A stretch of DNA of 64,000 bases from Phycisphaerae bacterium (GTDB lineage: Bacteria; Planctomycetota; Phycisphaerae; Sedimentisphaerales; Anaerobacaceae), in assembly GCA_021736645.1 (NCBI GenBank), contig JAIPFM010000072.1:1-64000 (forward strand), given 5' to 3'. The translations under genes and the position numbers were made by a program. Positions 1-64,000 of this stretch are shown in pieces. Within the stretch, counting starts at the first letter, position 1, and each line of letters starts with the position of its first letter. Below the pieces are notes generated by a model, which made no database searches, was not told the origin of the DNA, and saw only the letters and a program-made list of their open reading frames with translations.

Positions 1-119
1 TCGCTTCCCTCGTATCCCCACGCCTGAACACCGTCATAATGGCTGTGGCAGATGAACCCCCGCCACAAAGAGGCGATCTCGTTGTCATGGAGTCCGATGA
101 AATTGCAGGCGATATCGAC
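1..119 (-). CDS. Possible partial coding fragment, unknown product
   Basis: The minus strand is open from about position 119 to the left edge (39 codons) and reads like protein, with segments such as [17 protein letters not shown] and [14 protein letters not shown]. No start codon lies upstream before an in-frame stop near 131, so the 5' end appears lost, apparently at the junction with the ORF6N-like relic that begins around 120. I do not recognise the family. It may be a gene remnant, or chance coding potential in a decayed region. Confidence 0.25.
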
Positions 120-130
120 CTTTAGTATTT

Positions 131-400
131 ACTGAGCAAGGGGTGGCAATGCTTTCCAGTGTTCTCCGCAGTAAACAAGCCGTTGAGATTAATATCCAGA
201 TTATGCGAGCTTTTGCACGTTAACGTCAATTACTCAGCATACACAAAGAACTGGCCAAGCGTTTAACACGGTTTGAAAATCAAATGAAGGATCAGGATGA
301 TGCTATTGCTCATCAATTTCAGGAGGTTTTTACTCTCCTGGAGCAGCTATTCCAGACACCTGAATCCAAAAGAAGCCTATTGGCTGTCTGTCCGAATTAA
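131..400 (+). pseudogene. ORF6N-domain protein, C-terminal remnant with an in-frame stop
   Basis: The plus frame reads [14 protein letters not shown], then [13 protein letters not shown], a TAA stop at 221-223, then RQLLSIHKELAKRL and a C-terminal coiled stretch ending at a TAA at 398-400. This order ([13 protein letters not shown], then NIQIMRxFxxLR, then HKELAKRL) is typical of the C-terminal half of ORF6N-domain proteins, DNA-binding proteins common in phages and mobile islands. The N-terminal DNA-binding half is missing and the stop interrupts the conserved block, so this is a relic. The stop could have arisen by a one-base TTA to TAA change. Confidence 0.7.
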
Positions 401-830
401 AAGATCACAAAAGCAAAGCTAAGGTGAACCAAACAACCAGGAACTGACTGCACGAAAGAGATAGTTTGCCTCGGGCAACCTATCCTTCAGTGATTAAATA
501 TGAACACGCAGGTTTGGAAGAAGGCCATGAGACTGAAGGGTATCGAAAGAAAAGTGCCCAGCCGTAAATCGACTGAAAAGCCAAGTCGAAAAAAATCCAA
601 TATCCAATACGGAAAACAACGGCTTCCCTGGAGCAAATGCAGCCGCGACAGCGGCGCAAAACAACTCAGGAATGTCCAATGTCCACGGATGGAAGTCGCT
701 GCGCTCCATTGTCCTAATTTGGTATTCGTTAGTTTGCAAAAACGTTCATTGACCCGTCAAACGCCCAAGCCCTTCGAGGGAAATTGCTGGATGGGACAAT
801 CCATTTAGCGACGAAGGAGCGTGGATTCTT
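401..830. other. Non-coding stretch with dispersed repeat fragments
   Basis: I see no convincing gene. The stretch holds short phrases that recur elsewhere in the window: AATATCCAATA-type words near 597-625, and a 'GGAATGTCCAATGTCCACGG' word near 670-690. A related stretch lies at about 9893-9945. These look like small intergenic repeats and not coding sequence. The stretch ends at the 3' end of the radical SAM operon. Confidence 0.5.
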
Positions 831-2249
831 TTAGGAGTGGTCGTTAACTCGGTAGCTCCATAGCGGAGAGGGCAGCAGGTGTCCGGTGTCAATGGTCTCT
901 GCTGCGTCCTGGGAAGACAGCTTTTTCTTCAGCTCCGGAATTTCCGAAAGGATCCACAGGGCCAGCCGATAGCGCTGTTCGATCAGCTCACATTCCAATC
1001 TGTAGGGATGCCCAAGGCAGTGGTTGTAAAAAAGGGCGTGGGTACTGCATCCGCCGCCACATAGGGCCCGGAGCCAGCAGTGGACGCAGCCTGTTCTTCC
1101 GTTGAAGTATTTCTCCCGCCATGGCCGTTGGAGGTTCTCGATAAGACCTTGCTCCAAATTTCCCAATTTGGCGTCCTCAAGCCCCGTGGACATGTGGCAG
1201 GCATAAATGTCCCTTTCAGCAGTCACTGCCAGGGTGGTGATCCCCGCACCGCAGCGGGAGAGCCTAGGCTTGGCCCGGGCCAGCCGAATAATGGCATCGT
1301 CAAAGTCCCAGAGGCAGAATGGCTTGCCCCGTCGCCACTGCCCGACGTAGTATCGGGCAAGGTCCGCATAGGCCCGCTTTACGGCGGACAGATCCCGCCA
1401 GCGAAGGGCCAGGGGATGGACAGCCGGTAAGAATACCGGCTCATAGGCGATGTTTCTGGAAAATCCGCTCTCCACAAGAAAACGGATATTGGAAAGAAAT
1501 GCGGCGCTCTGGCGTGTGAAGGTCCCGCGCAAGGTGATCCGCGCGCCTATGGGCAGATGCCCGGCAATCTCCAGGCACCGGCGGATGGCCTGCAGGGAGC
1601 CGCTGCTGTCGGCAAACGGGCGGTACCGGTCATGGCAGGTCTCGGGCCCGTCCATGCTCACCGTGAGGCTGAAAGCCTGTTCATCGAGTTGCAAAAGGGT
1701 CGGGGCACTGAGCAAAACGCCGTTGGTCACAAGATGCAGGGACAGGCTGCGCCCTTGTTCGGCCGCTTTGCGCCGGGCATGGCGCGCCGAAGAGAGAACC
1801 GTCTCCAGATTGAGCAATGGCTCGCCGCCAAAATAGGTGATCGCCAGCTCATTTGAAGGACTTGTATGAAACAGGAAGTCGATGGCTTGTTCGGCGGTGC
1901 AGGCGGACATATTCCTGAAATCTCCGCCATAGCGCCCGAAATCCGCGCTGCAGTACAAACATCGCAGGTTGCAGGTATTCGACACCTGAAGGATCAGGTT
2001 TTTGAATACCGGGGTGCTCTTCGCGCCGGACATATCCTGGGGCTTCTCAAAGATTGGAGCCAGCTCCGGCAGGGCCTTGATTTTTTCGGTGATGGGCTTG
2101 CCACCTTGCATCATCGCGCCGACCTCGCACCACTGCCCGCGCTGGAGCTCTGCATGCCGGGCTGTTACCGGGTTGTAGACATAGTACCTGCCCAGGACCC
2201 TCAAACGCTTGAGTGCGGTCCCGGTCCCTGATTTGCCATCACTGCTCAT
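831..2249 (-). CDS. Radical SAM/SPASM maturase-like protein
   Basis: This 472-residue protein is the last gene of the minus-strand operon. The radical SAM iron-sulfur motif is C93-x3-C97-x2-C100 (TCNLRCLYC), followed by FGGEPLL at about 140-146 and a SPASM-type C-terminal cysteine region (CGAG...YACH...CVHCWLRALCGGGC, about 330-410) that would bind auxiliary clusters. Residues 1-85 precede the radical SAM barrel and resemble the leader-binding N-termini of peptide maturases, but this is inference. The start overlaps the upstream gene by 4 bp (ATGA), implying translational coupling. GGEP and SPASM proteins of this class usually modify peptides or proteins. The FGGEP context is closer to PqqE/CcpM-like maturases than to anaerobic sulfatase maturases. 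Confidence 0.85.
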   Translation of the reverse strand: MSSDGKSGTGTALKRLRVLGRYYVYNPVTARHAELQRGQWCEVGAMMQGGKPITEKIKALPELAPIFEKPQDMSGAKSTPVFKNLILQVSNTCNLRCLYCSADFGRYGGDFRNMSACTAEQAIDFLFHTSPSNELAITYFGGEPLLNLETVLSSARHARRKAAEQGRSLSLHLVTNGVLLSAPTLLQLDEQAFSLTVSMDGPETCHDRYRPFADSSGSLQAIRRCLEIAGHLPIGARITLRGTFTRQSAAFLSNIRFLVESGFSRNIAYEPVFLPAVHPLALRWRDLSAVKRAYADLARYYVGQWRRGKPFCLWDFDDAIIRLARAKPRLSRCGAGITTLAVTAERDIYACHMSTGLEDAKLGNLEQGLIENLQRPWREKYFNGRTGCVHCWLRALCGGGCSTHALFYNHCLGHPYRLECELIEQRYRLALWILSEIPELKKKLSSQDAAETIDTGHLLPSPLWSYRVNDHS

Positions 2250-4003
2250 GGGGCGGTCTCTTTCATGAGGATGTCCAGAATCGCCGTTATCGTGTCGTAG
2301 TCGTCCGGTTCCCGGCGCTGTATGCGATCGATGATCTGCTGCTTTTTATACCTGCCCAGCGCATGGAGCTCCACGGCAAACGGATTCTCGTTCTCCGGTA
2401 CCCGTGGTCCGGCGCCGTTGTTTCGGCAGGCGGAGACAATGCCGCGCAGTTCTTCACGATACCGGGTGAATCCGGCCGTAAGCCGACGCAGCTCCTCGAT
2501 CAGGGCCGGGATATCCTGAATGGGGATGGGCAGCGGTCTTTCGGTCACGGCCAGGGCCCATCGGGCCAGCGTCACCAGGAGCTGTCCGATGCCGCTGCAT
2601 ATCCCGTTGATGCGTCCGATCAAATGCCCGTCAAGACCGGCACTGTTGATCCATAAGTTGCCGAGCCCAAGGTAGGACATGGGAAAGGCCGGCTCCACCT
2701 CGCCCACCAGCCGGATCAGGGCTTCACCCACCTTTTGCATGCGTCGGTCCTGCGCCCTGAACCGGGCGTAGCCATCTCCCTCCAGCCATTTGTTTTGAAC
2801 ATAGACCGCCTTTGTCCCCGTGCCGGGGTAAGGGTAAAGGTAGTTGCCCATACTCAGCGGAGACACATCGTAGCCGCCGCCTTTTTGGAAGCGCGCCTCA
2901 TAGAAAGCAAGGTTTAAATCCATCTCGGCCGCAGTGACGCCGGGATCAAAGGGCACCATGAATAGCTCCGCAGCGATGTCCAGCTCTTCGAGAAGGCTCA
3001 ACGCCCGGCGGTTGTCCTGGATGGAGGCCCGTTTTCCATAGCGTTTCAACTGGGAGGGGGCCATGGATTCGATGCCGATTTCGACCTTGCGCAGCCCGGC
3101 TGACTTGAGCTCCCTGAAAAGATCCCTTTCCACCTGATCCGCCCGGACCGTCATGAAGAAACCGCAAGCCATGCCCGATTCCCGAATGAGCGCGGCAAGC
3201 TCCTGCAACCGCCGGCGGCCTTGCTCCCCCGGGCCGACCACCGTCTCATCGATGAAGGAGAAAAGTCTCGTTGCGTATTGTTCATAGAGCTGCTGCATTT
3301 CCGTGACCACAGACACAGGGGACCGGCCCCGCCAGGCAGGCCCCTTGGACTGCCCATAAAAAGCCCTGACCGAGCAGAATGCACAGCGGCCGGTGCAGCC
3401 CCGGCTCGAGCTCATGGTCACGATGCCGCCGGAATCCATCACGGCAGCCATGTCATCCCGGGCCGGAAACGGCAGGTCGTCCAGGGGATCGATGAGCCGG
3501 GCCGCGGCGGTGCGGCGGAGGACATCACCATCACGAAAAGCGAGCCCCTCGATATTCCGCCACTCACCGCCCTGGGTAAGAGCCGATAACAGGGCCGGCA
3601 CCGTCTTTTCGCCCTCACCCAGGCCCACGCTGTCCACCCAGGGGACCTCACGGAGAATCCGTTCCGCGTCCAGCGCGGCTTCGATCCCTCCGAAGATAAT
3701 GTGACCATCGGGATTGGCGTCCCGCGCCGCCCGTGCGATTTCCACGGCCGCGGGCAGGGTCCAGTGGATGGTCGAGATGCCCAGCACCCGGAATCGTGAA
3801 CGGCGCGTTATAGCCGCCACATCCTCGACCGTCAGACCATGGAGCCCGGCGTTGATTATGGCGACGGTGAATCCGCCGGCCCGGGCCGCGGCCGCGATAT
3901 AGCCGATACCGATATTTTCCATGGAGACCACCAGTCGCTGGAATGGGGGGAAAATCAGCAGCAGGTCGACATCCACAGGCTCGGGTAGAGATGTACGCAT
4001 CAT
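2246..4003 (-). CDS. B12-binding-type radical SAM protein
   Basis: The protein has 585 residues if started at the ATG 4 bp after the TGA of the preceding gene; a second ATG follows immediately. The N-terminal part (LLLIFPPF, then VLGIST and IIFGGIEA) has the layout of a cobalamin-binding Rossmann domain. The radical SAM motif follows as SSRGCTGRCAFCS (C-x3-C-x2-C), then FIDETVV, and GIESM typical of the B12-binding radical SAM superfamily. No DxHxxG cobalamin signature is obvious, so B12 binding is by homology only. It overlaps the downstream gene by 4 bp. Relatives do methylation, ring rearrangement or C-C bond formation; the substrate here is unknown. Confidence 0.82.
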   Translation of the reverse strand: MMRTSLPEPVDVDLLLIFPPFQRLVVSMENIGIGYIAAAARAGGFTVAIINAGLHGLTVEDVAAITRRSRFRVLGISTIHWTLPAAVEIARAARDANPDGHIIFGGIEAALDAERILREVPWVDSVGLGEGEKTVPALLSALTQGGEWRNIEGLAFRDGDVLRRTAAARLIDPLDDLPFPARDDMAAVMDSGGIVTMSSSRGCTGRCAFCSVRAFYGQSKGPAWRGRSPVSVVTEMQQLYEQYATRLFSFIDETVVGPGEQGRRRLQELAALIRESGMACGFFMTVRADQVERDLFRELKSAGLRKVEIGIESMAPSQLKRYGKRASIQDNRRALSLLEELDIAAELFMVPFDPGVTAAEMDLNLAFYEARFQKGGGYDVSPLSMGNYLYPYPGTGTKAVYVQNKWLEGDGYARFRAQDRRMQKVGEALIRLVGEVEPAFPMSYLGLGNLWINSAGLDGHLIGRINGICSGIGQLLVTLARWALAVTERPLPIPIQDIPALIEELRRLTAGFTRYREELRGIVSACRNNGAGPRVPENENPFAVELHALGRYKKQQIIDRIQRREPDDYDTITAILDILMKETAP

Positions 4004-4007
4004 GATA

Positions 4008-6272
4008 TCATACTCCAAACATCGCCTTGATGGCGGCAGTGACGCGGGGACGTCTGCTTTCCAGTATCCGGTAGGCCAGTATGGCCCTCGCAAACTCAGC
4101 CCGCATGTAGTCGCACCACATCTCTGCGTCACGGGCCGGCCGCCGTGAAGCAATCCAGGCACAGGACTGGTTGCGCACCATGCACCCCCCGCCGCAGCGG
4201 GTCCGCGCCCAGCAGGCAAGGCATTCTTCCCTGACAACACATTTCCCGGGGCTGTGGATGTGCGCATCATCTTCCTGTCCGCATCGTCCCAGTGGGGCAT
4301 GGCCCGCCGCATATAGCTGGGGGCAGCGGTAGATCCGGGCCTGGGTGTCGAGGTAAACCTCGCCTGTCCCACACTCGCAGATGCCTTGTGGGCCTTTGGG
4401 TTCCGCAGCCACGAGGCCGGCAAACCCCAGGTCGACCCCGGCATCGCCCCGCAGCGCCGAATCGATGAAGAAGGGAAAAAAATCCGCCCTCGCCTGCATC
4501 AGTGCCGCGATCTCTTTTGAGGACCATACCAGTCCTGTTTTTTCTTCCCAGCCGGCAACCAGAAAGGAAATTCGGCGGCATCCCATCTCTTTCAGGTGCC
4601 CGGCCGCGCCGACCATATCGACATGGCCCGGTGTCAGGACCACCTGGCCGTCGATAACAGCGCCGCGACCGGCCTGCTTGAGCAGCCCTATACCGTGGTG
4701 TACGGCCTCCCATGAGCCTTGGCCCCCGGGGTATCTGCGGTGGCGGTCGTGGCACTCCGCGTTGCCGTCCACACTCACCTGAACAGTGACGCCATGGCGA
4801 TGGAGGGTTCGAGCGATGCGGGGCGTCATCAGGGTCGCGTTGGTGGTCAGGTGAAAAAAGGGGCGTTTGCCTCTTTGCCGGGCACCCCGGGAGATCTGCG
4901 TAATCAGGAATTCCCCCACCTCCCAGTTGAGCAGGGGTTCGCCGCCAAACAGCCCCACCACCGGTTCGACGGCCGGGCTTTCCAGAATATGGCGGACAAT
5001 CCGGCGTGCCGCCGGATAATCCAGATCATCACGCGGCGCCGTATGCCCCTTATCGTAACAGTAGTCGCAGGCCAGATTGCAGCGGCCGGTCAGGCGAATG
5101 ACAAAACTGCGGGGAGCCGCGTCCCAAGGCATGGGGGGTGCCGACGGCAATGCTGCCGCGAAAACATGGGCGATGGTTGTTTCTATCAGTTTTTCCGGCA
5201 CTCGGGAAGCAAGGACGACCAGTGATGCCTGGAGTCGGCGGGCATAATCTCGGGTATGCACGCAGGCCTGCTTTGCTTGCCTATCGACCCGACCATTCTG
5301 CTCAAAGGCATTAAAAGCACACCCCGAGACACACACCCGCCGGGCGCCACATTTTTTGCAGGAGGTCATGGCGGTCCGCCGTCTGTCCAGGTAAGGCTTT
5401 ACCCGTTCCGGGAGAAACCCCGGGTCGATGTTGCCGATCACCTGGTCGGGATGTCCCACGAAAAAGGGACAGGGGTAGATGTCACCGGTTCGGGTGGTGA
5501 CGGTGGCGTTGGTGCCCGCCTCGCAGGCGCAGGCGTCACAGCCTCCCAGAAGACAGGCCATGTGGATGGCGAGTTCTTGATCGCAGGTCCTGTCACCTGC
5601 CAGCAAAGCCTTCTGGTGCCAATCGATCCTGCGACTGAAAGCCTGCTTGACTGTTTTGCAGCGGCCTGAACGCGGGTGGTCTTCAGGGGCCGTATGAATG
5701 GGGTTGAAAGTGAACCCTTGAGCGTCGATTCCTCTGCAAAAGGCCTGAAGCCAGGCCAAGGCATCCGTCGAGGCCGCCACCGAGAAGATGGAGACAGGGT
5801 GATCCGGGTGACGCGCCACGAACCGAAGCAGGTTGCCGTACACCCTGTGGAAGCTTGGAGAGCCGTCGGGGTATATACGGTTGGCGTCATGAACCTCCGC
5901 GGGCCCATCGAGACTGACCTCGAGCCCGATTCCTTCGGCGGCGATAAAGTCCCCCAGGGCGTCGTCGAGCAGGGTCCCGTTGGTCACCAGGTGGAACCCG
6001 ATGGCCGTGTCCCCCCTGTCGGCGGCGGCCTTCTTTCCATAGGCAACGGCATGGCGGATGAGATCAGGCCGCAACAGCGGCTCCCCGCCAAAAAAAGTGA
6101 TCTTGACCCTCTTCGGTGACTGACTGAGAACGAAATCCACAAACCGCCGGCAGAAATCCGGTGTGCAATCCGCAGGGTCGGGACGGCCGCGACGGCGCAC
6201 ATAGCAATAGCGGCAGGCCAGGTTGCACCGCTCGGTGAGTTGGAGGGTAAAGGCGTATCGTTCGACAGTCAC
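4008..6272 (-). CDS. Tandem double radical SAM/SPASM protein
   Basis: This 754-residue protein contains two complete radical SAM/SPASM modules in one chain. Module 1 has C16-x3-C20-x2-C23, GGEP at 62-65, and SPASM cysteines around 249-337 (CEAG...YPCPF...CKKCGARRVCVSGC). Module 2 has C398-x3-C402-x2-C405, GGEP at 443-446, and SPASM cysteines around 632-720 (CECGTGE...YRCPQ...CLACWARTRCGGGC). Both keep all three SAM-cluster cysteines, so both may be active. The gene overlaps the upstream epimerase gene by 4 bp and lies 4 bp from the next radical SAM gene. Most SPASM maturases have one module; a duplicated one suggests sequential or two-site modification of a protein substrate (inference). Confidence 0.85.
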   Translation of the reverse strand: MTVERYAFTLQLTERCNLACRYCYVRRRGRPDPADCTPDFCRRFVDFVLSQSPKRVKITFFGGEPLLRPDLIRHAVAYGKKAAADRGDTAIGFHLVTNGTLLDDALGDFIAAEGIGLEVSLDGPAEVHDANRIYPDGSPSFHRVYGNLLRFVARHPDHPVSIFSVAASTDALAWLQAFCRGIDAQGFTFNPIHTAPEDHPRSGRCKTVKQAFSRRIDWHQKALLAGDRTCDQELAIHMACLLGGCDACACEAGTNATVTTRTGDIYPCPFFVGHPDQVIGNIDPGFLPERVKPYLDRRRTAMTSCKKCGARRVCVSGCAFNAFEQNGRVDRQAKQACVHTRDYARRLQASLVVLASRVPEKLIETTIAHVFAAALPSAPPMPWDAAPRSFVIRLTGRCNLACDYCYDKGHTAPRDDLDYPAARRIVRHILESPAVEPVVGLFGGEPLLNWEVGEFLITQISRGARQRGKRPFFHLTTNATLMTPRIARTLHRHGVTVQVSVDGNAECHDRHRRYPGGQGSWEAVHHGIGLLKQAGRGAVIDGQVVLTPGHVDMVGAAGHLKEMGCRRISFLVAGWEEKTGLVWSSKEIAALMQARADFFPFFIDSALRGDAGVDLGFAGLVAAEPKGPQGICECGTGEVYLDTQARIYRCPQLYAAGHAPLGRCGQEDDAHIHSPGKCVVREECLACWARTRCGGGCMVRNQSCAWIASRRPARDAEMWCDYMRAEFARAILAYRILESRRPRVTAAIKAMFGV

Positions 6273-7264
6273 GGCGATATTCCTTCATCGACCGATCTGA
6301 TTGCTTCCTGGAAATCCAGATCTGTTTTATCCCAGGGCAGGCCCCACCAGGGGGGGGGCTCCTGGCCCGAAAAACCGGCCAGGGTGACGGCCAGGGCCTT
6401 TTCCGTGGACCAGGCCGGCGCAAAGCCTATTTCATCTTGTATGCGCCGCGTCTCCAGAACCAGGTCCCCTTCGAAGAAGTACGGAATTTTCTGCAAGTCA
6501 GCGCCGCCCTGTTCCAGCACCCGTGCCGGGGCGCGCATCATTCGGGGCGGCTTTCCCGCCAGCCCCGCCAGAAGGTCCACATAGGCCTCCAGTGTGAAGG
6601 GCGTCCCTCCGGCGTTGTAGACCCGTCCGACAGCCCGGTCGCTTTCCATCAAACTGCAGACGGCCCGGGCCGCGTCGGCAACGAAAAGATTCTGGCAGTA
6701 GTACGGCCGGGCAGGCACGATAATGTCCTTTTCCCGCAAGATCTGCCGGAATAGGTAGGCTTCCCGGGATGAGGGATCGCGCGGACCGAACACGGCCGGC
6801 AGGCGCAGAACCGTCCAAGGCAGGCGGGCGGGGTGCTCGGCGAAGATAAGTCGCTCGCAGGCCGCTTTTTCAAATCCGTAGGCATTGAGCGGATTGGTTT
6901 CGAGCGGCGCGTCCTCGCCCACCGGGCAGTCAAGAGGCCAGCCATAGACACTGAGCGTGCTGATGTGAACGAAGCGGCGCAACCGACCACGAAAAGCTTC
7001 CAGGGCCAGCCGGGTTTCACCAGGGTGGTAGGCCGTGACGTCCACGACGGCGTCCACGGTGATGCCCGCAAGGACCCCGGCATAGCGCTCCGGCTCCCGC
7101 CGGTTCGCGACAAAGCGTGCCACGGGACGCGAATAGTGTACCGGCGTAATTCCCCGGTTCACCGTGGTGACTTGGCATCCGCGGGCCAGCAGTGCTTCCA
7201 CGACTGCATGGCCGATGAAGCGGCTGCCGCCCAGCACGGCCACGCTTTGAATCCGATCGGTCAT
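6269..7264 (-). CDS. NAD-dependent epimerase/dehydratase family protein
   Basis: This 331-residue extended short-chain dehydrogenase/reductase begins with a Rossmann nucleotide-binding motif (VLGGSRFIGHAV, near residues 10-21). It carries a catalytic-type Tyr-x3-Lys in YGFEKAACERL and a FGPRDP segment typical of nucleotide-sugar epimerases. It overlaps both neighbours by 4 bp, so it is translated as part of the radical SAM operon. Its presence suggests that a sugar or sugar-like nucleotide is handled by the pathway, or that it acts as a reductase. The substrate cannot be read from the sequence. Confidence 0.85.
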   Translation of the reverse strand: MTDRIQSVAVLGGSRFIGHAVVEALLARGCQVTTVNRGITPVHYSRPVARFVANRREPERYAGVLAGITVDAVVDVTAYHPGETRLALEAFRGRLRRFVHISTLSVYGWPLDCPVGEDAPLETNPLNAYGFEKAACERLIFAEHPARLPWTVLRLPAVFGPRDPSSREAYLFRQILREKDIIVPARPYYCQNLFVADAARAVCSLMESDRAVGRVYNAGGTPFTLEAYVDLLAGLAGKPPRMMRAPARVLEQGGADLQKIPYFFEGDLVLETRRIQDEIGFAPAWSTEKALAVTLAGFSGQEPPPWWGLPWDKTDLDFQEAIRSVDEGISP

Positions 7265-8775
7265 GCGAATCCCATCTCCCTCAGCGCCTGGTATTTGGGC
7301 AGGACGTTGGTCTCGTAGTTGAAGAGGAAGAACCCGGGGAAGATGTCTGCATGGGCGCCGATAAATTCATAGTAGGGGCGGTATTGCTCGGGCACCACAT
7401 GCCAGGTGTCCACGATCTCGTGTCCGGTGACCACGTAGACCGGGACGAGCTCGGGCACCAGGGAAAGGGTGCCGCCATAATCTCCTTTGCGATAATCCCG
7501 GTAGATATCTGTCTGGGGCAGCATGGAAAAAAGCGAAGGCAGTACGGTGACGCCCATCTGCCGGAAACGGGCCATCTGCAGGGCCGTCTGGTAAAACTCG
7601 GTCATGTCTTCAAAGGGAAATCCCCAGATGAAGAAGGTTTCCACCGACTCGAAAATACCCAGCGCCAGGGTCACCGCCTCCAGGGCGTCCTGGAAGACAA
7701 ACCCTTTAACCACCTTTTTGAGCACCTCGTCGGAACCCGATTCGATGCCGAAACGCAGTTGGACGCAACCTGTTTGTGCCATCCGCCGCATGGCGCGTTC
7801 GCTGACCAGGTTCACCCTGCCGTAGCATTTCCAACGCACCCCAAGGCCCGAGGCCTCCAGTCGGTCACAGAAGTCGAGAATTTTGGCCTCGCTGGTGTAG
7901 AAGAACTCATCCTGGAAAAGAACGGTCTTTACCCCGTAAGTCTCGTGCAACAGCCGGATCTCCGAGATGATATGGTCATGGCTGCGGTAGGTGGTCCGGC
8001 GATTCCAGACCGGTGCCACGCTGCAGAATCGGCACTCATAGGGACACCCCCGGGATGAGAGGATGCCGAAGGCATCGTAAGCGGCCATGTCCAGCCGGTG
8101 GTAAGCGGGCAGCGGCAGGGTATCGAGATTGCCAATGCGATGGGGCTTGCCGGTATAGTGCACCGTTTTGTCGATGTGACGGTGAAAAAAGCCCGGTACC
8201 CGGCAAAGCCGATCCGGATCGAATTGTGTCTTCAGGAGCAGGGGCAAGGTGGTTTCAGCCTCGCCCCGCACAATCCCGTCAATCCAGGCAAACCGCTCCA
8301 GGATCAAGGATTCCACACCAAACGGACCCACGCCACCCAGAAGGATTTTCTTTTCCGGATGCCGCTGCTTCAAACGTTGAGCCACCAGCAGGGTGAAGGG
8401 CAGCAGGTTCGCCATGCAGGAAAACCCCACCACCTCTGCCGTCCGGCCGATGAAGGCCAGCGCCGTATCGATCTCAAAGGGGTCCGCATGGCTTTCTGAC
8501 CGGGGAAGAATCTGGTAATCCACGAGGTCGACGCAGAACCCCTGTTGTTCGAGCACCGACGTCAGGTACAAGAGTCCCAGCGGAGGATGGGCCTCATGGT
8601 CGATCCCGTCGCCCAGACGGATGTACAGCAGGTTCATGTTGACGAGGGTGATGTCCGCGGCCGCTCCTGAACGTTCCCGCCCGTAGGGGCCGCCGGCCGT
8701 TCGCGCCCCGGACCCGTTTTCCCCGCTCCCCGGCCGGGCCCCCACGATGGGGATGCTGCGGCGGTCCTGTGTCAT
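7261..8775 (-). CDS. B12-binding-type radical SAM protein
   Basis: The protein has 504 residues. The ATG at 8775 is preceded by a good AGGAG site; a second possible start (MNLLYIRLG) lies about 46 codons in. The N-terminal domain (PPLGLLYLTSVLEQQGF, ILLGGVGPFG, DGIVRGEAE) is the cobalamin-binding-type Rossmann fold of this superfamily. The radical SAM motif is SSRGCPYECRFCS, followed by FQDEFFY and RFGIESGSDEVLKK. It is the first enzyme of the operon, 30 bp after the lipoprotein gene, and overlaps the epimerase gene by 4 bp. It differs clearly from the other B12-type radical SAM protein here, so the two probably do separate steps. Confidence 0.82.
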   Translation of the reverse strand: MTQDRRSIPIVGARPGSGENGSGARTAGGPYGRERSGAAADITLVNMNLLYIRLGDGIDHEAHPPLGLLYLTSVLEQQGFCVDLVDYQILPRSESHADPFEIDTALAFIGRTAEVVGFSCMANLLPFTLLVAQRLKQRHPEKKILLGGVGPFGVESLILERFAWIDGIVRGEAETTLPLLLKTQFDPDRLCRVPGFFHRHIDKTVHYTGKPHRIGNLDTLPLPAYHRLDMAAYDAFGILSSRGCPYECRFCSVAPVWNRRTTYRSHDHIISEIRLLHETYGVKTVLFQDEFFYTSEAKILDFCDRLEASGLGVRWKCYGRVNLVSERAMRRMAQTGCVQLRFGIESGSDEVLKKVVKGFVFQDALEAVTLALGIFESVETFFIWGFPFEDMTEFYQTALQMARFRQMGVTVLPSLFSMLPQTDIYRDYRKGDYGGTLSLVPELVPVYVVTGHEIVDTWHVVPEQYRPYYEFIGAHADIFPGFFLFNYETNVLPKYQALREMGFA

Positions 8776-8805
8776 AAATTCACACTCCTGAGGCTGTTCC
8801 TCTTC

Positions 8806-9339
8806 CTATCCACGTACACCGGCGACAGCGGAGGGGGTACGGACTTGAAAGTCCATGCTTTTCATAACATCGCTCGCCTTGATCTGGACCGGTTCGACCT
8901 CAAGAACGATCGGTTTGGGTGTCACACGCGTGACGGCGAAGTCGTCCGTGTCGGATGTCCTGACCTTCAGGTAGACCTCGTCCTTGCCGAGTTCTTTGAG
9001 CCCGAAATCGACCGACCCCAAACCGTTGGCGCCGATCAGGCCTTTGCCGCCGGGCACCAGGGCATAGCTGTCCTCATCGCCGGTTTGGCTGTAAAAGACA
9101 CGAAAATACGTGCCGGCCTGGCCGGCGATGTTGAGGGTGACATGATCCGTCTGCCCTTGCCGCAGCAGTTGAATCACTTCCTGCTTGACCGCTTGAGAGG
9201 AGATGACCGACTTGGCCGGCTCCGGGGGGAGTGGCTGGTCCTTGTGATGCTGGCTGTGACAGCCTGTCAGGGCCGGGATGGTGTAGACGGTGGCCAGCAG
9301 GGTCGGTATCACTGGCTTTTTGACCTCCTGTTTTTTCAT
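8806..9339 (-). CDS. Small putative lipoprotein, first gene of the radical SAM operon
   Basis: This 177-residue protein starts at the ATG at 9339, chosen because AAAGGA lies just upstream; an ATG five codons earlier is less well placed. A lysine-rich N-terminus and short hydrophobic stretch lead to LTGC, a good lipobox, and no other cysteine follows. The rest is predicted beta-rich and soluble. The C-terminus reads VRTPSAVAGVRG and stops; this phrase resembles the signature inside FecR-type domains, but here it is the chain end. It precedes four radical SAM genes on the same strand, so it may be their protein substrate or a surface partner. That role is inference, and I do not recognise the family. 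Confidence 0.65.
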   Translation of the reverse strand: MKKQEVKKPVIPTLLATVYTIPALTGCHSQHHKDQPLPPEPAKSVISSQAVKQEVIQLLRQGQTDHVTLNIAGQAGTYFRVFYSQTGDEDSYALVPGGKGLIGANGLGSVDFGLKELGKDEVYLKVRTSDTDDFAVTRVTPKPIVLEVEPVQIKASDVMKSMDFQVRTPSAVAGVRG

Positions 9340-9435
9340 GGCGTTTCCTTTCACAGTGTCATTTCAATTTAATCCGGGCAGAACACCATTTTACCCTGGC
9401 CCAAGTTCGACGGTTATGACAAAATAAAATAAATT

Positions 9436-9549
9436 TAGGGGTCAGGTCTATCTGTTTGTGGTTTGTCAGAAATGACAAACAGATAGGCATGACTCAAATG
9501 CCGCTCAGATGATAATGTCACGCCAAGTGCAAACAGACATGACCCCTAT
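9436..9549. repeat. Solitary inverted-repeat element, REP-transposase-like ends
   Basis: The outer arms are TAGGGGTCA at 9437-9444 and TGACCCCTA at 9540-9548. Inside lies a strong hairpin (TATCTGTTTG...CAAACAGATA, with a nested GTTTGTCA/TGACAAAC stem). The right arm continues as GCAAACAGACATGACCCC. Such AGGGGTCA-bounded hairpins are typical of the ends of Y1/REP-associated tyrosine transposase elements, but there is no transposase gene between them. It is probably a deletion remnant or non-autonomous copy. Confidence 0.55.
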
Positions 9550-10140
9550 GGAAAACTGTCCCTTGGGGGAACGCACGTGAGGTATCTATTGAACCAGCAC
9601 GCGCAGCGTTCCCACAACTTAAAACCATAGGACCGTAAAACGGGTCAGGTTGTAATAGGTAAAGTCACGATGTATTACTGATGGTAGGCAAACTAGAAAG
9701 AAGGCTTCTTCAGGTCAGTCCTGGACGTAATACTTTGCGCTGCGCTCAGGTGTGAAGTGCGGGTCGCTGCGCTGAGGGGTGAGGTTTGAGGTGCGAGGTG
9801 TGAAAGCCAACTACAGTCGGACAGTCGGACGGTTTGACGGTAGCCAACAACCCATACCTATCACCAGCAAAAGGCCCCCGATGATTTCGCGTCAGCCTAC
9901 TTCATCATTGGGTGTTCCTTGTTCGATATTGGATATTCAATCCTTTGGTTCCGGCCGCAGGCCGCCCTGTGATCCCCGTGCCTCCCCCTTGGGGGCAGGC
10001 GTGCGAGACAATGCTTTTAGCTGTTGATTTCTTTGCGTTCTCTACCGAGCTTCGCGAGAGGCAATTTTTATTCCCAATGTAGCCCCTTGTCCTGCCTGGG
10101 TACAACGGATAGAATCACCCCAGGGTAACACTTTTGCTAT
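9550..10140. other. Non-coding, repeat-rich intergenic DNA
   Basis: No gene is supported. The stretch includes GGTGTGAAGT/GAGGTGTGAA words near 9738-9810 that recur (inverted) near 12205-12232, a block at about 9893-9945 containing TTCGATATTGGATATTC, and a partial GCGTTCTCT...CTTCGCGAGAGG word near 10034-10062 related to the larger three-copy repeat described at 11924, 29738 and 52313. The many short repeats suggest an insertion-prone region between the radical SAM operon and the next gene. Confidence 0.5.
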
Positions 10141-10270
10141 GTGAAGCACATGTGTTGGTTCACAGTCAAAAAGGTTCACCGTTCACGGTTAATGCCCCAA
10201 AACATCGCCTATTCCATCAACTGTGAACCGTGAACCCGGAACCGTGAACCACTTTTGCAGAGTGCTTCAC
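10141..10270. repeat. Imperfect palindromic element, about 130 bp
   Basis: The ends are GTGAAGCAC (10141-10149) and GTGCTTCAC (10262-10270). Inner arms contain repeated GTTCACGGTT/AACCGTGAAC words in inverted orientation. The whole block could fold into one long hairpin. It lies about 50 bp upstream of the beta-helix gene, so it may contribute to its leader or simply be a non-autonomous insertion. Confidence 0.55.
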
Positions 10271-10320
10271 TTGGCTAAAGTATTACAAAAATCCAAATTC
10301 CTATCAGTTGAGGTGAGTCT

Positions 10321-11868
10321 ATGAATTCCAGGCGAAACGCGATCATGTTTGTGTCGATCGTGGCGGTCTTTGTGTCAGGTCTTTCGGTTGGCGTTCGAGG
10401 AGCCGAGGGCAAGATCGTCACGTACGAAACCTTCGGTGCGATTGGCGACGGTGTGCATGACGATCTGCCTGCGATTTGTGAGGCGCACAAGCATGCCAAC
10501 GCGAATGGATTACCCGTCCAGACAAAGGCGGGTGCCACATACCATCTCGGCAGCAAGGCGCTGACCGCCATCATTGCCACGGACACGGACTGGAACACGT
10601 CACGTTTTACCATTGACGACACACAGGTTGAGAACCACAGAAAGTCCCTGTTCGAAGTGCGGTCGCTGCTGGAGTCTGAAGCCTTGCAGATCGACCGGTT
10701 GACACGGGACCAGACGCAACTGGCCGTACGGCCCAAGTACGACTGTCACGTGGTGGTCACGAACAACAAGAAAAAACGCTTCATCCGGCGAGGCCTCAAC
10801 CAGAACTCCGGGGTGTCCCAACGCGACTGCTTTATCCTGCGTCGCGATGGGTCTGTGGAGGGTGCCATCGACTGGGACTATGACAATGTCAGCCGTGTTG
10901 AGGTCCATCCGATGGATGACAAGCCGCTTGTCCTGCGAGGCGGTGTGTTCACCACGTTTGCGAATCGGATGAAGCAGGAGGTCGGCTACAACTACTGGGC
11001 CAGGAACATCGTCATCACGCGTTCCAATACGGAGGTTGACGGCCTGACCCACTACGTGGTCGGGGAAACTTCGGTGGGCCACCCCTACTCAGGCTTTATC
11101 AACATCAGCAACTGTGCCAACATCACGCTGCGCAACTGCTTTGCCACTGGACACAAGACCTATTCAACCATCGGGGCAGCGGGCAAGCCGGTCAGCATGG
11201 GCTCGTACGACTACAGCGTGAACAGTGTGGTGAATTTCAGCATGATCAACTGTCGGATGAACCACATCAACGATCGGTCGCGGTGGGGCGTGATCGGTAC
11301 GAACTTCTGTAAAAACATTCTGCTCGAAGACTGTACGCTCTCCAGGATGGACACACACATGGGGGTGTCCGGCACCTATGTGATCCGTGGCTGCACGCTC
11401 GGCTATATGGGACTGAACGCCATCGGCCGCGGCCTGCTGACCGTGGAGGATTCCACCCTGTACGGCGGTTCACTGATCAGTTTCCGCAGTGACTATGGCA
11501 GCACGTGGGAGGGCGATGTCGTGATCCGAAACTGCCGCTGGATTCCGGCCAGCGGCAGGACGTGTTGGCCGGAATTGATCGGCACACGCAACGACGGCAT
11601 GCATGATTTTGGCTACACCTGCTTTATGCCGCGAGAGATAACGATCGATGGCCTGTTCGTGGACGACTCGAATCATCCCAGAGATTACCAGGGCATGTAC
11701 TTCTTCAGCGATCCGGACGGCGGCCAACGCATCGAGACAGATCGCCCCTTCCCATACCAGCCGTGCCAGAGGCTGCGCGTTCGAGGGCTTACCACAGCCA
11801 GCGGGAAGACACCGCGCGTGTCAAGGAATGCCCGGATCGAGAAAGACGTCGTCCTTATTGAGGGATGA
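10321..11868 (+). CDS. Secreted right-handed beta-helix protein
   Basis: This 515-residue protein has an N-terminal signal peptide (FVSIVAVFVSGLSVGVRG, cleavage near residue 27), then YETFGAIGDGVHDDLPAICEA, the opening typical of pectate-lyase-3/GH28-like beta-helix proteins. The middle region (about 220-410) has repeated short beta-strand turns such as ITLRNCFATGH, FSMINCRMN and LLEDCTLSRM, consistent with a right-handed parallel beta helix. The start has GAGGTGAG just upstream. It is probably exported and binds or cleaves a polysaccharide; whether it is a lyase, hydrolase or binding protein cannot be decided here. A three-copy intergenic repeat follows it. Confidence 0.8.
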   Translation: MNSRRNAIMFVSIVAVFVSGLSVGVRGAEGKIVTYETFGAIGDGVHDDLPAICEAHKHANANGLPVQTKAGATYHLGSKALTAIIATDTDWNTSRFTIDDTQVENHRKSLFEVRSLLESEALQIDRLTRDQTQLAVRPKYDCHVVVTNNKKKRFIRRGLNQNSGVSQRDCFILRRDGSVEGAIDWDYDNVSRVEVHPMDDKPLVLRGGVFTTFANRMKQEVGYNYWARNIVITRSNTEVDGLTHYVVGETSVGHPYSGFINISNCANITLRNCFATGHKTYSTIGAAGKPVSMGSYDYSVNSVVNFSMINCRMNHINDRSRWGVIGTNFCKNILLEDCTLSRMDTHMGVSGTYVIRGCTLGYMGLNAIGRGLLTVEDSTLYGGSLISFRSDYGSTWEGDVVIRNCRWIPASGRTCWPELIGTRNDGMHDFGYTCFMPREITIDGLFVDDSNHPRDYQGMYFFSDPDGGQRIETDRPFPYQPCQRLRVRGLTTASGKTPRVSRNARIEKDVVLIEG

Positions 11869-11923
11869 GAACTGGTTGTTGCCCGGCGAAAGAAGCTTTC
11901 ACGGGCCGAGGGTTGTTGGTTAC

Positions 11924-12106
11924 CGGTTATTCGTCTCTCGCAGAGATCGCCGAGATTTTAACGAGTGCTATTTTCTTGGACTATTTCAACACTGCTATTA
12001 CAGTTGTATTTGAAACAAGGCCCCTGGCTAAAGCCAGGTGTCTCTGCGTTCTCTGCGAACTCCGCGAGAGGAAAGTTGTTTGGCTCCGGCCAAAGGCCGG
12101 GCTGTG
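11924..12106. repeat. Dispersed intergenic repeat, copy A (shorter)
   Basis: This copy matches the repeats at 29738-29996 and 52313-52576 from the 'GTTATTCGTCTCTCGCAGAG' region onward; it lacks their first 75 bp or so. It carries two stable small hairpins (CCTGGCTAAAGCCAGG and CCGGCCAAAGGCCGG) and a right arm CTCTGCGAACTCCGCGAGAG that is inversely related to the left CTCTCGCAGAG arm. It lies directly downstream of the beta-helix gene. Confidence 0.8.
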
Positions 12107-12244
12107 TGTCTCTGTAACACAAGCTCGCCAGAGCTGGTAAAAGTTTTCAGATAATTGCGGGGTCGCTTCTTAAGTTGTTTTTAAATAATGAGATTACATC
12201 GCGAAGCGATTCACACCTTACTTCACACCTCACACTTTGGTTCC

Positions 12245-12380
12245 GGTCATCCGGATGGGTGCCATTGCACACGAATCTCGACACGCCAACCTGCGCTGCG
12301 CCCTCAATGAGCGAGGCTCGGTCCTGATCGAAGGTCCTGTGCAGAAGGTGTACGTGACAGTCAATTCTGGGGGTCATCAT
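12245..12380 (-). pseudogene. TatD-family hydrolase, N-terminal remnant
   Basis: The minus frame from an ATG at 12380 reads MTPRIDCHVHLL, then FDQDRASLIEGAAQ and GVSRFVCNGTHPDD. This matches the start of TatD-type metal-dependent hydrolases (metal-binding HxH at residues 9-11, then the NGT-x-x-DD block). About 45 residues of an expected 250-270 survive before the frame runs into unrelated repeat-like sequence. A miniature inverted-repeat element lies just upstream of its start, which may be linked to its loss. Confidence 0.6.
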
Positions 12381-12407
12381 ACTCTTCCTCAATACACTCC
12401 AATTTAA

Positions 12408-12565
12408 CAAGGCTCTGTGTGACATTACCACCTGGCTTCCAACAGCTTGCAGTCCGAGTAGATCGCGTTCGGCTGCCTCGATCCCAGGGACCTGCCTTTC
12501 GGTCCTTGCCAGACAAAAAACCGGTCGCTCTGGGGCCGGCGATGGACTTGGCAGACAGGCCCAGG
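12408..12565. repeat. Degenerate miniature inverted-repeat element
   Basis: The left end AAGGCTCTGTGTGACATT and right end GATGGACTTGGCAGACAGGC are recognisable, degraded versions of the perfect ends of the element at 12752-12917. The right-hand interior is also related (TTGCCAGACAAAAAA against TTGCCAGGCGAAAAAA, then a CTCTGGGGCC/CTCGGGCCT match). Length is about 158 bp against 166 bp. It contains no open reading frame that I would support. Confidence 0.6.
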
Positions 12566-12751
12566 GGTCACGTCAAGATGGCAGCTCTGTTGGCTGCGCA
12601 TGTCAACGTTGACCCAAGCTGAAAAGAGCCTTAAGAAAAGGTCTTACGGCCTGCCCCGTGATATGGTGAGCCTGACTGTTTTCACCTTGATGTGCATTGA
12701 TGCAGGGCGTACAATCACGTCATGGTTGAAAAACAAAAAGCCCTGTCAGTT
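12566..12751. other. Spacer between the two miniature elements
   Basis: The 186 bp between the degenerate and the intact element hold no gene, hairpin or promoter that I can support. Confidence 0.4.
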
Positions 12752-12917
12752 CTAGGCTCTGTCTGAAAAGTCGCTCTGGCTTCGAGCGGCCTTTTTCCCG
12801 CCTGGCTACATCCGGCTGCATCGGCGATACAACCAATATCGCCTGCTTCGCCGTCTTTGCCAGGCGAAAAAATTGCTAGCTCTCGGGCCTCCGATGGACT
12901 TTTCAGACAGAGCCTAG
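12752..12917. mobile_element. Miniature inverted-repeat transposable element
   Basis: This 166-bp element is bounded by perfect 21-bp inverted repeats: 12752-12772 beginning CTAGGCTCTGTCTGAAAAG, and 12897-12917 as its reverse complement. There is no coding capacity. Its right end is only 23 bp before the start codon of the interrupted secreted-protein gene, so it occupies that gene's promoter or leader region. The related degenerate copy 187 bp to the left shows that this family has moved here more than once, or duplicated locally. Confidence 0.8.
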
Positions 12918-13096
12918 TTGATTCCCCGGGACTTAGAGCCATGAAAACCTTCATTATTATAGTTGTCTTTTGTATCAATATCACGCTTTTCGCTGACTCC
13001 TGTCCGTACTGCGGCAGAACCTATGGAGGAGGCAGGGCAAGCGGGGCCGATGCCGCCTACATACAGAGCATCAGGGCTTCCCATGAGGCGACCTGC

Positions 13097-13104
13097 TCCG
13101 CGAG
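13097..13104. repeat. 8-bp target-site duplication, left copy
   Basis: TCCGCGAG lies immediately before the left end of the IS66 element, and the same 8 bp recur directly after its right end at 15553-15560. Eight-bp duplications are the norm for IS66 elements. Confidence 0.9.
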
Positions 13105-13166
13105 GTAAGGTCACGGTGAACTACACCCTTGACAGAAAAAAGTCGGCGTTGGTCGGAGGAGGTGGA

Positions 13167-14708
13167 TTAGGCGTCAGATGGCTTGATCCAGTTGCTGGGC
13201 AGTAGGCTGTCTATTTCTTTGCTTGGGGTGGTGCTGATTCTGGTAAGCACATCTCGGAAGTAGGCATAGGGATCATGACCATTGAGCTTGCAACTGGCGA
13301 CCAGGCTGTAGATCACTGCGGCACGTTGGGCACCTGCTTCACTGCCGGCAAACATCCAATTTTTGCGACCAATCGCCACAGTACGCAATGTGCGTTCTGA
13401 CAGGTTGTTGTCAATGTCCAAAATCCCATCTTTGGTATATTCAAGCAAGGCCTCCCACTGGTTCAATGAATACGTGATCGCTTTACCTGTGGGACTTTTC
13501 GGTAAGACCTCGTCCTTCCAGGCCATTAAGAGGGTGTGGATCTTATCAAGTATTGGGAGTGAATGCTTTTGACGCAACTCAAGCAGAGCATCGCGGCTAA
13601 GCTGTTCTGTTTTGCCTTGCTTTTCGATGACGTAGAGTTCCTTCCACAACACGAGCATTTGACTTGCCCTGACAGGGTCACTATCCAGTGCCTGATCAAA
13701 CTTTCTCCGTGCGTGCGAATGACAACCGACTTCCGTGGCGTTGCCCTTCTGGAAGAATTCGTCATAACTGCTGTGGGCATCGGCTTGAAGGTAACCGGAG
13801 TAATCCTTCAAAAACTCAATGGGGCCATGGCGGCTATGCGTAGGGGTAAAGTCAAAGACCACATGATGGTCATCATCAATATAAGCCCATAGGTACCCTT
13901 TGTAAGTCGATCCTTTGCGTTTCTTACTTTTAATGGGAACAGACGTTGAATCCGTATGAATCTTGGGCGAGGCCAGGATCTTTTCATGCATCCTTATGAC
14001 TAAGGGGGTTAAGAGGTCCGAGCAACTGCCCACCCAGTCGCACATGGTAGAGACTGTGATCTCAACGCCGTTTCGCTTGAGTATGCCTTCAAGGCGATTC
14101 AAGGGTAGATGATCCGCATATTTGCTGGTAATCACATGAGACAGCAACCCTTCAGCGGCAATCCCTTTGTCAATGGCCATGGGAGGAAGTTCTCCAATGG
14201 ACACTTGGTTACCGCATGGTTTACAGGCGTATTTGTTTCTGACGTAACGTTTAACCCTAAATGAGGCCGGGATATAATCCAGCCTTTCAGTGACCTCTTG
14301 ACCAATGCACTGTTTCTCACAGTGGCACTCAGGACAGGTTTTCTCTTCATCTGACGGCTCAATGGTGATGGTGTCTCTTGGCAGGTCTTCAGGAAAAGGA
14401 TTGCGACCCGTGTGATTGGCATTGGGACGTCTGCGAGGAGATTCCTTTTTGTCGTTGTCTTTGTTTTGTTCCTCCAGTTTGGACTTCACGTCGTCATACA
14501 AACCTTGGAACAATAGCAGTTGAGCAGGATTTAACTTCTCACTCTTTTTACCAAACATCTGCCGCTTGAGGTAATACAACTGGCCATTGAGATCGTCAAT
14601 CTGACCCAGCAGTGTCAGCACCATCTGCTTCAATGTGTTGCAGTCATTGGGAAGTCTATCTATTGATGTTTTGGCGGTAACACTTGCTGTCTGACTCATG
14701 CCAAACAT
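13167..14708 (-). CDS. tnpC: IS66 family transposase (TnpC)
   Basis: This 513-residue protein is the large IS66 transposase. An N-terminal coiled coil with LNGQLYYLKRQMFGKKSEKL (about 40-60) is the family's typical leucine-zipper/QMFGKKSE segment. A zinc-binding-like region follows (CPECHCEKQCIG and CKPCGNQ), then the DDE catalytic region (HTDSTSVP, LQADAHSSYDEFF, and DNNLSERTLRTVAIGRKNWMFAGS near 435-460). The usual C-terminal segment DVLTRIS is present. Length and motifs are complete. It would catalyse cut or copy transposition of the element. Confidence 0.95.
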   Translation of the reverse strand: MFGMSQTASVTAKTSIDRLPNDCNTLKQMVLTLLGQIDDLNGQLYYLKRQMFGKKSEKLNPAQLLLFQGLYDDVKSKLEEQNKDNDKKESPRRRPNANHTGRNPFPEDLPRDTITIEPSDEEKTCPECHCEKQCIGQEVTERLDYIPASFRVKRYVRNKYACKPCGNQVSIGELPPMAIDKGIAAEGLLSHVITSKYADHLPLNRLEGILKRNGVEITVSTMCDWVGSCSDLLTPLVIRMHEKILASPKIHTDSTSVPIKSKKRKGSTYKGYLWAYIDDDHHVVFDFTPTHSRHGPIEFLKDYSGYLQADAHSSYDEFFQKGNATEVGCHSHARRKFDQALDSDPVRASQMLVLWKELYVIEKQGKTEQLSRDALLELRQKHSLPILDKIHTLLMAWKDEVLPKSPTGKAITYSLNQWEALLEYTKDGILDIDNNLSERTLRTVAIGRKNWMFAGSEAGAQRAAVIYSLVASCKLNGHDPYAYFRDVLTRISTTPSKEIDSLLPSNWIKPSDA

Positions 14709-14758
14709 TATAGCATAGAATGCAGTTAAAGCAATCGAGAAGCTCTATAAAGGCATAA

Positions 14759-15121
14759 TTAACTTGCACATTTTTCACGAATATATCGTTTTCTTTGACG
14801 CGTTTTAAACAGATCAATCCCTTCCAGTATCCAGGTCAACTTGGCGACATCGATTTCCATGGACATCGTGTCATCAGATGTCTTTAATCGTTCAAATGTC
14901 CCTTCCTCCAGGCGTTTGTACCAGATCACAAAACCGGTTCTATCCCACCAAAGTATCTTGCACCTATCGCCACGCTTATTGAAAAAGACAAACAAGTGGC
15001 CACTGAATGGATCACTCAGCATCATATGTTCAGCCAACATCGTCAGTCGACTAAAACCACAACGCATATCCGTGGGTTGACTGTATATGAATATTTTGAC
15101 AGAGGATGGCAATGTCAGCAT
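14759..15121 (-). CDS. tnpB: IS66 accessory protein TnpB
   Basis: This 120-residue protein starts MLTLPSSVKIFIYSQPTDMR and continues with LFVFFNKRGDRCKILWWDRTGFVIWYKRLEEG in shorter recognisable blocks (HLFVFFNKRGDR, ILWWDRTGF), which define the IS66 Orf2 (TnpB) family. The ATG at 15121 overlaps the tnpA stop by 7 bp (ATGCTGA), the usual arrangement. Longer upstream readings in this frame run through tnpA and are not used. Its biochemical role in IS66 transposition is accessory and poorly defined. Confidence 0.92.
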   Translation of the reverse strand: MLTLPSSVKIFIYSQPTDMRCGFSRLTMLAEHMMLSDPFSGHLFVFFNKRGDRCKILWWDRTGFVIWYKRLEEGTFERLKTSDDTMSMEIDVAKLTWILEGIDLFKTRQRKRYIREKCAS

Positions 15122-15468
15122 AAGCCCGCCTCCTGTAAGACAGAGACCGTCTGGGCGAGTGTCTCTTGATTCATCCCAGTGGAGATTTTCAAGCGATTGC
15201 CTGAGACAAGCACCAGTTCCAAGCCAGAAGTATTTGCAGGTGGCATCTTCACCTGGATAAACGGCTGGGCAGTATGAGACTTTTGAGCAGGGGTTTTGTC
15301 TGAATCCTGTGCCCCAAGCAATCGTTTTCGCCAAACATAAAACAGAGAATCATGTAATCTGTTCTGTTTAATAAACTGAGCCGCCGTAAGACCACTGTCT
15401 TTCCACTGCCCTATAACGCCTTGCCAATAGATCTGTGCCTGTTCATGTGTTCGATTCTTTCTACGCAT
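15115..15468 (-). CDS. tnpA: IS66 accessory protein TnpA
   Basis: This 117-residue first gene of the IS66 element is a Orf1/TnpA-type helix-turn-helix protein. It reads IYWQGVIGQWKDSGLTAAQF, then NRLHDSLFYVWRKRL, the usual helix-turn-helix plus WRKRL pattern. It begins about 85 bp inside the right inverted repeat and overlaps tnpB by 7 bp. It probably binds DNA and supports transposition. Confidence 0.9.
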   Translation of the reverse strand: MRRKNRTHEQAQIYWQGVIGQWKDSGLTAAQFIKQNRLHDSLFYVWRKRLLGAQDSDKTPAQKSHTAQPFIQVKMPPANTSGLELVLVSGNRLKISTGMNQETLAQTVSVLQEAGLC

Positions 15469-15552
15469 GCTTTAATAGCCTCCAATAAACCATGGGTAGA
15501 ATTATCTGAGGATTCAGTCAGATCAGCAAGGTGTAGTTGACCGGAACCTTAC

Positions 15553-15560
15553 TCCGCGAG
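15553..15560. repeat. 8-bp target-site duplication, right copy
   Basis: TCCGCGAG follows the right end of the IS66 element directly and matches the copy at 13097-13104. Translation of the interrupted gene resumes in frame after this copy. Confidence 0.9.
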
Positions 15561-16844
15561 AAACACAAGAACCACAATCTATGCGGATGATCTCAGTCAC
15601 AATAATAATCATATCAGCTTACTCCAGCAGCAGATCAACCAGAGTTTTGCAGAAGTGAATGCCATGGTATCACGGCTCGGTGCCAGCTCAAAGCAGCTCT
15701 TCTCACAGCTCAAGCCGGAGGAACGCAGCAGTCTTCAGAAGGCGATGAACGCCATACTGGAAGACTACTTCAGAGTGAGAGCGGAAAATACAAATCTCAA
15801 TGCCAGAGTGTCTGAGCAGCGAAAAAAATTCAATGAGCTGGAACAGCAACTTCAGGCCAGTCAAACCAGAAGTGACTATCTTATCCGCTCGATCGGAGAA
15901 TCCAATGAAGCATTGGAGGCTTTACGCGCGAGAGAAGCAGCCCTCAAGTCTGATCTTGAGTTGTCGGCTTTGGCCGTGACCCGTTTGAAACAAATGCTGG
16001 AAACACAGAGGGAGGCTACGGAAAGAGCCAGAAAGGCATATTGGAAAGAGCTGGCCGGTTTTATTACCCGTCATGAGCTTGGTTCGCCGCGTCAATATAT
16101 GAAGGGGATCACTGTCAGATCTGCCTATGCCACGCGCGGTACTGTGGTCGTAGATAATCGCAGTCAACCCGATTATCCCCAGGCGTTCGTCGCAGTCCCG
16201 GTTCAGGCGGTTCGAGCTTCCTTGATTTCACCTGTGCGGGCTGCGGCCGCTGGCCCTACGTTGTCATCTGCAGAATTTGAGCGCGTGCTGCAGCAGACAA
16301 GAGATGAAATGAACAGGAATTATCAGTTGCGAAGCTGGGTGTCCGGTCTGTTGATCGATACGGACATGGCACGCACGCAGCTTCAGGAAAGCATACGGCT
16401 TGAACAGGAAAGAAGGCAGAGTGCGACTTATCTCAAAACCAGAGTGTCGGAGCTCAAAGATTCCGTGTCTCTTACTCTTTGGGATCTTGACATCAGGACC
16501 AGAGGCGTTCGCGACATAGTCCCTCAGATCGCCTCTGAATGGAAAGAAGAGAAGAAGTGGGATATCCTGAAGGAGACACTGGGGCTTCTCATTCGAAATA
16601 AGGCCGGCACTCAGTCTGCCTATGCGACGGCTTCGCTGGCCAAAGATCTGTTAAACGGCGACCTGACAAAACTGCCGGCTGCCCTGGCCGATGACCAATC
16701 TGCAGAAGCCAGGGCTTTGCTCAAGAAAATGGAGAACTGGCCTGACGACCTGGCAAAAAGCTTCTATGAAAACCTGTTTGACTACAGCGACAAACCCTTT
16801 CCGGGACAGAAATGGGTGGAGAAAATACTGGGGAGGGAAGGACT

Positions 16845-17513
16845 GTGACTCGCTTTGCTGTTTTACTCATCATACCGCTGCTGTTCCAGACAGGCTGCAA
16901 AAAAGGTCCACCGAGAGACGGCAACGTGAAGGATGCAGGTGGTGAACTGGCTGCACAGATGAAATCTCTTGAAGAAAACTGGACGCCGGACAGTCGAGTG
17001 ACTGAAAAAAGCAGGGGGCCGCTGATCGTGTTTCAGGCGCATGATCATGAAATTGCCGTGGATTGGGCCTTTGAAGTCAATAAAGCAAATATCGACAAAA
17101 GCATCCGGCATTTCCCCATAGACATCGTTCTGTTGAACAACAGTTTTGACACCCTTGAGTTCGAAGAAGCAGGCGTGCCTCTTTTCACCTTTACAATCAG
17201 AAGCGGGATAGACCATATCATCAAAGAATATGTGAGTATCCAGACAACGGACCTTATGCTGCCCGGAGAGAGAATTGACTGCATGATCAACTGGGACGGC
17301 AGAGATCTGGACGGCCAGTACGCGCTTCCCGGGAGATATGAGTTCATCACTGAAGTGGCCTGCCTGAAAGGCCATTCGAAATTGAAAATTGCCCGCGACT
17401 TTCAAGTGACAGAGGCCGGGCCGAATGTAGAAGTCATTCTCAACGAACAGCAACTGATGCTCAGGCAGATGGAAGAGTTTGACAGAATCAACCAGTCTCT
17501 TTTTGGACCCTAG
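16845..17513 (+). CDS. Putative lipoprotein with a BsuPI-like domain
   Basis: The protein has 222 residues. The GTG at 16845 is chosen because it overlaps the previous stop (GTGA) and gives a proper signal peptide (FAVLLIIPLLFQTGC); an upstream in-frame ATG would place hydrophilic residues first. The cysteine at the end of the hydrophobic stretch suggests lipidation, though the lipobox is imperfect (Q at -3). The C-terminal half has IDIVLLNNSFDTLEF, then LMLPGERIDCMINWDGRD and LPGRYEFITEV. This is the pattern of the BsuPI (intracellular proteinase inhibitor) immunoglobulin-like domain, common in secreted proteins. Binding partner unknown. Confidence 0.75.
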   Translation: MTRFAVLLIIPLLFQTGCKKGPPRDGNVKDAGGELAAQMKSLEENWTPDSRVTEKSRGPLIVFQAHDHEIAVDWAFEVNKANIDKSIRHFPIDIVLLNNSFDTLEFEEAGVPLFTFTIRSGIDHIIKEYVSIQTTDLMLPGERIDCMINWDGRDLDGQYALPGRYEFITEVACLKGHSKLKIARDFQVTEAGPNVEVILNEQQLMLRQMEEFDRINQSLFGP

Positions 17514-17521
17514 GTGGAATC

Positions 17522-18805
17522 ATGAATTTAACAGCAAGAATACTTATCATCTTTCTCTTACTGCTCTCCGGCGTGTCCTGTTCGAAAAAAGAGGCACAAG
17601 CCGATTTCAAAAACATGCCTCTGGATGACCTCAGAGCATTCGTTGACAAGGGTGATTTGGCAGCCATGACTGAGATGAGTTACAGGCTGTATGTGGGAGA
17701 GGGGGCAGAGAAAGATCTGAACGAGTCTTTTGCGTTAGCCAAAAAAGCGGCAGAGGGGGGATATGTACGAGCCATGTACAATACCGGTGCCATGTACCAG
17801 ACCGGCGACGGTGTCTCCCTGGATATGAAGGCGGCGTTTTCCTGGTTTATGAAAGCCGCTGAAAAGGACTACCCTGATGCCATGTACGCTGTGGGCGTCA
17901 TGTACGGCCAGGGACTGGAAGTAGAAAAAGATGATGTAAGAAGTCTGTCATGGATTCGAAAAGCGGCTGAAAAGGGATCAGGACATGCGGCGTTTTACAT
18001 GTCGTATGTGTATAAGACCGGAACAGGCGGCGTCTCAATAGATGAGTCGGAAGCCCTGCGGTGGCTGCAGCAGGCCGCTGACAAGAATATTCCCAAGGCC
18101 TGTTCGGAACTGGGTATCCACTATTATGGAATCGAAGATTACCCCAAGGCCTTTCAATGGACCCAAAAAGCGGCTGAGGCCGGAGATGCCCATGCTATGT
18201 ACAATTTGGCGGTCATGTATCAGCACGGTCAGGGCACAGAAGAAGATCTTGAAACCAGTTTCTCATGGTATTTGAAGGCCTCTGAACTGGGACATGGCGA
18301 AGCTGCCAGATTCACGGCGCTCATGTACAATCTGGGCGAGGGTACCGAGAGGAATGTTCCCGAGGCCCTCAAGTGGTTTCTTGCCGCTGCAGACAGGGGC
18401 ATTAAGATCGTCTATTACAGTATAGGCATGATCTACTTTAACGGCGAAGGTACTGAAACAGACTATGCAAAGGCGAGAGACTGGAGCCTGAAGGCCGTGG
18501 AAAACGGGGATGTCAATGCCTACATGATCCTCTATTGTATCTATACGTTCGGAGGCCATGGTGTACAGAGGGACAACCAGGAGGCCATGAAATGGATGCA
18601 ACTGGCAGATCAGCAGGGCGTGGGCGCTCAAATCGTCAAGGACTTCAGGATGGCTTTGGTCAGAGACAATCCTGACTACCTCTACGATTTGGTTGTCTGG
18701 CTTTGGAATCGCGGCAACAAGGACGAGGCCCTCGGTGAGATGGAATACGCTGCCCGGGCCGGCAGTGAAAAAGCAACCGAGTGGTTAAAAAGCAATGGAC
18801 ATTAA
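17522..18805 (+). CDS. Sel1-repeat lipoprotein
   Basis: This 427-residue protein begins with a signal peptide ending LLSGVSC (probable lipidation site) and then carries about ten Sel1-like (TPR-related) repeats of about 36 residues, with repeated units of the form AMYxxGxMYxxGxGxxxDxxxAxxWxxKAAExG (for example residues 85-115). Such solenoids act as protein-protein interaction scaffolds. It starts 8 bp after the stop of the BsuPI-like lipoprotein gene, so the two, with the interrupted gene before them, form one operon. Function beyond scaffolding is not evident. Confidence 0.88.
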   Translation: MNLTARILIIFLLLLSGVSCSKKEAQADFKNMPLDDLRAFVDKGDLAAMTEMSYRLYVGEGAEKDLNESFALAKKAAEGGYVRAMYNTGAMYQTGDGVSLDMKAAFSWFMKAAEKDYPDAMYAVGVMYGQGLEVEKDDVRSLSWIRKAAEKGSGHAAFYMSYVYKTGTGGVSIDESEALRWLQQAADKNIPKACSELGIHYYGIEDYPKAFQWTQKAAEAGDAHAMYNLAVMYQHGQGTEEDLETSFSWYLKASELGHGEAARFTALMYNLGEGTERNVPEALKWFLAAADRGIKIVYYSIGMIYFNGEGTETDYAKARDWSLKAVENGDVNAYMILYCIYTFGGHGVQRDNQEAMKWMQLADQQGVGAQIVKDFRMALVRDNPDYLYDLVVWLWNRGNKDEALGEMEYAARAGSEKATEWLKSNGH

Positions 18806-18869
18806 GATCAGTCAATTGCTCAGGCCGCTGAAATAACGGCACACGTACAGGATACCTTTAGCTCTCGCC

Positions 18870-20384
18870 CTATGGCCTCAACATCAAGGGCCTGGCCTCT
18901 TCAACCATGCCGGACTCTCTCTGACCACTGCCCTTGACCTGATAGTCACCAATGTCGGCACGGGCCTTTTGAGCCAGGGCAGTCAGGCGTTCAACCACCT
19001 CGGGATGCTGATCTATCACATTGATGGTCTCCGCCACATCGGTTTCCAGGTCGTACAGGGCAGCTTCGCATTGGTCTGTTGGGTTGCCCATCCAGGTCTC
19101 CAGCCTCGGGTTCAGGGGCAGCCAGAGTTTCCACCTGCCGGAGCGTACAGCGCTGAGCTGCGACATATAGTAATAGTAAAACGCTTCGTGGGGAGATTGC
19201 GCACCGGGCTTGCCCTCAATGAGGTCTCGAATGGACCTGCCGTCAATGATGCGGTCATCCGGCATTGAAGCACCGGCAAAGGCCGCCAGTGTGGGCATGA
19301 GATCCATGGTCGTGCAGAGTTTGTCGCACGTTGTGCCGGGTGAAATCGTCCCGGGCCACCACATGACACAGGGCATGCGCATACTCCCTTCAAAGTATCT
19401 CGCCTTGAAACCGGACAGGGGGGCATTGCTGCCTCTGCGCGTGGCGCCATTGTCTGACGTGAATATGACCAGGGTGCGCCTGTCGATCCTCAGGTCTCTG
19501 ATCGTATCCAGGATTCGACCGGTGGACCAGTCAATTTCTTCTACTGCGTCCCCGAAAATGCCATTGCTGGATTTCCCCTTGAACGCGTCACTCGCATGGA
19601 TCGGCACATGTGGCATGGTGTGCGGCAGATACAGAAAGAAAGGTGCGTCCCTGTTGGTACGAATGAATTTTACCGCTTCTTCAGTATATCGTCGGGTCAG
19701 GCTGGCCTGGTCGGCCGGCGCCTCGATCACTCGGTCGTTGTGCATCAGGGGCAGGGGATACGCGGCCCCGGGTCTGTTTCCCATATCGTTGCTGAAGGGC
19801 AGGCCAAAATAGAAATCAAACCCTTGGCGCGTGGGCAGGAACTCCGGCTGATCCCCCAGATGCCATTTTCCAATGCAGGCGGTTTTGTATCCCTTTGGCT
19901 TTAGCACCTCGGCGATGGTGATCTCATTGGGATGGAGTCCTTTCCGGTCGTTGGGTACCAGCACAAACATACCCTTGGAACTCTTGTGCATCCCGACTCT
20001 CAGGGGATAGCAGCCGGTCATGAGGCTGGCCCGCGAGGGAGAGCACACACCGCTGGTGCAATAGAAATCTGTAAAGCAGGCGCCCTGTTTGGCCATGCGG
20101 TCAATGTTCGGTGTGCGATTCTTGACAGGACCCAGCCAGCCCACGTCACCATACCCCAGATCATCGCAGAAGATGACCACAAAATTGGGCGGCGCGCTCC
20201 TTGCCGACTTGGACAGGCCCGGATCATGGATCATTTCGGCAGCCAGAGCCATATAGTCTCCGAAGATGTTCGGCAGTCTCACCTCAGCAGAGACAGGTTG
20301 AGTCAGGTGCAAAGTACTGACAATCACGAGCATGCACATAGGCCATGTCTTCAAGGGATTCCCTTTCGTAATATTGGATAACAC
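18870..20384 (-). CDS. Type I sulfatase (arylsulfatase family)
   Basis: This 504-residue sulfatase carries the maturation motif C114-S-P-S-R, whose cysteine is converted to formylglycine. Metal-binding FCDDLGYGD is at about 72-80, CIGKWHLGD contributes the active-site Lys and His, and FTSDNGAT gives the second metal-binding pair. A hydrophobic N-terminal segment (MCMLVIVSTLHL) suggests export. About 35 unusual residues lie between the signal region and the catalytic domain. It ends close to the convergent Sel1 gene. Substrate specificity cannot be read from the motifs; the neighbourhood suggests a sulfated glycan. Confidence 0.92.
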   Translation of the reverse strand: MLSNITKGNPLKTWPMCMLVIVSTLHLTQPVSAEVRLPNIFGDYMALAAEMIHDPGLSKSARSAPPNFVVIFCDDLGYGDVGWLGPVKNRTPNIDRMAKQGACFTDFYCTSGVCSPSRASLMTGCYPLRVGMHKSSKGMFVLVPNDRKGLHPNEITIAEVLKPKGYKTACIGKWHLGDQPEFLPTRQGFDFYFGLPFSNDMGNRPGAAYPLPLMHNDRVIEAPADQASLTRRYTEEAVKFIRTNRDAPFFLYLPHTMPHVPIHASDAFKGKSSNGIFGDAVEEIDWSTGRILDTIRDLRIDRRTLVIFTSDNGATRRGSNAPLSGFKARYFEGSMRMPCVMWWPGTISPGTTCDKLCTTMDLMPTLAAFAGASMPDDRIIDGRSIRDLIEGKPGAQSPHEAFYYYYMSQLSAVRSGRWKLWLPLNPRLETWMGNPTDQCEAALYDLETDVAETINVIDQHPEVVERLTALAQKARADIGDYQVKGSGQRESGMVEEARPLMLRP

Positions 20385-20503
20385 TCATTGCCCTGCAGGC
20401 CGAGAACCGCGACTGTGCCTGACTAACACCCGCATTTTAGTGTTATGACGAGGCTGAGTAAAGTACTTCATTCAAGAGCAACGGGGTGGCAACACAACAT
20501 CGC

Positions 20504-20920
20504 TCAAGGCGTGGCAGCACGCCAACCTGCCTTGAACGCCGCTGCCAGTGTTTCCAGGATTTGTTTGTGCTGCCCATCGCCGGCAATGTTGACATCTTCA
20601 CTGGGGTCATTCTGGTAGTCATAGAGTCCCACGGCTGCCAGTTCTTGGGTGGGCCAGCAATGCCACTCCACATACCGGTATCGTTCTGTGCGAATCGAGT
20701 TGCCCATGTATTCCATGCCGTCTGGAGCGACCCAAATGCCTTCTCGCAGGAATTGACTGAATACGGCTGTCTTCCACGGGCGCTCAGGTTCGCTGAAGAG
20801 GGGCACTGCGCTCACGCCCTCCAGGCTGGGCGGAATCGGTATGCCCGCCATGTCGCACAGTGTGGGATAAATATCGACGAGCTCCACCAGGCGGTGGGTG
20901 CGAATATGTTTCCCCTTCGG
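20504..20920 (-). pseudogene. Sulfatase C-terminal remnant
   Basis: An open minus-strand frame reads THRLVELVDIYPTLCDMAG, then REGIWVAPDGMEYMGNSIR, TERYRYVEWH and VGLYDYQNDPSEDVN. These are the C-terminal sub-domain features of iduronate-2-sulfatase-like enzymes. The whole N-terminal catalytic half, including the C-x-P-x-R motif, is absent, and an in-frame stop lies at 20921-20923. It resembles the C-terminus of the intact sulfatase just upstream (21042-22517), so it may be the leftover of a duplicated gene. Confidence 0.75.
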
Positions 20921-21041
20921 TCATCAGGCAAACGCATAGTACGGGTTTGAAGCCCGGTTTTGTTTATGAATCCTGTAAGATCGAATGCCATTTTGGGCGT
21001 CTCGATTTAGATGCACCGTGAAAGGTTTGTACAAGTCTACG

Positions 21042-22517
21042 CTACAGTGTTGCCGCCTTGGCACGTGTCTCGGCCTGGGCCAGAAGGGTACGCATGGCGG
21101 CCAGTGTGGCAGCGTGCTTTGCGGCCTTGACCAGATTGCGATGTTCTTTTGGGTCATTTTCCAGATCGTAGAGTTCCTCGCCGTCAGACCAGAGTGCGTA
21201 TCGCCAGCGCTCGGTGCGCACGGCCTTGCCGAGCCGGGTGCCGCGCGTGACCACGGTATACACGGCCTCTTTGCCCGGGGCCTTGGGATCCCGGAGCATG
21301 GGGACAAGACTCTTGCCCTGCAGATCGTCCGGTGCAGGGAGGTGACAGAGTTCAGTGAGTGTGGGAAAGAGGTCTACCAGTTCAATGAGTCCATCGCTCT
21401 TTGATCCCGGTTTGGTCTGGCCTGGTACGCGGATCACCATGGGCACGCGGTTGCACACCTCGAATAAAGTCACCTTGCCCCACATGAAGTGTTCGCCCAG
21501 TTGATATCCGTGATCCGATGTGAGGATCACAATGGTGTCCTCCTGGTGACCGGTGCGTTCCAGGGCCGACAGGACCAGGCCGATCTGCGCATCCAGGAAG
21601 GAGATGCAGGCGTGATAGGCCTGCATGTATTCCCGCCTGAGCGCGTCATTCTCCACACCCAGTTCGAATCCGAATCCCTCGTAGCGTTTGACCATGGCCG
21701 TCTTTGGTGCCTGTGTCCAGAAATCAACAGGCGGTGGTGAGAAGACAAGCTTGTCTTTTGGATACTGTGCGAAATAGGCATCCGGCGCGAGAAAGGGGAC
21801 GTGGGGCTTCTGGATGCCGCAGACCATGAAGAACGGCTTGTCACCATAGCGCTTCTGGTCCAGCCACGACACAATCTGCCGCGCATTCTTGCCGTCCTTG
21901 TGCTGATCGTCTTTGAGGCCCGAGGGGCCGTAGCCCGGCTGCTGGCCGCGTGTCTGCGTGGCAATGGTGGGGTAGTACTGTCGCCAGAGTTTGCGCGCCT
22001 GGCCCCGGTCAATGGGGCCGTGTTCCGCTTCAAAGGCCTTGCGCAGGGGTGTGACCAGGGGCATCTCGTCATTGTCAAAGTGCATGGCCTCATGCCACGC
22101 GATGTCTGCGGGTTCGGTGGTGGCGTTGTGAAACACCTTGCCCACGGATCCGGTCCAGTACCCGGCTTCCTTGAATCGCTGAGGCAGGGACACCGTGCCG
22201 GGGCGCGTCTGGCGAATATCAGATTTGTTGTCAAGCACTCCGGTGGACTGAGGATACAATCCATGGAGAAAGGACGTGCGTGACGGATTGCACACAGGGT
22301 ACTGGCAATAGGCACGCCCGAAGGTCATGCCGTCTTTTGCCAGCTTGTCAAAGGCCGGTGTGCTGATATGCTCGTAGCCTGACGTGGACACATGCGTGTT
22401 GAGGTCGTCGCACACGATCAACAGTACATTGGGCCGGGATTCAGCGGCCAGGGACGGCATGGCGGACAGAAAGAGCATGGCCATGACCCAAAGAATGATA
22501 TTTGCAGTTTTCATCAT
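21042..22517 (-). CDS. Sulfatase, iduronate-2-sulfatase-like
   Basis: This 491-residue protein has a signal peptide (IILWVMAMLFLSAMPSLA), VCDDLNTHV as the metal-binding opening, and the maturation motif C76-N-P-S-R-T, whose asparagine is frequent in the iduronate-2-sulfatase-like subgroup. GSVGKVFHN replaces the GKWHLG of other sulfatases, also typical of that subgroup. LTSDHGYQLGEH supplies the second metal-binding region. It begins 5 bp after the end of the next upstream sulfatase gene, so three sulfatases form one minus-strand operon. Confidence 0.92.
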   Translation of the reverse strand: MMKTANIILWVMAMLFLSAMPSLAAESRPNVLLIVCDDLNTHVSTSGYEHISTPAFDKLAKDGMTFGRAYCQYPVCNPSRTSFLHGLYPQSTGVLDNKSDIRQTRPGTVSLPQRFKEAGYWTGSVGKVFHNATTEPADIAWHEAMHFDNDEMPLVTPLRKAFEAEHGPIDRGQARKLWRQYYPTIATQTRGQQPGYGPSGLKDDQHKDGKNARQIVSWLDQKRYGDKPFFMVCGIQKPHVPFLAPDAYFAQYPKDKLVFSPPPVDFWTQAPKTAMVKRYEGFGFELGVENDALRREYMQAYHACISFLDAQIGLVLSALERTGHQEDTIVILTSDHGYQLGEHFMWGKVTLFEVCNRVPMVIRVPGQTKPGSKSDGLIELVDLFPTLTELCHLPAPDDLQGKSLVPMLRDPKAPGKEAVYTVVTRGTRLGKAVRTERWRYALWSDGEELYDLENDPKEHRNLVKAAKHAATLAAMRTLLAQAETRAKAATL

Positions 22518-22522
22518 GTGTT

Positions 22523-23977
22523 TTATAGTCCGGAGTTCTGTTTGGCTTTGTTTTCAGCGTCACGTTGCGCCTTGCGCTCTTCACGTTTTCTCTGTCGCTC
22601 CAGTTCGCGGGCCGAGAGGTTTTCTTGGGGCGGTTCAATGTTCCAGCGCTTGCTGCCGCCTGTGATGGGATCGGCCATGGGCGAGATCCAGGTGTCGAAC
22701 GCGGCCGTGAGTGTCGTGACCCTGTCCGGCTGATCCGCAGCCAGGTTCGTCTTTTCAGCCGGATCGTCAGCCAGATTGACCAACTCCATCTGGTCCTTCA
22801 TGGCGTGCAGCTTCCAGTCACCGCGACGTACGGCCCATTCACCGTTGTCTCCGCTGCTCCAGAAGAGTGTCTTGTGATGGATCCGCGATTCGCCTGTCAG
22901 GAGCGGCATGAGACTTTTGCCGTCGAACGGGGTCTGGGAAGGCGCCTGGACACCGGTCGCGTCCAGTGCTGTGGGCAGGATGTCCAAAGAGATCACCGGT
23001 ATGTCAAGGGTTCGGTTGCCTGAAAACCTGGCCGGCCAGCTCACGATGAACGGGGTTCGAATCCCGCCTTCATACAGGCTGCCCTTGAACCCTCGCAGCG
23101 GTGAATTGTCTGCGTGCATGGCCTTGGCGCCGCCGTTGTCCGTGAGGAAGAACAGGAGTGTGTTGTCAAAGAGCTTCTCTGTCTTGAGCTTGTTGACCAC
23201 AGAACCGATGCCCTTGTCCAGGTGCTCCAGCATGGCCATCAAGATCACGCGTTCTTGGCTGAGTTCGGGAAATCGCTTGCGGTATATGTCGATTGTCTTG
23301 TCCGGCGCTTCAGGGGGGGCATGCACTGCATTGTACGCCAGGTACAGAAAGAACGGGCGCGTTTTGTTGCGGTCAATGAAGGCCACGGCCTCTTCACTCA
23401 GCCGATCCGTGAGGTAGCCGGTGTCATTGATGCGCTCCTTGTTTCGGTAGATGGGATGCATGAACTTGCCTTCGCTGTCGCTGCGCAGGTCAAAGTAGCT
23501 GTGTGCGCCGCGTCCCATGAACTTATAGCATTCATCAAAGCCGCGACTCATGGCGTGCCATTTCAGTTCAGGATAATCTTCATCCAGGCCCAGGTGCCAC
23601 TTGCCAATGGCCGTGGATCTGTACGTCTCCGGCAGGAACGAGGGAAAGATGGGCAGTTTCGGATCAAAGCCGCGTCCACCGTCCCCTGCGGAATACACAC
23701 CGACCCACTGTTGATAGCGTCCCAGCATCAATCCGGCGCGCGTAGGCGAGCACACAGGTCCGCTGAGATAGGCTTGCGAAAATGTCACGCCGTCTGTGGC
23801 CAGGGCATCCATGTGTGGCGTGGAGACCTCTTTCGGATGATGTGGGTTCAGGCTGATGTCCGCGTACCCCTGGTCGTCCGTGAGGATGACCACGATATTG
23901 GGTTGAGCGGCATGTGCGGCGCACACAAAACTGGCTGCAAATAAAGTACCTGTCAGGAGGAATAATTTCGTCTTCAT
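22523..23977 (-). CDS. Type I sulfatase
   Basis: This 484-residue protein has a signal peptide ending ASFVCAAHA, LTDDQGYAD for metal binding, C76-S-P-T-R as the maturation motif, IGKWHLG and FLTDNGGAK. The last 30 residues are a highly charged, probably helical tail (rich in Arg, Glu and Lys) that most sulfatases lack. It overlaps the upstream sulfatase gene by 4 bp (ATGA), showing tight coupling in the three-sulfatase operon. Confidence 0.92.
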   Translation of the reverse strand: MKTKLFLLTGTLFAASFVCAAHAAQPNIVVILTDDQGYADISLNPHHPKEVSTPHMDALATDGVTFSQAYLSGPVCSPTRAGLMLGRYQQWVGVYSAGDGGRGFDPKLPIFPSFLPETYRSTAIGKWHLGLDEDYPELKWHAMSRGFDECYKFMGRGAHSYFDLRSDSEGKFMHPIYRNKERINDTGYLTDRLSEEAVAFIDRNKTRPFFLYLAYNAVHAPPEAPDKTIDIYRKRFPELSQERVILMAMLEHLDKGIGSVVNKLKTEKLFDNTLLFFLTDNGGAKAMHADNSPLRGFKGSLYEGGIRTPFIVSWPARFSGNRTLDIPVISLDILPTALDATGVQAPSQTPFDGKSLMPLLTGESRIHHKTLFWSSGDNGEWAVRRGDWKLHAMKDQMELVNLADDPAEKTNLAADQPDRVTTLTAAFDTWISPMADPITGGSKRWNIEPPQENLSARELERQRKREERKAQRDAENKAKQNSGL

Positions 23978-25689
23978 AGGTTTGGGTTCCTGTTCAAGCG
24001 TCTGGACTGGCGGTCTTCACGCCGTCGTGTTGGAGTTTCTTGGGTCTGACCATTGTTCGGTAAAATAACAGTCTTGCCCTTGATAGTCAATGTCTTGGCC
24101 TCTGCGATTTGCCTGTCGATCTGGCCGCCAGGTGCAGCATTACCCCCGGGCACAAATTCGCCAAAGGGCCGTGCGCTTGCCTTGATGTCCCGGGTCAGCA
24201 GGTCACGCATTTTTTGTACCTGGGCTGAGTGTTTCGGGTCCGAAGCCAGGTTTTTCATTTCACCGGGATCGGCCTCAAGGTCATACAGTTGATCACCGTC
24301 CCAGAAGCCGGGGCGTTCCGCGCCTCGTGTGCCAATGCCCAGGCGCCCGATGTAAGACATGGCTCGCGGCAGATTCTGAAGAGAGGCCCGCTTGATGATA
24401 TTGATCTGCTCTTGAGGGTAACGCACTGCAATGTACTTCCATTGCTTGGTGGCCACTGCGCGTGCATACCCCATTTCCAGGTACACATGGTCGCGTGTCT
24501 CGGCGTTCGTGTCTCCTCTGAGTAAGGGCAGGAAACTCCGTCCATCCATGCGATACGCTGCAGGGGGTGACACGCCCGCGATGTCAAACACGGTGGGCAC
24601 CCAGTCCACGTTTGCCACCAGGTCTTCACAGGTGGAGTTTTTGGGAATCCGTGCGGGCCAGCGTGCGATCATAGGGATCCCCACGCCATCCTGCGTAAAG
24701 AGTGACGACTTGCCGCGGCGTCCGTGGTCCGGGGCAAAGAGAACCAATGTGTCGTTGTCGATGCCGAGTTGTTTGAGCTTGTTGATGATCGTGCCCAAGG
24801 CATCATCAATCCAGGCCTCGCCTGCCGTTCGCCCCTCAGGATCAAAGCCCTTTTCAGAGAGGGTCTTGAGCAGTTCTTTTCGGGGTGTCATCCCGTCAGG
24901 CAGGGCATCGAGGGCGCCGGCCCCTGACTCGAGCGGCGAATCCATGGACCGCCGCCACGACCGCTCGGGACCGTGCAGCAGGGTGGAGCAGTAATGCAGA
25001 TAGAAGGGGCGATCCTTGTTCAGTTCGATGAATTCCAGGGCCGCTGCTGTGGTCCATTCCGGATTGTGGTTGTTGTAGGGCGCCTCCAGATTACCCCGGT
25101 AAATATGTTTGGCCCATGAAAACCCGAGCGTTCTGATATATTGCCGCATGACCCGTTCATTGTGTGCAAAGAGTGCACTGGCTTGAGGACCGGCAGTCAG
25201 CGCCTGTTTGGGTATGGCACGCAGTCCATTTTCACCTCTGTAGAACTCGGGGAAGTCAAGCTCTGATTCAAGATGAAATTTTCCCACCCAGCCCGTGGCG
25301 TAGCCTGCCTGGCTGAGTACATGGCCCACATTCATGCCATCCCGTTCGAGTGCCATGTTGAAATTCGGATGGCCCTGTTGATTGGGCCCGCCGCAAGCCT
25401 GTTCATAAAGCCTGCTGGTGGAATTGCCGGCATAGCGTCCTGTGGCAAAGGCATAGCGGGACGGCGTGCATACTGCGCTGCTCACATAGGCGCGCGTAAA
25501 CTTCATGCCCTCTGCTGCCATGCGATCAAGATTTGGTGTGTAAGTGCTGCCGCCGTAGGCGCCGAGACTCTCCAGGTCCTGGTCGTCGATCAGGAACAGA
25601 ATGATATTCGGCCTCGCGCCTGGCCTGGCCAGGGCGACCGTGCTGAGTACAGCCAAGACAAGTATCACTGCGGGTTGACATCGAGTCAT
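23974..25689 (-). CDS. Type I sulfatase, long form
   Basis: The protein has 571 residues, longer than the usual 450-520. A signal peptide (VILVLAVLSTVALA) is followed by LIDDQDLES, C74-T-P-S-R as the maturation motif, VGKFHLE in place of GKWHLG, and FAPDHGRRGK as the distal metal site. Extra length lies in the middle (about 230-330) and in a basic C-terminal tail with several arginines. It is the first gene of the three-sulfatase operon and divergent from the pseudopilin gene. Confidence 0.9.
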   Translation of the reverse strand: MTRCQPAVILVLAVLSTVALARPGARPNIILFLIDDQDLESLGAYGGSTYTPNLDRMAAEGMKFTRAYVSSAVCTPSRYAFATGRYAGNSTSRLYEQACGGPNQQGHPNFNMALERDGMNVGHVLSQAGYATGWVGKFHLESELDFPEFYRGENGLRAIPKQALTAGPQASALFAHNERVMRQYIRTLGFSWAKHIYRGNLEAPYNNHNPEWTTAAALEFIELNKDRPFYLHYCSTLLHGPERSWRRSMDSPLESGAGALDALPDGMTPRKELLKTLSEKGFDPEGRTAGEAWIDDALGTIINKLKQLGIDNDTLVLFAPDHGRRGKSSLFTQDGVGIPMIARWPARIPKNSTCEDLVANVDWVPTVFDIAGVSPPAAYRMDGRSFLPLLRGDTNAETRDHVYLEMGYARAVATKQWKYIAVRYPQEQINIIKRASLQNLPRAMSYIGRLGIGTRGAERPGFWDGDQLYDLEADPGEMKNLASDPKHSAQVQKMRDLLTRDIKASARPFGEFVPGGNAAPGGQIDRQIAEAKTLTIKGKTVILPNNGQTQETPTRRREDRQSRRLNRNPNL

Positions 25690-25941
25690 TGTATGAATAC
25701 CTCCGATGAGTGGTTTGTCTGAAGATTCGACGTTTATTATCCAGTTAACTGACTCATTTTACTGGATGGACGCCACAAACACTTGAGATTTTACGCTACT
25801 TACGTGGAAAAAACTATGTGTCTCCGGCGATTGGAAAAGGCACGGCACCGATTTTTTGGCCCGTTTTGGCAAAAAAAGGGTTAAAAACAGAGCGGCCAGG
25901 GGGTAAACTAGAATTGATTCTGTTACTGAAGGGGTGCATCT

Positions 25942-26766
25942 ATGGCAAAACCGAGAACCGCGTTCACACTCATTGAATTACTGGTCGTGATTGCAATCAT
26001 TGCTGTATTGATGGGGATTCTGATGCCTGTATTGGGCAAGGTCAGGAAACAGGCCAGGGGTGCAGCCTGTATGTCGAATCTCAAGCAGTGGGGCATTGTG
26101 TGGTCCATGTACGCAGACAGTTCTGATGGTAAATTCCCGGACGGCGTGATCCCTGCGAATCAGAGGATTGGCGGCGGCATGCCGCGCGGTCAGTGGGTCA
26201 CGGCCTTGAAAACAGGATGGGAAAAGCACCCGGAGATGCTCCTGTGTCCTTCGGCCAAGACGCACGGCGGTATTGAAGGCAATGAGGGCAGCTTTGACAA
26301 GAGCTATTTGATGAGCGATTACGTGGGCGTGGGCGGGAGCGAAAATATTCAGGAACAGTCCAGCTACGGCATGAACTGCTGGGCCTACAACACGAACGTT
26401 GATCTGCAGGGTCGCGCTGCCGAGTGGCACTGGAAATCCCTGTACAGGGTCAAGCAGGCCAGTGACGTGCCGCTGTTTCTGGACTCCATGTGGCGCGGCG
26501 GCGGACCGTTCTGGGAGGATGCTGACTCCATTGTGCCCCCCAAGGTGAATGGCCAATGGAACGGCGCCGGCTATGAAATGATGCACTTTGCCATGGACCG
26601 CCACAGCGGCGGGGTTAATGTCCTGTTTATGGACAATACCATACGCAAGGTTCGAGTGAAAAAGCTGTGGGGCCTCAAGTGGCACAGAACCTTTGAAACC
26701 CAGCGCTATCTCCACGCCCCGGATTCCTGGTGGGGGTCATGGTTGAGCAAGGAGCCACTGGAATGA
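25942..26766 (+). CDS. Prepilin-type N-terminal methylation domain protein (pseudopilin-like)
   Basis: This 274-residue protein starts with RTAFTLIELLVVIAIIAVLMG, given here in parts: cleavage site A7/F8, Glu at +5 (residue 12), then a 20-residue hydrophobic helix. Alanine at -1, rather than the usual glycine, is a less common but accepted variant. The C-terminal part ends HSGGVNVLFMDNTIRKVR, the VNVLFxDG-type block seen in the large DUF1559-like pseudopilin families of Planctomycetota and Lentisphaerota. Such proteins are exported through type II/IV pilus machinery; many sit beside glycan-degrading genes. Its start has GAAGGGG upstream. Confidence 0.85.
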   Translation: MAKPRTAFTLIELLVVIAIIAVLMGILMPVLGKVRKQARGAACMSNLKQWGIVWSMYADSSDGKFPDGVIPANQRIGGGMPRGQWVTALKTGWEKHPEMLLCPSAKTHGGIEGNEGSFDKSYLMSDYVGVGGSENIQEQSSYGMNCWAYNTNVDLQGRAAEWHWKSLYRVKQASDVPLFLDSMWRGGGPFWEDADSIVPPKVNGQWNGAGYEMMHFAMDRHSGGVNVLFMDNTIRKVRVKKLWGLKWHRTFETQRYLHAPDSWWGSWLSKEPLE

Positions 26767-26905
26767 CCATGCCATGAAAACTCGCATGTTGGCATCCAGG
26801 CCTTGTATCTGTCCTGCCCATGATTCCTGTGTTGGCAGCAGAGGCAATCGGTCGAGACGGATGTTGTTCAGGGGACAATAATTGAAAGGGTGATTCACAA
26901 ATAAC

Positions 26906-26924
26906 TGAAGTTTTGCAAACTTCA
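26906..26924 (+). terminator. Candidate rho-independent terminator
   Basis: An 8-bp perfect stem with a 3-base loop is followed by AGTTTTCTGTTTTC. The distance from the pseudopilin stop (140 bp) and the AT-rich stem make this tentative. Confidence 0.35.
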
Positions 26925-26976
26925 AGTTTTCTGTTTTCAGTGTTAAGTATTCAGTGCCCAAAACGCCTTTTTCCTA

Positions 26977-27024
26977 AAACTGCCTACTGAAAACTGAAAA
27001 CCGAAGGGCTTTTTGCAAAAGTCC
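26977..27024 (-). repeat. Short dispersed repeat, copy 1
   Basis: On the minus strand the segment starts GGACTTTTGCAAAAAGCCC and continues with GGTTTTCAGTTTTCAGT. The plus strand at 45493-45535 reads GGACTTTTGGCAAAGCCC and then the same GGTTTTCAGTTTTCAGT. The match covers about 45 bp in non-coding DNA. Confidence 0.65.
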
Positions 27025-27068
27025 TGATATAACACACTCAATGGCTTGATCTGAGGGAGGATTTGAGA

Positions 27069-29633
27069 ATGATGTGCAGAAGACTCACATGGATTATACT
27101 ACTGGGCCTGACCCTGATTTGCAGTTCTGCCCAGGCGAAAATCAAGTGGACCGGCAATGGAGACAACAGCTTCTGGGACAATGGTGACAACTGGAACAAG
27201 GGGGGGCGCCTGCCCCTGCCGGACGAGGATGCCCAGATCGATATTGACGGTGCCCACTGCCTTATTGATGAGATCAATGTGGGCGACAAGGAGGCCGTGG
27301 CCCAGCAGCTCCAGCTGATGTACCGAGGAGACCCTGATACTGCCGTGACCCTGACGGTCGACGGCGGCATCCTGCGTCTCAACGGCAAGCTGTTCATTGG
27401 CGCTGAAGGAGGGTCCGGCACCTTGGTGGTAGAAAGCGGCCAGGTCTCTATGCCTCAAATCCAGTTGGGTAAGAATGCTCAGAACGCTTCCATTGTCATG
27501 AATGGAGGACGCATCGATTGTTCGGGCAGTCTGGAGATCGGTGTGAATGTCAATGAGGCAAGCACACGACAATTGACCATCAATGGGGGGGTGCTGAAGG
27601 CCCTGAACATGAACAGCAGTTCCCAGGGGTCCGTTCTCTTGAATGGCGGGGTGTTGGAACTGGGCAGCCTGACACTCGATGAGCGGGTGTCTCTGGATAT
27701 CCTGGATGGGACACTCGTGCTGGCCGGCCATGGAGATCAGCGTGACACGGTGGAGGCCTACGCCCAGGCCGGATTTCTCACGGTATTTGGCGAGCATGCC
27801 ACGCGCGGCGGGCTGGTCATCCAGTACGATGCCGATACGGATCAGACCGTGGTCAGTGCAGATCCAAGCCAGATGGACCTGACCAGGGCCTGGGGACCTG
27901 CGCCTGTGGGCGGGGGCATTGCCACAGAGATTGATGCCCTGGTCTGGACGCCAGGCAATGACACACGTGCGACCCTGGGCCATGATGTGTACTTTGGTGT
28001 GGATGCCGGTGCTGTGGCTGATGCGACTGCAGATGATCCCATGGGTGTGTACATGGGGCGTCAGGATGGGGCCAGCTTTGATCTTCCGGAACTGAGTCTG
28101 GCTGAGACCTATTATTATCGCGTGGACCAGATCGACGCCGCCACAGGTGAGATTCACACCGGTGAGGTATGGAGCTTTACGGTTGAAAACACCTTGATGA
28201 TTGACAATTTCAATGACTATGCCAACTGGGAGGCCGTATTGGAGGTGTGGGAGGAGTCTGGGTCTGCCTGGAACACCATTTCCACGGATTTTTCTGCGGG
28301 CGGCAATGCGATGCGCGTCACGCTGAATCATCCCAACCAGACAGACGAGCAGAAGGGGACCCACGGTGCCCTGATCCTGGGGCGGGACATGGACTTGACT
28401 GTGCATGGGGCACGCGTTCTGGCCTTTGACTTTGCCAGTGATCCGAATCAGGGTTTTGTTGAGAACATTTATATTGAACTCAGTGATGGCATGACTGCCT
28501 CACGCGTCACGATTGATGATCCTGTGACTGTACGCAATCGAGCCTGGGGTCAGGTGGACATTGATCTGGCCCGTTTCGCCGGCATTGACCTGGCCCAGGT
28601 CAAGCGTATGGCTGTGGGGGTGAATCTCCTGTCCAGCGTAGATCAGCCCGTGTCTGTTTACTTTGACAATTTTCGTCTTTTACCAAGCCGCTGCGTGCCG
28701 GATCGCACCTTGCCAAGCGATCTCAACCGGGATTGTACAGTGGATGAGGCTGACCTGGCCATACTGCTGGATCGCTGGCTGGAGGGCACTGTTCAGGTGA
28801 CTGCGGCCCAGGCACCGGACCCCAGCACCTGGTTGACGTTTGACGAACTGGATCCGTGGTACCTGGCCTTTATGGATGAGACAGAGGATCGCAGTGATCC
28901 CAATTTCCCCAGGGTGGTGACCTCACCGTCATCGAATGTGACCGTGGACCTGCTTGGAGGTTTTGATGGGGCAGGTGCTGCCGTGTTCCCAGGGGACGAT
29001 CAGCCGGACATTCGAGGTGAGGGGGAAAGCTTTGTGCATGTGAACAAGGCCGGGATCGAGTGCCTGGCCGGCAGCACATTGACTGTGTCGCTGTGGGTGA
29101 ACGGCGATCCGGCGTCTCAGCCCTTCAATGATGTGGTGTTTGAAGCCGGGGAAGCCGGGTCCCTGATACGGTTCGAGTGTCCTGATTCCCAGGGACGCGT
29201 GGTGTTTACCCATGGGATGCTGCCCCGGGACATTGTGACCTGGAATGGTTCTGTGTTTTCGGATTGGGCCGGGGAATGGAATCACTATGCCCTGGTCAAG
29301 GATGCGGCCCAAGGCATTCAGCAGATCTATCACAATGGTTTACTGGTGGCGGAGAATGCCGAGGCCTTTCAATCTTCACTGTGGCTCGATGATATGCGTA
29401 TTGGGGCCACCAATCAGCCCATTGCGCAGCGTCCGTATCACGGCAAGCTGGATGATCTCCGTTTTTATGGGGCAGCCCTGCCGCAGGCCGCCATCCTGTC
29501 CCTGGCAGGTCGGGACACTGTGGAGCAGGCCCCTGTGACGCCTGCGGATATTAATGGCGACGGTGTGGTGGATCAGGCAGACCGTGACCTCCTGGATGCG
29601 GATATGGGGCGCATCCAGCTGTGGCCCGATTAG
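27069..29633 (+). CDS. Secreted multidomain protein with dockerin-like and LamG-like modules
   Basis: The protein has 854 residues. The ATG at 27069 is chosen for its spacing from GGGAGG. After a signal peptide (ending SSAQA) come beta-strand-rich repeats (about 27-240), a fibronectin-like region with WSFTVEN (about 275-375), a discoidin-like beta-sandwich starting MIDNFNDYANW (about 380-540), a calcium-binding dockerin-like motif (LNRDCTVDEADLAIL, about 550-570), a LamG-like concanavalin fold (about 585-815) and a second dockerin-like motif (DINGDGVVDQADRDLL, about 825-845). It is probably exported and adheres to glycans. It sits next to the fucosidase cluster. Confidence 0.85.
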   Translation: MMCRRLTWIILLGLTLICSSAQAKIKWTGNGDNSFWDNGDNWNKGGRLPLPDEDAQIDIDGAHCLIDEINVGDKEAVAQQLQLMYRGDPDTAVTLTVDGGILRLNGKLFIGAEGGSGTLVVESGQVSMPQIQLGKNAQNASIVMNGGRIDCSGSLEIGVNVNEASTRQLTINGGVLKALNMNSSSQGSVLLNGGVLELGSLTLDERVSLDILDGTLVLAGHGDQRDTVEAYAQAGFLTVFGEHATRGGLVIQYDADTDQTVVSADPSQMDLTRAWGPAPVGGGIATEIDALVWTPGNDTRATLGHDVYFGVDAGAVADATADDPMGVYMGRQDGASFDLPELSLAETYYYRVDQIDAATGEIHTGEVWSFTVENTLMIDNFNDYANWEAVLEVWEESGSAWNTISTDFSAGGNAMRVTLNHPNQTDEQKGTHGALILGRDMDLTVHGARVLAFDFASDPNQGFVENIYIELSDGMTASRVTIDDPVTVRNRAWGQVDIDLARFAGIDLAQVKRMAVGVNLLSSVDQPVSVYFDNFRLLPSRCVPDRTLPSDLNRDCTVDEADLAILLDRWLEGTVQVTAAQAPDPSTWLTFDELDPWYLAFMDETEDRSDPNFPRVVTSPSSNVTVDLLGGFDGAGAAVFPGDDQPDIRGEGESFVHVNKAGIECLAGSTLTVSLWVNGDPASQPFNDVVFEAGEAGSLIRFECPDSQGRVVFTHGMLPRDIVTWNGSVFSDWAGEWNHYALVKDAAQGIQQIYHNGLLVAENAEAFQSSLWLDDMRIGATNQPIAQRPYHGKLDDLRFYGAALPQAAILSLAGRDTVEQAPVTPADINGDGVVDQADRDLLDADMGRIQLWPD

Positions 29634-29737
29634 GGCACGTCCTGACCCTGAATATGGAGGACGGGGCAAAGCTGTCTTTTGATGCCGTCACTGCAGTGGG
29701 GTTGAGCCTGTGTTGGCCTCTTCCGAGACCTCTGTAT

Positions 29738-29996
29738 TACTGGCTTCAAACAACTGAAATAAATTTCCAGATAATGCAATGTCTGGTTTTGTATCGTTCT
29801 TATTGTCAGTCCGTTATTCCTCTCTCGCAGAGATCGCCGAGAGCGCAGAGATTTTTGACTAAGGCTATTTTCTTGGACTATTTCAACACTGCTATCACAG
29901 TTGTATTTGAAACAAGGCCCCGGGCTAAAGCCAGGTGTCTCTGCGGGCTCCGCGAGAGGAAATTGGGTTTGGTTCCGGCCAAGGGGCCGGGCTGTG
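29738..29996. repeat. Dispersed intergenic repeat, copy B
   Basis: This full-length copy (about 259 bp) runs from CTTCAAACAACTGAAATAAA to GGCCGGGCTGTG and is nearly identical to the copy at 52313-52576. It contains the CAGAGA-rich left arm, the GGGCTAAAGCC hairpin, the CCGGCC...GGCCGG hairpin and the CTCCGCGAGAGG right arm. It fills the gap between two convergent genes. Confidence 0.85.
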
Positions 29997-29999
29997 TCA

Positions 30000-30761
30000 T
30001 TAGCGATCTGTGACCTTGATCCTCAGGGTCCTGAAGGCAATGCCGCCGCCGTGGTCCTGCAGGAGCAGGGGGCCCTGTTCGGCTTCGCCGAATTTGTCCT
30101 GGTCCTTGAACTTGCTCTCGGCCACGGCCCCGCGGAACGCCTTGCTGCCGCGTGTGAACTGGAGGACCTTCTTGCCGTTGAGCCAGTGCTGCACCCTCTT
30201 GCCCTGGGCCACGATGCGCACGGTGTTCCACTGGCCCCTGGGGTTGGCAGGCCGCTCTTTGGCAGGGAGCAGGTCATAGAGGTCGGCCAGGGCGTGCTTG
30301 GTGCTGATTTCCCTGTCGTGGTCATAGATCTGGTATTCCAGACCGAGTTCCTTGCCCGGATAGGCGAAGTACTTGATACCGCTGTTCACATCCCCCTTGA
30401 AGTCCGGATCGAGTTTGTATTCGAATCGAAAGTCAAAATCGGCATACTGTTCTTTTGTGACAATGCTGCCGCCTGCGCCTTCGGGACGCTTGTCTTGCGA
30501 TGTACAGATGATCTGCCCGTCCTGCACGATCCAGGCACCTTGAGGCCGGGCCTCTTTGCTGACACCCTTGAAGTGTTCGAGCGACGTACCGTCGAACAGC
30601 AGTGTGAACCCCGCCTTGACTTCTTGCGCAGTGAGCGTGTTGGGTGTGACAGGCGGCTTTGCCTGTTTGGGCTTCTGACCGGCCATGGCGGCGGTCGATC
30701 CCAGGGTCAGTGCAGTCATAAGCATGACGCGGGTCAGGTAGTTGAATGGTTCTGTATTCAT
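30000..30761 (-). CDS. DUF1080 / 3-keto-disaccharide hydrolase family protein
   Basis: The protein has 253 residues. The ATG at 30761 follows AAGGAG and gives a signal peptide (VMLMTALTLGSTAAMA). The domain begins GFTLLFDGTSLEHFKG, continues with GSIVTKEQYADFDFRFEYKL, and includes NSGIKYFAYPG, QWNTVRIVAQGKRVQHWLNG and GPLLLQDHGGGIAFRTLRI. This is the full order of blocks of the 3-keto-disaccharide hydrolase (DUF1080) beta-jelly-roll family. Members cleave 3-keto-glycosides produced by dehydrogenases. It is exported and divergent from the GH95 gene. Confidence 0.9.
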   Translation of the reverse strand: MNTEPFNYLTRVMLMTALTLGSTAAMAGQKPKQAKPPVTPNTLTAQEVKAGFTLLFDGTSLEHFKGVSKEARPQGAWIVQDGQIICTSQDKRPEGAGGSIVTKEQYADFDFRFEYKLDPDFKGDVNSGIKYFAYPGKELGLEYQIYDHDREISTKHALADLYDLLPAKERPANPRGQWNTVRIVAQGKRVQHWLNGKKVLQFTRGSKAFRGAVAESKFKDQDKFGEAEQGPLLLQDHGGGIAFRTLRIKVTDR

Positions 30762-31152
30762 GCGTTGTGCTCCTTCTCTGTATGGGTTGTTACAGACATG
30801 AGCCAGGCATGGCCCATGTGTATGCAAACTTTAACCATAATCTTACCCCTGCGGCCAAAGGACTGCAAGGGATTGTGTCCATATATATTGGGTGGCATTT
30901 GTCGTGTGGTGTGGAGACTGACCTGCTGACCGTTCATGTCACACTCGATCCCGGGCAATGGCCTGCGCCCATTCATTTTGAGCAGGCCGCAAAAACCTGT
31001 GCTAATTATTGATGTTTTTACTGTTCTGATATGGTAACTTAATGGTCGTTTTGCCAGACCCTGAGTTTTGTCTGAAAGACAAGCTGAGGGGGGCGAATCG
31101 CCTCTTAAGACAGGGGCCAGCAGGTGTTATGTCCTTGGCGGTGGAGTCAGTC
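30762..31152. other. Divergent intergenic region
   Basis: This 391-bp region separates the DUF1080 gene (minus) from the GH95 gene (plus) and must hold both promoters if each is transcribed alone. The AT-rich tract around 31005-31040 (TTGATG, then GATATGGTAAC) is the likeliest plus-strand promoter area, but the -35/-10 spacing is poor, so no site is called. Confidence 0.35.
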
Positions 31153-33558
31153 ATGAGAAAGAGACAAATCGCACTCCTGGTTGTTTTTGTGGTATTTACG
31201 GTATTCTTTTGCCCGGTCACTGGGTCAAGGCCTGTCCGGGCCGACGAGTCTCTCAGGCTCTGGTACCACCAGCCTGCACGCCAGTGGGAGCAGGCCCTGC
31301 CCCTGGGGAACGGCCGTCTGGGTGCCATGGTCTTTGGGGCCGTGGCCAGGGAGCGGTTTCAGTTGAACGAGGAAAGTCTCTGGGCAGGTGAACCGTTTGA
31401 TGTGTATCCGGAGGACTATGCTGCCAATCTCAAAACACTCCAGCGCCTGGTGCTGGACGGCAAGATTGCCGAAGCCCGCACATTCGGTCTCAAAACCCTG
31501 ACCAAGTCTCCCACGTCGTACCGTTCCTACGAGCCCCTGGCCGATCTGTGGATCGACATGACGCACGGAGACCAGGTTCAGGACTATGAACGTGCCCTGG
31601 ACCTCGAAACCGGTCTGTCACGGGTGACCTATCAGGTCGACGGCATCAGGTTTGTGCGCGAGGCATTCATCTCGGCCAGGGACGATGTGATGGTCATCCG
31701 TCTCAGTGCAGACAAACCCGGCGCGCTGACTGCACGCATCGGTCTGACGCGGGACAAGGACATGACCGTGACAACCCGCGGCGTCACTCAGTTGCACATG
31801 GACGGTCAGATTGTGGATGTGCCTGCCCCGGAAGGCTATGATGACAATCCGGGAGGTTCCGGGCCCGGGGGAAAACACATGAAGTTCGCGGGCCGTTTAC
31901 TGGCACGGTCTGTCCATGGGACTGTCACACCGCAGGACAATGCCCTGTTCATCAGGGATGCAGACGAGGTGGTGGTCCTGTTCACTGCGTCCACGGATTT
32001 CAGTCTGGACAAAATGACCTTTGACCGGACGATTGACACCGGGCATCAGGCAGAGGCGATCCTGGCCAGGGCGGCGGGGAAATCCTGGTCTGATCTGCGC
32101 AGAGACCATGTGCAGGAACATCGTGCCTGTTTCAACCGCGTTGCACTGAATCTGGGTGAAGACAACCCGCAGGCCATCCCCACGGACGAACGCCTGGCTG
32201 CAGTCAAACAGGGCGGCGCTGATCCCGGCCTGGTTGCCCTGTATTTCCAGTACGGCCGCTACCTGCTCATGTCCAGTTCGCGTGCGCCGGGGCGTCTGCC
32301 TGCCAATCTTCAGGGCCTCTGGAGTCACAAGATGTGGGCGCCCTGGGAGGCGGATTACCACCTCAACATCAATCTGCAGATGAACTACTGGCCCGCGGAT
32401 CTGTGCAACCTGTCCGAGACCGTGACACCCCTGGCGGACTGGTTCTGCCGTGTTGCACAAAAGGGTCGTGTGTCTGCGCAGAGACTCTACCATGCACGCG
32501 GGTGGGTGGCCTTCACCACCGTGAATCTGTTCGGTCGGACCACGCCCGGCGGCTCCAATGAGGCCTCTCAGTTTCAAAATGGCGCGCTGGATCCGCTGGC
32601 AGGGGCCTGGATGGCCCTGACCCTGTGGCGACACTATGAATTCACAGGGGACACGGCTTTCTTGAAGGCGCAGGCCTACCCGGTACTCAAGGGCGCCAGC
32701 GAGTTTCTCCTGGACACTCTGATTGAAGACAAGGACGGCTTGCTGGTGATTGTTCCTTCCACGTCTCCGGAGAACGCCTATGTCCAGCCCGAAACAGGCC
32801 GTGCGGTGCGCATCACACGCGGCTCCACCTATCACATGGCCATTGTGCGGGCCGTGTTTAACGCAGTCATCCAGGGGTCAAAGACCCTGGATCAGGATGC
32901 AGACCTGCGAGGCCAACTCACCACGGCTCTGGCCAAGCTGCCGCCTGTCAAGATTGGCAGTAACGGCACCATCCAGGAGTGGATTGAGGACTACGAGGAA
33001 CAGACGCCGGGCCATCGCCACATCTCTCATCTGATCGGTCTGCACCCCTTTTCTCTGATCACGGCGCAGGACAGGGACCTGTTTGCTGCGGCGCGAAAGA
33101 CCATTGAACGGCGACTCAGTCACGGCGGGGGGCATACAGGCTGGAGTCGTGCCTGGATCATCAATTTTTACGCGCGCCTGCTGGAGGGTGACGCGGCCCA
33201 CGATCACGTGGTTCAGCTCCTGGCCAAGAGCACACTGCCGAATCTGTTTGACACGCACCCGCCGTTTCAGATCGATGGCAACTTTGGAGGCTGTGCAGGC
33301 ATTGCAGAAATGTTGATTCAAAGTCACAATGGGATGGTGCATCTCCTGCCGGCCCTGCCCGGGGCCTGGACGCAGGGGTCGGTCAAGGGACTCAAGGCCC
33401 GCGGCGGCTTTGTCGCGGACTTTGCCTGGGACCAGGGCCAGATCGTGTCGTACAGGATCCAGGCCTCGCGTGCAGGCGTACTCAGGCTTCGGGTGGGTGA
33501 CTTACTAATCGAAAAGACCCTGAGTGCCGGAGATGTGGTGACTGAGACGGACCAATAA
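31153..33558 (+). CDS. Glycoside hydrolase family 95 (alpha-L-fucosidase type)
   Basis: This 801-residue protein has a signal peptide (ALLVVFVVFTVFFCPVTG) and matches GH95 in length and blocks: LWYHQPARQWEQALPLGNGR and LNEESLWAG (N-terminal beta domain), then APGRLPANLQGLW, HLNINLQMNYWP, IQEWIEDYEEQTPGHRH and FQIDGNFGGCAGI. The likely catalytic acid is E609 and a second key carboxylate is D708, by position in these motifs; NINLQMNYW supplies the conserved asparagines. GH95 enzymes release alpha-1,2-linked L-fucose, and some act on L-galactose. It leads a plus-strand run of sulfatase, PhoD-like, oxidoreductase and DUF6807 genes. Confidence 0.93.
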   Translation: MRKRQIALLVVFVVFTVFFCPVTGSRPVRADESLRLWYHQPARQWEQALPLGNGRLGAMVFGAVARERFQLNEESLWAGEPFDVYPEDYAANLKTLQRLVLDGKIAEARTFGLKTLTKSPTSYRSYEPLADLWIDMTHGDQVQDYERALDLETGLSRVTYQVDGIRFVREAFISARDDVMVIRLSADKPGALTARIGLTRDKDMTVTTRGVTQLHMDGQIVDVPAPEGYDDNPGGSGPGGKHMKFAGRLLARSVHGTVTPQDNALFIRDADEVVVLFTASTDFSLDKMTFDRTIDTGHQAEAILARAAGKSWSDLRRDHVQEHRACFNRVALNLGEDNPQAIPTDERLAAVKQGGADPGLVALYFQYGRYLLMSSSRAPGRLPANLQGLWSHKMWAPWEADYHLNINLQMNYWPADLCNLSETVTPLADWFCRVAQKGRVSAQRLYHARGWVAFTTVNLFGRTTPGGSNEASQFQNGALDPLAGAWMALTLWRHYEFTGDTAFLKAQAYPVLKGASEFLLDTLIEDKDGLLVIVPSTSPENAYVQPETGRAVRITRGSTYHMAIVRAVFNAVIQGSKTLDQDADLRGQLTTALAKLPPVKIGSNGTIQEWIEDYEEQTPGHRHISHLIGLHPFSLITAQDRDLFAAARKTIERRLSHGGGHTGWSRAWIINFYARLLEGDAAHDHVVQLLAKSTLPNLFDTHPPFQIDGNFGGCAGIAEMLIQSHNGMVHLLPALPGAWTQGSVKGLKARGGFVADFAWDQGQIVSYRIQASRAGVLRLRVGDLLIEKTLSAGDVVTETDQ

Positions 33559-33596
33559 AGCCCCGAACTTATTTTGTATTTGAGAAAGGCAGACGT

Positions 33597-35207
33597 ATGA
33601 ATCAAAACACAGTACGCTTTGTGATGTGTGTATGCATGGTGACAAGTGTCAGTGCTTTTGCCGGCACAGGAAGCACACCCCGTCCCAACATCCTGTTTGC
33701 GATCAGTGACGACCAGTCTTTTGCCCACACCAGTTTTTCCGGCTGCACCTTTGTGAAGACACCTGCGTTTGACAAGGTGGCCTCCGAGGGCGTCTATTTC
33801 TCAAACTGTTATGCCGGGTCTCCCGGGTGTGCGCCGTCGCGCAGTGCCCTGGTCACAGGACGCCATCACTGGCAAAATGAACAGTCCGGGCAGCATGCCT
33901 CTTCGTGGATGAAGAAATATGTGCCGTTTATCGATCTGCTCGAGAAGAACGGCTATGTCACCGGGCGAACCGGCAAGGGGGTTTCGCCGTTTCAATATGC
34001 CAGAAACGCAGCCGACACACTGTGGCGAAAGACGAATGCCGGGGGCGTTGAGTACAGTCAACTCCAATACAAGAAGGGGGCTGTGGGAGAGGCCAGTTAT
34101 GCCAACGGCATCAGCCGGAAGAACTACTTCGAAAACTTCAAGTTCTTCATGGAAAACCAGGCCAAAGACAAGCCCTTCTTTTTCTGGTATGGAGCGACCG
34201 AGCCTCACCGGAGTTACGAAAAGGGATCCTGGAAACGCATGGGCAAGCGTCTTGAGGACGTGCAGGTCCCGGCCTTCCTGCCTGACAATGACGAGATCCG
34301 CGGTGACCTGCTCGACTATGCCGTGGAAATTGAATGGTTTGACCTGCACCTCCAGCGCATGCTCAATTACTTGAAGGCGCAGGGGCAATTGGAAAACACC
34401 ATTGTCATCGTGACCTCGGACAATGGCATGCCGTTTCCAAGGGCCAAGGCGAATGCCTATGAATTCGGCGCTCACGTGCCCTTTGCCGTGCGTTTTCCCG
34501 GTCACTTCCCTGGACCGCGGATTGTAGACAACCCCATGGGTTTTATTGACGTGGCACCCACACTCCTTGAATTGACCGGCACCCGCAGTGACGGCATGCT
34601 GCCCATGTCAGGGCACAGCCTTGTCCCCCTGTTGACGTCCGACAAGGCATGTAGTGTGGATGCGTCCAGAAAGTTTGCCTACTCAGGACGCGAACGACAC
34701 TCTTCGTCCAGGTATCTCAATTGGGGGTATCCCCAGCGGGCCATCAGGAGCAAGGATTATCTGTACATCTGGAATGTGAAACCCGAGCGATGGCCTGCCG
34801 GTGCGCCGCAGCGTCTCAAGCCCGGAACCACAGATCAACTCTTTCCCATGTACGGCATTGATGAGCAGGGCGTGCACCATTCGGAATGGGCCTTTACAGA
34901 TATTGATGCATGTCCCTCCAAGTCCTTTATCATCGAGCATTACAGAGAGGCGGCCATCAAGCCGTTCTTTGATCTGGCCCATGCCAAACGCCCGGAGGTG
35001 GAACTCTATGACATCAAAAAGGATCCCTATTGCCTGAAGAATTTGGCTGGCATGGCCCATCATCAGGCGATTGAGGGCGAGATGAAGGATGCGCTCATGA
35101 AGGAACTGACAAGGTCCGAGGACCCTCGCGTGGTGGGGCCGGATACAGAGGTGTTTGATTCCTACATTCGATACAGCCCTATCAGAGAGTTTCCAAGACC
35201 GGAGTGA
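33597..35207 (+). CDS. Type I sulfatase
   Basis: This 536-residue sulfatase has a short signal peptide (ending SVSAFAG), AISDDQSF as the metal-binding opening, and C78-A-P-S-R-S as maturation motif. The middle region has GRTGKGVSP where many members have GKWHLG, and VTSDNGMPFPRAKAN is the distal metal site. That combination is seen in the subgroup with a 'heparan N-sulfatase-like' active site (inference). AAAGG precedes the start, and it follows the GH95 gene by 38 bp. Confidence 0.92.
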   Translation: MNQNTVRFVMCVCMVTSVSAFAGTGSTPRPNILFAISDDQSFAHTSFSGCTFVKTPAFDKVASEGVYFSNCYAGSPGCAPSRSALVTGRHHWQNEQSGQHASSWMKKYVPFIDLLEKNGYVTGRTGKGVSPFQYARNAADTLWRKTNAGGVEYSQLQYKKGAVGEASYANGISRKNYFENFKFFMENQAKDKPFFFWYGATEPHRSYEKGSWKRMGKRLEDVQVPAFLPDNDEIRGDLLDYAVEIEWFDLHLQRMLNYLKAQGQLENTIVIVTSDNGMPFPRAKANAYEFGAHVPFAVRFPGHFPGPRIVDNPMGFIDVAPTLLELTGTRSDGMLPMSGHSLVPLLTSDKACSVDASRKFAYSGRERHSSSRYLNWGYPQRAIRSKDYLYIWNVKPERWPAGAPQRLKPGTTDQLFPMYGIDEQGVHHSEWAFTDIDACPSKSFIIEHYREAAIKPFFDLAHAKRPEVELYDIKKDPYCLKNLAGMAHHQAIEGEMKDALMKELTRSEDPRVVGPDTEVFDSYIRYSPIREFPRPE

Positions 35208-35276
35208 ACCCGGAACTGGTGCAGTAAGAAAATGGAACCCGTACGTTCAGTGACAGTCCCAATACAGGAGATACCC

Positions 35277-36776
35277 ATGAAATCTATCTCGATTCAAATC
35301 TGCGTCTTGGCTGCAGCCCTGTCGTCGCTTGCAGGGGCTCAGACCGTCCCTGCCCTGGGGCAGGGCCAGATGGCAGGCCGTGTCACTGCGAACAGTGTCA
35401 TACTCCAGTCCCGTCTCACGCTGGGTACCGAGCTCATTGAAGGTGACCTGCCCGGTGTGCCTGGCGCGGCCTGTTTTGAGGTGTCCACCACCCCAGCGTT
35501 CTCGAATGCCTCCAGGACACAGTGGCTGTCTGCCTCTGAGGCAAACGATTACATTGTCAAGTGCAGGGTCAAGGACCTCAAGCCAGCCACTCGCTACTAC
35601 TACCGTCTGATCTACGGCCCGGACCAGGCTCACACCATGACTGCGCCCACCTGCACGTTCAAAACACTGGGCGGTGAGGGCGCCGTGAGTTTGGCGGTAG
35701 TGACAGGCATGAACTACTTTTTCTTTCAGGAAGGCAACTACAAAAAGGGCGGCGGGTACAAGGGACCGGACAAACACCTCGGCTATCCTGCCCTGGCCAG
35801 CATGTTGAAACTCGAGCCCGATTTCTTTGTGGGCACAGGCGACACGGTCTACTTTGACCATCCTGCCAAGGGCGGGAACAAGTACACGGGCCTTGCCTGG
35901 TCTGACCGTGCAAAAACGGAAACCGAGATGCGGAGAAAATACCACGAACAGTTCATTCAGCCCAGGTTTGCAGACCTCTTTGCAGCGGTGCCCACGTACT
36001 GGGAGGTGGATGATCACGAATACCGGTACAACGACTGCGACAATACCTCCGACAAGGCGCCCTTGCCCCAGCTCGGCCAGAAGAACTACAGGGAGCAGCT
36101 CCCTGTGGTGGATCCAGCAGACCCTGATGCTGTGACCTACGGGACCTATCGCATCAACCAGCATGTCCAGATCTGGACCCTGGAGGGCCGCCAGTACCGC
36201 TCGCCCAATAACATGCCGGACGGCCCGGACAAGACCATCTGGGGCAAGACACAAAAGGCATGGCTGAAGCGCACGCTCCTGGCGTCTGACGCGACCTTCA
36301 AGATCCTCATCTCGCCCACGCCTATGGTGGGGCCGGACGGCAAGGGCAAAAGGGACAATCACACCAACCTGGACGGATTTCGGACCGAGGCCGATGAGTT
36401 CTTCCAATGGCTCAAGGCGAACAACTTTGACAAGAAGAATTTTTACATGTGCTGCGGTGACCGTCACTGGCAGTACCACGCCATCCATCCCAGCGGGTTC
36501 GAGGAATTTTCGTGCGGTTCCATTGTTCAGGAAAACTCACGTCTGGGCATCAAGGCGGGCGCTGCCAATTCTACTGATCCCGAAGGCCTGATCAAACAGC
36601 CCTATTGTGTGCTGAGACCCATGAAGCCCTACCCGGGTTTTCTCATGGTGTCCGTGATTCCTGCAGACTCCAAAACCGGCACGCATGCCAGGTTCGATTT
36701 TTATGACGAAAACGGAAACCTCCGCTATTCTGAGACAAAGGCTGCCTCTGCTTCGGATATCAATACAGCTAAATAA
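35277..36776 (+). CDS. PhoD-like alkaline phosphatase family protein
   Basis: The protein has 499 residues. The ATG at 35277 lies 8 bp after an AGGAG site and gives a signal peptide (ending SSLAGA). An N-terminal fibronectin-like domain (about 25-115) is followed by the PhoD/metallophosphatase fold: GTGDTVYFDHP, WEVDDHEYRYND, ISPTPMVGPD and CCGDRHWQYHA carry the expected metal ligands. Family members hydrolyse phosphodiesters or monoesters; relatives sit often in polysaccharide utilisation loci. Here it lies between two sulfatase genes, so it could act on a phosphorylated or sulfated glycan. The exact substrate is unknown. Confidence 0.85.
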   Translation: MKSISIQICVLAAALSSLAGAQTVPALGQGQMAGRVTANSVILQSRLTLGTELIEGDLPGVPGAACFEVSTTPAFSNASRTQWLSASEANDYIVKCRVKDLKPATRYYYRLIYGPDQAHTMTAPTCTFKTLGGEGAVSLAVVTGMNYFFFQEGNYKKGGGYKGPDKHLGYPALASMLKLEPDFFVGTGDTVYFDHPAKGGNKYTGLAWSDRAKTETEMRRKYHEQFIQPRFADLFAAVPTYWEVDDHEYRYNDCDNTSDKAPLPQLGQKNYREQLPVVDPADPDAVTYGTYRINQHVQIWTLEGRQYRSPNNMPDGPDKTIWGKTQKAWLKRTLLASDATFKILISPTPMVGPDGKGKRDNHTNLDGFRTEADEFFQWLKANNFDKKNFYMCCGDRHWQYHAIHPSGFEEFSCGSIVQENSRLGIKAGAANSTDPEGLIKQPYCVLRPMKPYPGFLMVSVIPADSKTGTHARFDFYDENGNLRYSETKAASASDINTAK

Positions 36777-36815
36777 GACTGTCACTCATCGTCTATTTCA
36801 CTTATACATGAGGGC

Positions 36816-38297
36816 ATGATGCTTGATCGACGAACCTTCTTGAAGGCCACAGGAATCACTGTCACCGGGATGTGTCTGAATGGGTGCATGAAGAGCCTGG
36901 CCGCATCCGGTGACAGCGTGACACACCCGAATCTCCTGTTCGTGTTTCCGGATCAGATGCGCGGCAGTGCCATGGGATTTCTGGGGGAAGAACCGGTCAT
37001 GACACCCACTCTGGATCGGTTTGCAGCGGAGTCACTGGTCCTGCCGCAAACGGTGAGCAGCTATCCTGTGTGCAGCCCCTTCCGCGCCATGCTCATGACA
37101 GGCAAGTACCCCCATGCCAACCAGGTGACCAACAACTGTCTCTCACTGACCACGCCTTTCAACTGCCAGCTTCAGGAGACAGACACCTGCTGGTCGGATG
37201 TGCTGAAAGAGAAGGGTTACAGCCTGGGCTATATTGGCAAATGGCATCTGGACAGTCCTGTGGAGCCCTATATTGAGTGTGCCAATAATGGGCCAAAACA
37301 GGCATGGAATGAATGGTGTCCACCGCATCGCAGACATGGATTCGATTTCTGGTATGCGTACGGCACGTATGACCACCACATGCGGCCCCTGTACTGGGAC
37401 ACGGAGGCCGCGCGAGACGGTTTTCACTATGTAGACCAGTGGGGGCCGGAGCATGAAGCAGACCTGGCCATCCAGTACATCACCAATAAAGAGGGGACGT
37501 ACCGGGACCCTGACAGGCCCTTTGCCCTGGTGGTGTCCATGAATCCGCCGCACACACCCTATACGCAAGTGCCGAAGCGCTATGTGGATCGGTACAAAGA
37601 CGTGCCATTGGAGGACCTGTGCCAGCGTCCCAACATACCGCCTGCGAACACAAAAATGGGGGCTCAGTATCGTCGTGATATTCGAAATTACTACGGCATG
37701 ATTACGGGTGTGGACGAACAATTCGGCAGGATTCTGGATACGCTGAAGGCGCAAGGCCTGGAGGACGATACCCTTGTGGTGTTCACCTCGGACCATGGCA
37801 ATTGCCTGGGCATCCATGGACAGGCCACCAAGAACAACCGATATGAAGAATCCATGCGTATCCCCTTTATGGTGCGCTACCCCGGAAAGATCAAACCTCG
37901 ACAGGATGACCTGCTGTTTTCCTCGCTGGACATGTGTCCGACGCTGCTGGACCTGATGGGATTCGGGCATGAAATAGGAAAGGATGTGGACGGCAAAAGT
38001 TATGCGGGTGAGTTTCTTGGGCGCCAGGGCAGTCGGCCCGAGTGGCAGTGGTACATGTGGGTGCCTCAGGGCAAGCCTGCATGGGGCAGACGCGGCATCC
38101 GAAACCGGGCATTCACATTTGTGGTCAGCAAAATCCAGGGCCAGCCCACCGACTACTATCTGCACGACAATAAAAACGATCCCTATCAGCTAAAAAATAT
38201 AGCATCACAAAGGCCGGATCTGGTCAAGGCACTGATGGTTGAGTTGGAACGAACCCTCCTGACATATGATGACCCCTGGCTGAAAACAGAGGTGTGA
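36816..38297 (+). CDS. Type I sulfatase with Tat-type signal
   Basis: This 493-residue protein begins LDRRTFLKATG, a twin-arginine signal, then a hydrophobic stretch with a cysteine. The maturation motif is C86-S-P-F-R, with phenylalanine where serine or threonine is usual. VFPDQMRG is the metal-binding opening, GKWHLDS is the Lys/His block, and FTSDHGNCLG is the distal site. Tat export implies folding before secretion, which suits maturation of the cysteine in the cytoplasm. Two tandem ATGs start the gene. Confidence 0.9.
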   Translation: MMLDRRTFLKATGITVTGMCLNGCMKSLAASGDSVTHPNLLFVFPDQMRGSAMGFLGEEPVMTPTLDRFAAESLVLPQTVSSYPVCSPFRAMLMTGKYPHANQVTNNCLSLTTPFNCQLQETDTCWSDVLKEKGYSLGYIGKWHLDSPVEPYIECANNGPKQAWNEWCPPHRRHGFDFWYAYGTYDHHMRPLYWDTEAARDGFHYVDQWGPEHEADLAIQYITNKEGTYRDPDRPFALVVSMNPPHTPYTQVPKRYVDRYKDVPLEDLCQRPNIPPANTKMGAQYRRDIRNYYGMITGVDEQFGRILDTLKAQGLEDDTLVVFTSDHGNCLGIHGQATKNNRYEESMRIPFMVRYPGKIKPRQDDLLFSSLDMCPTLLDLMGFGHEIGKDVDGKSYAGEFLGRQGSRPEWQWYMWVPQGKPAWGRRGIRNRAFTFVVSKIQGQPTDYYLHDNKNDPYQLKNIASQRPDLVKALMVELERTLLTYDDPWLKTEV

Positions 38298-38340
38298 CAT
38301 CGAACATTTGTTCTGTGTCAATAGAGAAAGGAAAGACCCT

Positions 38341-39720
38341 ATGGATACAAAATTGACGCGACGCGGTTTCATCAAGGGAAGTGCGGGACTGGCTGCCAGT
38401 GCTTCCGCGGGTGCAGGTTTGTGGGGGACGGGCCAGGCCTGGGCCGGGGCCAACGATCGAGTCAATGTCGCGGTCATAGGCATCAACGGCATGGGCCAGA
38501 ACCACATCAAGAGCTATCAGGACTTGAAGAACGTGGAGGTGGCTGCCATCTGCGATATTGACGAGACCCTGTTTGGGCCGCGCATCAAAACGCTGTTCTC
38601 CGATAGAAACAAACGCACACCCAAGACGTACACGGACCTTCGCAGGCTGTTCGAAGACAAAGACATCGATGCGGTCTCCATTGTCACGCCCAATCACTGG
38701 CACGCCCTGGCAGCGGTCTGGGCCATCCAGGCAGGCAAGCATGTGTCCGTGGAAAAACCCTGCTGCCACAATTTCTTCGAGGGGCAGCAACTGGTCAAGG
38801 CGGCCAAGAAATACAATGTGATCGTTCAGGACGGAGCCGAACAGCGAAGCAATCCATGCGCTCAGTCCGCAGCGAAGTTCCTGCAGGACGGCGGTCTCGG
38901 CGAGGTCTATCTGTCCAAGGGCCTGTGCTACAAGTGGCGGGACACGATCGGCACCAGGCCCGATGCGCCCGTGCCCCAGGGTGTGCACTATGACCTGTGG
39001 CTGGGACCGGCGCCCAAGCGGGCGTTCAATCCCAATCGCTTTCATTACAACTGGCACTGGAACTGGGACTACGGCAACGGTGACATGGGCAACCAGGGCA
39101 TCCATGAAATGGACATTGCCCGCTGGATGCTCGGTGTGACACTGCCCACGCGCGTCAGTGCCATGGGCGGTCACTTCATGTTCGAGGACCAGCAGAATAC
39201 GCCCAACACGCTCATGGCCATGTTTGAATTTGACAATCCTGCCGGCGCAGGGGACAAGAAGAAGATCCTCCAGTTTGAAACCCGTCACTGGATCTCCAAT
39301 CGGGAGGATCCCATGTGGCTCAAGCCCAGCAAGGATGATCCGGGCGCCTACATGACCAGTTCGGAGAATACTGTTGGCAATCTGGTGTACGGGTCCAAGG
39401 GGTACATGGCCAAGACCGTGGATGAATGGCAGACCTATATGGGCAAGAGTCGCGAACCTGGCCGGTCCGGCAAGGGCCTTGGCAACCATTATCAGGATTA
39501 CATCGATGCGATCCGAACAGGGGACCCCAAGACCCACAACCAGAGCATTGAGGAAGGGTTCTATACCTGCGCCCTGGTGCATCTGGCCAATATCTCGTAT
39601 CGACTCGGCAGATCCCTCGACTTCGATCCTGTGGCACAGCGGTTTGTGCGCGACGATCAGGCCAATGCCATGCTGCGGCGGGAGTACACAAAGCCGTTTG
39701 AGATGCCAGAAGAGGTCTGA
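38341..39720 (+). CDS. Gfo/Idh/MocA family oxidoreductase, Tat-exported
   Basis: The protein has 459 residues. The ATG at 38341 starts a twin-arginine signal (LTRRGFIKGSAG). The NAD(P)-binding Rossmann part reads VNVAVIGINGMGQNH, then VEKPCCHNFFEG, equivalent to the EKP motif of this family, followed by the C-terminal beta-sheet domain with HYNWHWNWDYGNGDMGNQ and GIHEMDIARW. Family members oxidise or rearrange sugars; exported Tat members are common in Planctomycetota. Its neighbours are a sulfatase and a DUF6807 protein. It could provide 3-keto-sugars for the DUF1080 hydrolase (inference). Confidence 0.92.
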   Translation: MDTKLTRRGFIKGSAGLAASASAGAGLWGTGQAWAGANDRVNVAVIGINGMGQNHIKSYQDLKNVEVAAICDIDETLFGPRIKTLFSDRNKRTPKTYTDLRRLFEDKDIDAVSIVTPNHWHALAAVWAIQAGKHVSVEKPCCHNFFEGQQLVKAAKKYNVIVQDGAEQRSNPCAQSAAKFLQDGGLGEVYLSKGLCYKWRDTIGTRPDAPVPQGVHYDLWLGPAPKRAFNPNRFHYNWHWNWDYGNGDMGNQGIHEMDIARWMLGVTLPTRVSAMGGHFMFEDQQNTPNTLMAMFEFDNPAGAGDKKKILQFETRHWISNREDPMWLKPSKDDPGAYMTSSENTVGNLVYGSKGYMAKTVDEWQTYMGKSREPGRSGKGLGNHYQDYIDAIRTGDPKTHNQSIEEGFYTCALVHLANISYRLGRSLDFDPVAQRFVRDDQANAMLRREYTKPFEMPEEV

Positions 39721-39772
39721 CAGGGGTCTGGGGTCAGGGGTCAGGGTTTATAAAACAGAAAGGCGACTGAAT

Positions 39773-40705
39773 ATGATTAAACGCACTATATGCCTGTGCT
39801 TGATGATGGTATTGGCCTTGTCCGTTGCAGGAATTGCCCAGACTGCGGCGTCAGGCGTGTCACTGGTGCGCCAGGCAGAAGGGTGGCAGTTTTTTGAGGA
39901 TGGGCAGCCCGTGATGTTTTATCGCACCAAGGCCAGGAGTCTCAATGGGAAGTATGCGCGTGCTGACTACATCCATCCCCTCATGGGCCTGGACGGCCAG
40001 GTGCTCACAGAAGATTTCCCGGAAGATCACCTCCATCATCGCGGCATCTTCTGGACCTGGCACCAGTTGCTGGTCAAGGACCAACCCATGGGCGACGCAT
40101 GGATGTGTCAGGACTTTGTGTGGGACGTCAAGGCCGTGCGTGCGCTCGAACAGGGATCCGAGGCTGCTGCACTTGCGGCCACGGTCCTGTGGAAGTCACC
40201 GCTCTGGAAAAATGGACAAGAGGCCCTGGTCCTGGAAACCGTGACCATCAAACTGCATCGACGCAAAAACGATTGCCGTATGATCGATTTCACGATTTCC
40301 CTGCTGGCCCTGCAGGACGATACATGGCTGGGCGGGTCTGTGGATGACAAGGGCTACGGCGGCTTTACTGCACGTATTGCCACGCCTGAGAACGCAGTAT
40401 TCGCCAGTGCCATCGGCCCGGTGGCACCCAAAAACACGCCGGTCTTTGGCGGCCCCTGGATGAATGTGATCGGGACCTTGGAGGGCAAGCCGTACGGGAC
40501 CGCCATTCTCCAGCACCCGGAGAATCCCCTGTTTCCCCAGGCCTGGATCCTGCGCAACGACAAGCGGTATTCCAACATGCAGAACCCGGTCTATCCCTGG
40601 CGTTATCCGGTGACCCTGCCCACGGACGAGCCCACGGTGCTGCGATACAGACTGCTCGTGCATCAAGGGCTGGATGTGGCAGCAGCCTGGAAGGCATATA
40701 GGTAG
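39773..40705 (+). CDS. DUF6807 (PmoA-like) family protein
   Basis: The protein has 310 residues. The ATG at 39773 follows AAAGG and gives a signal peptide (LCLMMVLALSVAGIA). It has GQPVMFYRTKA, then YIHPLMGLDGQVLTEDFPED and HLHHRGIFWTWHQL, the hallmark histidine-rich block of the PmoA-like (DUF6807) family, followed by GYGGFTARIA and a C-terminal VLRYRLLVHQG. The family's reaction is not known; it recurs in planctomycete and verrucomicrobial sugar loci. The 'PmoA' name refers to annotation habit and does not imply methane oxidation. Confidence 0.85.
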   Translation: MIKRTICLCLMMVLALSVAGIAQTAASGVSLVRQAEGWQFFEDGQPVMFYRTKARSLNGKYARADYIHPLMGLDGQVLTEDFPEDHLHHRGIFWTWHQLLVKDQPMGDAWMCQDFVWDVKAVRALEQGSEAAALAATVLWKSPLWKNGQEALVLETVTIKLHRRKNDCRMIDFTISLLALQDDTWLGGSVDDKGYGGFTARIATPENAVFASAIGPVAPKNTPVFGGPWMNVIGTLEGKPYGTAILQHPENPLFPQAWILRNDKRYSNMQNPVYPWRYPVTLPTDEPTVLRYRLLVHQGLDVAAAWKAYR

Positions 40706-40812
40706 GGAGGCCTCCTTTGACACAGGCATGGTACACGCCTCTGGGAGGGCATTTTAAGCCATAGATGGCCCAGTACCCCCAATAAAGACTTTTATTTGGG
40801 TTGTCAATTGTT

Positions 40813-40818
40813 TATAAT
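40813..40818 (+). promoter_or_regulatory. Candidate -10 promoter element
   Basis: A perfect TATAAT lies 66 bp upstream of the next gene's ATG, inside an AT-rich tract (TTGTCAATTGTTTATAATG). The -35 position is poor (TTTTAT at 17 bp), and the TTGTCA is too close to serve. It would separate the 40884 gene from the upstream operon. Confidence 0.4.
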
Positions 40819-40883
40819 GAGGGAGGTCTAAGATAGTTCTGGCGGTGTACAGGGGGTACTTTGCTCTGGAAAGGAGAAGTGTT

Positions 40884-42245
40884 ATGTGGTTGAAGAGAAA
40901 TCTGTCTAATCATACCTGGTTCGTATTGCTCCTGGCCGTTGTTCTGTGTCCACAGGGGCTGGCGGATTGGCAGGAGACCTTTGACAACGGCGGCTTTGAT
41001 CTGTCGACCTGGCAGTTTATGGCATATCCCCAGCTCACAGGGACCTTTGGAGGCGTGATTCAGGCCGGTGTGGACGGCAATGACTATCTTGCCCTTTCAG
41101 AGACCAGCTCAGCGGAGGTGGGAGGATCGGCCTTTGGCGTGGCCATTGGCTCACCTGAAGAATTCACGGATGTACGCATCGGGGCAGTGGTCAATGCTGC
41201 CGGCATATCTGCCCACAGCTATGTGGGCCTGGGTGCGCGAACGACCTATTTCATGGACGACGGGTCGATCAGCGGGTACCCCGGGCTCATTGCCAGTACC
41301 TATCTCATGCTGATTCACTATCAGGAGGGGCCTGCCAACCTCCGCATCGAAGTCTTCAAGACGGCCAACCTGGATGAGGGCATCATGAAGACGTATCATG
41401 AGGTGCTGGTGCCGGGTGTGGGGCATGCACGAAGTTATTACGCGGAACTGGATGTGGTGGGGTCTGATCCTGTCTACATCACAGGCAGCCTGTATGCCCA
41501 TAAGGATGGACCATTGCTGGCAAGAACCCCGACCCTGGTTGACACCAATGTCAAGGATCCCTGGGAAAACAGCGGATTCCATGATGCGGTGTATGCCAAG
41601 GGTGTCAGTGTGGTCTTCAGTATGAATGAGGGGACAGTACCCGTTGGGTATGAGGCGACCTTTGACGATGTGTCCTCCACCGCCATTTCGCCTGCAGACG
41701 CGCATGTCAAGGACGTGGCTGTGGACAATTTCGAGGGCTACCAAGAGACTCTGGACCTTGGCGCAGCCTGGGTGTGCAATATCATTGGTATTGGATCGGA
41801 CGGTCTCCCCCTGGATTATGTCAGGCTGAATAAGGACGGAAACGATGGACGCCTGCTGTTTCAATATCAGAATCAGTATGATCCGTATGTCACAGAAGCG
41901 GTGCGTACCTTCAATGTGCCCCTGGACTGGACCATAGGCGGTGTTGGCACACTGTCCTTGTCGTACATGGGACAAACGAGCAATGTCCCCCAACCCATGG
42001 CCATCCTGCTGGAGGATGCCGCCGGTTCGGTTGCCACAGTGACTCATCCCTACGCCTATGCCGTGCAAACCCACTTCTGGCGTGAGTGGGATATTGATCT
42101 GACCACGCTTGAAGGCATTGACTTGACGGCGGTCAAGGCCATGACGATTCGAGTCGGTGACGGCACTGATTCAGGCCAATCCAAGGACGATAAGGACCGA
42201 GATGAAGTGTTCTTCAACACGATTGTGCTCAATCCGACAAAGTAG
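40884..42245 (+). CDS. Secreted beta-sandwich protein, function unknown
   Basis: The protein has 453 residues. The ATG at 40884 follows AAGGAG and gives a signal peptide (FVLLLAVVLCPQGLA). The N-terminal half (DWQETFDNGGFDLSTWQF, then GARTTYF) looks like a concanavalin-type glycan-binding fold. The C-terminal half (VDNFEGYQETLDLGAAW to TIVLNP) is a discoidin-like sandwich related in layout to the MIDNFNDY segment of the dockerin-containing protein at 27069. No dockerin motif is seen. It is probably a surface or secreted carbohydrate-binding protein. Confidence 0.7.
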   Translation: MWLKRNLSNHTWFVLLLAVVLCPQGLADWQETFDNGGFDLSTWQFMAYPQLTGTFGGVIQAGVDGNDYLALSETSSAEVGGSAFGVAIGSPEEFTDVRIGAVVNAAGISAHSYVGLGARTTYFMDDGSISGYPGLIASTYLMLIHYQEGPANLRIEVFKTANLDEGIMKTYHEVLVPGVGHARSYYAELDVVGSDPVYITGSLYAHKDGPLLARTPTLVDTNVKDPWENSGFHDAVYAKGVSVVFSMNEGTVPVGYEATFDDVSSTAISPADAHVKDVAVDNFEGYQETLDLGAAWVCNIIGIGSDGLPLDYVRLNKDGNDGRLLFQYQNQYDPYVTEAVRTFNVPLDWTIGGVGTLSLSYMGQTSNVPQPMAILLEDAAGSVATVTHPYAYAVQTHFWREWDIDLTTLEGIDLTAVKAMTIRVGDGTDSGQSKDDKDRDEVFFNTIVLNPTK

Positions 42246-42281
42246 TGATGGGGTTTGATTGATCTGAACTAAAAACACTTG

Positions 42282-42320
42282 CAGGTCCGGCGGGCATGGT
42301 GCGTCAGCCGGACCTGTTTT
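42282..42320. terminator. Strong bidirectional rho-independent terminator
   Basis: CAGGTCCGGC (42282-42291) pairs perfectly with GCCGGACCTG (42307-42316), followed by TTTT on the plus strand. On the minus strand the hairpin is followed at some distance by a run of T. It lies between the convergent 40884 gene and the uridine kinase gene. Confidence 0.85.
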
Positions 42321-42324
42321 CTAT

Positions 42325-42948
42325 TCACCCGCGTGTATTCAGTGCATTTATCCTGGCAATCAGGCGATTCACAGGCTCGGTGTGTTCTCCCTCTCCGGGG
42401 ATCAGGAGGTCTGCATATTGCCTGGACGGTTCAATGTGCTCAAGGTACATGGGTCGCACCGTTTCATTAAACTGCCGGATCACGGACTCTCTGGTCCGTG
42501 CGCGTTCTGCCATGTCCCGCTGGAGGCGGCGCTCGCAGCAGACCTCCAGGGCCGTGTCCACGAACACGCGCAGATCCATGAGTTTGCGCAGGCGCGCTGT
42601 GTTGAGCACCAGGATTCCCTCCAGCAGGATGACCCTGCGAGGCATCACTGGGCGCGTATCATTCAATCGGGTGTGCGTTTTGTAATCGTAGACCGGGCAT
42701 GACACGGTGTGACCGTGCAGCATGTGCTGCATGTGTGCTGCCAGGAGATCGTGGTCAAAGGCGCCGGGATGATCGAAGTTGACGCGGGCCCTCTGTTCAA
42801 GGGGCATGTGGGACAGATCTCGATAATAGGCGTCTTCCTGAATGACCACGGCCGTGTCCGGGCCAAGACGTTCCAGGAGGGTCTCGGCCAGGTGTGTCTT
42901 GCCTGACCCCGAGGCACCGGCGATTCCAATGAGTCGTGTCTGTGTCAC
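42325..42948 (-). CDS. udk: Uridine kinase
   Basis: This 207-residue protein starts with a Walker A loop, GIAGASGSGKTHLAETLL (GxxGxGKT type, residues 8-19), then EDAYYRDL and NFDHPGAFDHDLL, CPVYDYKTHTR and LLEGILVL. These are the classic uridine/cytidine kinase blocks for phosphorylating uridine or cytidine to the monophosphate. Length matches the bacterial family. It overlaps the nucleoside transporter gene by 4 bp, so uptake and phosphorylation are coupled. Confidence 0.93.
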   Translation of the reverse strand: MTQTRLIGIAGASGSGKTHLAETLLERLGPDTAVVIQEDAYYRDLSHMPLEQRARVNFDHPGAFDHDLLAAHMQHMLHGHTVSCPVYDYKTHTRLNDTRPVMPRRVILLEGILVLNTARLRKLMDLRVFVDTALEVCCERRLQRDMAERARTRESVIRQFNETVRPMYLEHIEPSRQYADLLIPGEGEHTEPVNRLIARINALNTRG

Positions 42949-44204
42949 AGGAGCAGCCCCACAATACAGGCCGTCATGAAGGCCGCCAGGGTACCGCCGA
43001 TCATGGAGCGAAAACTGAGCTGGGCGATATCCTCACGCCTGGACGGGACCAGGGACCCAATGCCCCCGATCTGAATGGCAATGGATCCGAAGTTGGCGAA
43101 TCCGCAGGCCGCATAGGTGGCAATCGTGAACGACCGGGGATCCAGTTGATCCTTCAGCTTGACCAGATCGATGTATGCGACAAATTCATTGAGCACGGTC
43201 TTCTCCCCCAGGATCTGCCCGATGAGCGTGACATCCTTGCCGGGGATGCCCATGAGCCAGGCAAAGGGACAGAACAGCCAGCCGATGATCCTTTCAAAGG
43301 TCAGGGGGGAGGCTGCCTGGATCTCCGCGGCCGCAGCCTTGCCCTGGAATACGGCCACGGCGCCGTACTGAGTCCATTCGAGTCCCCAGTTGATCAGGGC
43401 CACCAGGCTTACAAAGGCCAACACCATGGCACCCACATTGAGGGCCAGTTTGAGACCCTCGCTGGCACCGTGACATGCCGCGTCAATGGTATTGCGTCCC
43501 TGGCTGGGCACCAGCACATCCACGTGGCCCTTGGTCGGAGAGGTTTCGGTTTCCGGGATCATGATTTTGGCAATGACGAGCGACGCCGGTGCAGACATGA
43601 TGGAGGCGGCTAATAAATGCCCTGCATCAATGCCCAACCCCACATAGGCTGCCATGACACTGCCGGATACCGTGGCCATGCCCCCTGTGAGCATGGCCGT
43701 CAATTCCGAGCGTGTCATGGTCTTGAGGTAGGGACGTATGGCCAGGGGGGCTTCGGTGTGCCCCACAAAGATGTTGGCGGCGGCTGCGAGTGACTCGGCG
43801 CCTGACACATCCATCAGACGCACCATGGACCAGGCCAGGGCCTTGATAATCATCTGGATGACGCCCCAGTGAAAGAGCACGGCCGTGAGCGCCGCAAAGA
43901 ACACAATGATGCCCAGGACAGAAAATGCAAAAAAGTGCTCCTGATACCCCTCCCCAAAGAGAAAGGTCGATCCCTCGTTTGCGCAGCCCAAGATGCCGTT
44001 GACAATTTGCTGAACCACATCAAATACGGCCCGGCCCAGGCTCGTCTTCAGGATGATCACGGCAAAAACAAACTGGAACAACACGCCTGTGCCAATGAGC
44101 CGCCAGTTCATGCGACGACGATTTTCCGAAAACAGCCAGGCCAGCCCCATCATGGCGAACAGCCCCACAAGGCTGATGGCCCTCGATCCTGCAAAGATCT
44201 CCAT
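42945..44204 (-). CDS. nupC: Concentrative nucleoside transporter, NupC/CNT family
   Basis: This 419-residue integral membrane protein has about ten hydrophobic segments. The family blocks are GVLFQFVFAVIILKTSLG, GHTEAPLAIRPYL, TGGMATVSGSVMAAYVGLG and FVAYIDL, with GFANFGSIAIQIGGIGSL near the end. These are characteristic of sodium- or proton-coupled concentrative nucleoside transporters. It is the upstream gene of a two-gene operon with udk and is divergent from the second Gfo/Idh/MocA gene. This salvage pair appears unrelated to the surrounding glycan locus. Confidence 0.93.
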   Translation of the reverse strand: MEIFAGSRAISLVGLFAMMGLAWLFSENRRRMNWRLIGTGVLFQFVFAVIILKTSLGRAVFDVVQQIVNGILGCANEGSTFLFGEGYQEHFFAFSVLGIIVFFAALTAVLFHWGVIQMIIKALAWSMVRLMDVSGAESLAAAANIFVGHTEAPLAIRPYLKTMTRSELTAMLTGGMATVSGSVMAAYVGLGIDAGHLLAASIMSAPASLVIAKIMIPETETSPTKGHVDVLVPSQGRNTIDAACHGASEGLKLALNVGAMVLAFVSLVALINWGLEWTQYGAVAVFQGKAAAAEIQAASPLTFERIIGWLFCPFAWLMGIPGKDVTLIGQILGEKTVLNEFVAYIDLVKLKDQLDPRSFTIATYAACGFANFGSIAIQIGGIGSLVPSRREDIAQLSFRSMIGGTLAAFMTACIVGLLL

Positions 44205-44341
44205 ACGCTAACTCCAGAAGGTGTCCCAATTCTGCACATACAAACCGGCCTGATCATACCACAGTCATGACAGCGTGAAAACTCCTTTAAATTTGACGGA
44301 TAAAAGGGTAACATGGGACCGCCTGATACAAAGGAACCACT

Positions 44342-45490
44342 ATGAAAAAAATACGTTTCGGTATTATTGGATGCGGTGCCATGGCACGGGAGTTTGCCAG
44401 TGCTGTGGCCCGGTGGTGCCATTTCACGGACATGGACGTTCAGCCCGAGATCATCGCCCTGGCCAATCGCACGCTCTCACAGCACAGGATACAATGGTTC
44501 ACCGACCATTTTCCCTTGATTGAGCAGGTCACCAGTGACTACCGAGAAGTCCTGGCCAATGACCGGGTCGATGCCGTGTATGCAGCGCTGCCCCACAATA
44601 TGCACGCCGAGGTGTACTGTGCTGCGCTGAAAGCAGGCAAGCATCTGCTCGGTGAAAAACCCTTTGGCATGGACCTCGCCGCGAGTCAGGCGATTCAGAA
44701 GCGCATCCAGGCCCATCCTGCCGTGCTGGCCAGATGTGCGTCGCAACTGGTCTTCTTTCCCGGTGTTCAGCGCATCTTGACCCTGCTGGAACAGGGCCGG
44801 TTTGGCCGTATCATCGAGGTGGACTCGGGTTTTCTTCACTCCAGTGATCTCGATCCCAACAAGCCCATCAACTGGAAGCGCATGCCTGCAATCAATGGCG
44901 ACTACGGGCCCATGGGGGATCTTGGGGCCCACGTGGCCATGGTGCCGTTTCGTGCGGGATGGGAGGTGCTGGACACGCGTGCCATCTGTTCGAATATCAT
45001 CACGGAGCGCCCGGATGCCCACGGCCATCAGGTCCCCTGTGACACGTGGGACAATGTGACACTGCTGTCCACAGTCAACGATCCCGCACACGGAAACCGT
45101 TTCCCGTGGACCTTGAGAACGCATCGTATCATGCCTGGAGAGATGAATACCTGGTACATGAATGTGTATGGTACGCTCGCCTCAGCCAGGTTCTCCCTGC
45201 GTCACCCCAAGCAGATGCAGATACTCGACTATACAGGCGGGGACCAGAACTGGCAAACCGTGGAACTCGGTTTTGTCACGCCCTACAAGACGATTACAGG
45301 AACAAACTTTGAATTCGGTGCCCTGGATGCGATCCTACAGATGATCGGCGCCTTCCTGTACGAACTGTCGCACGGCAAGCCCTTGAATCACACGGCCGCC
45401 TGCCCAACCCCGCAGGAGATGCATGGCTGTCACAGGCTTTTTACCGCAGCATTGGAGTCACACAGGACATGTCAGACGATCGTGTTATGA
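44342..45490 (+). CDS. Gfo/Idh/MocA family oxidoreductase
   Basis: This 382-residue protein has AAAGGAACC just before the ATG and no signal peptide, so it acts in the cytoplasm, unlike the Tat-exported member at 38341. The Rossmann motif is GIIGCGAMAREFASA (residues 7-21), followed by YAALPHNMHAEVYCAALKAG and LGEKPFGMD, the EKP family signature near residue 106, then the C-terminal domain. It probably oxidises a sugar or sugar acid with NAD(P); given the neighbours, an intracellular step in fucose or related sugar metabolism is plausible but unproven. Confidence 0.9.
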   Translation: MKKIRFGIIGCGAMAREFASAVARWCHFTDMDVQPEIIALANRTLSQHRIQWFTDHFPLIEQVTSDYREVLANDRVDAVYAALPHNMHAEVYCAALKAGKHLLGEKPFGMDLAASQAIQKRIQAHPAVLARCASQLVFFPGVQRILTLLEQGRFGRIIEVDSGFLHSSDLDPNKPINWKRMPAINGDYGPMGDLGAHVAMVPFRAGWEVLDTRAICSNIITERPDAHGHQVPCDTWDNVTLLSTVNDPAHGNRFPWTLRTHRIMPGEMNTWYMNVYGTLASARFSLRHPKQMQILDYTGGDQNWQTVELGFVTPYKTITGTNFEFGALDAILQMIGAFLYELSHGKPLNHTAACPTPQEMHGCHRLFTAALESHRTCQTIVL

Positions 45491-45492
45491 CA

Positions 45493-45535
45493 GGACTTTT
45501 GGCAAAGCCCTGTGGTTTTCAGTTTTCAGTGTGTC
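45493..45535 (+). repeat. Short dispersed repeat, copy 2
   Basis: It starts GGACTTTTGGCAAAGCCC and continues with GGTTTTCAGTTTTCAGTGT. It is the same family, in opposite orientation, as the segment 26977-27024. It lies just after the stop of the preceding oxidoreductase gene. Confidence 0.65.
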
Positions 45536-45595
45536 AGAGTGCGGCACCTTATGCATGGCATGTGCAGAACTTCATAAAATAAGAGGAGTCAAAGA

Positions 45596-48500
45596 ATGAA
45601 TGCGAAGAAAATGGTGCCTGTATTTATCATTGTGGGGCTTGCCCTGCAAATGCGTGTGTGGGGGGGTCAGCAAAAATATCAACCCACCTGGGCCTCTCTG
45701 GATGCACGGCCCACACCGCAGTGGTTTACGGACGCCAAGTTCGGTGTGTTCATCTGTTGGGGCCTGTATTCAGTGCCTGCGTGGAGTCCGCCTGGCAAAT
45801 ACTCGGAGTGGTATCAATACTGGCTGCAGCAGAAATCATTCAATGGCCAGGTGTATGATTTTCATGTCAAGACCTATGGCGAGGACTTTGCGTTCAAGGA
45901 TTTTGCCCCCCAGTTCAAGGCGGAGTTGTGGGACCCCAATGCCTGGGCCGACCTGCTGGACAGGGCCGGGGCCAGGTACATGGTCTTTACCACCAAGCAC
46001 CACTCCGGGTACACGATGTGGCCCAGTGCGGAGGCAGAAAAAACCTATGGTGTGAACTACAATCCCGTGAAGGTGGGGCCCAAGCGGGACATTGTGGGAG
46101 AACTCTGTGCCGCGGTGCGCACCAAAGGCATCAAGGCGGGCCTGTACTACTCGCTGTATGAATGGTACCACCCCCTGTGGCAGACGGACAAGCCCAGGTT
46201 TGTGAGCGAGCACCTGTTTCCCCAGTTCAAGGATCTGGTGACACGGTACCAGCCGGACATCCTCTGGTCGGACGGTGAATGGGAAATGGCATGGGAGCAG
46301 TGGCGAAGTCCTGAACTCCTGGCCTGGTTCTTCAACCAGTCAGACCATGAAGAGGACCTGGTCATCAATGACCGGTGGGGCAAGGGCGTGCGTCACAAGC
46401 ACGGCAGCTTCTACACCACGGAATACGGCTCCGGCATGGACGACGATGCGCACCCGTGGGAGGAGAACCGGGGCATGGGATATTCCTATGGGTATAACCG
46501 AGCCGAAAATCTGTCTCATTACAGAACGGCGCAGGAACTCATCCTCATGCTGGCCGACGTGGTGAGCCGCGGCGGCAATCTCTGCCTGGACATCGGGCCG
46601 CGCGCGGACGGCACCATTCCGGTGATCATGCAGGAACGTCTGCTCCAGATCGGGGACTGGCTCAAGCTCAACGGGGAGGCCATCTACGGCACGCGTATGT
46701 GGGACAGAGCGTGCCAGTGGAGCGCAGGGCAGGTGCCGGCATTGAAGCGCGGCGAGTACATGTCCAAATTCAATATTCTGGAACAGACCGTGACCCCGCC
46801 GCCCGGGCAGGCACGCAAGGAAGTCCTGTTTACATGCAAGCAGGACAATGTGTATGCCATCACGCCCCTGTGGCCCGGAAAGACGCTGGTGCTGAAGGAT
46901 CTTCAGCCGGGACGTGACACAGAGGTGACTCTCCTGGAAACCGGGCAGGTCCTGCCCTGGGAACGCCAAGGTCAAGACCTTGAGATCACCTTGCCTGAGT
47001 CCGGCCTGACGGGACTTCAGAGTCAATATGCCTATGCCTTTCGTATCAGCCATGTCACAAAGCCTCGAGTCACAGCCAATCCCAAAACTGTCGAAGAGAT
47101 CGAGTCATGGTGGCAAACCGGCAAAACGCTCCCTGTTTCGGTCCATGACAAATATCCGTTGAATGAGATCACCATACAAGACGACACCGGCATCAATGTG
47201 CTGATTGACATGGCGCACAAGTGTGACTTCTTTACACTCTGGAATCTGGGAGGACCCCTGAATCAGCGGGGCATTCGCACGATCGGCAGTCATGCCACCC
47301 TGGATTCCGTGCTCACGCCAGGGGCTCCCTGTCGCGTGCGCATCCCTGTGGCGCCCAAGGTCTATCCCTTTGCGTGGTGGCCTGCACCGAAATTCAATGT
47401 GGTCTTGACAGAGGGCACGCCGCAGTATCCCGGGTACCTGCCTGAAGAGCAGGCGGTCTTAAAGGAATTTATCCAGCAGGGGGGCGGCTTGATTGTGTCA
47501 GGCACACGCCTTAGCGACGAAGACACGGCACAGGCCTGGTCTCTCAACGCCATGCTCTCTGACTATGGTGCGCGCATTCTGGCCGGGCAGGAGACCTGTC
47601 AGGGCAAGTCATGGCCCAGGTTGGAGGTGAGCAAAGATTGGCAGGTGATCGTCAAGGGTGACAACGGGTTCCCCATCTATGCGCAGCGGCGCGTGGGCCA
47701 GGGACGTATCGCTTTGCTGGCCTCGTCCGCCCTGTATCGCTTTGACCGCAAAGCACGCTCCGATGTAGCCGAAAAGTGTGGATTCCTCAAGGAGGTCATC
47801 CAGTGGGCGGCTGCAGGGTCCGACCCTGTGGGCGGGTCCACGCGTTTTCCCAGGGCCATGGGCGGCGGCGGGGGGATCTATCCTGAGTCAGAGACACGTG
47901 TTGACGGCATTGTCTGTTTCTACAGCAAGAACCAGATTCCTGAACTCATGGGCACGTTGAAACAGGATTTTCCTGCGATCACCCAGGATATCTATGCTTG
48001 GCTGCCGTCCCCAAAACCGGAGCAGCCCATGTACATGATCCTGTGCAGCGGCACCGGCGGGGGCTGGGCCGTGAATGCGTACCTGCCCAAGGAGGCCTCG
48101 ACCATCTCCACGAGTTCGAACGGTATCAGGAGCATCTTCGGGCATGAGCAGGCGCACACCATGGCAGGGCCCTGCACTGCGGCCAATCATCCGTTCGGCG
48201 GCAACCGGGGCGAAGAGCACGCGGGCTGGTTCCAGGGCAAGATCAACGCCAAATACAATGGTGACACAGGCCCGAATCGGCAATGTCACCGTGTGTTCAG
48301 ACCGGACTACGACGGCACCCAGACCACGGCTGATACCATTTTCAAGGCAGCCAATCTGGACAAGTGGAAGCAGGGCCATGATCGGATGATGATCTGGTAT
48401 GTGTGGCAGAAACTGGACGATCGGTACGGGCCTACCTGGTATCCCCGCTGGCGATGGGTGCAGTCGCAGCGTTGGCAGGCAGAGCCTGACAGGCAACTGA

Positions 48501-48739
48501 CCTGGGAAGAATCCATCGAGGACATGAGTATTGCCGTGGGCGAAGACCTGTTTCCCTTCTTCCTAAAGACGGGCAAACAGTTGGGCAGGACACGGTTTTC
48601 CGAGGCGGTGTTTCAAGGCAAGACCATGAGCCTGTCTATCGCACCCATAGAACCCACGCTGCCGGGCGATGTGTGTCTGGATGCCATTGGTGACTATACC
48701 AAGGCACTTGAGACAAACAGTCTGGAGGTCAATCTATGA
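45596..48739 (+). CDS. GH29 alpha-L-fucosidase fused to a putative zinc metallopeptidase
   Basis: The protein has 1047 residues; GGAG lies upstream of the ATG. Residues 25-390 are a GH29 fucosidase: FGVFICWGLYSVPAWSP, FTTKHHSGY, and LWSDGEWEM with the likely nucleophile D226, then GGNLCLDIGPRADG. A beta-sandwich follows (about 390-490). Residues 600-740 resemble a class I glutamine-amidotransferase-like domain (EEQAVLKEFIQQGGGLIVSG). Residues about 750-1040 contain H850-E-Q-A-H854 with a GEEHAGW glutamate 19-20 residues later, as in gluzincin peptidases of the M60/enhancin kind (inference). A short signal peptide is likely. The usual GH29 length is 400-600. It overlaps the next gene by 4 bp. 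Confidence 0.85.
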   Translation: MNAKKMVPVFIIVGLALQMRVWGGQQKYQPTWASLDARPTPQWFTDAKFGVFICWGLYSVPAWSPPGKYSEWYQYWLQQKSFNGQVYDFHVKTYGEDFAFKDFAPQFKAELWDPNAWADLLDRAGARYMVFTTKHHSGYTMWPSAEAEKTYGVNYNPVKVGPKRDIVGELCAAVRTKGIKAGLYYSLYEWYHPLWQTDKPRFVSEHLFPQFKDLVTRYQPDILWSDGEWEMAWEQWRSPELLAWFFNQSDHEEDLVINDRWGKGVRHKHGSFYTTEYGSGMDDDAHPWEENRGMGYSYGYNRAENLSHYRTAQELILMLADVVSRGGNLCLDIGPRADGTIPVIMQERLLQIGDWLKLNGEAIYGTRMWDRACQWSAGQVPALKRGEYMSKFNILEQTVTPPPGQARKEVLFTCKQDNVYAITPLWPGKTLVLKDLQPGRDTEVTLLETGQVLPWERQGQDLEITLPESGLTGLQSQYAYAFRISHVTKPRVTANPKTVEEIESWWQTGKTLPVSVHDKYPLNEITIQDDTGINVLIDMAHKCDFFTLWNLGGPLNQRGIRTIGSHATLDSVLTPGAPCRVRIPVAPKVYPFAWWPAPKFNVVLTEGTPQYPGYLPEEQAVLKEFIQQGGGLIVSGTRLSDEDTAQAWSLNAMLSDYGARILAGQETCQGKSWPRLEVSKDWQVIVKGDNGFPIYAQRRVGQGRIALLASSALYRFDRKARSDVAEKCGFLKEVIQWAAAGSDPVGGSTRFPRAMGGGGGIYPESETRVDGIVCFYSKNQIPELMGTLKQDFPAITQDIYAWLPSPKPEQPMYMILCSGTGGGWAVNAYLPKEASTISTSSNGIRSIFGHEQAHTMAGPCTAANHPFGGNRGEEHAGWFQGKINAKYNGDTGPNRQCHRVFRPDYDGTQTTADTIFKAANLDKWKQGHDRMMIWYVWQKLDDRYGPTWYPRWRWVQSQRWQAEPDRQLTWEESIEDMSIAVGEDLFPFFLKTGKQLGRTRFSEAVFQGKTMSLSIAPIEPTLPGDVCLDAIGDYTKALETNSLEVNL

Positions 48740-49107
48740 ACACACGTCAGGTCCTGTGCCACACGCTGACCTTCTTGGCAGGTATGCTCTTGTGGCACAC
48801 CTGTGCCCGGGCCGGGGTACCGGGTCAACAGCCCAATATCGTATTTTTCTATGTGGATGACATGGGTTGGCAGGACACGTCCGAGCCGTTTCACGACCAG
48901 ATCACAGAACTGAATCGGCGTTACCGCACGCCGAACATGGAACGCCTGGCCGACCCGGGCTTGAAATTTACGCAGGCCTATGCCTGCGCCGTGTGCTCGC
49001 CCTCTCGCGTCAGTCGCATGACAGGCCTCAACAGCGGCGTGCCCATGCCCCTTGACAAGACCACGGGCAAGCCTGTCGAGTACCCGGCAGATCTGCCCAG
49101 GACATAG
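48736..49107 (+). pseudogene. Sulfatase N-terminal remnant
   Basis: The 123 codons encode a signal peptide (LTFLAGMLLWHTCARA), YVDDMGWQD, and an intact maturation motif C87-S-P-S-R-V, then stop after YPADLPRT. The rest of the catalytic domain (GKWH, distal metal site, C-terminal domain) is missing. The ATG overlaps the stop of the GH29 gene (ATGA), so the original enzyme was co-translated with it. The break point lies about 20 bp before the 3' end of the next, oppositely oriented sulfatase. Confidence 0.85.
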
Positions 49108-49127
49108 TCGCTAGAACATGACACATA

Positions 49128-50585
49128 TCAGCGTGCCCAAACGTGGGAACCCTGAATCAGCTCGGTGTATCGATCCTGCAGTTGCTGACTTAACTTGGCA
49201 AACTTTCGCGGAAATGCCTCGGCCACATTTTTGGCTTCCGACAGATCTGCCTTGATATGGTAGAGCTCAAAATCACCAAGCACAGCATGTCGAATGGTTG
49301 CCTGATTACCGGCATGGATATTCGTGATTTTGCCGAGGCGCTGCCCATCAACCTGAAGCGTGGCCAATATCTTCCAGTCGCCTGAGCGCATGGCCACGGC
49401 ATGCTCATTGAGCGAGTTGTAATAGCACCAGAGCAGGGGTTTGTCGCGAGGCACGGTCAGGGTCCGACCCTTCAGAAAACCGGACAGGTCCGTGCCGTCC
49501 AACGTGCGCTGCGGCAGAGCGGCCCCTGACAAGGCACAGAATGTGGGCAATAAATCTAAAGAAGAGACCACTTCATCAGACACACTGCCAGGCTTAACGA
49601 CACCAGGCCAGTGGATGATGCCAGGCACACGAAAACCCGCTTCGGACGTCCAGAGTTTCATGCCCTTCAAGGCCCCGGGGGAGCCGTAAGATCGCTTCGC
49701 ACCGCCATAGCGATTCAGCGTTTCAGGGCCATTGTCCGAGGTAAAGACAATCAAGGTAGTCTGGTCCAGGTCTTTTTGAGAGAGAAATGTCAATAAGCGC
49801 CCCACAGCCTGATCCACATTTTCAACATTGGCGAAATACTGGGCCTGATCTTCATTGGCAGCCTTGGGGCGATATTTCTTGACCAGCTCCGCGGGTGACG
49901 CCACAGGCTCATGCGGTTCGTGAAAAGAAACCTGCAGATAAAAGGGATGCTGTTTATCCGTCTGGTTCAACCACTGGATGGCCTCCTGGACAATCAGTCC
50001 AGAACTGAACCCGGTCAAGGGCCCCACAGGCTCGCCATCTCGAACGAAATTCTTCGGATTTTCGTGACTCGGCGCCGCATTATTCTGCGTGGCAAACCAG
50101 TGATCAAAGCCTGCGTCACCTGGTTGCGGCTGGGCCGGTGAGTTGAACTGGCTGTTGCAGTGCCATTTGCCCACCAGACAGGTCTGGTAGCCTGACTGGC
50201 TCAAGACCATGGGAATGGTGGTTTCTCGTTTCTGCATATGCACCAGATCACGAAGGTTGGGCTGTTGTCTGGCGCCCGGAGGAATCCAATCATACACGCC
50301 GGCTCGGTTCGGACTGCGACCTGTCAGCAGCCCCACGCGTGACGGCGAACACACGGGTGCGGCAGAATAACAGGCAGTTAAACGAAGGCCCTGCCCGGCC
50401 AGACGGTCCAGGTTGGGCGTTTGAATCACCGGATGCCCATAACAGGAGAGATCGCCGTAGCCCAGATCATCGCAAAGCAGAACAATGATGTTGGGTTTTG
50501 CGGCAGGGACTTCAACCCGGGCCAGCGTCACTGTCGCACTGATGAAGACAAAACACAAAATAAAATGCCATTTGCAGGTTTTCAT
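49128..50585 (-). CDS. Type I sulfatase
   Basis: The protein has 485 residues from the ATG at 50585; a TTG 15 bp upstream is an alternative. It has a signal peptide (FILCFVFISATVTLA), LLCDDLGYGDLS, maturation motif C79-S-P-S-R, VGKWHCNS, and FTSDNGPET. The C-terminal sub-domain includes LYHIKADLSEAKNVA. It is convergent with the truncated sulfatase and divergent from the sulfatase at 50821. Confidence 0.92.
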   Translation of the reverse strand: MKTCKWHFILCFVFISATVTLARVEVPAAKPNIIVLLCDDLGYGDLSCYGHPVIQTPNLDRLAGQGLRLTACYSAAPVCSPSRVGLLTGRSPNRAGVYDWIPPGARQQPNLRDLVHMQKRETTIPMVLSQSGYQTCLVGKWHCNSQFNSPAQPQPGDAGFDHWFATQNNAAPSHENPKNFVRDGEPVGPLTGFSSGLIVQEAIQWLNQTDKQHPFYLQVSFHEPHEPVASPAELVKKYRPKAANEDQAQYFANVENVDQAVGRLLTFLSQKDLDQTTLIVFTSDNGPETLNRYGGAKRSYGSPGALKGMKLWTSEAGFRVPGIIHWPGVVKPGSVSDEVVSSLDLLPTFCALSGAALPQRTLDGTDLSGFLKGRTLTVPRDKPLLWCYYNSLNEHAVAMRSGDWKILATLQVDGQRLGKITNIHAGNQATIRHAVLGDFELYHIKADLSEAKNVAEAFPRKFAKLSQQLQDRYTELIQGSHVWAR

Positions 50586-50820
50586 GGTTATTCCGAACAA
50601 GCCTCACGTTAACACAACCCAATCCCATCCTCCATGACAACCTTAAGCTTTGGCTCGCCCTCGTCAATGGAATTTTCCGTGATTATTGAACCGCAAGTCT
50701 CTTTGGCCTAAATAAATTAATCGTCAGCAGGATTTAACTGAATTGAAAAATGGACTTTGGGCCGCTACAGTAGAGGATAGTTGCAGACGAACCGACTCTA
50801 CGGATCTCAAAGGAGCCAGC
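50586..50820. other. Divergent promoter region between two sulfatase genes
   Basis: This 235-bp region separates two divergently transcribed sulfatases. No repeat, hairpin or consensus promoter stands out; AT-rich sequence near 50690-50725 is the best promoter area for the plus gene. Confidence 0.35.
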
Positions 50821-52266
50821 ATGATCAATTGGCGATATAGTGTCATATGGTGTGGTGCAGCCGCGATGTTTTTGTCCTCCAGCCTTTTGGCTTCAGCACC
50901 GCAAAAGACACCCAACGTGATATTTATCCTTGTGGACGACCTGGGCTGGATGGACCTGGGGTGCCAGGGCAGTCCCGTGTACAAAACACCGAATATTGAT
51001 CGGTTTGCAGAGTCCGCCATGCGTTTTACAGATGCCTATGCGGCCTGCCCTGTGTGCTCGCCCACACGTGCCTCGATCATGACAGGCAAATATCCTACGC
51101 GTCTCAATATCACGGACTGGATACCTGGGGCGGACCCCAAGAATCGAAAATTGCTGGGACCGCAGGATCTCCATGAATTGCCGCTTTCAGAAGTGACCCT
51201 GGCCGAGACCTTCAGGGACAAGGGCTACAAAACCTTCTTTGCAGGCAAATGGCACCTCGGTTCTGACGGGTACTTTCCTGAAGACCAGGGCTTTGACATC
51301 AACAAGGGCGGTCACCACAAGGGATCGCCTCCGGGCGGGTACTATACGCCGTACAAAAATCCCAAACTGTCTGATGGCCCTGAAGGAGAGTATCTGACGG
51401 ATCGATTGACGGATGAATCGATCCGATTTATGCAGGACCACAAGAATGCGCCATTCTTTCTTTATCTCTCCTTTTACACAGTGCACACACCGATCCAGGC
51501 AAACAAACGTTTGATACAAGAAAACAAACAGCGCGTGGCCAACACAGATTTCTCAGGGCCGGCCAGTGTCAAGGAGCGGGACGGTCAGGCCAAACAATGG
51601 CAAGACAATGCGGCCTTTGCGTCCATGATCCAGGCCATGGATGAAAATGTGGGTCGCCTCCTGGCTCAAGTGGATTCACTTGGCCTCACAGAGTACACAG
51701 TGATTGTGTTTACCTCGGACAATGGCGGGCTTTCCACGCTGAAACGGGCCAATGCGCCCACGTCCAATGTGCCGCTTCGTGCAGGCAAGGGCTGGTGCTA
51801 TGAAGGGGGGATCAGGATCCCCTTGATTGTCCGTGCACCTGGTGTCACTCGGGCCAAGAGCCTGTGCAGTTTTCCTGTGACCAGTACGGACCATTATCCC
51901 ACCCTGCTCCAATTGGCGGGCATCGACTTGAAGCCTGACCAACACAGAGACGGCATCAGTCTGGTGCCGCAACTTAAGGGCATCAAGTCGCTGCAGCGCA
52001 GAGCCCTGTACTGGCACTATCCTCACTACCATGGAAGTACGTGGACGCCTGGTGCTGCCATTCGATTCGGGGATTGGAAGCTCATTGAGTTCTACGAGGA
52101 AGACAAGGTTGAGCTGTACAACCTCAAGGATGATTTGAGTGAGACTGAGGACCTGGCTGAGTCGCAGCCGAACAAGGCCAGGGAGCTTCTTGGCATGTTG
52201 CACCAGTGGCAAAAGGACACCGGTGCCAGGATGCCTCAGCCAAATCCCAATTTTGGCATTCGTTAA
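50821..52266 (+). CDS. Type I sulfatase
   Basis: The protein has 481 residues. The ATG at 50821 follows AAAGGAG and gives a signal-peptide-like N-terminus (VIWCGAAAMFLSSSLLASA). FILVDDLGWMDLG, C79-S-P-T-R-A, AGKWHLGSDG, VFTSDNGGLST and KGWCYEGGIRIPL are the standard arylsulfatase A-type blocks. The C-terminus has VELYNLKDDLSETEDLA, the conserved end of many bacterial arylsulfatases. It is followed by the dispersed repeat C. Confidence 0.94.
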   Translation: MINWRYSVIWCGAAAMFLSSSLLASAPQKTPNVIFILVDDLGWMDLGCQGSPVYKTPNIDRFAESAMRFTDAYAACPVCSPTRASIMTGKYPTRLNITDWIPGADPKNRKLLGPQDLHELPLSEVTLAETFRDKGYKTFFAGKWHLGSDGYFPEDQGFDINKGGHHKGSPPGGYYTPYKNPKLSDGPEGEYLTDRLTDESIRFMQDHKNAPFFLYLSFYTVHTPIQANKRLIQENKQRVANTDFSGPASVKERDGQAKQWQDNAAFASMIQAMDENVGRLLAQVDSLGLTEYTVIVFTSDNGGLSTLKRANAPTSNVPLRAGKGWCYEGGIRIPLIVRAPGVTRAKSLCSFPVTSTDHYPTLLQLAGIDLKPDQHRDGISLVPQLKGIKSLQRRALYWHYPHYHGSTWTPGAAIRFGDWKLIEFYEEDKVELYNLKDDLSETEDLAESQPNKARELLGMLHQWQKDTGARMPQPNPNFGIR

Positions 52267-52312
52267 TACTCGCTGATTCGGAACGATCCGGATAAAAGGT
52301 GACTTCCGTATT

Positions 52313-52576
52313 GCTAACTTCAAACAACTGAAATAATTTTCCAGATAATGCAATGTCTGGCTTCGTATTCTTTTTATTGTCAGTCCGTTATTCGTCTCTC
52401 GCAGAGATCGCTGAGAGCGCAGAGATTTTTAACTAAGGCTATTTTCTTGGACTATTTCAACACTGCTATTACAGTTGTATTTGAAACAAGGCCCCTGGCT
52501 AAAGCCAGGGGTCTCTGCGTTCTCTGCGAACTCCGCGAGAGGAAAGTTGTTTGGCTCCGGCCGAAGGCCGGGCTGT
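52313..52576. repeat. Dispersed intergenic repeat, copy C
   Basis: This full-length copy (about 264 bp) is nearly identical to 29738-29996. The left arm (CTCTCGCAGAGATCGCTGAG) and right arm (CTGCGAACTCCGCGAGAGG) are imperfect inverted repeats of about 30 bp. Between them is the CCCTGGCTAAAGCCAGGG hairpin, a perfect stem. It lies between convergent sulfatase genes. Confidence 0.85.
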
Positions 52577-52598
52577 GCACTCTATGTACTGGCCAGTC

Positions 52599-54017
52599 TT
52601 ATTGTCCTGTGTAGACTCTGTCAACATCAACCGGGTATTTGCCCCAGGGCACGCCGCTGGCGCGGTTGATGTGGTTTTGCAGGGCTTGATAGAGCTCTTT
52701 ATACATTTTGTGCGTTGTAGGCAGCGGATGCTGCTCTCCGGGGTCTGCGTTAAGATCAAAAAGCTGCATGGGCTCAAAGGGTGTGTTCTGCAGGAGTTTC
52801 CACTGGCCCTTGCGTGCTGCATAGTAGGCGCGTCCCCCATAGCGGGGTCCCCCTTCACGACGGACCCAGAACACAAACCGATCTTCAGATCCTTGGGGTC
52901 TTCCCAGCCACAGGGGCAAGAGATTGACGCCGTCAATCGGGTGAGAGATGTCGGCCTCAGCTGCTGCACAGAGAGTGGGATAGAGGTCCATGGTCACGGC
53001 GACCTGGCCGGTGTGGTGTGATCCGGGTTTTATTTTGCCAGGCCACACAGCGCAGCAGGGCACGCGAATGCCGCCTTCCCACATGTCCTGTTTGCCGCCA
53101 TGCAGTGCACCGTTGTTGGCACCCACATTCACTTGACCGCCATTGTCACTGGTAAATACCACCAGGGTATTTTCTGATTGTCCTGAGTCTTTCAAGGCCC
53201 GGATGACCTGTCCGATGCCATGATCCAAATGCTCGATCAGTGCCACCAGCCTGGCCCGTTTATCCGTGATACCTGGCTCACGGGCCTTGACCCTGTCCAG
53301 CCAGTCCTGAGGGGGTTGAATGGGTGTGTGCGGGGCATTGTACGCCAGGTATAAGAAAAATGGCTGCTGTTGACCGCGGGACTTGATATACTCCACTGAC
53401 CACTGGGAAAACAGGTCTGTGGCATGTCCCTTGGGATCAATGGTCTGACCGTTGCTGACCATGTAGTTGAATCCATGGCGGCGATGGGTCCAGTAGTCAT
53501 CCATCATGTCACCCAGGAATGCCTGCGAAAAGTCAAATCCCTGTTCCATGGGTGTATTGGGCGATTCCATACCCAAATGCCACTTGCCCACCATGGCCGT
53601 GTGATAGCCTTGGTTTTTCAACACTTTGGGCAGTGCCACTGTGTGCTGACTCAGATAGCCCCAGCTGTCTTTCTGGTGGGTTCTGATTACACCCGGCACG
53701 CCGGCCAGATCCGGGTACCTGCCTGTGAGGAGCGCCGCACGCGTGGGCGAACACACGGGGCAGTTGGCATAAAAGGGATCCATACGCATGCCTGCACGCA
53801 TGAGTGCATCCATGTGGGGCGTTTTCAGGTCTGTGGCCCCCTGGCAGGCCAAATCCCCGAAACCCAGGTCGTCTACCAGGATCATGAGAATATTGGGCTT
53901 GCGATACAGGGACTCGCTCTGACCGCCCAGGACGTCACCGCTCAATGCCATACCGGCCACGAGCCCTTTTCCGAGTGCTCCAAGGAAGCCTCGCCGCGTC
54001 AGTTCTGCTGGTTTCAT
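52599..54017 (-). CDS. Type I sulfatase with Tat-type signal
   Basis: The protein has 472 residues from the ATG at 54017, which starts a twin-arginine signal (LTRRGFLGALGKG). ILVDDLGFGDLA, C89-S-P-T-R-A, VGKWHLGME and FTSDNGGQVN are complete. The C-terminus has MQLFDLNADPGEQHPL. It runs convergent to the sulfatase at 50821, with the repeat between them. Confidence 0.93.
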   Translation of the reverse strand: MKPAELTRRGFLGALGKGLVAGMALSGDVLGGQSESLYRKPNILMILVDDLGFGDLACQGATDLKTPHMDALMRAGMRMDPFYANCPVCSPTRAALLTGRYPDLAGVPGVIRTHQKDSWGYLSQHTVALPKVLKNQGYHTAMVGKWHLGMESPNTPMEQGFDFSQAFLGDMMDDYWTHRRHGFNYMVSNGQTIDPKGHATDLFSQWSVEYIKSRGQQQPFFLYLAYNAPHTPIQPPQDWLDRVKAREPGITDKRARLVALIEHLDHGIGQVIRALKDSGQSENTLVVFTSDNGGQVNVGANNGALHGGKQDMWEGGIRVPCCAVWPGKIKPGSHHTGQVAVTMDLYPTLCAAAEADISHPIDGVNLLPLWLGRPQGSEDRFVFWVRREGGPRYGGRAYYAARKGQWKLLQNTPFEPMQLFDLNADPGEQHPLPTTHKMYKELYQALQNHINRASGVPWGKYPVDVDRVYTGQ

Positions 54018-54135
54018 GTGTCTTCTCCAGGTGGACTTTTCAGGCAGAGAGTAGTACAATGGCCCCAGACTGTCAAGGTTTCAGGTAAATTCCGATTCCC
54101 GTACTCCGGACATTCCAAATAGAAAGGACCGCCTA

Positions 54136-55410
54136 ATGAAAGTTGGGACAATGATAAGCCTCGTGTGTATCGCAGGTATGGTGTTGAGCGTGTCGGCCTC
54201 TGGCGCGAGCGCAGGCAACTGGCCCCGGTTTCGGGGGCCGAACGGGCAGGGCGTGAGTGCCGAACCGGGTATTCCCGTGACATGGACCCCACAGGATATG
54301 GCCTGGACACTCGAGCTTCCCGGGTCAGGACATTCGTCACCCGTGATCCAGGACCGCACCATTTTTATTACATGTGCGGATAAGGCTGCGTCGAAATTGA
54401 CATTGATGGCCGTGGCCCTGTCTGATGGCGAGGTTCTGTGGTCACAAAGTTTTACAGTCAAGCCACTCAAGGTCAACGGTCTCAACAGTGCCGCGTCAAG
54501 CACGCCGGCAGTGGATGAAAACGGGGTGTACGCAGTCTGGTATGGTGCAGATGAGACCCAGGTGGTCGCATTTGACCGCCAGGGCCAGAAAAAATGGACA
54601 AGAGATCTTGGCCCCACAGAGACACGTCACGGTCCTGCATCCTCTCCCATGGTCTATGACGATCTGGTCGTATTGGCCCTGGAACAGGGCACCAACACCA
54701 AGGGTTTGAAGAGTTTCTGGTACGGCCTGGACCGTCGCACGGGCGAGGACCGGTGGCGCCTCGAACGCAGCATCAGCGGGAATGCCTCGGCCTCCACGCC
54801 GTGCGTGTACAAGTCTGACAGCGGCAAAAACATGTTGATCTTTACCAGCCGTGACCACGGCATCACTGCGGTGGATCCTGAGCAGGGGACCGTGATCTGG
54901 GAACAGACCGATGCCATGCGCGCCCGCGTGGTGAGTTCACCTGTGCTGGCAGGGGACCAGATCATCGGCACCTGCGGCCAGGGGGGCGGCGGCGTGCAAC
55001 TGACGGTGGTTCGTGTGCCGGACAGTGCCACTGCAAAACCGAAGATCCTGCATGCCATCCGGGAAAAGTACGTGCCCTATGTGCCCACGTCCATTGTGGC
55101 GAACCATCGGCTGTTCACGTTTCATGATCAGGGCACAGTCAGTTGTCTCGATATAGAGACAGGGGCTGTATTGTGGAGCCAAAAGCCTGGCGGTACCTTC
55201 TATGGGTCACCTGTTCTGGTGGAAGACAGGCTGTACTGTGTCAACAGGAAGGGACAGGTGGTGGTACTTCGTGCCTCGGACACGTACGAACTCCTCGCGA
55301 TCAATGAACTGGGCGAAGCCAGTCAGTCCACGCCGGCCATCGCCAATGGCTGCATGATCCTGCGCACGGAGTCGCGTCTGCTCTGTCTTACCGGGGACCA
55401 GGCCAAATAA
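54136..55410 (+). CDS. PQQ-like beta-propeller repeat protein
   Basis: This 424-residue protein has AAAGGA upstream of the ATG and a signal peptide (LVCIAGMVLSVSASGASA). NWPRFRGPNGQGVS is the usual opening of the PQQ-like propeller proteins of planctomycetes. Repeats with ALSDGEVLWSQ, AFDRQGQKKWT and CLDIETGAVLWSQ follow, giving seven or eight blades as in BamB-type folds. No PQQ-dependent dehydrogenase active-site motif is seen, so it is probably a structural or binding propeller. It is divergent from the sulfatase at 52599. Confidence 0.88.
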   Translation: MKVGTMISLVCIAGMVLSVSASGASAGNWPRFRGPNGQGVSAEPGIPVTWTPQDMAWTLELPGSGHSSPVIQDRTIFITCADKAASKLTLMAVALSDGEVLWSQSFTVKPLKVNGLNSAASSTPAVDENGVYAVWYGADETQVVAFDRQGQKKWTRDLGPTETRHGPASSPMVYDDLVVLALEQGTNTKGLKSFWYGLDRRTGEDRWRLERSISGNASASTPCVYKSDSGKNMLIFTSRDHGITAVDPEQGTVIWEQTDAMRARVVSSPVLAGDQIIGTCGQGGGGVQLTVVRVPDSATAKPKILHAIREKYVPYVPTSIVANHRLFTFHDQGTVSCLDIETGAVLWSQKPGGTFYGSPVLVEDRLYCVNRKGQVVVLRASDTYELLAINELGEASQSTPAIANGCMILRTESRLLCLTGDQAK

Positions 55411-55412
55411 AA

Positions 55413-55438
55413 AAGGCCGGACTCAGGAGTCCGGCCTT
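55413..55438 (-). terminator. Rho-independent terminator of the minus-strand aminotransferase gene
   Basis: AAGGCCGGACT (55413-55423) pairs perfectly with AGTCCGGCCTT (55428-55438). Read on the minus strand, the hairpin is followed by a run of seven T. The T run comes from the end of the convergent plus gene. Confidence 0.9.
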
Positions 55439-55463
55439 GAATGATGCATCTCTGATTGGTTCG

Positions 55464-56552
55464 CTAGCTGGTTTCTTCGTCGATCCAGCCTGTGACTTCC
55501 TTGACATCGTCCAGGGTAATGTCACCCATGTGGGCGATTCGGAAGGTCTCTTGCTTGAGCTTTCCGTAGCCATTGCCAAACACGGTGTTGTGTTTCTCCT
55601 GGAGCGCCGCAATGGTCTTGGCCACGTCGATGTTGCGCGTGTTTCTAATGGTGGTCAGTGTATCTGACGCATAGGGCTTTTCGCAGAACACGTCGAACCT
55701 GGACAGGGCCCATTCCCGCACATACTGGGCCATGGCCTTGTGGCGTTTCCACACGTTTTCCATGCCTTCGTTCACGACCTTGTGACACTGGTAGTTGAGG
55801 GCATAGATGTGCTGCACCGACGGAGTCACCAGGGTCTGGTTCTTTTCCGCGTTCTTGGCCCAGAGTTCGAAATTGAAGTAGTAGCCGCGTGCGGGCACGG
55901 ACTTGCTCTTTTCCAGGGCACGATTGCTGACCACGGCCACGGCAAATCCAGGGGGAATGCCAAAGGCCTTTTGAAGGGAAGCAAAGGTGATATCCCAGCC
56001 CAGGTCGTCAAAATGCAGGGGCAGGCCGACCATGGCACTGACGGAGTCTACAAACACGAGCACATCCGGGTATTTCTGCTTCATCATCTGGCTGATCTCA
56101 TAGACCGGGTTGGCCAGGCCGGTACTGGTCTCATTGTACACCAGGGTGATGGCCGCATAGGTGCCGGATGCCAGTTTTTCATCGATCATGGCTGGCGTGA
56201 CTGCCTGGCCCCATTCGACCTTGAGCCTGTCGACCTTACGACCGCAGTCCTCCACCACATCTGCCCATTTGTCACTGAAGGCACCACAGCACGTGCTCAA
56301 AACAGTCTCGTCCGGTGCCACGCAGTTGCGGATCGCGGCCTCCCAGATGCCGGAGGCACTGGACGTGGACAGGAATACGTGCTGGTCTGTAAACAAGGCT
56401 TTTTTCAGCAAATCCACGGTTTCGCCGTGCAATTGGCTGTATTCTTTGCCTCTGTGACCAAGGGTTGGACGCGCCATCTGCTGAAGCACGTCATCATCCA
56501 CTTTAATGGGGCCGGGGATAAACAGCCTTGGAGGATTTTTCCAGTCCGCCAT
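55464..56552 (-). CDS. Class V aminotransferase (alanine-glyoxylate/serine-pyruvate type)
   Basis: This 362-residue protein belongs to the PLP-dependent class V family. PGPIKVDDDVLQQM is the N-terminal block, FLSTSSASGIWEAAI is the phosphate-binding region, and FVDSVSAMVGLP provides the aspartate that pairs with the PLP ring. The catalytic lysine is in FASLQKAFGIPPG. Substrates could be serine, alanine or phosphoserine-like; the last is plausible for serine synthesis but not provable. No partner gene overlaps it. Confidence 0.88.
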   Translation of the reverse strand: MADWKNPPRLFIPGPIKVDDDVLQQMARPTLGHRGKEYSQLHGETVDLLKKALFTDQHVFLSTSSASGIWEAAIRNCVAPDETVLSTCCGAFSDKWADVVEDCGRKVDRLKVEWGQAVTPAMIDEKLASGTYAAITLVYNETSTGLANPVYEISQMMKQKYPDVLVFVDSVSAMVGLPLHFDDLGWDITFASLQKAFGIPPGFAVAVVSNRALEKSKSVPARGYYFNFELWAKNAEKNQTLVTPSVQHIYALNYQCHKVVNEGMENVWKRHKAMAQYVREWALSRFDVFCEKPYASDTLTTIRNTRNIDVAKTIAALQEKHNTVFGNGYGKLKQETFRIAHMGDITLDDVKEVTGWIDEETS

Positions 56553-56753
56553 GTATAGTCTCCTAATTCATCTTGTGCCAAAAGGATCTCGAATTGATCT
56601 CAGATACGTTCGAGTTTAAATAACGACTCTAAGCCGGGAATCATACACAACTCTCAGGCAAATGTCAAAACAGCGAAAAAAAACTTGCAGCATCTCAGGG
56701 CCTAGTGTTGACAAAGCACTAGAGACATCTGGGAGACAGTTCAAAAACTCTGA
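56553..56753. other. Intergenic region with a short repeat
   Basis: CTAGTGTTGACAAAGCACTA (56702-56721, last base G at 56722) forms a small hairpin 30 bp after the gltA-like stop. A near copy (CTCGTGTTGACACAGCACTA) lies at 62364-62384, overlapping the ileS stop. No other feature is seen. Confidence 0.4.
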
Positions 56754-58238
56754 TCAGTCGGGACAGCCCAGGTATTCATTGATGGCCTTGGCTGCTATGC
56801 GTCCCTGGCCCATGGCGAGGATGACCGTGGCTGCGCCAAGCACAATATCGCCGCCAGCGTACACGCCGTCCATGGAGGTCTTGCACTGGTCATCCACTTC
56901 GATGTTGCCCCATTTGTTGAACGCGATCTCCGGTGTGGTCTGGCGGATCAGGGGGTTGGCGGTGTTGCCAATGGCCATGATCACGGTGTCCACGGGCAGT
57001 TGGAATTCAGATCCCCTGATGGCCACGGGGCGGCGGCGTCCAGAATCATCCGGCTCACCCAGTTCGTATTGGAGGCATTCAATGGCCTCTACACGGAATT
57101 CCTCATTGCCCAAGATGCGCTGAGGGCTCTGCAGCAGGCGAAATTCGATGCCCTCCTGTTTGGCATGGTGTACCTCTTCCAAACGGGCCGGCATTTCCTT
57201 TTCCGTGCGTCGGTACACCAGGTAGACCTTTTCTGCGCCGAGACGGACCGCAGTTCTGGCCGAGTCCATGGCCACATTGCCGCCGCCGATCACAGCCACG
57301 TGTTTGGACTGGGCAATGGGGGTATCCGAGCCCTGGCCAAAATCATAGGCCTTCATGAGGTTGGCGCGTGTGAGGTATTCGTTGGCACTGTACACACCCA
57401 CCAGGGATTCACCCTCAATGCCCATAAAGCGGGGCAGTCCTGCGCCCACGCCTATGTACACGGCATCAAAGCCGTCCTCCTGCATGAGCTGAGAGATGGT
57501 GCGTGTGCGTCCCACCACAAAGTTGGTCACGATCTTGACACCCATGCGTGTCAGCACATCCACTTCTTTTTGTACAATGGCCTTGGGCAGGCGGAACTCG
57601 GGAATGCCGTATACCAGTACGCCGCCCGGTTTGTGAAAGGCCTCAAACAGGGTCACGTCATGGCCTGCGCGCCGTGCATCCGCTGCCACCACAATACCGC
57701 CGGGGCCGGCTCCCACCACGGCGACTTTCTTTCCAGTGGCCGGGCCCACGTCAGGCGTCTCTGCGGCGTCAGATCCATCGGCCCAGTCCGCCACAAAACG
57801 TTCCAGACGCCCAATAGACACGGCCTTCATGGGATCCTTGTATTTCCTGCCGATCACACATTCCAGTTGGCACTGTTCCTCCTGGGGACACACCCGTCCG
57901 CACACAGCCGGCAGCAGACTGGCCTGTTTGATCACGGCCAGGGCGGCCTGATACTGGCCGTTGGCAATGTGTGCAATGAAATCTCGAATGGGGATGGCCA
58001 CCGGACACCCCTTGATACACAGGGGATTCTTGCATTGAAGGCATCGCATGGCCTCCAAGCGAGCTTGAAGTTCTGTGTAGCCTTGAGCGACTTCCGTGAC
58101 TGAGCTGCGCCGGGCCACGGGGTCCTGTTCGGGCATGGGTTGGGCCTCAATGGCGTAGCGATCCGAAGGCTTGAGTTGACTGACTGCCTGTTTCTTGATC
58201 AGTTCGTCGAGTTGGGATTTGAGGGCTTGTTCGCTCAC
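56754..58238 (-). CDS. nfnB: NADPH-dependent oxidoreductase large subunit (NfnB/SudA, gltD-like)
   Basis: This 494-residue protein has an N-terminal cysteine set for iron-sulfur clusters (CLQCKNPLCIKGCPV, then CGRVCPQEEQCQLEC), FAD-binding VVGAGPGGIVVAAD and NADPH-binding VIGGGNVAMDSARTA. It is often annotated as homotetrameric glutamate synthase small-chain-like, but the adjacent 2Fe-2S flavoprotein subunit makes an NfnAB (ferredoxin:NADP transhydrogenase) or sulfide dehydrogenase more likely. Such complexes support electron bifurcation in anaerobes. It is the second gene of a two-gene operon. Confidence 0.87.
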   Translation of the reverse strand: MSEQALKSQLDELIKKQAVSQLKPSDRYAIEAQPMPEQDPVARRSSVTEVAQGYTELQARLEAMRCLQCKNPLCIKGCPVAIPIRDFIAHIANGQYQAALAVIKQASLLPAVCGRVCPQEEQCQLECVIGRKYKDPMKAVSIGRLERFVADWADGSDAAETPDVGPATGKKVAVVGAGPGGIVVAADARRAGHDVTLFEAFHKPGGVLVYGIPEFRLPKAIVQKEVDVLTRMGVKIVTNFVVGRTRTISQLMQEDGFDAVYIGVGAGLPRFMGIEGESLVGVYSANEYLTRANLMKAYDFGQGSDTPIAQSKHVAVIGGGNVAMDSARTAVRLGAEKVYLVYRRTEKEMPARLEEVHHAKQEGIEFRLLQSPQRILGNEEFRVEAIECLQYELGEPDDSGRRRPVAIRGSEFQLPVDTVIMAIGNTANPLIRQTTPEIAFNKWGNIEVDDQCKTSMDGVYAGGDIVLGAATVILAMGQGRIAAKAINEYLGCPD

Positions 58239-58272
58239 TGGTCTATCCTATCGTCATGACACTGTTGTGTGT

Positions 58273-59127
58273 TCAGGGGTTGAGTCCGATGCGGCACTGG
58301 TGATCCTTGTAGGCTTCCATGGCCTCGTGTTCCTGTTTTTTGTAGGCGATCTGGCGTTTCATCATCATGTCGAAGTCCACGAGATGGCCGTCGAATTCCG
58401 GGCCGTCCACACACACGAACTTGGTCTGACCGCCCACCTCCACACGGCATCCGCCGCACATACCTGTGCCATCCACCATGATGGTATTCAGCGAGGCTTC
58501 TATGGGCACGTCCAGTTCCTTTGTGACATCGCAGCAGAACTTCATCATGATGGCCGGCCCGATCACGTACGCCTGATCAGGCTTGGGATGACGCGTGCAT
58601 ACCTCTCTCAGCGGTTCCGTGACCAGGCCCTGTCGCTTGTAGGATCCGTCGTCTGTGGTGACAATTAACTCGTCGCTGATGGCTGCGAACTTGTCTTCCA
58701 GGATCAGCAGGTCCCTGGTGCGTGCGCCCAGGATGCTGATGACTGTGTTGCCCGCCTCTTTGAGGGCCGTGGCGATGGGCAACAGGGGGGCATTGCCAAT
58801 GCCGCCGCCGATGCAGACCACGGTGCCAAATTGTTTGATGTGCGTGGGTTGTCCCAGGGGGCCCACGATGTTTTCAATGGTGTCGCCTTCCTGCAGATCC
58901 GCCATTTCGCAGGTGGATTTTCCCAGGGCCTGCCAGATCAACTGGATCGTGCCCTGAACAGGATCAGTCCCGGCAATGGTCAGGGGGATACGTTCGGAAT
59001 AGTCGTTGGTGATGCCCACGATGACAAATTGCCCAGGTTGACGTGCCTGCGCAATCAACGGGGCTTCAATCACCGCGGAAAAAACCTTGTCTGCGAGTTG
59101 TGTTTTTTGAACAATCTTGTGTGACAT
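58273..59127 (-). CDS. nfnA: FAD/2Fe-2S flavoprotein subunit (NfnA/SudB)
   Basis: The protein has 284 residues; the ATG at 59127 is preferred over upstream readings because the family begins SHKIVQKTQL. RIPLTIAG is the FAD-binding part, CIGGGIGNAPLLPIATAL the NAD-binding loop, and CCDVTKEL plus MCGGCRV and FVCVDGPEFD supply the 2Fe-2S cysteines near the C-terminus. This matches the small subunit of ferredoxin-NADP transhydrogenase or sulfide dehydrogenase. The operon partner is the gene just downstream (34 bp). A candidate operator lies 35-59 bp upstream. Confidence 0.87.
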   Translation of the reverse strand: MSHKIVQKTQLADKVFSAVIEAPLIAQARQPGQFVIVGITNDYSERIPLTIAGTDPVQGTIQLIWQALGKSTCEMADLQEGDTIENIVGPLGQPTHIKQFGTVVCIGGGIGNAPLLPIATALKEAGNTVISILGARTRDLLILEDKFAAISDELIVTTDDGSYKRQGLVTEPLREVCTRHPKPDQAYVIGPAIMMKFCCDVTKELDVPIEASLNTIMVDGTGMCGGCRVEVGGQTKFVCVDGPEFDGHLVDFDMMMKRQIAYKKQEHEAMEAYKDHQCRIGLNP

Positions 59128-59161
59128 TGCCTGCGCATCCGAAAGTAAAGACAAAAAATAG

Positions 59162-59186
59162 TTGTACACCCAGTACACGTGTACAA
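59162..59186. promoter_or_regulatory. Candidate operator upstream of nfnAB
   Basis: TTGTACAC (59162-59169) and GTGTACAA (59179-59186) are perfect inverted repeats spaced 9 bp. The middle includes a GTACACGTGTAC palindrome. The site lies 35-59 bp before the nfnA start codon, a likely place for a dimeric repressor. The binding protein is unknown. Confidence 0.5.
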
Positions 59187-59248
59187 AACCCGATTGACTG
59201 GTCAGTCCAACTCAGCGAGAAACTGGGTTTATGTCTGAATTATTCTGC

Positions 59249-59575
59249 TTACAGAAGTTCTTCAATGGCTGCAGCAATGTCCTTTTTGCTGGTCAAGCCA
59301 ACCCATTTTTTTTGGACCTGTCCATCTTTGAAGAGAATGGTCGTGGGGATGGCACTGATGCCGAACTCGATCGCACTGTCCCGGGCCTCGTCCGTATTGA
59401 TCTTACAGATCTTGGCCTTGTCGATGTACTCGTTGGAGATTTCTTCAATGATCGGGCCGAGCATCTTGCAGGGGCCGCACCACGGGGCCCAGAAGTCCAC
59501 CAGCACGGGCATGTCACTGCTGTGAACGATTTCATCAAAAGTTGCATCCGTTAGTTCAATCACATTGCCGGCCAT
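59249..59575 (-). CDS. trxA: Thioredoxin
   Basis: This 108-residue thioredoxin has the standard active site WAPWCGPCKMLGP with C-G-P-C, and FKDGQVQKKWVG near the C-terminus. Length and all conserved positions fit. GAAGGATG precedes the ATG. It would reduce disulfides in the cytoplasm using thioredoxin reductase, not seen in this window. It may share the transcription unit with nfnAB, 121 bp away, but a candidate operator lies between. Confidence 0.95.
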   Translation of the reverse strand: MAGNVIELTDATFDEIVHSSDMPVLVDFWAPWCGPCKMLGPIIEEISNEYIDKAKICKINTDEARDSAIEFGISAIPTTILFKDGQVQKKWVGLTSKKDIAAAIEELL

Positions 59576-59662
59576 AGTATCATCCTTCGAAAAAATGTCG
59601 ACCTTTCCTGCATTCGGAAATCAATTGCGTATTCTAGGCGGCAATCTGGTGTTTGTCAAACA

Positions 59663-60658
59663 CTAATCAGGGGTGTTCACATCCTCAGAGTTCATCTCAA
59701 CCACGCGCTCCGGTGCGATTTTTGAGGGTTTGGCAGGGAGTTCCACGATGGCTATGGGCAGTTCCCTTGTCTGAGAAGTCGGGCTTTCGTTTTTTTCCTC
59801 GGGGTCTTGTTTTTCTGCTTGCGCAGATTCAGGCACTTGAGTCTCTGGTTCGTTTTCTGTCTCACTCAGGGCGTTGAAATCCTGTCCCACAGCCAGGATC
59901 ACACGGTTGACGGCCTGTTCCGCAGGCTCATCTGTGAGCGCCCGTAAATACAGGTCAGGACTGTGCTCACCCTGTTCCACCCACACGAGCTTGCCGCGAA
60001 TGAGTTCCAGCAGGGCCAGAAACTGACCCACCATGACCAGTCGGTTGGGCTGGTCTTCAAAAAGACGCCGGAATGTGAGCGAGCCTTCCATTTGAAGTCT
60101 GGCCAGCAGTTCGATCTGATACAGATCAATGGGCGTGTCGTCTTTAATGCTTTTAAGATGGGCAAACTGACCGGTGGCCCTGCAGATCTCGTCAAAGGCT
60201 TCCAGCAGATTCCATATGTTGATCTGATCCAGATCCAGATCCGGCTCATGATGGGGTTCGAGTCGACTGATGATGCTGTCCGGTCTGGTGTAGCGTTCGC
60301 TCTGTTCGTCCGAGGCGGCATTGAGCAGGTTGGCTGCGTCCTTGAATTTTTTGTATTCCAGGAGCTGGCGTACCAGTTCCGCTCTGGGATCATCTGCCTG
60401 GGCATCGTCAAGCTCCTGCGCATCAACCTTGGGCAGGAGCATGGCGGATTTGATTTCCATGAGGGTCGCTGCCATCACCAGAAAATCGCCAGCCACGTCA
60501 ATATCCAGGTCTTTGAGCATCTCCACGTATTTGATATACTGGTCCGTGATCACGGAGATGGGGATATCGTAGATCTCTACCTCTTCCTTGCGCACCAGGT
60601 ACAGCAGCAAGTCCAGAGGCCCGGCAAAGATGTCCAAATTGACTCGGTAGTCTACCAC
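59663..60658 (-). CDS. scpA: Segregation and condensation protein A
   Basis: This 331-residue protein begins with GTG and reads VNLDIFAGPLDLLLYLVRKE, then VAGDFLVMAATLMEIKSAML and ELVRQLLEYKKFKDAA, the defining blocks of the ScpA kleisin that bridges the SMC dimer. LELIRGKLVWVEQ in the C-terminal winged-helix part is also present. An acidic and glutamine-rich C-terminal tail of about 60 residues exceeds the usual length of about 250. It starts 11 bp after the trpS stop, so they form an operon. Confidence 0.93.
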   Translation of the reverse strand: MVDYRVNLDIFAGPLDLLLYLVRKEEVEIYDIPISVITDQYIKYVEMLKDLDIDVAGDFLVMAATLMEIKSAMLLPKVDAQELDDAQADDPRAELVRQLLEYKKFKDAANLLNAASDEQSERYTRPDSIISRLEPHHEPDLDLDQINIWNLLEAFDEICRATGQFAHLKSIKDDTPIDLYQIELLARLQMEGSLTFRRLFEDQPNRLVMVGQFLALLELIRGKLVWVEQGEHSPDLYLRALTDEPAEQAVNRVILAVGQDFNALSETENEPETQVPESAQAEKQDPEEKNESPTSQTRELPIAIVELPAKPSKIAPERVVEMNSEDVNTPD

Positions 60659-60669
60659 GTCAGCCTTTC

Positions 60670-61671
60670 TTATGCCTGTGTCAGGCCCACTGCGGCGCGT
60701 GCCTTGTTCAAGGTGTCTCGGGCCACTGCGCCGGCCCTCGCAGCACCGTTGGCCAGGACCCCGTGCACGTAATCCAAATTTTTGGTGAGGTCTTCTCGCT
60801 TCTCACGGAACGGCTCAAAGTATGCCAGCATGAGCTCGGCCAGACGCTTCTTGGCATCGCCGTAGCCCATGCCGCCGCTGCGATACCGTGTTTCCCATTC
60901 CGCCAGTTCTGAGGGCTCAGCCACGAGCTTGAGCAGGGCAAAGACATTGCAGGTGGCCGGGTCCTTGGGATCTTCCACAGGTGTGGAGTCCGTGACAATG
61001 CGCATGATCTGCTTTTTGGCCTGCTTGGGCGGGGCAAAGATCTCCAGTGTGTTGTCGTAACTCTTACTCATTTTACGGCCATCCACGCCAGGGACCACGG
61101 CCACGGACTCGATAATGCGCGGCTCAGGTATGGTCAGGAGTTCGCTGTAGGCATTGTTGAACCGCGTGGCGATGTCACGGGTGACCTCGATGTGCTGCTT
61201 CTGATCGGCCCCGACAGGGACCAGATTGGAATTAAAGGCCAGGATGTCTGCAGCCTGGAGTACCGGATATGCGAACAGGCCATGGTTGGGGGTCAATCCC
61301 TGAGCCACCTTGTCCTTAAAACTGACGCAGCGCTGCAGCAGGCCCATGGGCGTGACACAGGACAGGAGCCAGGCCAGTTCCAGGACTTCCGGCACATCCG
61401 ACTGACGCCAGAACACGGTTTTTTCGGGATCAAGGCCCAGGGCGAGGTAGTCCATGGCCACATCCAGGGACCGTTCAGCCAGTTCTTTGGGATCTGGATT
61501 GCTGGTCAGGGCGTGATAATCTGCAATGAAGTAAAAGCCGTCATGCTCGCTCTGCAGCTCCAGATGCTGCTGCATGGCGCCAAAATAATTACCGATATGA
61601 AGACGTCCGGACGGCTGGATACCTGATAATACTCTCAAAGGATGGATCTCCAAGTTAGTACAGGGAATCAT
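60670..61671 (-). CDS. trpS: Tryptophan-tRNA ligase
   Basis: This 333-residue class Ic synthetase has the HIGH-like motif in SGRLHIGNYFGAM and the KMSKS loop in GRKMSKSYDNTLEIF. The Trp-binding region includes PVLQAADILAFNSNLVPVG and GADQKQHIEVTRDIA. Length agrees with bacterial TrpRS. The ATG at 61671 has no clear ribosome site, so the true start could be a few codons inside. It is the upstream partner of scpA. Confidence 0.93.
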   Translation of the reverse strand: MIPCTNLEIHPLRVLSGIQPSGRLHIGNYFGAMQQHLELQSEHDGFYFIADYHALTSNPDPKELAERSLDVAMDYLALGLDPEKTVFWRQSDVPEVLELAWLLSCVTPMGLLQRCVSFKDKVAQGLTPNHGLFAYPVLQAADILAFNSNLVPVGADQKQHIEVTRDIATRFNNAYSELLTIPEPRIIESVAVVPGVDGRKMSKSYDNTLEIFAPPKQAKKQIMRIVTDSTPVEDPKDPATCNVFALLKLVAEPSELAEWETRYRSGGMGYGDAKKRLAELMLAYFEPFREKREDLTKNLDYVHGVLANGAARAGAVARDTLNKARAAVGLTQA

Positions 61672-61899
61672 GTCAATGAATACGAATAACCATAAACCAT
61701 TGCACTATAGGGAGGTGGGGTGAAAAAGTCAAGGGGTTTGAGGTTTTTGAGGCAAAGCTCCACCTTCACTGAAATCGCACCCCAGTGTTCCGCCATTGAG
61801 TCTCAAGAGCAGACTTCCCAGGAGACATGCCGTCCCCAGGTAAGATGCGATTTCAGCGAGGTGACTGACACGATCGCAAACCAGGAAGAAATACCAGGC
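61672..61899. other. Region upstream of trpS with an inverted repeat
   Basis: There is no gene. It holds the inverted repeat listed separately at 61759-61864. Promoter elements for trpS are not obvious. Confidence 0.4.
61759..61864. repeat. Inverted repeat upstream of trpS
   Basis: The left arm at 61759-61781 and right arm at 61844-61864 share a perfect 11-bp core (CTGAAATCGCA / TGCGATTTCAG) with imperfect extensions. The loop is about 60 bp. It could be a leader structure or a small insertion; a T-box signature is not seen. Confidence 0.45.
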
Positions 61900-62094
61900 C
61901 TATGAGCGTCCCAGGGTCTTCATGTATTTTTTGGTTTTGCTGAGTCCCATGCGTGAGGCTTTCTTCTTGACGGCCTCGGTGGGGCGTCCCAGCTTCGCCG
62001 CGACGTCGGCCGTGGGGTTGTTGGCGAACATGCTCTTCAGGACTTTAAGGTCTTCTTTGGTCCACAGCCCTTTGGTGAGTGTCTTCTTGGCCAT
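61900..62094 (-). CDS. Small Myb/SANT-like DNA-binding protein
   Basis: This 64-residue protein starts MAKKTLTKGLWTKEDLKVLK and continues with VAAKLGRPTEAVKKKASRMG, a helix-turn-helix of the Myb/SANT or GcrA-like kind: tryptophan in WTKED, then the recognition helix with RPTEAVKKKA. AAAGGAG lies upstream of the ATG at 62094. It is strongly basic. It is probably a transcription factor or nucleoid protein; no target can be named. Confidence 0.8.
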   Translation of the reverse strand: MAKKTLTKGLWTKEDLKVLKSMFANNPTADVAAKLGRPTEAVKKKASRMGLSKTKKYMKTLGRS

Positions 62095-62279
62095 TGTGTG
62101 ACTCCTTTCTATTAAGTCCGCAATGTGGTTAGAATATAATCTCAATTACCACTATAATCGTCACTTTGTGGGCAATCAATAAAGAAAAATAAGAATACGT
62201 CCTATTTTGACTATATTTTGGGTTAAAAAAGGCAAAACAGGGGGGTGGGAGGGGCGTGACTGTCCCGAGTGACAGATGG

Positions 62280-62301
62280 GATCGCGACATATGTCGCGAT
62301 C
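62280..62301. promoter_or_regulatory. Perfect 22-bp palindrome
   Basis: The sequence starts GATCGCGACAT and continues with its exact reverse complement, giving an uninterrupted 22-bp palindrome. It lies between the small DNA-binding protein gene and the ileS terminator, about 185 bp upstream of the former's start. It could be a regulator binding site; nothing else identifies it. Confidence 0.4.
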
Positions 62302-62305
62302 GACC

Positions 62306-62342
62306 CCAAAAAGAAAGCCCGATCCGGGATTCGAATCGGGCT
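62306..62342 (-). terminator. Rho-independent terminator of ileS
   Basis: Read on the minus strand, AGCCCGAT pairs with ATCGGGCT across a 11-base loop, followed by TTTCTTTTT. It lies 40 bp after the ileS stop codon. Confidence 0.88.
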
Positions 62343-62363
62343 GGAACAGGTCAAGTCACCGTA

Positions 62364-62384
62364 CTCGTGTTGACACAGCACTAG
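62364..62384. repeat. Short repeat at the ileS stop
   Basis: It resembles the word at 56702-56722: both have GTGTTGACANAGCACTAG. The one here overlaps the TAG stop of ileS, so the repeated word forms part of the gene end. Confidence 0.4.
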
Positions 62385-64000
62385 GTCAGGACAGCATGGC
62401 ATCGATGGCACAGGTCCGGGTGGGACTCGTGTGTGCCCACACTGGCCACGTAATTCCAGCACCGCTGGCACTTTTGAGCCTCGCTCTTGGTGGCTGTAAT
62501 AATGGTCGCGTCCTGACCGGGAATGAGCTCGATGGCGCTGACAATGCACAGGGCCGCGAAGTGATCCGTGCCAAATGCATTCAGGAGGTCTGTGGTCTCT
62601 TGATCGGCGTTCACCGTGACACTGGCTTCCTGGTTGCTGGCAATGGCCTTGTCCTGTCTCAGGCCCTCAAGGCATCTTAGGATGTCATCTCGGAGGGTCA
62701 GCAGGCTGTCCCATTGATCCAGAGAAAACTTGCCGTTCAGCCCGGATTTGGCTGTGGGCATGGTGGCCAGATGCACCGAATCCACGGGGTCCGGTTTGTG
62801 GTCCAGGGCCTCCCAGGCTTCTTCGCAGGTATGCACCAGGATGGGGGTGAGCAGGCGAATCAGGGCGTTCAGAATCTCTGACATGGCCGTCTGGGCGCTG
62901 CGACGTGATTGGCTGTTCGGGATGTCACAATACATGCGATCCTTGAGTACATCCATGTAAATGCTGCTCATCTCCACGGTGCAGAACTGGTAGATCAGAG
63001 AAAAGACTTTGTGGAATACAAAACTCTCGTAGGCCTGATTCACTTCTGCGACCAGGGTGTTGAGCTTTTGAAGGGCCCACTGGTCAATGGCGTACATGGT
63101 GTCAAAGGGGACCGCGTCCGTGTTTGGATCGAAGTCACTGGTGTTGCCAAACAGGTAGCGCAGGGTATTTCTGATCTTGCGGTAGGCATCCTGCATGCGC
63201 CCGATGATCTGGTCATTGCACCGAATATCCTCCTGGTAATTGACACTGGAGACCCACAACCGCAGGATGTCTGAGCCGTATTTGTTGATCTCATCCAGGG
63301 CATTGACATAGTTGCCCAGAGACTTGGACTGCTTCATGCCTTTTTCGTCCACCGTAAAGCCGTGGGTCAGGACGCTCTTGAACGGGGGTTGGCCTGTGGC
63401 GCCCAGGGCGGGCAGCAGGGACAACTGGAACCAACCGCGATGCTGATCCGAGCCTTCCAGATACAGATCCACAGGCACGGGCCAGCCCGCCTGCTTGACA
63501 CACACACTGTACCAGCTGCAGCCGGACTCAAACCACACATCAAAGATGTTTTCCTCCTTGTGCAGGTCGTCCCATGAGAAGCCGTCAGGCAGGTCAAAGT
63601 CCTCGCCGAGGATCTGCCGGGGAGAATCCGTGAACCAGCAGTTGGATCCGCGCTCGCCCACATATCTGGCCACAGCCATCACGGACTCTTTGGTGAGCAG
63701 GGACTCGCCCTGGCCGTTGACAAACACGGGAATGGGCAGGCCCCAACTCCGCTGCCGGCTGATACACCAGTCGGGCCTGGATTCGAGCATGCCGTCAATG
63801 CGTTTCTGCCCCCAGGCCGGGATCCAGGTGACAAAATCAGTGCTCTTTTCTGCCAGTTCACGCAGGGTCTTGCCGTAGGCCGTGATCGTCCGGTCCACAC
63901 CCACAAACCACTGCTCTGTGGCCCTGAAGATGACAGGTCCCTTGCTTCGCCAGCAATGGGGGTAGCTGTGGACAATATCTTTCTGAGAAAACAGCAGACC
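62381..64000 (-). CDS. ileS: Isoleucine-tRNA ligase, C-terminal part (continues past the right edge)
   Basis: The open frame runs to the edge without a start, so only the last 540 or so of an expected 900-940 residues are present. It includes WCISRQRSWGLPIPVF, GSDQHRGWFQLSLL and the KMSKS-equivalent loop GMKQSKSLGNYV, in which the second residue is glutamine. The anticodon-binding domain follows, then a C-terminal zinc finger (CQRCWNYVAS, then LCHRCHAVL). It ends with the terminator at 62306-62342. Confidence 0.95.
   Translation of the reverse strand, partial: GLLFSQKDIVHSYPHCWRSKGPVIFRATEQWFVGVDRTITAYGKTLRELAEKSTDFVTWIPAWGQKRIDGMLESRPDWCISRQRSWGLPIPVFVNGQGESLLTKESVMAVARYVGERGSNCWFTDSPRQILGEDFDLPDGFSWDDLHKEENIFDVWFESGCSWYSVCVKQAGWPVPVDLYLEGSDQHRGWFQLSLLPALGATGQPPFKSVLTHGFTVDEKGMKQSKSLGNYVNALDEINKYGSDILRLWVSSVNYQEDIRCNDQIIGRMQDAYRKIRNTLRYLFGNTSDFDPNTDAVPFDTMYAIDQWALQKLNTLVAEVNQAYESFVFHKVFSLIYQFCTVEMSSIYMDVLKDRMYCDIPNSQSRRSAQTAMSEILNALIRLLTPILVHTCEEAWEALDHKPDPVDSVHLATMPTAKSGLNGKFSLDQWDSLLTLRDDILRCLEGLRQDKAIASNQEASVTVNADQETTDLLNAFGTDHFAALCIVSAIELIPGQDATIITATKSEAQKCQRCWNYVASVGTHESHPDLCHRCHAVLT

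Follow-up and report, generated by a model that had tools for sequence, protein, structure and literature searches.

A six-gene operon with five radical SAM cores and an exported protein as its candidate substrate in a Phycisphaerae bacterium

In a 64,000-nucleotide stretch of Phycisphaerae DNA (the window, which is the whole stretch that we analyzed) five radical SAM cores are encoded in one operon together with a small exported protein. This raises a simple question: Is this protein the substrate of the enzymes encoded next to it? The original prediction had offered two answers, namely that the protein is indeed the substrate or that the cluster builds a radical-derived small molecule. The reading that we hold to be rather probable is that the operon represents a RiPP-like protein-maturation system, which modifies the tail of the exported protein.

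Composition and occurrence of the operon

The six genes on one strand, predicted earlier with overlaps of 4 bp and gaps of 4-30 bp, were all found again. They lie at positions 831-9339 on the minus strand in the order A-B-C-D-E-F:

8806..9339, minus strand: gene A, 177 aa, exported protein without a known family and putative precursor (substrate); no Pfam/NCBIfam match, homologues in L030 and L011
7261..8775, minus strand: gene B, 504 aa, B12-binding radical SAM protein, nearest to ApyD and RiPP C-methyltransferase families; its relatives adjoin Os1348 precursors
6269..7264, minus strand: gene C, 331 aa, extended SDR of the NAD-dependent epimerase/dehydratase superfamily, without a specific family
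4008..6272, minus strand: gene D, 754 aa, double radical SAM/SPASM protein with two complete units, by domain matches and cysteine motifs
2246..4003, minus strand: gene E, by domain matches another radical SAM protein that binds B12, 585 aa (ATG at 4003) or 590 aa (TTG at 4018)
831..2249, minus strand: gene F, 472 aa, radical SAM/SPASM protein, with CteB as the closest solved relative

Each of the pairs B/C, C/D, and E/F shares 4 bp, while A and B are separated by 30 bp and D and E by 4 bp if E starts with ATG. The TTG start at 4018 gives an 11-bp overlap with D, and a TTG start is possible in L011 too. The count of five radical SAM cores was borne out by a PF04055 search of the contig (C71), and the CxxxCxxC motif is intact in every core (B 244, D 16 and 398, E 208, and F 93). 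There is no protease or exporter gene within the operon, which argues against the RiPP-like reading. No Rfam element was found, and promoter-like sites did not exceed chance level. The window also carries many exported sulfatase genes, a gene content that may point to a planctomycete.

When D served as the query on 84,980 genomes, in a scan that uses exact short peptides and detects close relatives only, a single relative was returned, L011, from the MAG 'Desulfobacteraceae bacterium isolate S2_4'. Here genes B-F have the same order and overlaps as in the window, a truncated A lies upstream, and the encoded proteins are 79% (B), 71% (C), 68% (D), 71% (E), and 70% (F) identical to those of the window. 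Because L011 repeats this order and these overlaps downstream of the end of A, the A-F arrangement is not due to chance, and its occurrence in two genomes favours the RiPP-like reading. More sensitive searches detected no further copy of D in 298 genomes of the class sample (E<=1e-60), in 392 genomes of the phylum sample (E<=1e-80), or in three genomes from the family of the L011 genome; with one relative in the large scan and none in the class and phylum samples, the operon is therefore rare within the searched genomes. Matches of D to a viral contig (29%) and to plasmids (25-29%) were rejected as ordinary radical SAM proteins.

Gene A and its C-terminal tail

Of the three available sequences of A, two come from one MAG. 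The L011 contig begins inside A, and the final 96 residues encoded there are 62% identical to A of the window. Another contig of the same genome, L030, has a complete A (63-64% identity over the full length) and the start of B; its DNA is 91% identical to the start of L011, and it may be another copy or stem from a second strain. The original prediction had proposed a search for homologues of the 177-residue protein beside the enzymes, and this neighbourhood was seen, as far as B is concerned: A lies directly upstream of a B gene in all three strong homologues (window, L030, and L011). This position favours the RiPP-like reading, whereas the small number of A sequences speaks against it.

A comparison of A with Pfam and NCBIfam gave no family at E<=10, save one irrelevant weak match. 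A profile search of 395 genomes from the phylum of L011 yielded no credible new homologue, and no homologue was found on viral contigs. Weak matches in four genomes (G940, G901, G941, and G805) proved to be unrelated genes once the loci were read, and matches on Cronobacter plasmids cover only the signal-like segment at the N-terminus:

9259..9339, minus strand: export-signal-like N-terminal segment of A, residues 1-27, with IPTLLATVYT[IL]PAL conserved and the lipobox LTGC in the window only

Since IPTLLATVYT[IL]PAL is kept, A of the window and A of L030 both likely bear an export signal. The lipobox region reads IPALTGCHSQ in the window and LPALAGGDDQ in L030, where Cys27 is replaced by Gly; the cysteine count of A is one in the former and zero in the latter. 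Because the L030 protein has no lipobox cysteine, lipidation of A is not conserved as judged from these two sequences, and the name of lipoprotein, used in the original prediction, finds no support as a trait that defines A. The structure model of A (mean pLDDT 40) has strands at 66-127 and a tail that is not ordered; it is too weak for a structure search.

The opposite end of the protein is its most constrained part and follows a variable linker:

8809..8844, minus strand: C-terminal tail of A, VRTPSAVAGVRG, invariant across all three sequences and proposed as the segment that is modified (core)

Between the window and L030, nine of the 12 codons for these final 12 residues differ, all synonymously and with no non-synonymous change, while the preceding 28 alignment columns hold 13 amino-acid changes and 6 gap columns. 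This codon comparison shows purifying selection on the tail. An invariant C-terminus behind a variable linker is how a core peptide would look. RiPP clusters have maturase genes adjoining a small gene whose product combines a variable linker with a conserved core at the C-terminus, a feature present here in three sequences only. Together with the synonymous codon changes this favours the RiPP-like reading. However, the invariant tail could also be a binding motif, and it contains neither Cys nor aromatic residues, the usual targets of SPASM peptide enzymes; both points argue against this reading.

Short invariant C-terminal motifs often serve as sorting or docking signals. For this reason the tail may instead be a recognition or docking motif that brings in the enzymes or else a machine for export or sorting, in which case the enzymes would act on an unlinked substrate or on a site of the whole protein. 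The strand-rich domain of A, which is also well conserved (e.g., KKLGKDEVYLKV), agrees with this explanation, but the operon has no sortase-like or sorting enzyme, and the tail signature, which was matched once in the 89 genomes of the family, is not known from other genes. We regard docking as the sole role of the tail as decidedly unlikely.

The tail resembles the FecR signature TPxAxxxVRGT. A FecR origin was considered and left unproven: A has no Pfam FecR match, and the FecR proteins of this genome differ (e.g., VRTPTALITDMGTEF). A plasmid search with the tail found nothing.

The enzymes and their relatives

Protein B has a B12-binding domain (55 bits), with PF02310 and PF04055 both above cut-off. 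Its best NCBIfam match is ApyD (NF050148) at 196 bits versus the 750-bit cut-off, well below the level of this equivalog. ApyD methylates the beta-carbon of the Tyr adjoining the C-terminal residue of its precursor (PMC11117315), and such beta-methylation near a precursor C-terminus favours the RiPP-like reading.

Relatives of B (E<=1e-60) occur in four of the 89 genomes of the window's family, namely in the window's own genome and in G344, G350, and G356, whose relatives (loci L018, L017, and L016) are 47-48% identical to B. In the latter three genomes, two or three small mutually related genes lie directly before B, and most of these match NF038399, the Os1348-family NHLP-clan RiPP domain. 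A separate search of the 89 genomes for NF038399 found it in exactly the same three, a co-occurrence with a chance of 3.5e-5 if the two were independent. This association of B relatives with Os1348 precursors favours the RiPP-like reading. NF038399 had no match in the genome of the window or in that of L011, and since its precursors are absent from both, A occupies the slot of the precursor beside B.

The Os1348 precursors used by the B relatives also lend some weight to another explanation, that a small RiPP precursor, acting in trans or lying on a separate contig, escaped detection and is the actual substrate, while A is an accessory or immunity protein; the completeness of the MAG, about 88%, leaves room for such a gene. 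We find this very improbable: an Os1348 precursor is absent from both genomes, the 900 bp upstream of A hold no convincing minus-strand ORF, and the strict conservation at the end of A is unexpected for an immunity protein.

A second trace of these precursors may be present in B itself:

8659..8775, minus strand: N-terminal extension of B, about 38-39 residues, with IPIVGARPGSG, similar to the N-terminal TIVGGRPPGSG of Os1348 precursors; absent from the L016-L018 relatives of B

Four Os1348 precursors carry TIVGGRPPGSG or TIVGGRPS immediately before the NHLP domain. For each of these precursors, 2000 shuffled extensions were compared: 0-4 of them did as well as or better than the L011 copy of B, and 16-252 as well as or better than the window copy. 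The resemblance is suggestive and would agree with B carrying a fragment of a leader. A likeness of the A tail to the IVGGRP motif was tested as well and was unsupported.

Each half of D shows, behind its core, a seven-cysteine SPASM pattern, with cysteines 250, 268, 305, 308, 314, 318, and 337 in unit 1 and 632 or 634, 650, 684, 687, 693, 697, and 720 in unit 2; the pattern of both halves, read from the sequence, is invariant in L011. The top scores of D are with the peptide and protein maturases PapB (326 bits versus a cut-off of 340) and QhpD. In F the SPASM domain TIGR04085 reaches 46 bits versus a cut-off of 27, and the SCIFF maturase model 224 versus 425. F matches CteB with 205 bits over radical SAM and SPASM, and CteB is also its top Foldseek match. 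CteB binds its leader via an N-terminal RRE (PMC6231123). The closeness of F to this leader-binding enzyme and the high scores of D with PapB and QhpD favour the RiPP-like reading. A comparable domain may be present in F:

2049..2210, minus strand: tentative domain at the N-terminus of F (residues 14-67) that is RRE-like in a weak AlphaFold2 model (block pLDDT 52-72)

Over the first 70 residues of F the model places three strands before helices, the order of elements in an RRE. The whole model of F has a mean pLDDT of 42, its VIA-align alignment covers the barrel only, and sequence searches with the N-terminal piece returned nothing useful; that the RRE is no more than a candidate weighs against the RiPP-like reading.

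Protein C has the general SDR/Pfam Epimerase fold, and no specific family could be assigned. The label of epimerase in the original prediction thus stands for the fold, and nothing more specific supports it. Protein E has a B12-binding domain (72 bits), with PF02310 and PF04055 above cut-off, and is nearest to BchE, hopanoid enzymes, and RiPP C-methyltransferases, all under cut-off.

These two proteins bring in the explanation that a small molecule or cofactor is built by radical and SDR chemistry, A being an exported carrier, binding, or resistance protein. The superfamily of C acts mostly on nucleotide sugars and other metabolites, E is nearest to BchE and hopanoid enzymes, and A, with its strand-rich region and export signal, is like a binding protein. 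On the other hand, D and F score highest with peptide and protein maturases, a metabolite pathway would not usually have three SPASM units, the relatives of B are tied to RiPP precursors, and strict invariance of 12 residues behind a variable linker is atypical of binding proteins. We consider this explanation rather unlikely. Of the two answers originally offered, the small molecule is thus the less supported, and A as substrate finds support in its position upstream of B, in the RiPP precursors that precede the relatives of B, and in the constraint on its end.

Proposed mechanism and known maturation systems

In the RiPP-like reading, A would be a precursor composed of an export signal, a strand-rich leader or scaffold domain of about 90 residues, the variable linker, and the modified tail. 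F probably docks A via the candidate RRE-like domain at its N-terminus. Together with the two SPASM units of D, F would then probably carry out H-abstraction on the tail, with epimerisation, cross-linking, or desaturation as the outcome, while B and E probably methylate unactivated carbons and C probably adjusts the oxidation state, after which the modified product would be exported. We infer the role of A as substrate and of its tail as the modified part, as well as the single reactions and the export.

How does such a system compare with those already described? The aminopyruvatide cluster is similar in that ApyD is nearest to B and works near the C-terminus of the precursor, but it includes a P450 and an MNIO, has no SPASM enzyme, and targets a Tyr, which is absent from the A tail (PMC11117315). 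The Os1348 NHLP-clan clusters of G344, G350, and G356 are like the window in having a B homologue directly after the precursor gene and in the common IVG[GA]RP motif. However, the precursors there bear an NHLP-type leader and are not recognisably related to A, which has no NF038399 match, and no C, D, E, or F was seen beside these clusters at the three loci. The SCIFF/ranthipeptide maturases CteB and PapB are similar to F and D, respectively, but they form thioethers at Cys, whereas the A tail has none; A is not Cys-rich, and F and D score below the cut-offs of these families. In the His-Xaa-Ser (Hxs) system a single target protein is likewise accompanied by at least two radical SAM proteins, but A has no His-Xaa-Ser repeats, the B12 enzymes and the SDR are extra, and the HxsB model scores only 78 and 170 bits versus a cut-off of 370. 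In proteusins such as the polytheonamides several radical SAM enzymes (PoyB, PoyC, and PoyD), including B12-type C-methyltransferases, act on aliphatic residues of one precursor. The window operon also has several radical SAM enzymes, B12-type ones among them; in contrast, A has no NHLP leader, and the double SPASM enzyme and the SDR replace PoyD and the dehydratase.

As their defining features were tested, the named RiPP classes considered here are excluded. That A is unlike known RiPP precursors and has no recognised leader also counts against the RiPP-like reading as a whole. A literature search for Os1348 with radical SAM, for two radical SAM domains with SPASM, and for this gene set found nothing, and the earlier statement that no described system has this gene set holds in the libraries and papers searched. 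Within the same scope, the enzyme families are known singly, and what is undescribed is their combination, in which two B12 enzymes, an SDR, and a double SPASM fusion stand next to an exported precursor of unrelated type. A more far-reaching possibility, which we hold to be doubtful, is a new class in which five radical SAM cores and the SDR act on the 12-residue aliphatic tail of a folded exported precursor, with B bearing part of an ancestral RiPP leader, IVGARPGSG, as a natural in-cis fragment that enables the use of a substrate without an NHLP leader.

If the RiPP-like reading is right, a single short tail without Cys or aromatic residues would be targeted by up to five radical SAM units, and the operon would represent an unusually dense radical tailoring set with a natural double radical SAM/SPASM enzyme and probably with C-H chemistry that is new. 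An NHLP-type precursor would then have given way to an unrelated exported protein, while the enzyme bears a leader-like motif, and this would show how a maturase can come by another substrate in evolution.

The GC content of the operon is about 6 points above that of its surroundings in both genomes (60.9 versus 55.3 and 56.6 versus 50.0). Together with the scattered occurrence of the operon, this suggests its acquisition by horizontal transfer.

Two versions of the proposed precursor gene

In the MAG Desulfobacteraceae bacterium isolate S2_4, gene A, encoding the proposed precursor, is present together with the start of gene B (B12-binding radical SAM protein) in two versions, which are 91% identical in DNA and differ in their flanks or contig ends. 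The operon may be duplicated in this genome, or the two versions may come from different strains.

L030 181-729, version of A
L011 3-290, version of A

Terminal sequences of A and B

The tail of A, VRTPSAVAGVRG (window 8809-8844), reads like a FecR signature that would end just before the usual Thr; an origin from FecR, or mimicry of it, is unproven. The B relatives located beside Os1348-family RiPP precursors have a common C-terminal tail, SCGAHSP[RH]I[ED]PxxLATR, which the B of the window lacks.

L016 6006-7499, B relative with this tail
L017 2590-4062, B relative with this tail
L018 2534-4027, B relative with this tail

Surroundings of the operon

No convincing minus-strand gene was found in the ~900 bp upstream of A (window 9354-10300). 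An IS66-like transposase gene (13167-14708) is separated from the operon by a few kb. Exported sulfatases are densely packed at 18870-54059, with glycoside-hydrolase-like genes among them, and this block is probably a region of sulfated-glycan degradation.

Window 31042-33558, glycoside-hydrolase-like gene (example)
Window 45596-48739, glycoside-hydrolase-like gene (example)
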